Source of the DNA: a virus
Length of the DNA stretch: 24,430 nucleotides
IMG/VR virus record: IMGVR_UViG_3300029913_001680
Location: 1 to 24,430 of that record
Strand: one strand, 5' to 3'
Made by a program: the position numbers and the translations under genes. Positions 1 to 24,430 of this stretch are shown here, in pieces. The notes under the pieces were generated by a model, which saw only the letters and a program-made list of their open reading frames with translations, did not search any database and had not been told where the DNA came from. How positions within the stretch are numbered: position 1 is the first letter of the stretch; each line of letters starts with the position of its first letter.

Positions 1-843
1 ATGATAACAACATTTAAAATATTTGAAAGACTTGGTATTGATAATACTATACTCAAAATGTCAGAAAAAATATATTCTGGTTTTTTAGAAAATTATAACA
101 AAGAGAAAGAATTCACAAATTCATCAGATACTTTTTATACTGATATAACAGATTTAAAAAAAGAATTTAATTTTAAATTTAACCCAGATAAAATAGGATG
201 TCAAATAAATTACAATAATGCAGAAAGTAGAGGTGGATTTACAATAGAGATTGGAGTTATAAATAGATTATCAAATGATGAAATTAAGAAACCATATGAA
301 ATTAAAAGTGAAATTCTACACGAAGTTCAACATCTGGTTAATGCATTCAGATATTCAAAAACAAAAACATCAAAAACAAAAACAATAGAAAAAAAATCTT
401 TTATAAATAAGTATGAATTTATGAATATTTTTGATCATGATTTAATGGGGTCATTTAGTAATACAGATAGTAATACATATGGTATGAAAAGATCAGTAAT
501 AAATTTTATGAAATGTGACTTATTCACAGAGCAATATAAAAAAATAATAGCATATTTTTATTTAGCAGATAAAAATGAAATGATGTCTAAATTACATGAA
601 TTTTTACCAGAAATTAAAAATATTAAAAATGTTAAAGATATAGATAACTCATATAAGATTTCATTTTATAAAGATATGTCAAATTTCAAAATAGACATTA
701 ATAGTTGTACAATAGAAGAAAAATACAAACTATCTAAAATATTCAATCCAAAAGATGCTAAACGAGTAGAGAGTTATTTTAATAATAAAAGTAAAACATT
801 AATAAAAAAAATTCATAAACTAGCAGATTTTAGAACAGAATAA
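1..843 (+). CDS. Zincin-like (HExxH) metallopeptidase domain protein
   Basis: A 280-residue protein with HEVQH at residues 107-111, inside a helix-like segment (EILHEVQHLVNAFR). This is the HExxH zinc-binding signature of zincin peptidases. A third metal ligand is not obvious; an acidic or His residue in the next 50 residues (around FDHD) is possible. The N-terminus has the form MxxFKIFERLG, which resembles other starts here (MKYFNKLYEKI, MQTIFQKFINEH). I therefore take base 1 as the true start, although an upstream extension cannot be excluded because the window begins there. The C-terminal third is Lys-rich without a recognised domain. No signal peptide is seen, so a cytoplasmic or virion role is possible. 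Peptidase activity is inferred from the motif alone. Confidence 0.55.
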   Translation: MITTFKIFERLGIDNTILKMSEKIYSGFLENYNKEKEFTNSSDTFYTDITDLKKEFNFKFNPDKIGCQINYNNAESRGGFTIEIGVINRLSNDEIKKPYEIKSEILHEVQHLVNAFRYSKTKTSKTKTIEKKSFINKYEFMNIFDHDLMGSFSNTDSNTYGMKRSVINFMKCDLFTEQYKKIIAYFYLADKNEMMSKLHEFLPEIKNIKNVKDIDNSYKISFYKDMSNFKIDINSCTIEEKYKLSKIFNPKDAKRVESYFNNKSKTLIKKIHKLADFRTE

Positions 844-958
844 TATAATAATATAATAATTATTAAAAAAACTAATAAATTTACATATATTGAAAAAATA
901 ATTAGTATTTTTGTAAAATAATATAAGATGCAATTTTTAATATAATCAGATGTAAAAT

Positions 959-1207
959 ATGCTTAAAATCGGTGAAAAATATCTTAGTAAAGATGTGGTT
1001 AGTGTACTATTCAGTTTACAAAATAAAAACGAATATCATAAAATAATTGATATTGAAAATGATATAATATACATAGATATTAACAGTAATACTATAATGA
1101 TGTCAACAAATAATACTATATTCAGTAACTATTCATATTTCTTTGATTATTATTACACTAAGCAAGAAGAACGCAAATTAAAACTTCTACGATTAATTAA
1201 ATTTTAA
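959..1207 (+). CDS. Small protein with basic C-terminal tail (tail family)
   Basis: An 82-residue protein of unknown function. It starts LKIGEKYLSKDVV, similar to the G-[DE]-x-[VI] start of the small proteins at 5677, 5910 and 13726. It ends EERKLKLLRLIKF, a variant of the RKxKLxKLNNL tail that recurs across the window. A TATTTTTG box at 906-913 fits a Bacteroidota -7 element, but no good TTTG lies 19 nt upstream of it. The gene converges on the HD-domain gene with only 10 nt between the stop codons. Confidence 0.6.
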   Translation: MLKIGEKYLSKDVVSVLFSLQNKNEYHKIIDIENDIIYIDINSNTIMMSTNNTIFSNYSYFFDYYYTKQEERKLKLLRLIKF

Positions 1208-1248
1208 TATATTTACATTAAAAATATTTATGAAATATATTAAAATTT
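1199..1248. terminator. 16-bp perfect inverted repeat at a convergent gene junction
   Basis: Arms 1199-1214 and 1233-1248 are exact reverse complements, all A/T, around an 18-nt loop. The repeat spans both stop codons: that of the plus gene (1205-1207) and that of the minus gene (1218-1220). Its right arm therefore encodes the last residues of the HD protein. The likely role is a bidirectional transcription end or a 3'-end RNA hairpin. The lack of G/C makes it weak as a classical terminator. Confidence 0.5.
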
Positions 1249-1895
1249 AATTTATTCTTCTCTATAACATTAATCATATAATAAAGTTGGTTGTTTTCTT
1301 TTGTATTAAATAATACATCATTATCTTCTGTATATTCTATTAATTTCCAAGCATCTAAAATCAATTCTTCTCTTACTTCTTCGTATAGATGATAATTAGA
1401 AAAATTATCTTTTGGCCCTAAAAAACGAAGTTCACTTCTTCTAAAATTTTGAATATCTCCATGTCCACAACAAGGCCTCATTATATCCAATACATCAGAA
1501 TCATAAACAATATTATGATTAATATCATTAGTTAAATTTTTACTAATTAATGATGAAATATATTTACATTTATTTTCATCATAATTAGAATTTTTTATAA
1601 GATAATTTAAACATATATTTGAGCTATCATTTTCCCACAAATCTATACCACTTCCTTGTCTACCACTATCATGAAATGATACTGCATATCTAATTGAGTT
1701 GAAATCCACATCTATACTCAATTCTTTTGTATAGAATCTCGACATAAATTCAGAAAAAATAATAGATCTTGATATATGACGTCTACCATGAATTCCATAA
1801 TCATCAAATGTATTTTCGTGATTTTTATAAATGTTTAATATTGATTTAGAGAATTCATCTAAAAAATCATTCCATTTTTGTATATCTGTATTCAT
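1218..1895 (-). CDS. HD-domain phosphohydrolase
   Basis: A 225-residue protein with an HD-superfamily layout. HGRRH sits near residue 36-40, FHDSGRQGSG near residue 74-83 (the HD dyad), and a later Asp in IVYDSDVLD may complete the metal site. HD proteins bind divalent metals and hydrolyse phosphate esters of nucleotides or other substrates; the substrate here is unknown. The gene is translationally coupled to the primase upstream: the primase TAA and this ATG overlap as TAATG at 1893-1897. A role in nucleotide metabolism around replication is therefore a reasonable inference. Confidence 0.65.
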   Translation of the reverse strand: MNTDIQKWNDFLDEFSKSILNIYKNHENTFDDYGIHGRRHISRSIIFSEFMSRFYTKELSIDVDFNSIRYAVSFHDSGRQGSGIDLWENDSSNICLNYLIKNSNYDENKCKYISSLISKNLTNDINHNIVYDSDVLDIMRPCCGHGDIQNFRRSELRFLGPKDNFSNYHLYEEVREELILDAWKLIEYTEDNDVLFNTKENNQLYYMINVIEKNKLNFNIFHKYF

Positions 1896-3112
1896 TATTT
1901 TTTATATTTATTTTTATCATATGGTTTTTTACCAAAATATTCTGGTTTAGGATATAATGTTTCATCCAAATATAATTTATCAAAAATATCATTTGAAAAA
2001 TACTTTTGTAAATTTATTTTTTTAAATTTATTCATATCCTTTATTTCTTGTACTAATTTATTTAAATCTTTAATTTTAATAAAATATTTTTTTGCTACAA
2101 ATTTATCTTTTTTATTTTTTAATAAATCTTCTATCAATTTTTGCCACAAAAAAACCTTATATCCTTTATCTAAGAGAGTTTGAGATTTTCTGATACCAAC
2201 GTTATCTTGATCTAAAAAGAATTGAATATCCAAGTCAGAATCAAATAAAAAAGATAAGTCAGTATCAATTGAGTTTAATCCAATAGCTCCAATCGAATTG
2301 GTTCTAGAATTTCCATAATTCATAAATAATGAATCAAGCATACCTTCAAATATTGTCACTGGTTGATTCCAGTCAACATTTAATATATTAAAAAAATTTG
2401 AAAGCTTATTATAAGATAGCATTTCTAATTCATCCAAAACTTCATCTGGATGTAAAATTGAGTAAATTTTTTCGAAATTAAAAATTTTAAAAAATCTTTT
2501 ATCCCCAGGTTTCATATTACGAATTTGCATTCCTAATAATTTCTTACCTGATTTATTCAACATTACAATGCATTTCTCAGTCCATTTATCTGTTAATTTA
2601 TAATCACACTCATATATATTTTCGAAATTTTCTATCAATCTTTCAAATTTCAAATATTGATAAGCAGCAGAGTTTAATTGAATTGGTTTAAATTTTGAAA
2701 TTTGATGTTCTGAATGCTCATTTATATAATTAGAAAACTCATCTATATCAATTAATTTATTTAAATGTTCAGGTATATAAACATCCTTCTTACTATCAAA
2801 TTTCATATTAGAATCAGCAAAATCATATAATGCTTGTTTTTCTTCTAACCCAATTTCAACATTAAATTCTTTAAATAATTTTGTAACACTAGATCTACAA
2901 TCTTCATTAAAACAAACCATATATGTAGGATTATCCTTATATATATTTGCTCTTTTTGCATTAGGATCTTTACGAGAATCACCACAAATTGGACATGCAA
3001 AATTTAATCTATCATTATAATCTTTAATTATAAATTTACGGGGATCAGAATGCGCATTTTTAAGCACTTCTATCATCTTACTTTTTATATATTCAATATC
3101 TATTTTTGCCAT
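1895..3112 (-). CDS. DnaG-type DNA primase (zinc finger plus Toprim)
   Basis: A 405-residue protein. The N-terminus has a four-cysteine zinc-binding module (C40-P-I-C43, then C67 and C72 in CFNEDC), like the CHC2/zinc-ribbon of DnaG and T7/T4-type primases. The middle part carries a Toprim fold: IFEGMLDSL around E256 (the catalytic Glu motif), GAIGLNS, and FFLDQDNVG with D301 and D303 (the DxD metal site). Such enzymes make RNA primers for lagging-strand synthesis. There is no helicase domain, so a separate helicase would be needed. The length suits a phage primase. It leads the short minus-strand unit with the HD gene. An upstream terminator at 3159-3188 separates it from the gene before it. 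Confidence 0.85.
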   Translation of the reverse strand: MAKIDIEYIKSKMIEVLKNAHSDPRKFIIKDYNDRLNFACPICGDSRKDPNAKRANIYKDNPTYMVCFNEDCRSSVTKLFKEFNVEIGLEEKQALYDFADSNMKFDSKKDVYIPEHLNKLIDIDEFSNYINEHSEHQISKFKPIQLNSAAYQYLKFERLIENFENIYECDYKLTDKWTEKCIVMLNKSGKKLLGMQIRNMKPGDKRFFKIFNFEKIYSILHPDEVLDELEMLSYNKLSNFFNILNVDWNQPVTIFEGMLDSLFMNYGNSRTNSIGAIGLNSIDTDLSFLFDSDLDIQFFLDQDNVGIRKSQTLLDKGYKVFLWQKLIEDLLKNKKDKFVAKKYFIKIKDLNKLVQEIKDMNKFKKINLQKYFSNDIFDKLYLDETLYPKPEYFGKKPYDKNKYKK

Positions 3113-3158
3113 AACTCATGATAGAAAAAATGATTAATAAAGTTTAATCTATAAACAT

Positions 3159-3188
3159 AAAAAATCAGGCTCATAACAACCTGATTTT
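3159..3188 (-). terminator. Intrinsic terminator of the 3286-3669 gene
   Basis: On the minus strand a GC-containing stem (AAAATCAGG paired with CCTGATTTT, 3161-3169 with 3180-3188, 10-nt loop) is followed by a run of six T. It lies between the unknown minus gene and the primase, so each should have its own promoter. Confidence 0.7.
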
Positions 3189-3285
3189 CAATTACTATTA
3201 TAAAAAGATGCAAGATCATGATATATATACTATATATAATATATAATTTACTTCATAATTGAATGATAATCAACAATATACTATA

Positions 3286-3669
3286 TTAAAAAGATTCTAA
3301 TATTTCTATTAAATCCTTTAATTTTATATATTCAATACCGTAATCGTCATAATTCCCGTAATATTCCCATTCATGTTTAGTTGTTGATTCTAATGATTCT
3401 TCTATTTTTTTAAATTGAAGATATGTTATTTCTGGTTTTAATATTTCTAAAACCATATCAAGTGCTTTGAATTTTGGTTTATCTTCTCCATCATATTCTT
3501 CTGACTCATCATCATTCCAACAATTACCGCCTGATGATCCGCCTTCTGACCAACGCATATACACAATTAATTCTTTAATACCATCACAGCCATATGGTTC
3601 ATTGAAAACTCCCTGATCTGATGGGCATTTATTATTTATTTTATTTATTTGTTCATTAGTTAATTTCAT
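3286..3669 (-). CDS. Conserved hypothetical protein with GGSSGGNCW motif
   Basis: A 127-residue acidic protein. I use the ATG at 3669 rather than the TTG two codons upstream. It carries MRWSEGGSSGGNCWND and later a YYGNYDDYGIEYIKLKDL block. I recall a family of conserved phage and bacterial proteins of unknown function with this same layout (Gly-rich SGGxCW segment, then a YYGN..DY region). No catalytic residues can be assigned. It faces away from the 3801 operon. A TACATTTG box on the minus strand in the 3669-3745 gap could be its -7 element. Confidence 0.6.
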   Translation of the reverse strand: MKLTNEQINKINNKCPSDQGVFNEPYGCDGIKELIVYMRWSEGGSSGGNCWNDDESEEYDGEDKPKFKALDMVLEILKPEITYLQFKKIEESLESTTKHEWEYYGNYDDYGIEYIKLKDLIEILESF

Positions 3670-3741
3670 ATTCAATATTTAAAAATTATAATTGCAAATG
3701 TAATAAATTATTTTCAAATAAAAAATATTATTTCAAATTAT

Positions 3742-3772
3742 TTTGTTATTATCAAAATTAGTTGTATATTTG
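3742..3772 (+). promoter_or_regulatory. Bacteroidota-consensus promoter
   Basis: TTTG at 3742-3745, 19 nt spacing, then TATATTTG at 3765-3772. This is an exact match to the Bacteroidota form TTTG-N19-TAnnTTTG. It lies about 30 nt ahead of the 3801 gene and heads the long plus-strand operon. Confidence 0.7.
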
Positions 3773-3800
3773 CAAACTATAAATTTTAAAAAATAAAAAT

Positions 3801-4139
3801 ATGGAAAATTATTTAGGTAAAATATTAGATGCGTCAATAGTATCATCAGGTAGAAAAGTAAAAAACGGTACATATATTACTTTTGAAACACATGTTAATA
3901 TCACAATTGGTCAATATGTAGATATTGTATTTGATAATAAAATACATCATTTTGAAGTAAAAGATATTTCAATTAAAGATGTAAAATTAGTAGTAGATGC
4001 TTGTGAGATAGGATATTACGCAACAAAATTTGATAACGATAAAAACTTTGATTTGAGAAAATTGATTGATGTTGATATTGTACTTATTACTGATAATGAT
4101 AAAATTAAAAAAATTAAAGAAGAATCTTGTTGGTGCTAA
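3801..4139 (+). CDS. Hypothetical protein
   Basis: A 112-residue, beta-rich-looking protein of unknown function, first gene behind the 3742-3772 promoter. It has alternating hydrophobic stretches (GQYVDIVF, HHFEVKDISIKDVKLVV) and ends in ESCWC, a Cys-rich tail that could bind metal or form a disulfide. No family recognised. The start is the first ATG after the promoter. Confidence 0.55.
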   Translation: MENYLGKILDASIVSSGRKVKNGTYITFETHVNITIGQYVDIVFDNKIHHFEVKDISIKDVKLVVDACEIGYYATKFDNDKNFDLRKLIDVDIVLITDNDKIKKIKEESCWC

Positions 4140-4149
4140 ATTAAATATT

Positions 4150-4317
4150 ATGATAAAAAATATATTGTTAAATAAAAAAGATTTTGAAAAACTAACTAAA
4201 GGTGAAGTGATCGAAAAAGATGGTATTAAAATAGCTATTCAAGATATTGGATATCAAACTATGATTAATATCTTAGATGAGAATTATTATTTAAATGATC
4301 GAAAAAAATATTTTTAA
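4150..4317 (+). CDS. Small hypothetical protein
   Basis: A 55-residue protein starting MIKNILLNKKDFEKL. The reading frame is open further upstream, but that part overlaps the 3801 gene, so the ATG at 4150 is preferred. No domain recognised. Its stop codon directly abuts the next ATG (TAA then ATG at 4318), implying co-translation. Confidence 0.5.
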   Translation: MIKNILLNKKDFEKLTKGEVIEKDGIKIAIQDIGYQTMINILDENYYLNDRKKYF

Positions 4318-4668
4318 ATGAAATTAGAAAAATATCTTGAATATCGTAAAATTTTTGAAAATAATTATAAAGAACAAATAAAAGTTGGAAAACATGATTT
4401 AGAATTTGTAAATTTATATGATTTGAAAAATGATATTTCAAGATTTAAAAAATTTATATTTATTTATAGTTATGATAATAATTCTTTATTTACTAATACA
4501 GTATCTTCAATAGATACTAGAAAAAGATTTATAATTAAAAATAACAAACCAGCAATAAAAATCAAAATAGATGTTACAAATGTGCATTTAATTGATGAAT
4601 GGTCTGAGAGATTTGAAAAAGTATTAGAATTTTATAATAAAAATATTAATAATAAAAAATATGAATAA
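4318..4668 (+). CDS. Hypothetical protein
   Basis: A 116-residue, Lys- and Tyr-rich protein of unknown function. The N-terminus (MKLEKYLEYRKIFE) is helix-like and the rest contains beta-like segments. It starts immediately after the previous stop and its 3' end overlaps the pncA start by 8 nt, so it belongs to the same translated unit. Confidence 0.55.
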   Translation: MKLEKYLEYRKIFENNYKEQIKVGKHDLEFVNLYDLKNDISRFKKFIFIYSYDNNSLFTNTVSSIDTRKRFIIKNNKPAIKIKIDVTNVHLIDEWSERFEKVLEFYNKNINNKKYE

Positions 4669-5332
4669 AAAAATAACAATATTTAAAAATTTAACAGCAA
4701 GTCATAATGTAGATCCTCAAAATGGATTTACTCCATTATGTCCAGATGAATTACCTGTTGAAGATGGAGATAAAATCGTGATTGAATTGAATAAACAAAA
4801 TAATTTAACTAAATATAAAACAGTATCAAAAGATATGCATCCTGTTAATTCAATTTGGATTGCAAATGATGAACATCCTCAATTTTCACCAATAGAAGGA
4901 GAAAATGTTGATATTTCTTGGAAATCTCATTGTATATCTGGAACTTTTGGTTCTGAACTTATATCAGGACTTCCTAAAATGAGTGATTATGACTTCTTTG
5001 TAGCAAAAGGATTTGAACCAGATTTACATCCTTATTCAAGTTGCTATCATGACTTAAATAAAAAAATATCTACAGGACTTATTGAATGGTATATATCTAA
5101 ACATATTGATACAGTTATAATTGGAGGGTTAGCATTAAATTTTGAAGATGATCCTCTTTGTGTTGGCACAACAATTATTGATTTAGTTAATGCTGGATTT
5201 GATGTTATTTTAAATATGGGCGCGACCAGAGGATTAGGATCAATAGAAGGTAGAAAAAAATTTATTAATATGCTAATTGACGAATATCATGTAGTAGTTG
5301 TAAATTCTGCTGATGAAATTAAAGTTATTTAA
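4661..5332 (+). CDS. pncA: Nicotinamidase (isochorismatase-like hydrolase)
   Basis: A 223-residue enzyme predicted to hydrolyse nicotinamide to nicotinate and ammonia, the first step of Preiss-Handler NAD salvage. Family landmarks visible: D18 in HNVDPQNGF, K116 in VAKGFEPD and C167 in DDPLCVGTT give the Asp-Lys-Cys triad. KDMHP (D58, H60) and NDEHPQF (H72) match the metal-binding region. WKSHCISGTFGSEL matches the wPxHCvxGTxGaEl block typical of nicotinamidases rather than generic isochorismatases. GGLALN before the nucleophile replaces the more usual GxAxDxC spacing. The partner enzyme pncB lies 2.3 kb downstream in the same operon. Confidence 0.88.
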   Translation: MNKKITIFKNLTASHNVDPQNGFTPLCPDELPVEDGDKIVIELNKQNNLTKYKTVSKDMHPVNSIWIANDEHPQFSPIEGENVDISWKSHCISGTFGSELISGLPKMSDYDFFVAKGFEPDLHPYSSCYHDLNKKISTGLIEWYISKHIDTVIIGGLALNFEDDPLCVGTTIIDLVNAGFDVILNMGATRGLGSIEGRKKFINMLIDEYHVVVVNSADEIKVI

Positions 5333-5341
5333 TTTAATATT

Positions 5342-5680
5342 ATGTTTTATACTGGTGATATTATAATATTTAGAAATACTGATAAAAAATATAATTTTTT
5401 TAATATTAATATTAAAAATAAACAGAATTCTGTTTATTTTCTTTATTCTTTTGATAATAATTTTAATGTATTTGATAGTTATAAACTAAATGATGGAGAT
5501 ATATTTAAAATTATATGTGATAATTATACATTTCGTCAGTATCTAATACCAATATATCCATTTGATATTCCAAAAACATATAATTATGAAGTATATAATC
5601 GAACCTATAATATGTTTACTAAATTGAGTATATCTGAATATAGAAACCTAAAACTTAAAAAACTAAACAATTTACAATGA
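5342..5680 (+). CDS. Small tail-family protein, copy 1
   Basis: A 112-residue protein. It begins MFYTGDIIIF (a GDxIxF beta-strand start, as in its neighbours) and ends SEYRNLKLKKLNNLQ. The last 45 nt and the overlap into the next gene are almost identical at DNA level to the end of the 5677 gene (53 of 54 bases). The TGA overlaps the next ATG (ATGA). The middle part differs from the paralogues. Function unknown; the shared tail suggests a common binding partner. Confidence 0.65.
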   Translation: MFYTGDIIIFRNTDKKYNFFNINIKNKQNSVYFLYSFDNNFNVFDSYKLNDGDIFKIICDNYTFRQYLIPIYPFDIPKTYNYEVYNRTYNMFTKLSISEYRNLKLKKLNNLQ

Positions 5681-5913
5681 TAGCAAAGATAGCAAAAGCT
5701 GGAGATAAAGTTGTTTATACTGGTGAACTTTATCATCATGTAGATGACTTATTAACTAAAAATTCAATTTATATTGTAAAAGATATATCCTTAGTACGTA
5801 AAAAATTCGGATACATATTATTTGGTTTTGATATTTCATTTAATTTTGATGAATTTGAAAAATTATCTGAATATAGAAAACTAAAACTTAAAAAACTAAA
5901 CAATTTACAATGA
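5677..5913 (+). CDS. Small tail-family protein, copy 2
   Basis: A 78-residue protein with the clearest family architecture. KAGDKVVYTGELYHH (residues 7-21) looks like the first strands of a small beta-barrel, then NSIYIVKDIS, then the basic amphipathic tail SEYRKLKLKKLNNLQ. A second Ile-Ala-Lys repeat at the start (MIAKIAKAGDK) compared with the 5910 copy suggests a small local duplication. ATGA overlaps at both ends indicate translational coupling. Confidence 0.7.
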   Translation: MIAKIAKAGDKVVYTGELYHHVDDLLTKNSIYIVKDISLVRKKFGYILFGFDISFNFDEFEKLSEYRKLKLKKLNNLQ

Positions 5914-6140
5914 TAGCTAAAGCAGGTGATAAAGTCATATATATCGGTGAATATTATAATAAATATAATATTTTATTATTAAATGGTTCAACTTATACTA
6001 TAAGACATATAACTCAAATATTAGATCATTATCTATATGAATTAGATGAATTTAATAGAATAAATTGTTTTATATCTAATAAATTTGAAACAATATCTGA
6101 ATATAGAAAAAGAAAACTTGAAAAAATAAATAATTTATAA
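5910..6140 (+). CDS. Small tail-family protein, copy 3
   Basis: A 76-residue paralogue of the preceding gene: MIAKAGDKVIYIGEYYN, then GSTYTIRHIT, then SEYRKRKLEKINNL. It shares the junction repeat with copies 1 and 2 at lower identity. Its TAA overlaps the ATG of the next gene (TAATG). Confidence 0.7.
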   Translation: MIAKAGDKVIYIGEYYNKYNILLLNGSTYTIRHITQILDHYLYELDEFNRINCFISNKFETISEYRKRKLEKINNL

Positions 6141-6472
6141 TGATAGCATATAAATTAATGAAACAAAGAAAAAATGGTACTCTTGGTAGTTTATTTATAA
6201 ATGCTAAAAAAGTATATTCTTTAAATAAATGGATGAATGCTGAGTTTATACCAACAAATGGATTTGCTGAAAGATTTGGCTGGCATTGTTGTTTCACTCC
6301 AAATGCACCACATTTGAAAGAAAATTTATCAAGTGGTGAAGTAAGAGTATGGGTCGAAGTTGAAGTTGAAGGAATAAAAACATATGATAGACCAGAATCT
6401 CAGGGAGGTTCTTGGATTCTTGCTGATAAAATGAAAATTAATAGTATCATTGATAAAAATGAATATAGATAA
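6140..6472 (+). CDS. Conserved hypothetical protein (GWHC / TYDRPESQGGSW)
   Basis: A 110-residue protein. It is unlike its neighbours: RKNGTLGSLFIN, RFGWHCCFTPNAPHLK, VRVWVEVEVEG and TYDRPESQGGSWILADKMKIN. These blocks match my memory of a conserved family of small phage proteins of unknown function. Translation could also begin at the internal Met in MKQRKNGTLG. It lacks the C-terminal tail of the surrounding genes but shares their TAATG start junction. Confidence 0.6.
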   Translation: MIAYKLMKQRKNGTLGSLFINAKKVYSLNKWMNAEFIPTNGFAERFGWHCCFTPNAPHLKENLSSGEVRVWVEVEVEGIKTYDRPESQGGSWILADKMKINSIIDKNEYR

Positions 6473-6716
6473 ATCTTTAGGATATTGGAATTTAGGAAAT
6501 TGTAGTTATTTAGATGAACTTGCATATCATCTTTTTCTTAAAGATTATGATAATTGGTTTCATTCTGTAGGTTTTGAAGAACCAATAACACAATACGTAT
6601 TTTGTATGCAACATTCATATGAAAAACACACAGGACATATCGCACAATATTACAATAAAGCAGTATTAGTAATAAGAAAAGAAAAACTTGAAGAAATAAA
6701 TGGAATCAAAAAATAA
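6459..6716 (+). CDS. Small tail-family protein
   Basis: An 85-residue protein using the ATG at 6459; a TTG lies three codons upstream. It overlaps the previous stop. Aromatic N-terminal part (SLGYWNLGNCSYLDE) and the tail IRKEKLEEINGIKK, the acidic-variant form of the RKxKLxKLNNL tail. Function unknown. Its 3' end overlaps the next gene by 17 nt. Confidence 0.6.
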   Translation: MNIDKSLGYWNLGNCSYLDELAYHLFLKDYDNWFHSVGFEEPITQYVFCMQHSYEKHTGHIAQYYNKAVLVIRKEKLEEINGIKK

Positions 6717-7026
6717 ATATTATAAGAATTCTTTAACTGGACATATTATTTGCGAACAAACATTTATATCAGATATTATTACTAATATTCCAACTAAATA
6801 TTATGATTTACATATGCGTGAAATTGGTGAGAATTTTGATTTACGTGGATATGTAGAAATCAAACAGAAAAAATTTGATTTATATAGAAGTAGTAGATGG
6901 AATGCAGGTGAAATAAATAGTTGGTTTATAAAACCTAAAATAGAAAAAACTTTAATTGAAATAAGAAAAGAAAAATTAGAAGAACTAAATAAAATAAAAA
7001 ATAAAAAATATGATTGGAATGTATAA
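6700..7026 (+). CDS. Small tail-family protein
   Basis: A 108-residue protein with IEIRKEKLEELNKIKN near the C-terminus, nearly the same as the tail of the preceding gene, then an extra KKYDWNV. That extra end overlaps the start of the CYTH gene, so it may have been gained by stop-codon loss. Function unknown. Confidence 0.6.
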   Translation: MESKNKYYKNSLTGHIICEQTFISDIITNIPTKYYDLHMREIGENFDLRGYVEIKQKKFDLYRSSRWNAGEINSWFIKPKIEKTLIEIRKEKLEELNKIKNKKYDWNV

Positions 7027-7648
7027 AGAAATGAATGAAGAAATATATAAAAGATTGAGATATTATGAAAGTCAAGAACAAACAGATGATATAAAAAGTC
7101 GAATGGATGAACTATGCTTACTAATTTTTTATATTAAAGAAAAAATGTTAGCACAAATGGATAGAAAACCTATGCCACAAGAAATTGAAAGAAAATTTCT
7201 TGTTAAAAGTGAATATAAATCATTTGCAGTAAATGAATATAAAATTATTCAAGGATATATTTCATCTAATCCTGCAGTTAGAATTCGCATTAAAAATGAT
7301 AAAGCATATATAACTATCAAAGGAAAAACTAATGAAACTGGTGTGTCTCGCTATGAATTTGAAAAGGAAATATTAGTTGATGAAGCAAAAGAATTAATGT
7401 TATTATGTGAAGATGGTAAAATAGATAAAACTCGTTATAATATTCAAGTTGGAAATCATATATTTGAAGTTGATGAATTTCATGGTGAAAATGAAGGATT
7501 AACTATTGCTGAAGTTGAACTTAGTAGTGAAGATGAATCATATGATATTCCAGAATGGTTAGGTGAAGAAGTTACTGGAAATAAAGAATATTATAATTCA
7601 TATATTAGTAAAAATCCTTATAATAAACAAAATATTAATTTAAATTAA
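7010..7648 (+). CDS. CYTH-domain protein (triphosphate tunnel family)
   Basis: A 212-residue protein. Residues 57-64 (QEIERKFL) contain the ExExK signature (E58, E60, K62) of CYTH enzymes, which bind triphosphates in a beta-tunnel with divalent metal. Further matching strands are AVRIRIKNDKAYITIKG, RYEFEKEI and the late GLTIAEVELSSED. The end EVTGNKEYYNSYISKNP is typical of the short bacterial CYTH group related to inorganic triphosphatases. An N-terminal 55-residue helical extension precedes the domain; the true start could be M4 or M8. The substrate (tripolyphosphate, RNA 5' triphosphate or nucleotide) cannot be read from sequence. It sits directly before pncB. Confidence 0.8.
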   Translation: MIGMYKEMNEEIYKRLRYYESQEQTDDIKSRMDELCLLIFYIKEKMLAQMDRKPMPQEIERKFLVKSEYKSFAVNEYKIIQGYISSNPAVRIRIKNDKAYITIKGKTNETGVSRYEFEKEILVDEAKELMLLCEDGKIDKTRYNIQVGNHIFEVDEFHGENEGLTIAEVELSSEDESYDIPEWLGEEVTGNKEYYNSYISKNPYNKQNINLN

Positions 7649-7654
7649 AAAACA

Positions 7655-8857
7655 ATGAAACAAATTATCAAAAGTATCTTAGATACTGACTTATACACAT
7701 TTAGCTTGTGTTATTTATATCTTCAAAAATTTCCTCGTGCTATTGGAAAATATAGTTTTATTGATAGAAATTCAACCTGTTATCCAAAAGGATTTGCAGA
7801 AAAAGTTAAAAATCAACTTAAAAAAATGGAAGATGTAAAATTAACTGATGATGAATTCAACTTTATGTTAGATAAGTTTTATTATTTCCCAAAATGGTTT
7901 TTTACATTTTTGAAAGGATATAGATTTGATTCATCTGAAGTTTCTATAAGTCAAGATGTAGAAGGTCATTTATCAATTGAAATTGAAGGATCAATTTTTA
8001 AAACTATATTTTGGGAGCAACCAATATTAGCAATTGTATCTGAACTTGCTCATAAAATGAATGGAGATTTTGATAAATATGATGAAAAAAAAGAATATCA
8101 AAAATCATATGACAAATGTAAAAAAATGATTGATGCTAAAATTTTAGTCTCTGAGTTCGGAACTAGGCGCCGTCTTTCTTTTGCTCATCAGCATCTTGTT
8201 ATTAAATCATTCATTGATTGTATGAAAGATAATTGTACTGATTTAGGAGGTATAATAGGCACATCAAATGTATATTTCGGTATGAAATATGGATTAAAAA
8301 TAAATGGTACAATGTCACACCAATATATTAGCTTAATTGCATCAATATATGGACCAGTAGAAGCAAATAATACTGCAATGAATATGTGGGAAGATGTATA
8401 TCAAGGTTCGTTAGGAACATTCTTGTATGATACATTAACTAGAGAAGTATTCATGAAAAACTTTTCATTAAAAAATGCTATTTTATTTCAAGGAGTAAGA
8501 GTAGATAGTGGAGATGAAATTGAAGCATTAGAAGATTTTATTCTAAAATATAAATCTCTTGGTATTGATCCATCAACAAAAACTATAATTTTTAGTAACG
8601 CATTAACTGTAGATAAAGCAATTGAAATTCATAAAATTGTTGATGGACGTATGAAAGATAGTTATGGTATAGGTACACACTTATCATGTAGTGTGGATAA
8701 TGTAAAGCCATCTAATATGGTCATAAAACTTACAGCAGCTAAAATTACAGAATCAAGGGAATGGAATAATTGTGTAAAATTTAGTGACGATAAAGGTAAA
8801 TATACTGGTGATAAAGAAACAATTGAAATTTATAGAAATTTGTTAAATATCAAATAA
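7655..8857 (+). CDS. pncB: Nicotinate phosphoribosyltransferase
   Basis: A 400-residue enzyme of the PncB family, normal length, making nicotinate mononucleotide from nicotinate and PRPP. Landmarks: LDTDLYTFSL at the N-terminus, EFGTRRRLSFAHQ, GTSNVYFGMKYGLKINGTMSHQ (the GTSN motif and the active-site His region), FQGVRVDSGD (PRPP-binding segment) and the late YGIGTHLSC phosphate-binding turn. With pncA in the same operon this gives nicotinamide to NaMN. No NaMN adenylyltransferase or NAD synthetase is in the window, so the host would finish NAD. It is the last gene of the operon before a 100-nt gap. Confidence 0.9.
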   Translation: MKQIIKSILDTDLYTFSLCYLYLQKFPRAIGKYSFIDRNSTCYPKGFAEKVKNQLKKMEDVKLTDDEFNFMLDKFYYFPKWFFTFLKGYRFDSSEVSISQDVEGHLSIEIEGSIFKTIFWEQPILAIVSELAHKMNGDFDKYDEKKEYQKSYDKCKKMIDAKILVSEFGTRRRLSFAHQHLVIKSFIDCMKDNCTDLGGIIGTSNVYFGMKYGLKINGTMSHQYISLIASIYGPVEANNTAMNMWEDVYQGSLGTFLYDTLTREVFMKNFSLKNAILFQGVRVDSGDEIEALEDFILKYKSLGIDPSTKTIIFSNALTVDKAIEIHKIVDGRMKDSYGIGTHLSCSVDNVKPSNMVIKLTAAKITESREWNNCVKFSDDKGKYTGDKETIEIYRNLLNIK

Positions 8858-8879
8858 TTTATTTATATTTTTAATAACT

Positions 8880-8910
8880 TCTGATATATCAATTATTTTG
8901 TTTATCTTTA
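8880..8910 (+). promoter_or_regulatory. Possible promoter of the lipoprotein gene
   Basis: TCTG at 8880-8883, 19 nt, TATCTTTA at 8903-8910: one mismatch in each box from the Bacteroidota consensus. A 5-bp hairpin (8925-8929 with 8939-8943) would lie in the 5' leader. Confidence 0.35.
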
Positions 8911-8957
8911 CAAAAAATTCTAAAAACCTCACTTGTATAGGTTAAAGTCATTCTATT

Positions 8958-9410
8958 ATGAAGAAAATTATATTATTTTTAATTGTGTGTCTTTTTTTAT
9001 TTAGTTGTAGTAAAACTGATGATCCAGTAGTCTTTAATTATAATTTTTTGATTGGAACGTGGACTGAATATAAATCAATGCAAGTTTATTATATTGATAC
9101 TAATAAACCATACAAGTGGGATTCGGGAATTTATATTGACACAATAGCTTTTAGTCCATTATATCAAGAATTTAGTTATTATAAATACAAAGGAAATTGG
9201 TACACAAATTCAGAAATTCTTAATATATCACCATTAGGTAATAATTTTACAGAAGTAGAGTATCATAGTGTAATAACTCAAGATGATAAGAATATCATAA
9301 TTGAATATCAAGAAACTGATTATAATAGAAAATTTTATCATTACTTTAAGAAAATATCAAAAGAATGGAAATTAGAATATATGTTAAATGATATAAGTAA
9401 AAATAAATAA
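8958..9410 (+). CDS. Lipocalin-like lipoprotein
   Basis: A 150-residue protein with a lipoprotein signal peptide: MKKIILFLIVCLFLFSC, cleavage before the Cys of FSCS. The mature part starts SKTDDP, typical of Bacteroidota lipoproteins, then FLIGTWTEYKS, the GxW strand seen in small lipocalin-like proteins. Beta-rich to the end. A phage lipoprotein of this type could remain on the infected cell and alter surface or receptor function (superinfection exclusion); that is inference. The stop overlaps the next ATG (TAATG). Confidence 0.7.
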   Translation: MKKIILFLIVCLFLFSCSKTDDPVVFNYNFLIGTWTEYKSMQVYYIDTNKPYKWDSGIYIDTIAFSPLYQEFSYYKYKGNWYTNSEILNISPLGNNFTEVEYHSVITQDDKNIIIEYQETDYNRKFYHYFKKISKEWKLEYMLNDISKNK

Positions 9411-9632
9411 TGAGTATTAAAAAATGGACGATTGAAAAACTTCAAAATGAAGTTGATAAATATAAGACAAGAGCAGAATTTTACATCTTAACAGACGGAT
9501 GAACTAATATCGGATTTATATAATATTCGTTCATTTGACGATATTGCAAAAGAAGAATCTAAAATAATTAATAATATTATAAGAAAAGAAAAAATAGAAA
9601 AAATAGAAAAATTAAATAAACTATTAGAATAA
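9410..9632 (+). pseudogene. Frameshifted small gene of the tail family
   Basis: The ATG at 9410 opens a 30-codon frame (starts MSIKKWTIEKLQNEVDKY, ends FYILTDG) that stops at 9500-9502. Another frame continues without a start as TDELISDLYNIRSFDD and ends NIIRKEKIEKIEKLNKLLE at 9632, a tail-family C-terminus. Removing one G of the GG at 9497-9498 joins the two as FYILTDELISDLYN. The KWTIEKLQNEVDKYKTRAEF part resembles repeated DNA-binding modules of phage homing-type proteins (weak memory-based match). Either a true disruption, a sequencing error, or less likely programmed frameshifting. Confidence 0.65.
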
Positions 9633-9649
9633 TATAGTATAAATATATT

Positions 9650-10339
9650 ATGGACTATAAAGATTTAGTATATATTGACATTGAAACTGCAGGGTTTTAT
9701 CCAGATTTATCATCTCTAAAAGAGAATGATATTAGAGGATATGATCTTTTTATGCGTAAAATAGAAAGAAAAAGTTCACAATTTTTAGATTGGAAAGAAG
9801 ATCCAAATGATGTTTATATCAATAAATCTTCATTGATTCCAGAATTTGGTAGAATAGTTTGTGTTTCTATGGCTAGAATTTCTAAAAATGATGAAATTAA
9901 AATGATGTCGATATGTAATGAAGATGAAGAAATTATAGTTAAAAAAACACAGCAATCACTTATGAATATATCTAACAATTCATTATTAGGATTAAGTGGT
10001 TTTTATATTAAAGGATTTGATATTCCATGGCTAAATAGAAAAATGCTAGCATATGGATATATAATTCCTAAAATACTTAAAACATTTAGTATTAAACCTT
10101 GGGAAATGAATGTAGTTGATTTAGCTGAAGTTTGGAAAAGTTCAGGAACATTAGAACCTGTTTCTTTTGATGAAATGCTATATTCATTAAATATTGATAG
10201 TCCAAAAGATTTGATGGCTGGTAAAGATGTACATAAATATTTTTGGGAAAATAAAGAATTAAATAAAATAAAAAGTTACTGTGAAAAAGATGTAATGGGA
10301 TGTATTAAAGCAGCAAAAAAAATTATACACTTAATATAA
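9650..10339 (+). CDS. 3'-5' exonuclease, DEDDy type (PolB-exo/DnaQ-like)
   Basis: A 229-residue stand-alone exonuclease. YIDIETAGF gives D10 and E12 (motif I). GFYIKGFDIPWLNRK holds D124 (motif II; compare xxNFDxPWL of the family). YCEKD gives Y210 and D214 (motif III of the DEDDy class). This matches predicted 3'-5' exonucleases related to the PolB exonuclease domain. Two-metal hydrolysis of DNA or RNA 3' ends is expected. No polymerase domain is fused. A proofreading, DNA-processing or host-degradation role cannot be separated from sequence. Confidence 0.8.
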   Translation: MDYKDLVYIDIETAGFYPDLSSLKENDIRGYDLFMRKIERKSSQFLDWKEDPNDVYINKSSLIPEFGRIVCVSMARISKNDEIKMMSICNEDEEIIVKKTQQSLMNISNNSLLGLSGFYIKGFDIPWLNRKMLAYGYIIPKILKTFSIKPWEMNVVDLAEVWKSSGTLEPVSFDEMLYSLNIDSPKDLMAGKDVHKYFWENKELNKIKSYCEKDVMGCIKAAKKIIHLI

Positions 10340-10344
10340 AATAT

Positions 10345-10704
10345 ATGGAATTCAACAAAATTTATAGACTATTAGATGACGACTATTATGATAATGGTCG
10401 TAATATATTAAAATATAGGGAATTGAGAGATTATGAAAAAACAGAATATGAATTAGATAATGATTTTAATTCTATTTGGTTTAGAGTTTGGAATGATAAA
10501 AAAATCACATGGTTTTCTGTTAAAAATGATTTGAATGGGCCGAATATATCAGAACTTTTTTCATATTCTACTGCATCATATATAACAAAATGTTCGTCAT
10601 TTAATAAAAAATTGAAAATTGAAACTGAATTTGAGCAAGTATGTCAGATATTTTTATGTATTCTACATCACATCATCATATATAACAAAATGTTCGCCAT
10701 TTAA
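10345..10704 (+). CDS. Hypothetical protein with C-terminus replaced after internal duplication
   Basis: A 119-residue protein of unknown function, acidic N-terminus (LLDDDYYDNGRN). Up to residue 97 (ending IETEFE) it looks intact; the last 22 residues come from a 93-nt insertion (10636-10728) that carries a stop at 10702-10704. After the insertion, in the same frame, the sequence goes on EKNNRKEKIKTLNNI and stops in an ATGA overlap with the next gene. The ancestral product therefore ended in the family tail and was about 111 residues long. Confidence 0.6.
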   Translation: MEFNKIYRLLDDDYYDNGRNILKYRELRDYEKTEYELDNDFNSIWFRVWNDKKITWFSVKNDLNGPNISELFSYSTASYITKCSSFNKKLKIETEFEQVCQIFLCILHHIIIYNKMFAI

Positions 10705-10728
10705 TTGAAAATTGAAATTGAATTTGAG
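10574..10728 (+). repeat. Imperfect direct duplication inside the 10345 gene
   Basis: 10574-10635 and 10674-10728 are near-identical; the second copy has a 7-nt deletion and a few substitutions. The extra DNA from the end of copy 1 to the end of copy 2 is 93 nt, a multiple of three, so the downstream tail stays in frame but behind a new TAA. Confidence 0.85.
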
Positions 10729-10769
10729 AAAAATAATAGAAAAGAAAAAATAAAAACCTTAAATAATAT

Positions 10770-10958
10770 ATGAAAACAAAAACAGATTTACTAATAGAAA
10801 CACTTACTAATGATAGTGGAAGAAGAGTATTTACCATTACAGAAACGAAAGAATTAATTAAAATTGCACAATTAGAAATTACTAATGATGATAAATTAAA
10901 CGAAGAGATTTTGAAATTTAAACAATCATATGTAGATGGTATTAGTTGGAAATTATAA
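10770..10958 (+). CDS. Small hypothetical protein
   Basis: A 62-residue protein, mostly helical by composition (TKTDLLIETLT, ETKELIKIAQLE, LNEEILKFKQSY). Starts in an ATGA overlap with the lost tail of the 10345 gene. No family recognised. Confidence 0.5.
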   Translation: MKTKTDLLIETLTNDSGRRVFTITETKELIKIAQLEITNDDKLNEEILKFKQSYVDGISWKL

Positions 10959-10975
10959 AAAAATATAAAAATAAA

Positions 10976-12052
10976 ATGACAAAAATTATAACAAGTCCTG
11001 AAAAAATTGATGATAAAAAAGGAAATAATGTATACGTTTTTTTAGGTGGACCTATTCAAGGTGCACCTAATTGGCAACCAAATATATGCAATGATTTATC
11101 TGGATATAAAAATTTAGTAGTTACAAATCCAAGAAGAAAATCATTAGATAAATCAAAATTCAATTTTGATGAACAAGTAAAATGGGAAACAGAATATTTA
11201 AATGAAGCTGATATACTTATTTTTTGGATTCCAAAAGAAGAGGAAAAAATAGAAGGTAGAATGTATGGACAAACTACTAGATTTGAAATTGGTGAATGGA
11301 TTTCAAAATGTAATAAAAAAATTATAATTGGAATTGATGAAGAATTTCCAATGAAAAAATACATTAAAAATAGACTTGAAAAAGATTATAATGTTAAAGT
11401 ACTTAATACTTATAAAGAAGTATTAAATGAAGTTAAAAATAAAATAGATTTTTTATCAAATTCTAAACCAGATACTTTTTTTACGTCTGATGAACATTTC
11501 GGAAGTAAAAGAACACTTGATTTATCTAAACGCCCTTTCACTTCAGTTGAAGAAATGAATCAATATATGGTTAATTGCTGGAATTCAGTTGTTAAACCGA
11601 ATGATACTGTTTATAATTTGGGTGATTTTGGAAATTACTCATTTATTAATAAATTGAATGGTAATATATTCTTAATATTAGGAAATTATGAAATAGATGA
11701 AATGAATAAAGATTATAAAGGAGATTTTAAATCATTTAAAAAAATGTTGATAGACAAAGGGTTTAAAAATGTATATAATGATTTAATAATATCAACTAAT
11801 ATTGATGATGAAAAAGTTTTACCATTTAACGAATTTGATAAAAATGAAAATTTATTTTTAACTCATGAACCATTGAATGCTAACAAAAGATTATTTAATC
11901 TATTTGGTCACATTCATGGTAGACAAAAAGTTAAAAGATATGGACTTGATGTTGGAGTTGATGGTAATCACTTCAAACCAATTAATATGAAAGAAGTGCT
12001 GTTTTATAAAGAAGCAATAGAAAAATACTACGATGATAACGTTTTTGAATAA
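10976..12052 (+). CDS. Fusion of nucleoside 2-deoxyribosyltransferase-like and metallophosphoesterase domains
   Basis: A 358-residue two-domain protein; I choose the ATG at 10976 because the upstream in-frame start is a TTG inside the previous gene. Residues 1-155: VYVFLGGPIQGAPNWQ, NPRRK, WETEYLNEADILIFWIP and GQTTRFEIGEW match the nucleoside 2-deoxyribosyltransferase-like fold (glycosidic-bond exchange or nucleotide binding); the E in RFEIGEW sits where the catalytic Glu is usual. Residues 165-345: calcineurin-like phosphoesterase, with FTSDEHFG (D172, H174), NLGDFG (D217), LILGNYE, LTHEP (H297) and GHIHG (311-315). The usual GNHD box reads GNYE, so the catalytic His is replaced by Tyr. Substrate unknown; nucleotide salvage or clean-up is likely. 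Confidence 0.78.
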   Translation: MTKIITSPEKIDDKKGNNVYVFLGGPIQGAPNWQPNICNDLSGYKNLVVTNPRRKSLDKSKFNFDEQVKWETEYLNEADILIFWIPKEEEKIEGRMYGQTTRFEIGEWISKCNKKIIIGIDEEFPMKKYIKNRLEKDYNVKVLNTYKEVLNEVKNKIDFLSNSKPDTFFTSDEHFGSKRTLDLSKRPFTSVEEMNQYMVNCWNSVVKPNDTVYNLGDFGNYSFINKLNGNIFLILGNYEIDEMNKDYKGDFKSFKKMLIDKGFKNVYNDLIISTNIDDEKVLPFNEFDKNENLFLTHEPLNANKRLFNLFGHIHGRQKVKRYGLDVGVDGNHFKPINMKEVLFYKEAIEKYYDDNVFE

Positions 12053-12065
12053 AAAAATAAATAAT

Positions 12066-12404
12066 ATGAAATATTTTAATAAATTATATGAAAAAATAGA
12101 TATAGATGATACTGAATATAGAAAACTTGATGATAATCAATATTATCTAATATTATATTTTTTAGTTAATGAAAGTGGCGCTATTAAAAAATGGAAAGAA
12201 ATTTATGATTATTATGGCTCTACTGATAGAATTAGAGATAAATATTCTGAATATATTTCTGATAGCGAGTATGATTCATATTTAACTTATATTGATTTGG
12301 TTAAATATTTGGCTAAAATATATTCATTTATTGATTATAAAAATATAGATTATTATGATTATATATTAGAAATGGTAGATAAAAATACAAAAAAAGATGA
12401 ATAA
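12066..12404 (+). CDS. Hypothetical Tyr/Asp-rich protein
   Basis: A 112-residue acidic protein, starting MKYFNKLYEKIDIDDTEYRKLDDNQ. The ATG at 12066 follows the previous stop and is preferred over one inside that gene. Very rich in Tyr and Asp. No recognised domain. Overlaps the start of the glycosyltransferase-like gene by 8 nt. Confidence 0.5.
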   Translation: MKYFNKLYEKIDIDDTEYRKLDDNQYYLILYFLVNESGAIKKWKEIYDYYGSTDRIRDKYSEYISDSEYDSYLTYIDLVKYLAKIYSFIDYKNIDYYDYILEMVDKNTKKDE

Positions 12405-13353
12405 AATATTAGTTTTAATCGGTTCTCATAGTATTGGAGATACATTATGCGCAATACCTACTATAAAACATTTAAATAAAATTTATAATAAAAATATTCA
12501 TGTATATACTTATCAACCAGATTTATTAAAAAATTATCCATATATAACAATAGTAGATAATTATGATATAGATGAAGATGATTTATTAATAGAAACATTT
12601 AGACCTGATAAATTTGTTCATACAAGAATTGATATTAGACAATTACATGCATTAAGTTCAGGATTTCAATTATTACCTGAAGAAATGGAAATCGAATTTT
12701 ATCCTGATGAATATAAACCAATTGATTTGCCTGATAATTATATTGTAATACATCCTTCAAAAACTTGGCCGTCAAGAACTTGGGAAAAAGAAAGTTGGAA
12801 TGAATTAGTAACTAAATTGAATAAATTGAATATTCCAGTTGTTGTTATTGGTAAAGATTCTAGTGAAATAGGTACATATCATATTAATAAACCAATATAT
12901 AATATTAATACTAAAAATGTATTAAATTTGGTAAATAAACTTGATATTCATCAAACATGGCATGTACTTAATAAATCATCTATGATAATTACTATGGATT
13001 CTGGAATTTTACATTTAGCAGGTACTACAGATACATATATTATACAATTGGGTAGCTCAATTGATCCTAGATTTAGAGCACCATATAGAAATGCTACTCA
13101 GGATTATAAATATTCTTATATATTAGGTACTTGTAATAAATTTTGTAGTTCTGATATGAAATATAATATTATTCATAATAATAATCATACTATTATGTCT
13201 CCTGTTGCTTTTTGTTTAGAAAATTCTACAACAATTGGACAAGATGTAGATCCTGATAAAAATATTTATAAATGTCATCCTACTGTTGATCAAGTTATTA
13301 ATGAAGTAATAAAAAAATATAATTTTTCAAATAAAGGTAAGATTATAATATGA
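12397..13353 (+). CDS. Glycosyltransferase family 9-like (heptosyltransferase-like) protein
   Basis: A 318-residue protein with the GT-B/GT9 layout of LPS heptosyltransferases: GSHSIGDTLCAIPTIKHL at the N-terminus (normally GDxxxxxPxxxxL), IVIHPSKTWPSRTW at the linker (the xxxPGAxxxxKxWP-type block), VVVIGKD, and MDSGILHLAGTTDTYIIQLGSS (donor-binding DSGxxHLAxxxxxPxxxLFG region). The C-terminal part has extra Cys (GTCNKFCSS, AFCLEN). A phage copy could modify host surface glycans or phage particles or DNA; none is proven. No membrane segment. Confidence 0.78.
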   Translation: MNKILVLIGSHSIGDTLCAIPTIKHLNKIYNKNIHVYTYQPDLLKNYPYITIVDNYDIDEDDLLIETFRPDKFVHTRIDIRQLHALSSGFQLLPEEMEIEFYPDEYKPIDLPDNYIVIHPSKTWPSRTWEKESWNELVTKLNKLNIPVVVIGKDSSEIGTYHINKPIYNINTKNVLNLVNKLDIHQTWHVLNKSSMIITMDSGILHLAGTTDTYIIQLGSSIDPRFRAPYRNATQDYKYSYILGTCNKFCSSDMKYNIIHNNNHTIMSPVAFCLENSTTIGQDVDPDKNIYKCHPTVDQVINEVIKKYNFSNKGKIII

Positions 13354-13736
13354 AAACATTTTCAGTTAAACAACCATGGTCATATTTAATATGTTCAGGT
13401 ATAAAAGATGTTGAAAATCGTAGTTGGAAAACAAATTTTAGAGGTAGAATATTAATTCATTCATCAAAAAAAATATCAGATTCATATATAAATATAGAAC
13501 AGCAAGAATATATTACAACTAATCATAAAAAATTAAATCCAATAGAAAGTCATTATATTTTTAGTGCAATAATTGGAAGTGTTGAAATCGTTGATTGTGT
13601 TAAAAATTCAAAATCAATTTGGGCGGAAGAAGGATCATATCATTGGGTATTAAAAAATCCAATTTTATTTGAAACTCCAATTGAAAATATAAAAGGAAAA
13701 TTAAGTTTTTGGGAATATAATTTATATGAAAAATAA
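13350..13736 (+). CDS. ASCH-domain protein
   Basis: A 128-residue single-domain protein. SVKQPWSYLICSGIKDVENRSWKTN-type start (QPWA..I..G.K..E.R.W pattern), then FRGRILIHSSKK and AIIGSVEIVDCV, then YHWVLKNP and LSFWEY near the end. ASCH domains have a PUA-like beta-barrel and are thought to bind RNA; some act as RNases or as nucleoside amidohydrolases. Start overlaps the previous stop by 4 nt, and the end overlaps the next gene by 11 nt. Confidence 0.85.
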   Translation: MKTFSVKQPWSYLICSGIKDVENRSWKTNFRGRILIHSSKKISDSYINIEQQEYITTNHKKLNPIESHYIFSAIIGSVEIVDCVKNSKSIWAEEGSYHWVLKNPILFETPIENIKGKLSFWEYNLYEK

Positions 13737-14010
13737 AAATAAAAATAAATTAATTTATAATATTGGTAATATAATTATATGTAAAGATGATTATAAATGT
13801 TATAAAAAATATAAAGAATATATAATAGATGATGTTGTATTGCATCCTAAATTTAAAAAAATAAGTAATAATAAATTTAGAAAATTACCTGGGTTATATT
13901 ATTCATATAGAGTTGATCGTGGTTATTTATCAAATGATGAAATTATAAATAATTTTTATGCAAAAAATGAACTTAGAAAGATAAAATTAAAAAAACTTAA
14001 AATGTTATAG
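13726..14010 (+). CDS. Small tail-family protein
   Basis: A 94-residue, very Lys- and Tyr-rich protein. YNIGNIIICKDDYKC corresponds to the GDxV strand of the family, YKEYIIDDVV to the second strand, and the end is NELRKIKLKKLKML. Function unknown. Last gene before the smpB promoter. Confidence 0.65.
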   Translation: MKNKNKNKLIYNIGNIIICKDDYKCYKKYKEYIIDDVVLHPKFKKISNNKFRKLPGLYYSYRVDRGYLSNDEIINNFYAKNELRKIKLKKLKML

Positions 14011-14016
14011 ATATTT

Positions 14017-14047
14017 ATTGAATATATTAAAAATATATGTATATTTG
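14017..14047 (+). promoter_or_regulatory. Promoter for smpB
   Basis: ATTG at 14017-14020, 19 nt, TATATTTG at 14040-14047, followed by C as at the 3742-3772 promoter. One mismatch from consensus in the upstream box. It starts a new unit 23 nt before the smpB ATG. Confidence 0.6.
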
Positions 14048-14069
14048 CATTTAAATAAAGAATTTAAAA

Positions 14070-14513
14070 ATGATAATCAAAAATAAAAAAGCATCTTATG
14101 AATATGAACTACTTGATGAAATAGTATCGGGTATTTGTCTTGTAGGAACAGAAATAAAGTCAATAAGATTAGGTAAAGTATCTATTGTTGATAGTTATTG
14201 TGCATTTCAAGGAAATGAATTATATTTATTAAATTCTCATATTGATGAATATGAATTTGGTAATAGATATAATCATGAGCCAAAAAGACCAAGAAAACTT
14301 TTACTTAAAAAGAAAGAATTATCTAAAATTCGTAAAAAAGTAAAAGAAAAAGGATTTACTATCATAGCTAAAAATATGTTCATAAATGAAAAAGGACTTT
14401 GTAAAGTTACAGTTTGTATAGCAAAAGGCAAAAACACCTACAATAAAAAGGAAAGTATTAAGGAACGAGACATTAAAAGAGATACTGATAAAATTTTAAA
14501 ATCTTATAAATAA
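14070..14513 (+). CDS. smpB: SsrA-binding protein SmpB
   Basis: A 147-residue protein, close to normal length. It matches SmpB throughout: YEYELLDEIVSGICLVGTEIKSIR (family: HxYxIxExxEAGixLxGxEVKSlR), GKVSIVDSYCAF (GkanixDSyv), PKRPRKLLLKKKEL (dptRxRKLLLhkxEi), KGFTIIAKNMFINEKGLCKV, and VCIAKGKNTYNKKESIKERD (lalakGKkxyDKRetiKeRd). SmpB binds tmRNA and brings it to ribosomes stalled on broken mRNA. The C-terminal tail is short and basic (DTDKILKSYK), as needed to fill the mRNA channel. It may work with host tmRNA or with a phage tmRNA; see the tmRNA-like 5' end at 20304. Confidence 0.93.
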   Translation: MIIKNKKASYEYELLDEIVSGICLVGTEIKSIRLGKVSIVDSYCAFQGNELYLLNSHIDEYEFGNRYNHEPKRPRKLLLKKKELSKIRKKVKEKGFTIIAKNMFINEKGLCKVTVCIAKGKNTYNKKESIKERDIKRDTDKILKSYK

Positions 14514-14518
14514 ATCTT

Positions 14519-14962
14519 ATGATTAAACCAAGTAAAGATGTTAGTTACATAACGCCTAAAAATTACTCAAGAAAAAATCTTATATGTACTTGTTTGTGCT
14601 CACTTCAACTTGATAGTGAAACTCTCATAGTAAATAATATTAAAGTAATATATAGTGTAAATCCTACTGGTGGATATTCAAAAATACCAATAACAAAAAA
14701 TGGTAAATGGAAACAATATTGGAATAATGATTATTCTTATTGGGGAGAATTTAATGAAATTATAGAACTACCTTATATTTTTTCAAAAATGAAAAATGAA
14801 GATTATACTATAATGACATCATATTTTAAAAGAGATCATGTATTTATGCCATTTATAGATAGAATAATAATAAATAATTTAACAGAATACAATATTCTTA
14901 AATTACAATATGATAGAAAAAATAAATTAAGTAAAATTGTAAAAAGTTCTGATTATGAATAA
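14519..14962 (+). CDS. Hypothetical protein
   Basis: A 147-residue protein of unknown function. Cys pair LICTCLCSLQL, then a Trp/Tyr-rich stretch (KQYWNNDYSYWGEFNE). The end, LQYDRKNKLSKIVKSSDYE, is a distant form of the RKxKLxKL tail. Its end overlaps the alarmone-hydrolase start by 8 nt, so both are probably made together with SmpB. Confidence 0.55.
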   Translation: MIKPSKDVSYITPKNYSRKNLICTCLCSLQLDSETLIVNNIKVIYSVNPTGGYSKIPITKNGKWKQYWNNDYSYWGEFNEIIELPYIFSKMKNEDYTIMTSYFKRDHVFMPFIDRIIINNLTEYNILKLQYDRKNKLSKIVKSSDYE

Positions 14963-15491
14963 TTTAACATCTCTAGAAGAAATATGTTTGGCTCCTTATA
15001 TTACTATTGCCACTGGTTTAATTGGAATTAGTAGAAAAGGCGGTGGTAATCAATTTAGACATCAATTTGCCACACTTGGTATTTTGATTGATTATAATTA
15101 TAATGATTCAATTTTATTAAAAGCTTCTGTTTTACATGATTTTGTAGAAGATTTTAACGGATTAGAAAGAATTGATGAAATTAGAAGAATTGACGATGAT
15201 GGACCCGCAGTTGTGAATTTAATTTTGGAAGTATCTAAAAGTGATAATGAATCAAAAGAAGTCTATCTTGAAAGAATATTAAAAACTGGATCAAATAGAG
15301 CAAAAATATTAAAATGTGCGGATAGAATTAGTAACCTTACTGATTTGCATTTAGATACTCATACATCAGGTAAAATTTCATATTATTTAGATCAAACAGA
15401 TTTTTATATTTTACCAATCGCAAGAGAGGTAAATATTAATTTTGAAAAAGAATTAATTGATCTTATTAGCAGACGTAGAAAATTGTGTTAA
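14955..15491 (+). CDS. SpoT/MESH1-like (p)ppGpp hydrolase, HD domain
   Basis: A 178-residue single-domain protein. FRHQFATLGILIDY provides the first His; LLKASVLHDFVEDF gives the HD and ED motifs (Rel family: aallHDtvEDT); ILKCADRISNLTDL matches the kLADRlhNmrtl motif with the final metal-ligand Asp. Length and layout fit small alarmone hydrolases of the MESH1 type, with no synthetase domain. Expected reaction: removal of the 3' pyrophosphate from ppGpp or pppGpp using Mn2+. In a phage it would prevent a stringent response during infection. Substrate is inferred from motifs; another HD substrate remains possible. Confidence 0.75.
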   Translation: MNNLTSLEEICLAPYITIATGLIGISRKGGGNQFRHQFATLGILIDYNYNDSILLKASVLHDFVEDFNGLERIDEIRRIDDDGPAVVNLILEVSKSDNESKEVYLERILKTGSNRAKILKCADRISNLTDLHLDTHTSGKISYYLDQTDFYILPIAREVNINFEKELIDLISRRRKLC

Positions 15492-15506
15492 AAATAATTA
15501 AAAAAT

Positions 15507-15537
15507 TTTTTTAATTCAAATTATTTCATGACCTTTG
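15507..15537 (+). promoter_or_regulatory. Possible promoter of the twin genes
   Basis: TTTT at 15507-15510, 19 nt, GACCTTTG at 15530-15537, followed by TATCAAATTAAAA, which is also found just after two other promoters here (19469 and 19806). One mismatch in each box. Confidence 0.4.
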
Positions 15538-15559
15538 TATCAAATTAAAATATAAATAT

Positions 15560-16501
15560 ATGAAAATTGAAACATCAGATTGTGTAGAAGCAATAATCAA
15601 TCATTTTTTAGAAAAAGGAACTGAAAGTAGTTCACCTTTACTTGATAGTAAACAATGGAAAAGAATTTCTAAAACTGGTACAGGTGATAATATAATTCGT
15701 AAATTTCAAAATAAAATTACAAGCAATGAAATTTATGTTGTATCAAGTGATACAGAAATATTTAATGTTAGTAAAATTGATACATTCAATAAAAATATTA
15801 TCACAAATTTTGATAATTTCAATACAAATATAAAAAAATCAGAAAAATCTGATAGAGTTTTTGTGACTTCATATGGTAGAGATATGTTCAAAGATTGTCT
15901 TGAAGTTTACATAAAAAATAACAATGTTTTATATCAAGATGTTAAAGATGAAATGAAAAATTGTTATGGATTTCAAGATGGTGATATTGTTAATATCATA
16001 AACGGACATCCTATTGGTGATGCTCAAATTCTGAAAATGAAATATGATGAATATGGTGGTAGTTGTGTTTTAAAATCAATATCACCAACAAATAATAGTT
16101 TTGTAAAAAAAGGAGAACTTATAAAAGGTTACGCATTAAGTTTATTAGGCTATGCAACTCTTGTTACTCCAGTAAGCTCTAATACTATTATACCTAAAAT
16201 TAAAAAAGAAAAATCAAAAAAATCAAAATATATATTAGAAGTTGAAGATTTTAGCATATCTAAAATTGATTGGCAAAAAGAGACTTATTCGGATTATGAT
16301 ATAAATATTGGTATTACAGTTTATGTTAAAGGTGAAGATTATATGTATGATGATGAAGTATTACCAGAATTACCTGAATTGGAAGAACTTGAACTTGGTG
16401 AAATTCAAATGGATGACAATGGTTTCATTGGTATTACTTCTGAGTTGTCAGTTGTAGAGATTAAAAAGATATTAAGTGATAATGGTTTTACAGTAAAATA
16501 A
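15560..16501 (+). CDS. Twin gene A: shared N-terminal domain plus unknown C-terminal modules
   Basis: A 313-residue protein. Residues 1-75 are a domain shared with the next gene (ETSDCVEAII, SPLLDSKQWKRISK, GTG, IIRKFQNK, VSSDTEIFNV). A middle part (about 95-205) contains GFQDGDIVNIINGHPIGDA and GYALSLLGYATLVTP. After a Lys-rich linker (around 210-220) comes a C-terminal unit (ILEVEDFSISKIDW) with a very acidic segment (LPELPELEELELGEI), ending in SVVEIKKILSDNGF. No enzyme motif recognised. The shared module may be a targeting or interaction domain. Confidence 0.6.
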   Translation: MKIETSDCVEAIINHFLEKGTESSSPLLDSKQWKRISKTGTGDNIIRKFQNKITSNEIYVVSSDTEIFNVSKIDTFNKNIITNFDNFNTNIKKSEKSDRVFVTSYGRDMFKDCLEVYIKNNNVLYQDVKDEMKNCYGFQDGDIVNIINGHPIGDAQILKMKYDEYGGSCVLKSISPTNNSFVKKGELIKGYALSLLGYATLVTPVSSNTIIPKIKKEKSKKSKYILEVEDFSISKIDWQKETYSDYDINIGITVYVKGEDYMYDDEVLPELPELEELELGEIQMDDNGFIGITSELSVVEIKKILSDNGFTVK

Positions 16502-16508
16502 ATAATAT

Positions 16509-17564
16509 ATGAAAATTGAAACTTCAGATTGTGTAGAAGCAATCATTGATTATTATAGTGAAAAAGGTGTGGAAAATAATTCTCCTTTATTAGATTCTAA
16601 ACAATGGAAAAGAATATCTAAATCAGGTACAGGTAATTCTATTGTTAGAATTTTTAGAAACTCAAAAACAACAACTTTAATTAATGTAACATCATCAGAA
16701 CATGAAATTTTAAATGTTGATGAAAATAATACACAACCAACAGTAACAAATTTTAACACATTTGTTAAACCACAAAAAAGAACAATGAAGTGTAAATGTA
16801 AAAATTGTGGGTCAAGCGAAGTTATGCTATCCATATCTCCATCAGATGGTGAAGATGGATATGATTTTGATCCTAATAAACTTACACAGAAAAAAGCAAA
16901 AAAATTAGTTAAAAATTCAGATCAATCTATTTGGATTTGTTTAGGTGATTGTGAAGATGAAACTTCAGCAGTAGTTGAAATTGATGGTAAAAGAATAACA
17001 GATTCTGATGATTTTATTGAATATATTGCAGATTATGGTAATCCAAAATTAGATAAATTTGATACAAACTCAGTTCCTGTAAAAAAAAATGATATTATAA
17101 AAACAGTTAAGATTGGAGATTTAGAAGAAGTACAAGAATATATTAAAAATGGAGGTGATTTAGATTCTTATATTAAAGATTTACCTTGTAATAAAAATAT
17201 ATCAGAACACGGTGAAGTAAATTGGACACTTTTACTGTATGCAATTTATGAACAACAATATGATGTTGCGATAGCACTCATTAATGGAGGTTGTGATGTT
17301 AATAAGCCAATGATACATATAAATTTTACTCCATTGATGCAAATTTTAGGTAATAAATATAAGTCTAAAAAAATTATAGATGTTATAGATGCATTAATGA
17401 CTCATGGCGCAGATTTGAGTATTGTGGAGGATGGCTATCCTCGTGGTACAAGTAAAAAATGTGATGCTTTTGATTATGCTGATATGTATGGTAAAAAACA
17501 ACATAAACAATATATAATTGATAATTATCCAAAACAATATCAAGAATATTTAAAAAATAAATAA
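16509..17564 (+). CDS. Twin gene B: shared N-terminal domain, zinc ribbon and ankyrin repeats
   Basis: A 351-residue protein. Residues 1-75 match twin A (about two thirds identical by eye). CKCKNCGSSEV near residue 93 and ICLGDCED near 144 give two Cys pairs, likely a zinc ribbon. Residues about 195-330 look like ankyrin repeats: DIIKTVKIGDLEEVQEYIKNG, WTLLLYAIYEQQYDVAIALINGG, FTPLMQILGNK and ALMTHGADLSIVEDG. The last part contains DAFDYADMYGKKQH, an ankyrin-like cap. Ankyrin arrays bind proteins, so it may bind and block a host factor. Starts 8 nt after twin A. Confidence 0.7.
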   Translation: MKIETSDCVEAIIDYYSEKGVENNSPLLDSKQWKRISKSGTGNSIVRIFRNSKTTTLINVTSSEHEILNVDENNTQPTVTNFNTFVKPQKRTMKCKCKNCGSSEVMLSISPSDGEDGYDFDPNKLTQKKAKKLVKNSDQSIWICLGDCEDETSAVVEIDGKRITDSDDFIEYIADYGNPKLDKFDTNSVPVKKNDIIKTVKIGDLEEVQEYIKNGGDLDSYIKDLPCNKNISEHGEVNWTLLLYAIYEQQYDVAIALINGGCDVNKPMIHINFTPLMQILGNKYKSKKIIDVIDALMTHGADLSIVEDGYPRGTSKKCDAFDYADMYGKKQHKQYIIDNYPKQYQEYLKNK

Positions 17565-17566
17565 TT

Positions 17567-17935
17567 ATGAATTTAACAGCAGAAAATGTTCATAACATTT
17601 TTAAAAAATGTCTATCTAATGATAGTGTTGATACAAAAATAGTAGATGGAGTATTAACAAAAGCCAGTTTTTGTGTTAAAAAATTGGAAGAAAATAAGTC
17701 AAATATTTCTGATATGCTAAATGACTTACCTGACTATTTCAAAAAAGGGTCTGGAGATGGTTGGTCATTTCTAAATATGTGTGAGGATAAGAATGGAGTT
17801 CAGTGGACAGATTTTCATGCTACAGTTGATGAATTAGTTTGCTTAGGAATTGCAGTTGATAAAATGTCTTATTTGATGCCGAGAGATTTTTGGAAAGTAT
17901 TACCAGGAGGAATGCCTTATTTAGTAATAAATTAA
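17567..17935 (+). CDS. Conserved hypothetical protein (MPRDFWKVLPGGMPY)
   Basis: A 122-residue protein with the strongly patterned blocks LPDYFKKGSGDGWSFLNMC, GVQWTDFHATVDELVCLGIA and LMPRDFWKVLPGGMPYLVIN. I recall a widespread family of small bacterial and phage proteins with this same layout and no assigned function. Starts 3 nt after the ankyrin gene, so it is co-transcribed. Confidence 0.65.
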   Translation: MNLTAENVHNIFKKCLSNDSVDTKIVDGVLTKASFCVKKLEENKSNISDMLNDLPDYFKKGSGDGWSFLNMCEDKNGVQWTDFHATVDELVCLGIAVDKMSYLMPRDFWKVLPGGMPYLVIN

Positions 17936-17963
17936 AAATAATAATTTTATAAAAATAAAATAT

Positions 17964-18143
17964 ATGGCGACAATTCATAAAAATAAAGAAGAAGCAATAG
18001 AAATGCTTGAAGAATGGTTAAAAGAACCACTTGTTCTAAAAAGATTAATATCAAATTTAAAAACAAGTCAGTATAATAATTTTGATGTTGAATTTATAAT
18101 TGAAGCATTTGATGGTAATACAAATCACGTAATCGAAAAATAA
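17964..18143 (+). CDS. Small hypothetical protein
   Basis: A 59-residue protein, helix-rich: MATIHKNKEEAIEMLEEWLKEP, then VLKRLISNLKTSQ, then FDVEFIIEAFD. Starts 29 nt after the preceding stop. No family recognised; coding is supported by an uninterrupted frame with normal amino-acid composition in an A/T-rich region. Confidence 0.5.
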   Translation: MATIHKNKEEAIEMLEEWLKEPLVLKRLISNLKTSQYNNFDVEFIIEAFDGNTNHVIEK

Positions 18144-18151
18144 TTTAAAAT

Positions 18152-18234
18152 ATGAAAATATTAAAATCTATTTTCAATATTATATTAGTGTTTGTACAGA
18201 AGAAATAATTTCTGAAATAAAAAATCATAAATAA
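18152..18234 (+). pseudogene. Possible frameshifted mini-lipoprotein
   Basis: ATG at 18152 opens MKILKSIFNIILVFVQKK and stops. In another frame the sequence continues CTEEIISEIKNHK and stops at 18234. Joining them near 18193 would give a signal peptide ending in a lipobox-like LVFxC, similar in type to the lipoprotein at 18305. Very short, so only a suggestion. Confidence 0.25.
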
Positions 18235-18244
18235 GTTTAAAATA

Positions 18245-18276
18245 TTTGGTAGATTTAAAAAAATATTCTAATTTTG
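18245..18276 (+). promoter_or_regulatory. Phage-type promoter, copy 1 (TTTGGTAG form)
   Basis: TTTG at 18245-18248 within TTTGGTAG, 20 nt spacing, TAATTTTG at 18269-18276. Same two boxes and same spacing as copies at 19469 and 19806. Precedes the small lipoprotein gene. Confidence 0.65.
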
Positions 18277-18304
18277 TAGAATAAAACAATATAAAATAAA
18301 AATT

Positions 18305-18457
18305 ATGAAATCAACAAAAATCTTATTAATTTTAGTATTATCTTTTTTATTGTCTAACTGTGTATCAACAAATGGACTTCAAAGTCGTAAATTCTTACAT
18401 AAAAATCATGCTAAATATCATGAAGTTGATTCAGATGGATTATATGCATATAAATAA
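18305..18457 (+). CDS. Small lipoprotein (50 residues)
   Basis: MKSTKILLILVLSFLLSNC followed by VSTNGLQSRK. Lys-rich n-region, 12-residue hydrophobic core and lipobox LSNC with Cys at residue 19. The mature peptide would be 32 residues. It has its own promoter (18245-18276) and stops 9 nt before a tRNA-like gene. Small phage lipoproteins of this type can block receptors or DNA entry of rival phages; inferred. Confidence 0.65.
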   Translation: MKSTKILLILVLSFLLSNCVSTNGLQSRKFLHKNHAKYHEVDSDGLYAYK

Positions 18458-18466
18458 TTAAAACCG

Positions 18467-18664
18467 CGGTTGGTAGCTCAATAGGTAGAGCAGTTGGATT
18501 AGTCTATAACTAGTATAGAACTAATCGTATTAATAAGAAAAAATTTTAAAGAAGTAAGTCGTTTAAATATAATTAGCTACTATAGAAAATAACCGAAAAT
18601 AAGAGATTAATATTTTTAATATCAAACAGGCAAAAGATAGGGGGTTCGAATCCTTCCCAACTGA
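18467..18664 (+). tRNA. tRNA interrupted in the anticodon arm (identity unknown)
   Basis: 5' part: acceptor strand 18467-18473, T8, A9, D-arm GCTC/GAGC (18476-18479 with 18488-18491) with a GG-containing loop, and the first half of an anticodon stem (GTTGG, 18493-18497). 3' part: T-arm GGGGG-TTCGAAT-CCTTC (18640-18656) and acceptor strand 18657-18663 pairing all seven positions (one G-T), A73 at 18664. Between them about 125 nt replaces the anticodon loop. It begins with a 12-bp hairpin (18497-18508 with 18514-18526, one bulge). The best 3' partner of the stem is CAAAC at 18623-18627, imperfect. No clear group I core motifs. Could be an intron-bearing tRNA, an invaded pseudogene, or a tRNA-like RNA. 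Confidence 0.6.
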
Positions 18665-18678
18665 CAAAATTTTATAAA

Positions 18679-19149
18679 ATGGAAAAAATTTTAGTATTTA
18701 AAAATTATGAAAATATTCCATTTGGAAAAATATTCCAAATCAGGTTTAAAGAACCTATGGGAATAAAAGAATGTCCATATTTATATAGATGGACATTAAT
18801 TATTTTTGGCTACACAATTAGATTACATCACTGGATTAAATCAGATGATAGACGTTATTTTCATGATCACTCATGCGATTTAATATCAATAATAATAAAA
18901 GGTAAATACTTTAATGTAATACCAGATAAAAACGGAAATCCTATTAAGTATTTAGCTGAAGCATGGGAACCACGTTTTATGAAAGCAGAACAAAGACATT
19001 ACTTAGATATTCCAAAAGAAGGTGCCTGGACAATTTTATTATGCTCAAAACCATATCATAAATGGGGATTTTATGTGAATAATCATAAATGGAGACCATT
19101 AAGATATTTTCATAAATTTGGTATCATTCAAACTGAAGACTATCAATAA
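18679..19149 (+). CDS. Cupin-like conserved protein
   Basis: A 156-residue protein. RRYFHDHSCDLISIIIKGKYFNVIP gives an HxH pair followed by a hydrophobic strand and Gly-Lys turn, and RFMKAEQRHYLDIPKEGAWTILL gives a later His, as in the two metal-binding motifs of cupins. It ends with KPYHKWGFYVNNHKWRPLRYFHKFG. Cupins bind a metal and may be enzymes or sugar-binding proteins; the reaction is unknown. It starts 14 nt after the split tRNA. Confidence 0.55.
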   Translation: MEKILVFKNYENIPFGKIFQIRFKEPMGIKECPYLYRWTLIIFGYTIRLHHWIKSDDRRYFHDHSCDLISIIIKGKYFNVIPDKNGNPIKYLAEAWEPRFMKAEQRHYLDIPKEGAWTILLCSKPYHKWGFYVNNHKWRPLRYFHKFGIIQTEDYQ

Positions 19150-19168
19150 AAATTTAAAATAAATATAT

Positions 19169-19438
19169 ATGCTAAATATAAAGACTAATAATAAAATAAT
19201 ATTAAAATTATTCGAACCAATTGATATAGAATTGTTAGTTTTATTATCTGATATTGATAATACATATTTGGATTATCCAGATGAAAATTTAGAACCTGGT
19301 AGTATTATGCAATTACTTTATTGCCCAGGTGGAATTTACTTAGAATGTGGCGGTAGAGTATATTTATCAGAAGATTCAGAAAAATATGATGGTAGGGATG
19401 TTGAAATGATTGAAGGAATACATTTTAAATTTATCTAA
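19169..19438 (+). CDS. Hypothetical protein
   Basis: An 89-residue acidic protein (NIKTNNKIILKLFEPIDIE start; LYCPGGIYLECGGRVYLSED in the middle). Two Cys and several Gly in a beta-like segment. No family recognised. Shortly after the cupin-like gene, likely the same transcript. Confidence 0.5.
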   Translation: MLNIKTNNKIILKLFEPIDIELLVLLSDIDNTYLDYPDENLEPGSIMQLLYCPGGIYLECGGRVYLSEDSEKYDGRDVEMIEGIHFKFI

Positions 19439-19468
19439 AAAAATAATTTAAAATTAATTCAATAAATG

Positions 19469-19500
19469 TTTGGTAGATTAAAAACTTTATTGTAATTTTG
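19469..19500 (+). promoter_or_regulatory. Phage-type promoter, copy 2
   Basis: TTTG at 19469-19472 in TTTGGTAG, 20 nt, TAATTTTG at 19493-19500, then TACTATCAAATTAAAAG. Shares about 75 bp of flanking sequence with copy 3. Precedes the 19534 gene by 33 nt. Confidence 0.7.
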
Positions 19501-19533
19501 TACTATCAAATTAAAAGAAAAACAAAATAAAAT

Positions 19534-19776
19534 ATGAATTTATATAAAGAAGATTTAAAAAAAATAGGTAGCGTAATGTTTGAAAATAATAATAATTTGG
19601 TTATTGTTTCTGATATTGAGTTGGCAAGCATAGAAAGTATCTTATTGAGAGAAATATTATTATTGTTCGGAGATTATAAAATAATGGAAGAAAATGATTA
19701 TACTTGGGAAAATGATGAAGATGGTATTGAATTCGTTACAAATTTACCATATGATTTATTTAAAAAATTAAAATAA
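19534..19776 (+). CDS. Hypothetical acidic protein
   Basis: An 80-residue protein: LYKEDLKKIGSVMFENNN, LVIVSDIELASIESILLREILLLFG, then acidic NDYTWENDEDGIEF. No family recognised. It sits alone between two copies of the same promoter. Confidence 0.5.
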   Translation: MNLYKEDLKKIGSVMFENNNNLVIVSDIELASIESILLREILLLFGDYKIMEENDYTWENDEDGIEFVTNLPYDLFKKLK

Positions 19777-19797
19777 TTAAAATAATTAAAATAATTC
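19771..19797 (+). repeat. Three tandem copies of a 9-nt unit
   Basis: AAATAATTA repeated at 19771, 19780 and 19789 (last base differs in the third). The first copy contains the stop codon of the preceding gene. Probably replication slippage; it may also form an A/T-rich upstream element for the promoter at 19806. Confidence 0.8.
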
Positions 19798-19805
19798 AAT
19801 AAATT

Positions 19806-19837
19806 TTTGGTAGTTTGAAAACTTTTTTGTAATTTTG
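19806..19837 (+). promoter_or_regulatory. Phage-type promoter, copy 3
   Basis: TTTG at 19806-19809 in TTTGGTAG, 20 nt, TAATTTTG at 19830-19837, then CACTATCAAATTAAAAG. Nearly the same as copy 2 including flanks. It faces the small ORF at 19940 and the tRNA array. Confidence 0.7.
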
Positions 19838-19939
19838 CACTATCAAATTAAAAGAAAACAAAAATAGAAAAAAATGACTTTTTTCCTATTATATATAACA
19901 AAGAATAAAAAAAAATAACAAGATAAAAATTTAAAAATA

Positions 19940-20047
19940 ATGAGAGCAATAAGTAAACATAGTAGTTCATCAAAGTCCTTTAAATTCTGGTTTAGAAAAA
20001 CCAAGTTTGGAACAGATACTTCTTGCCTTATTGTAAATATAAGTTGA
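19940..20047 (+). CDS. Possible small basic peptide
   Basis: 35 codons from ATG at 19940: starts MRAISKHSSSSKSFKFWF, then RKTKFGTDTS. Basic and Ser-rich. It is the only sizeable frame between promoter copy 3 and the terminator at 20073, so the transcript probably exists for it or is itself an RNA. Coding is uncertain because of the length. The rest of 19777-20120 holds only the 9-nt repeats, this promoter and the terminator. Confidence 0.35.
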   Translation: MRAISKHSSSSKSFKFWFRKTKFGTDTSCLIVNIS

Positions 20048-20072
20048 CATTAATAAATGTAAAAAGAAATAT

Positions 20073-20105
20073 AAAAAATCCAAACTCAAAAAGTTTGGAT
20101 TTTTT
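20073..20105 (+). terminator. Strong intrinsic-type hairpin before the tRNA array
   Basis: Perfect 14-bp stem (20073-20086 with 20092-20105), 5-nt loop, with GC-containing core (TCCAAACT) and an A-run/T-run pair at the base, so it works in both directions. It lies 15 nt before the tRNA-Lys, so the tRNAs must come from read-through, processing or an unseen promoter. Confidence 0.75.
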
Positions 20106-20120
20106 GTTTAAATATATTAA

Positions 20121-20203
20121 GTACCTTTGGCAGAGTGGTTTATGCTCCTGACTTTTAATCAGGGTCCATATGGACAACACGAGTTCGAATCTCGTAGGGT
20201 ACA
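20121..20203 (+). tRNA. tRNA-Lys(UUU) with long variable arm
   Basis: Seven acceptor pairs (20121-20127 with 20196-20202), A73 at 20203, anticodon stem CCTGA/TCAGG with loop CTTTTAA (anticodon TTT), T-arm ACGAG-TTCGAAT-CTCGT. The variable region is 15 nt and contains a perfect mini-hairpin, GTCC-ATAT-GGAC. Lys tRNAs are normally class I with about 5 nt here; the D-arm (GCAGAGTGGTTTATGC) is also Leu/Ser-like. It may be a class II tRNA that changed its anticodon, so the amino acid it carries is not certain. No CCA encoded. Confidence 0.85.
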
Positions 20204-20333
20204 CATTTGTCATAGTGGATGACAGTTATTCAGTTAGGCTGGGCATAAAAATTATCCATCTGAATAGTGAGAAGCTATTATAAAAAATAAATATTAAAAT
20301 CATGGGGTAAAGTTAGATTTCGACAAAAAGTTT
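20204..20333 (+). other. Structured leader with three hairpins and a tmRNA-like 5' sequence
   Basis: No gene is seen. Hairpins: TGTCAT/ATGACA (20208-20213 with 20219-20224, loop AGTGG), TATTCAG/CTGAATA (20227-20233 with 20260-20266), and an alternative AATAG/CTATT (20263-20267 with 20275-20279) that competes with the second. 20304-20324 reads GGGG, ten bases, then ATTTCGAC, the same 21-nt frame as the start of E. coli tmRNA. No T-arm or P2 partner was found nearby, so a tmRNA is not called. Confidence 0.4.
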
Positions 20334-20645
20334 ATGACACAAAGAGATGAAACAGGTAGATTCATTGTTAAGTCATTAAAAACAGGTAAAAGTTATTATG
20401 TGGAACCAATTGGTTCAAAAAGATCATCAAGTTGGGGATCATATAATCCAAGTACAGGTGATATTGAACATAAAAAAGGATATGATAAATATTCAGGTGC
20501 AATATCAGAAAATGAAAGCCTAATTACAAAAGAAAATGGATTTGAAGATATTACATATTCAGGAATAGGTGTTTCGCCATTCTCAGTGATTGAGAAATTA
20601 GATTTGGAATATGAAAGAAAAATAATACTTGATAAAATCAAGTGA
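20334..20645 (+). CDS. Conserved phage hypothetical protein inside the tRNA array
   Basis: A 103-residue protein starting MTQRDETGRFIVKSLKTGKS and continuing YYVEPIG, WGSYNPSTGDIE, YSGAISENESLITKENGF, GIGVSPFSVIEKLD. I recall similar small proteins (RDExGRFIV, TGKxYYVEPI, SLIT.ENGF, GVSP..YI) in large myophages, function unknown. The coding frame supports a real protein and argues against this stretch being a tmRNA body. The stop is 8 nt before tRNA-Phe. Confidence 0.65.
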   Translation: MTQRDETGRFIVKSLKTGKSYYVEPIGSKRSSSWGSYNPSTGDIEHKKGYDKYSGAISENESLITKENGFEDITYSGIGVSPFSVIEKLDLEYERKIILDKIK

Positions 20646-20653
20646 TGGTATAA

Positions 20654-20728
20654 GGGTAAATCGTATAGGTGCTTATTGTACGTTGGTCTGAAAAACCAAA
20701 GGCTGGTGTTGAACTCACCGTTTACTCG
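20654..20728 (+). tRNA. tRNA-Phe(GAA) with unusual D/T loops
   Basis: Acceptor GGGTAAA/TTTACTC (one G-T), D-stem GTAT/GTAC, anticodon stem TTGGT/ACCAA with loop CTGAAAA (anticodon GAA), T-stem TGGTG/CACCG. The T-loop is TTGAACT rather than TTCxAxT, so position 56 is G; the D-loop has GC instead of GG, so C may occupy position 19 and restore the 19-56 pair as C-G. G73 where Phe normally has A73. All stems are intact, so a functional but divergent tRNA is likely. Confidence 0.75.
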
Positions 20729-20745
20729 CTGAATAAAAATAATAT

Positions 20746-20827
20746 GCGTCATTAAGCAAGTGGTCAAAGCAGATGATCTCCAAAATCATTCCGTAAGGTT
20801 CATGGGTTCGAATCCCAATATGGCGTG
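20746..20827 (+). tRNA. tRNA-Trp(CCA) with enlarged variable region
   Basis: Acceptor GCGTCAT/ATGGCGT (two G-T pairs), G73 as expected for Trp, anticodon stem ATGAT/ATCAT with loop CTCCAAA. The D-stem is weak (two firm pairs). Variable region is 12 nt with CC-GTAA-GG, a mini-stem capped by a GNRA-type tetraloop. The T-arm (around GGG-TTCGAAT-CCC) has one extra base before the acceptor strand. Confidence 0.8.
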
Positions 20828-20837
20828 CAAAATAAAT

Positions 20838-20925
20838 GGTAAGTTAAGCAGTCAATTGGAGTGACGACTAGTCTTGAAAACTAGGTTTCGTTTAATCGGA
20901 TGGGGGTCGGGTCCTCAACTTACCG
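20838..20925 (+). tRNA. tRNA-Ser(UGA)
   Basis: Acceptor GGTAAGT/ACTTACC, seven perfect pairs, G73. Anticodon stem CTAGT/ACTAG, loop CTTGAAA (anticodon TGA). Long class II variable arm as normal for Ser. T-stem TGGGG/CCTCA with loop GTCGGGT: position 54 is G rather than T. Confidence 0.85.
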
Positions 20926-20955
20926 CATCAAAATGTTTATTAATAAAGTAATAAA

Positions 20956-20998
20956 AGTTCGTATTTTTATTTAATATATACAAATAAAAATACGAACT
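20956..20998 (+). promoter_or_regulatory. 17-bp perfect inverted repeat abutting the HNH gene start
   Basis: Arms 20956-20972 and 20982-20998 are exact reverse complements with a 9-nt loop; the right arm ends on the base before the ATG at 20999. In RNA this would be a hairpin covering the whole ribosome-landing zone. T4 homing endonuclease genes are known to use start-site hairpins to silence read-through transcripts; the same role is inferred here. It could also end the upstream tRNA transcript. Confidence 0.7.
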
Positions 20999-21724
20999 AT
21001 GAAAAAAGAATGGCAAAAAATAGATATGTTATGCAAAAAAATAAAAGCAATAAATTATTTAGGTGGAAAATGTATCAAATGTGGTGATGATAATATATTT
21101 CACTTATCTTTTCATCATTTAACAGATAAAGATTTTACTATATCACAAATAAAAACTAGTAGATTTTCAAAAATAAAAAAAGAAATTGAAAAATGTGAAT
21201 TATTATGTGAAAATTGTCACATGGAAAAACATTATAATGAAAATATAGAAAATACAAATGAACATAGAAGAAAAAGTAAGTTAATATATTTAAAATATAA
21301 AGGAGAAAAATGCGAAAAATGCGGATATGATAAATGTGCAGCATCATTATCTTTTCATCATAGAGATTCAAAAAATAAATTATTTTGTATTGGTTCATTA
21401 GGAATTAGAATAAATAGTATAGCAGAATTAAAAGATAATATTATAGATGAATTAGATAAATGTGATGTTTTATGTAGAAATTGTCATATTGAAGAACATT
21501 CAGATATTGAATTTTTTGAAGAATTTAAAGAAGAAATATATAATAAAGTAGAAAATTCAAAATATATAGAAAGACAATGTAAAATTTCAAGAGAAGAAAT
21601 AATAAAAATGTATAATTCTGGAATAAAACAAGTTGATATTGCTAAACATTATAATGCATCTAAAAGTACTATTAGTGGAATAATTAATAAATTAAAAAAT
21701 AATGGTGATTTACCCAAATGGTAA
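20999..21724 (+). CDS. Double-HNH homing-type endonuclease with C-terminal HTH
   Basis: A 241-residue protein with two copies of one HNH module: GGKCIKCGDDN, LSFHHLTDKDFTIS, LLCENCHMEKH (about 22-77), then GEKCEKCGYDK, LSFHHRDSKNKLF, VLCRNCHIEEH (about 101-167). Each has CxxC, the His pair and CxxC with a final His, so two zinc-bound nuclease sites are possible. The C-terminus (about 195-235) is a helix-turn-helix of resolvase type: REEIIKMYNSGIKQVDIAKHY then STISGIINKL. Its last seven codons overlap the 5' end of tRNA-Ser(GCU). Location among tRNAs fits a homing endonuclease. Confidence 0.82.
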   Translation: MKKEWQKIDMLCKKIKAINYLGGKCIKCGDDNIFHLSFHHLTDKDFTISQIKTSRFSKIKKEIEKCELLCENCHMEKHYNENIENTNEHRRKSKLIYLKYKGEKCEKCGYDKCAASLSFHHRDSKNKLFCIGSLGIRINSIAELKDNIIDELDKCDVLCRNCHIEEHSDIEFFEEFKEEIYNKVENSKYIERQCKISREEIIKMYNSGIKQVDIAKHYNASKSTISGIINKLKNNGDLPKW

Positions 21725-21793
21725 AGGGGCTGGTTTGCTAAACCAGTAGGGCGTGTAAAAAGCGTTGCGTGAGTTCGATCCTCACAGTCACCG
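21704..21793 (+). tRNA. tRNA-Ser(GCU), overlapping the HNH gene
   Basis: Acceptor GGTGATT/AGTCACC (one T-G), G73, anticodon stem CTGGT/ACCAG with loop TTGCTAA (anticodon GCT), long variable arm normal for Ser, T-arm GTGAG-TTCGATC-CTCAC. The first 21 nt also encode the last residues and stop of the HNH protein. Confidence 0.9.
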
Positions 21794-21795
21794 CA

Positions 21796-21816
21796 AATAT
21801 TCAGAATGTGAATATT
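21796..21816 (+). other. Spacer hairpin between tRNA-Ser and tRNA-His
   Basis: Perfect 8-bp stem (21796-21803 with 21809-21816) with a 5-nt loop filling almost the whole spacer. A likely RNA-processing spacer rather than a terminator, since no T-run follows. Confidence 0.5.
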
Positions 21817-21822
21817 ATATAT

Positions 21823-21909
21823 GGTGCATGTAGTCGGTAAGGGATGCCGCCCTGACTGTGAATCAGGAATACTTAATAGTTAATGTGAGTTCGAATCTCA
21901 TCTTGCACC
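21823..21909 (+). tRNA. tRNA-His(GUG) with long variable region
   Basis: Extra G at -1 (21823) opposite C73 (21909), the hallmark of tRNA-His. Acceptor GTGCATG/CTTGCAC (one T-T mismatch), anticodon stem CCTGA/TCAGG with loop CTGTGAA (anticodon GTG), T-arm GTGAG-TTCGAAT-CTCAT. The variable region is 17 nt instead of about 5 and can form a short ACT-TAAT-AGT stem. The D-arm is displaced: CGG/CCG after an extra GT. Confidence 0.85.
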
Positions 21910-21916
21910 CTCTAAG

Positions 21917-22009
21917 AAAAGATTATTGATGAAGTGCTGAAAGTCTTGGTTTGATTCTAATAGTTTCTAACTAGTCATCAGTAAAGGTTGGCAACCTTTG
22001 TAATCTTTT
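21917..22009 (+). ncRNA. Structured RNA of unknown type between tRNA genes
   Basis: Nested pairing: closing stem AAAAGATTA/TAATCTTTT (21917-21925 with 22001-22009), second stem TGATGA/TCATCA (21927-21932 with 21975-21980), a 7-bp triloop hairpin AAAGGTT-GGC-AACCTTT (21983-21999), and inside the second stem a hairpin TAGTT-TCT-AACTA (21961-21973). The closing stem runs into T6, like a terminator. It looks like a cloverleaf-sized fold but has no TTCGAAT T-loop and no clear anticodon. It may be a decayed tRNA, a phage small RNA or a processing element. Confidence 0.5.
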
Positions 22010-22022
22010 TTGACATTAAAAT

Positions 22023-22094
22023 GCTTTTGTAGCTCAATGGTAAAGCGGTTCCCTCTTAAGGAAAGGATTGTGTGTTCGATTCACATCAAGAGCA
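22023..22094 (+). tRNA. tRNA-Lys(CUU)
   Basis: Regular 72-nt class I tRNA: acceptor GCTTTTG/CAAGAGC, D-arm GCT/AGC, anticodon stem GTTCC/GGAAA (last pair open) with loop CTCTTAA (anticodon CTT), 5-nt variable loop, T-arm GTGTG-TTCGATT-CACAT, A73. Its normal form contrasts with the enlarged Lys-UUU, Trp and His genes. Confidence 0.88.
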
Positions 22095-22148
22095 CATTTT
22101 TTAAACTTTTGTGTATTATTCGACTATATTTTGTATAAAATATACAAG

Positions 22149-22580
22149 ATGATATCAGAAAAAATAAAAAGAACTAAAAAAACGTCAAGTTCAAAAGAAA
22201 ATAGAAAAAAATCTATAAATGGTAGTAATTTAGAAAAAGAATTTAAATTTAAAACAGGTTATGATAAAGCAAAAAAATCTCAAAAACCAACATTTATAAA
22301 TCAGTATGGATTAACTCAAATAATAGATTTTGATTTTATAATAGAACAAAATGGTATTAAATATTATATTGATTTGACAGCATCTTATAGATCAGATAGA
22401 GCAAAACAAAAAGCTTACAATGGTTATTTATTAAAAACTAAAACAAATATTGTACATAAATTTATTATTGGTGTCAAAACTTTTATAGAACGAGGAGAAA
22501 TAATAACAGCTACTCCATTAGAAGGAATTGATGAAATTTGTTTGGTTTCTGAATTAATAGAAAGATTTAAAAAGGCATAA
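22149..22580 (+). CDS. Possible PD-(D/E)XK-type nuclease, tRNA-array associated
   Basis: A 143-residue basic protein from ATG at 22149; the frame is open upstream but that part runs into tRNA-Lys. Lys/Ser-rich N-terminus, then NLEKEFKFKTGYDKAKKS, LTQIIDFDFIIEQNGIKYYIDLTASYRSDRAKQKAYNG and KFIIGVKTF. The DFDFII...YYIDLT strand pair and following basic helix (SYRSDRAKQKA) resemble the core of small PD-(D/E)XK nucleases, though the expected ExK is not exact. Place beside the tRNA array would suit a homing nuclease. A short dyad, TTGTATA/TATACAA, precedes the ATG. Confidence 0.45.
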   Translation: MISEKIKRTKKTSSSKENRKKSINGSNLEKEFKFKTGYDKAKKSQKPTFINQYGLTQIIDFDFIIEQNGIKYYIDLTASYRSDRAKQKAYNGYLLKTKTNIVHKFIIGVKTFIERGEIITATPLEGIDEICLVSELIERFKKA

Positions 22581-22588
22581 CTGATATA

Positions 22589-23329
22589 TTATAAAAATTT
22601 ACTGTGTATATCTGCTTTCCAATCATTTGATGGATATGTTAATTCTCTTACATCAAATATTTCAGATATATAATAATCTCCATTTTTTCTTCTACTATAT
22701 CCTAAAATTGAATCATATCCAGCATCTCTAACAGAATTTGCTATTATATTTTCTTGTATTGCGTATCTGAGTGTATTGTGTTGTCTACTATGTCTTATTA
22801 TATCATATCCTAAATCGCAATTTTCATCATAATTAGAGTCTTTATTGTATTTAGTTAGTACATCAGCAACATCTTCTGGTTGAGGATTATATTTAATTGC
22901 AGTTTTGAATATAGTATCTTTTAATTCATTCGTAGCACCTTTTCCGTTAATTTTGTCATATGCATTTTCAGAAAGTTTACCTCCAGTTGCGCCTTTTATA
23001 AATAGTGGATTTTTTAATAGAATTTCTCCTTCATGTTTATCTGTTCCTCCATAACCACTTTTTCCTCCACGATATTCTTTGACATTTTTATCTTCTATTG
23101 GTAGATAGAATACACCAGTTCTTATTGATGTTTCTCCATCTTGCTCTGGTTTTTGGTAACGAACTACATTTAGTAATAGTCCATCATCTAATATTTTTGT
23201 TCCTGGTGTATTTTCAACAGCGGACATAAATATTTCATCATTTAATGGTAGTTCTGTCTTATATTTCAGAGAGCGTGTTATATCAGGTGATATGTGTTCA
23301 TTTATGAACTTTTGAAAAATTGTTTGCAT
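22589..23329 (-). CDS. ADP-ribosyltransferase-like protein
   Basis: A 246-residue protein. I use the Met at 23329 (MQTIFQKFINEH) because the upstream frame encodes an unlikely hydrophobic run that overlaps the divergent gene. Blocks SIRTGVFYLP (R70), EGEILLKNPLFIKGATGG, and RDAGYDSILGYSRRKNGDYYISEIFDVRELTYP have the order seen in ART-fold proteins of phages (KNPLxI..., GYDxIxx..., E(I/V)xVFxxxxI), including those fused to phage head proteins. E223 could be the catalytic Glu. ART enzymes move ADP-ribose from NAD+ onto proteins or nucleic acids, so it would use the NAD+ that pncA/pncB help restore. Assignment is by pattern memory. Confidence 0.5.
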   Translation of the reverse strand: MQTIFQKFINEHISPDITRSLKYKTELPLNDEIFMSAVENTPGTKILDDGLLLNVVRYQKPEQDGETSIRTGVFYLPIEDKNVKEYRGGKSGYGGTDKHEGEILLKNPLFIKGATGGKLSENAYDKINGKGATNELKDTIFKTAIKYNPQPEDVADVLTKYNKDSNYDENCDLGYDIIRHSRQHNTLRYAIQENIIANSVRDAGYDSILGYSRRKNGDYYISEIFDVRELTYPSNDWKADIHSKFL

Positions 23330-23398
23330 ATTTGTATATATTAATAAACAAAAATTGTTTTTTTTAATAGATAATAAAAATATAAAAATATAAAAATA

Positions 23399-24184
23399 AT
23401 GTACTACGTAATTCAAGAAAATACTTTTAAAGAAGAAAATTATGATAATTTAGTTAAAGCATTAGATAGAATGGAATTACCGTATGAGATAGTTAAGGTT
23501 TTACCTTTTGTTGAAGATTTTGAGTTTAATACTAATAGAAAAGATGTTTTTTGTTTTGGTTCTGTTAAAATGGCAAGATTAGCAAAAAAATATGAATGGT
23601 TTCCTGGCTCTCAATTGAATAAAAATCATGATTATAGAATTTATAGTAGTTATTATAAAGATAATTTATTAAATTATGACTCTATAATTCAAAACTTTGG
23701 AGATAATATTAATAGAACTGACTTGTTTTTTGCAAGACCATGTGAAGATACGAAAACTTTTACAGGAAAGGTATTTGATATGTATGAATGGATAGAATTT
23801 AGAGACTCTTTTTTAAATAGTGAATATGAAACATCATTAACAAAAGACACTAAAATACAAGTTAGTTCTGTTAAAAAAATAACCAAAGAATTTAGATTTT
23901 GGATAGTTGGTGGACAAGTTATAACTGGAAGTCTTTATCGAATGGGTAGTTTTATTCACAGAAGTGAAGTTGTTGATGATGGTGCATTAGAATTTTGTAG
24001 AAGAATGATTAAAATTTATCAAATAGCAAATTCTTTTGTTATTGATATATGTGAAGTTATTATTAATGGAACACCTGAATATAAGATAGTTGAATTGGGT
24101 TGTATTAATGCTGCTGGTTTTTATTCTGCTAATATGCCAAAATTGATTAATGCTATTGAAGAAGAATTTAATTATTTTAATTAA
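23399..24184 (+). CDS. ATP-grasp domain protein (R2K/DUF4343-like)
   Basis: A 261-residue protein. LFFARPCEDTKTFTG (substrate/ATP lid region), EFRFWIVGGQVITGSLYR (central strand-turn with R) and SFVIDICEVI...YKIVELGCINAAGFYSANMPKLINAIEE (metal-binding strands; Asp/Glu pair and the late N) agree with ATP-grasp enzymes of the R2K group found in phages. Such enzymes join an amine or thiol to a carboxylate using ATP, often modifying a peptide or protein. The start is divergent from the ART-like gene, 69 nt apart, so they may share control. Target unknown. Confidence 0.7.
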   Translation: MYYVIQENTFKEENYDNLVKALDRMELPYEIVKVLPFVEDFEFNTNRKDVFCFGSVKMARLAKKYEWFPGSQLNKNHDYRIYSSYYKDNLLNYDSIIQNFGDNINRTDLFFARPCEDTKTFTGKVFDMYEWIEFRDSFLNSEYETSLTKDTKIQVSSVKKITKEFRFWIVGGQVITGSLYRMGSFIHRSEVVDDGALEFCRRMIKIYQIANSFVIDICEVIINGTPEYKIVELGCINAAGFYSANMPKLINAIEEEFNYFN

Positions 24185-24205
24185 TTTTTAAAAAATATTT
24201 TTTAT

Positions 24206-24430
24206 ATGAAAGAAGGTACGAATGCAAAAAAAGAATTTTTAGATATTATAAAAAATTATAAATTAATTGCATCAGAAATACAATATTATGATATTGATGG
24301 TGTTGTATATGATATTAAATTAAAACCATTATTTAGTAAAAATGATTATAACGATTTTTTAGAATCATTAAATCATAATTATGATAATGGATATGGAGGT
24401 CAAAATTTATATGGAGTTATATTTTGTGAA
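24206..24430 (+). CDS. Hypothetical protein, cut by window end
   Basis: 75 codons visible, no stop, starting MKEGTNAKKEFLDIIKNYKL. Later LKPLFSKNDYNDFLESLN and NGYGGQNLYGVIFC. The YxxGYGGQxLYGxI segment suggests a folded globular protein. Starts 21 nt after the ATP-grasp gene on the same strand. Function unknown. Confidence 0.5.
   Translation, partial: MKEGTNAKKEFLDIIKNYKLIASEIQYYDIDGVVYDIKLKPLFSKNDYNDFLESLNHNYDNGYGGQNLYGVIFCE

Follow-up and report, generated by a model that had tools for sequence, protein, structure and literature searches.

Bacteriophages encode tRNAs of class I specificities whose variable regions are enlarged to structured arms, and these tRNAs are probably working elongators, built on a class II-like scaffold and retaining the anticodon and the acceptor identity of the encoded amino acid. 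Among bacterial tRNAs, a long arm belongs to those for Ser, Leu and Tyr (and Sec) only, and this rule is used in annotation, in identity work and in the design of orthogonal tRNAs. Phages break it at scale, cultured model phages and E. coli hosts included. The window analysed here is a stretch of viral DNA of 24,430 nucleotides (IMG/VR record IMGVR_UViG_3300029913_001680), which has no near-DNA match among annotated phages. Throughout, tRNAs are defined as called by ARAGORN, and V denotes the number of nucleotides between positions 43 and 49, counted from the anticodon to the T-loop.

The tRNA genes and the endonuclease gene described in the following are located on the plus strand. The tRNA-Lys(UUU) gene (20121..20204) was called by ARAGORN and scored 57.5 bits in Rfam; the tRNA has A73 and a class II-like core with a D-stem of 3 bp, and its variable arm (20164-20178) consists of GTCC-ATAT-GGAC plus AAC, 15 nt in all. 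In tRNA-Trp(CCA) (20746..20828), likewise called by ARAGORN and possessing G73, the variable region (20790-20801) is 12 nt long and reads CC-GTAA-GG, and the D-stem has two pairs only. For tRNA-His(GUG), which extends from 21823 to 21910 including G-1 and was detected by Rfam at 21824-21910 as well as by ARAGORN, the variable region (21868-21884) comprises 17 nt with a weak 3-bp ACT/AGT stem, and the D-arm is odd. G-1 (21823) faces C73, the combination that marks a histidine tRNA, and a U6-U67 mismatch is conserved. The original prediction of enlarged arms in these three tRNAs was thus confirmed: V is at least 10 nt in each (15, 12 and 17) and the region contains a paired stem, which in tRNA-Trp is of 2 bp only. 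The acceptor and T stems comprise 7 and 5 bp in the ARAGORN folds of the Lys, His and Ser tRNAs, and also in tRNA-Trp, which has one bulge. The Rfam score of tRNA-Trp, 25.0 bits, is below the cut-off of 29, and that of tRNA-His, 34.9 bits, is marginal.

The other members of the array include an ordinary class II tRNA-Ser(GCU) (21704..21794), whose variable arm of 22 nt is usual for Ser, and tRNA-Phe(GAA) (20654..20729) with a normal variable region of 4 nt and an unusual T-loop, TTGAACT. As had been predicted, tRNA-Lys(CUU) (22023..22095) is a normal class I tRNA with V = 5. A probable tRNA-Ser(UGA) at 20838..20925, its anticodon taken from the sequence, was missed by ARAGORN; it has a non-canonical T-loop, matches the Rfam tRNA-Sec family weakly, and is conserved to 97% in the related contigs L007 and L008 and to 80% in L022. 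Within the array lies a gene for an HNH endonuclease (20999..21724; PHROGs, 5e-33), whose product possibly drives the exchange of tRNA genes. A gene for SmpB lies at 14070-14513 (Pfam, 2e-51). The stretch 20305-20330 resembles the 5' end of a tmRNA, yet none was called by ARAGORN or Rfam.

The split tRNA at 18467..18665, found in the intron mode of ARAGORN with approximately 118 nt between its halves, had been grouped with the variable-arm cases. This grouping was rejected, since the ARAGORN model places the insert near the anticodon loop and the stretch in front of the T-arm is an unpaired 12 nt. L007 and L008 conserve the gene, neither of its halves showing a change. A group I intron was considered and dismissed, as Rfam gave no match to any intron family.

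Relatives of the window (L005-L010) were obtained by protein search. The insertions persist in them: V = 12 of tRNA-Trp is retained in L005, L007, L008 and L010, and V = 17 of tRNA-His in L005, L007, L008 and L009, at sequence identities of 70-86%. In the Trp alignment with four relatives, 100% of the helix cells are paired and seven pairs are changed on both sides; in the His alignment with three relatives, 95.8% are paired and six pairs are doubly changed. No shuffle equalled either value in either case. The arm stems of both tRNAs are invariant in these few relatives and are therefore to be regarded as conserved, the compensatory changes being located in other helices. Since the long variable regions are kept together with compensatory changes elsewhere, these are not decaying genes. 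The Lys locus is more variable: V, 15 in the window, is 14 in L008 and 16 in L010, and L007 contains an unrelated short-arm tRNA-Lys (V = 5) with near-identical DNA directly 3' of it. Relatives of the window tRNA-Lys with the same core have the arm stems GTTG-GAAA-CAAC (L022), GTTG-TTCG-CAAC (L060) and GTAC-GAAA-GTAC (L071), whose 4 bp covary.

Such tRNAs are frequent in viruses. A scan of viral contigs for tRNA-Lys(UUU) with V between 13 and 28 gave at least 120 matches. When no length limit was imposed, V was at least 12 in about 11 of 120 Lys(UUU) (about 9%) among the matches listed; among the matches listed at newly fetched viral loci, the arm was long in 9 of 90 Asn(GUU) (10%) and in 32 of 76 Ile(UAU) (42%), all of these rates referring to the first matches of a scan rather than to a random sample. 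In two samples drawn without regard to arm length, long arms occurred in 12/28 Ile(UAU), 11/65 Asn, 6/64 Thr(UGU) and 1/61 Arg(UCU), and in none of 46 Asp and 46 Ala(UGC). A variable stem of at least three Watson-Crick pairs is present in 89% of 120 distinct long-arm viral tRNA-Lys and in 40 ± 4% of shuffles, and most stem positions show all four Watson-Crick pair types. These and the following comparisons ignore kinship; 108 long-arm viral Lys(UUU) form 88 clusters at 85% identity. The long-V Lys pattern was found in only 39 stretches of 84,980 prokaryote genomes, 16 of which are tRNA-Lys(UUU) with V of at least 12 according to ARAGORN. Ten proteins encoded beside such stretches were scanned, and clear phage-type matches occurred beside two stretches only (L242 and L257). 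A length-free Lys pattern matched 42 of 60 Pseudomonadota genomes; leaving aside the one genome picked for its long arm, V was 5 in every match from the other 59.

Cultured phages show the same feature. For example, V = 15 in tRNA-Asn of phiKZ, in tRNA-Lys of RcXuper and in tRNA-Lys(CUU) of CcrBL9, XacN1 and phiCbK, the last of which also has a Lys(UUU) with V = 19. Long-arm tRNA-Asn (V 13-15) was found in Serratia phage CHI14, E. coli phage ESCO13 and the T5-like Salmonella phage sal2. Many T5-like phages have long-arm tRNAs for Asn and Thr; with the T5-like Asn as query, 545 phage records were matched, 516 of them over at least 80% of the query. The most direct comparison is that of T5 with T5_ev212. 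Ten of their tRNAs are 97-100% identical, whereas for nine others, unchanged in anticodon and order, identity is only 54-71%. From T5 to T5_ev212 the class has changed in three of these nine, at 59-64% identity: V rises from 5 to 13 in Asn and from 4 to 15 in Thr, and falls from 13 to 5 in Leu. As position and anticodon are the same and identity is low for some tRNAs only, whole tRNA genes have been exchanged.

The identity marks were surveyed in 2,795 distinct viral tRNAs. The discriminator of long-arm tRNAs is G in 20/21 Asn, U in 7/7 Cys, C in 6/6 His, G in 9/10 Trp and U in 4/4 Gly; for Lys it is A73 in 91 of 120 and U73 in 24. For comparison, it is G in 121/153 Ser, A in 141/146 Leu and A in 73/76 Tyr. 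Long-arm Thr combines G1C72 with C2G71 in 15 of 16 cases, long-arm Asn has mostly U1-A72, and Ser has G1C72 and G2C71 in 128/153; base -1 of His is G in 7/9. Discriminator and acceptor pairs thus track the isotype of the anticodon, so that the long-arm tRNAs do not belong to the Ser, Leu, Tyr or Sec isotypes that define class II, and they possess the marks for the cognate synthetase that an elongator of the anticodon's isotype has. The altered identity considered in the original prediction is not supported: the marks of the tRNA's own anticodon are kept, mostly without those of Ser or Leu.

The core of long-arm Lys is often class II-like, and its arm is placed as in tRNA-Tyr. The D-arm is nearest to that of Ser, Tyr or Leu in 43/60 long-arm Lys, compared to 4.5/50 short-arm Lys, and a 3-bp D-stem occurs in 63/120 and 40/237, respectively. 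On the 3' side of the arm stem, at least 3 nt are unpaired in 91/115 long-arm Lys and 51/61 Tyr, compared to 13/153 Ser and 16/132 Leu. In this number, long-arm Lys differs from Ser (p=6e-34) and Leu (p=7e-28) and resembles Tyr (p=0.55). The Levitt pair A15-U48 is present in 141/146 Leu, in 74/81 short-arm phage Leu and in 25/120 long-arm Lys. The idea that class II tRNAs had changed their anticodons is partly supported: many D-arms of long-arm Lys agree with it, the identity marks do not. What the different specificities share is a habit found across phages; a single inserted element common to Lys, Trp and His was rejected, their arms and D-arms being unrelated in sequence.

The scaffold has probably been changed by the addition of a structured variable arm, often together with a D-stem of 3 bp. 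Given that anticodon and acceptor end are unchanged, the host synthetase for that anticodon would charge the tRNA normally; we consider charging by the cognate host enzyme very probable. The arm of tRNA-Lys is set at the angle of tRNA-Tyr and not at that of tRNA-Ser or tRNA-Leu, and because TyrRS also reads the anticodon, SerRS, LeuRS and TyrRS should all leave a long-armed tRNA-Lys alone. Some of the long-arm Lys with U73 or with A15-U48 could, judged from their sequences, be poor substrates of LysRS or partial substrates of LeuRS. The new bodies enter by replacement of whole genes at fixed positions of the array. This exchange operates in both directions, as phage tRNA-Leu can lose its arm. 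The identity of tRNA-Leu resides in A73, A15-U48 and contacts of the D- and T-loops, and variants without a long arm are charged by E. coli LeuRS (review, PMC9976931), which fits the short-arm phage Leu.

What the phage gains is less certain. The tRNA-Tyr of T5 is reported to resist a nuclease that cuts the variable loop, owing to its distinctive variable loop (PMC13096335), and defence escape is therefore plausible for long-arm tRNAs as well. By analogy, the benefit may lie in evading host nucleases, or other factors recognising the bodies of host tRNAs, rather than the change being merely tolerated; of the possible reasons this is the most attractive one, although we hold it with some doubt. 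More tentatively, the arms might be part of a phage-wide disguise, in which the tRNA-cutting defences of the host select, at many tRNA loci, for a two-way exchange between the class I and class II forms of one isotype, the parts read by synthetase and ribosome being kept; the Tyr-like placement would be safe, since it is ignored by SerRS and LeuRS, and TyrRS examines the anticodon as well. It must be considered that the precedent for nuclease escape concerns another isotype, and that the isotypes richest in long arms (Ile-UAU, Asn, Lys and Thr) match the known nuclease targets only partly. The irregular D-arms and lower Rfam scores of the window tRNA-Trp and tRNA-His also weigh against the proposed explanation.

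The main rival is that the long arms could be neutral, with synthetases that read anticodon and acceptor tolerating any variable region and class II bodies being acquired without benefit by drift and gene exchange. Both directions are seen, in short-arm Leu and in long-arm Lys, Asn and Thr; E. coli LeuRS charges tRNA-Leu lacking the arm (PMC9976931); and the rates vary with isotype, as expected if synthetases were unequally tolerant. However, tolerance would apply equally in cellular genomes, where long arms are nearly absent, and the fact that near-identical phages have repeatedly replaced these genes wholesale points to a selection for difference. We thus regard neutral exchange as possible but somewhat doubtful. 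That the genes are decaying or mispredicted, and the long variable region an artefact of the gene finder, is extremely improbable: the low Rfam scores of Trp and His would be in line with it, but the compensatory changes in these same tRNAs, an excess of structured arms far above shuffles and the 88 Lys clusters argue against it.

Two further alternatives retain the genes and change their function. If they were Ser, Leu or Tyr tRNAs of class II whose anticodons had changed, so that one of these amino acids is inserted at codons for Lys, Asn, His or Trp, the class II-like D-arms and the fact that the nearest bodies belong to other isotypes would be explained, and misacylated long-arm tRNAs have precedents in the nematode nev-tRNAs (PMC4300185) and the bacterial allo-tRNAs (PMC7609411). 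Such mischarging is nevertheless very unlikely, as the identity marks track the anticodon, the Ser and Leu patterns of arm geometry and of the 15-48 pair are avoided, and phage proteins would be damaged at the very common AAA and AAU codons. Alternatively, the tRNAs might mainly soak up host tRNA nucleases or tRNA-binding toxins instead of translating; a role of phage tRNAs against PrrC and the retron/Septu nucleases is known (PMC11555353, PMC13096335). This is quite unlikely, because the fully conserved acceptor identity suggests that charging matters, and in the retron study, rescue was presumed by the authors to require tRNA function in protein synthesis (PMC11555353).

The exchange of scaffolds bears directly on the reason why phages carry tRNAs. 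T5 and T5_ev212 offer natural pairs for finding the features of a tRNA body on which charging, decoding and the attack of defence nucleases depend, and the synthetases of E. coli are fully characterised. No description of long-arm class I isotypes in phages was found in the open full-text literature, while older or closed work, such as the sequencing of T5 and BF23 tRNAs, may hold cases. Bacteriophages and viruses are absent from a 2020 review of non-canonical tRNAs, and a study of anticodon-loop mutations in phage tRNAs is silent on variable arms.

Compared to the canonical class II tRNAs of Bacteria (Ser, Leu and Tyr), the phage tRNAs are alike in a stem-forming variable region of 10 nt or more, an often class II-like D-arm and a Tyr-like placement of the arm, but their anticodons and acceptor marks are specific for Lys, Asn, His, Trp, Thr, Cys, Gly and further amino acids. 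The bacterial selC* tRNA-Cys (Mukai et al. 2017, in PMC7609411) also combines a long arm with a class I identity (U73, GCA anticodon); in contrast to the phage tRNAs, which have ordinary 7/5 stems, comprise many isotypes and are encoded in phage tRNA arrays, it has 8/4 acceptor/T stems and special SelB and CysRS partners. Allo-tRNAs (PMC7609411) share a long arm with an anticodon other than Ser, Leu or Tyr, but their stems are of the 8/4 or 9/3 type and their identity is that of Ser (or Ala), whereas the phage tRNAs have the identity of their anticodon; neither stem type is found in the window Lys, His or Trp. The nematode nev-tRNAs Gly(CCC) and Ile(UAU) (PMC4300185) resemble the phage tRNAs in joining a class II body to a class I anticodon, Ile(UAU) included. 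They are misacylated with Leu in vitro, whereas the phage long-arm Lys mostly lack the Leu pattern. Finally, the tRNA-Tyr and tRNA-Lys of T5 and T6 (PMC11555353, PMC13096335) are phage tRNAs that escape or replace tRNAs cut by host defences; their class is normal, whereas in the tRNAs described here the class itself is altered, and this in many isotypes.

The split tRNA of the window occupies positions 18467-18665, with about 118 nt between its halves. Both halves are unchanged in L007 and L008, two relatives found by protein search. The insert contains a hairpin with a variable loop, and its comparison with Rfam matched no intron family. Positions 20838-20925 probably encode a tRNA-Ser(UGA) whose T-loop is non-canonical; this stretch, for which ARAGORN made no call, is 97% conserved in L007 and L008. 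The window further encodes an SmpB protein (14070-14513; Pfam PF01668, 2e-51). A recognisable tmRNA to accompany it was not found in the window by means of ARAGORN and Rfam. A tmRNA-like start (GGGGTAAAGTTAGATTTCGAC) is located at 20305-20330 and is kept in both relatives.

The T-loop pair U54-A58 is near-universal in tRNAs. AUCGUNA T-loops, which have A54-U58 instead, occur in 89 tRNAs of many isotypes from 66 loci; examples are tRNA-Lys, tRNA-Phe and tRNA-His of the relative L010 and several tRNAs of locus L041. U73, which is unusual for tRNA-Lys, was found in 24 of 120 long-arm tRNA-Lys, compared to 18 of 237 with a short arm. The long-arm group with U73 includes those of phiCbK, RcXuper, L011, L013, L035 and others. 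Conversely shaped variants are common in phages: 81 of the 227 distinct viral tRNA-Leu have a short arm (V=5; for example in L012, L031, L075, L132 and L410) and retain A73 and A15-U48.

The variable arm of long-arm phage tRNA-Ile(UAU) (L026, L033, L055, L063, L077, L133, L186, L215, L371, L390, L414 and others) contains the motif YAGAU in 45 of 55 cases, the mean for shuffled sequences being 2.2. In tRNAs of other isotypes the motif is rare. It mostly lies in a 7-nt loop closed by a stem of 3-5 bp, and the centre of this loop is GAU, the anticodon of ordinary tRNA-Ile. The arm resembles a copy of an anticodon stem-loop. Several of these tRNAs also have a 4-nt D-loop. Among cultured phages, the Synechococcus phage SynMITS9220M01 has DNA similar to these loci.
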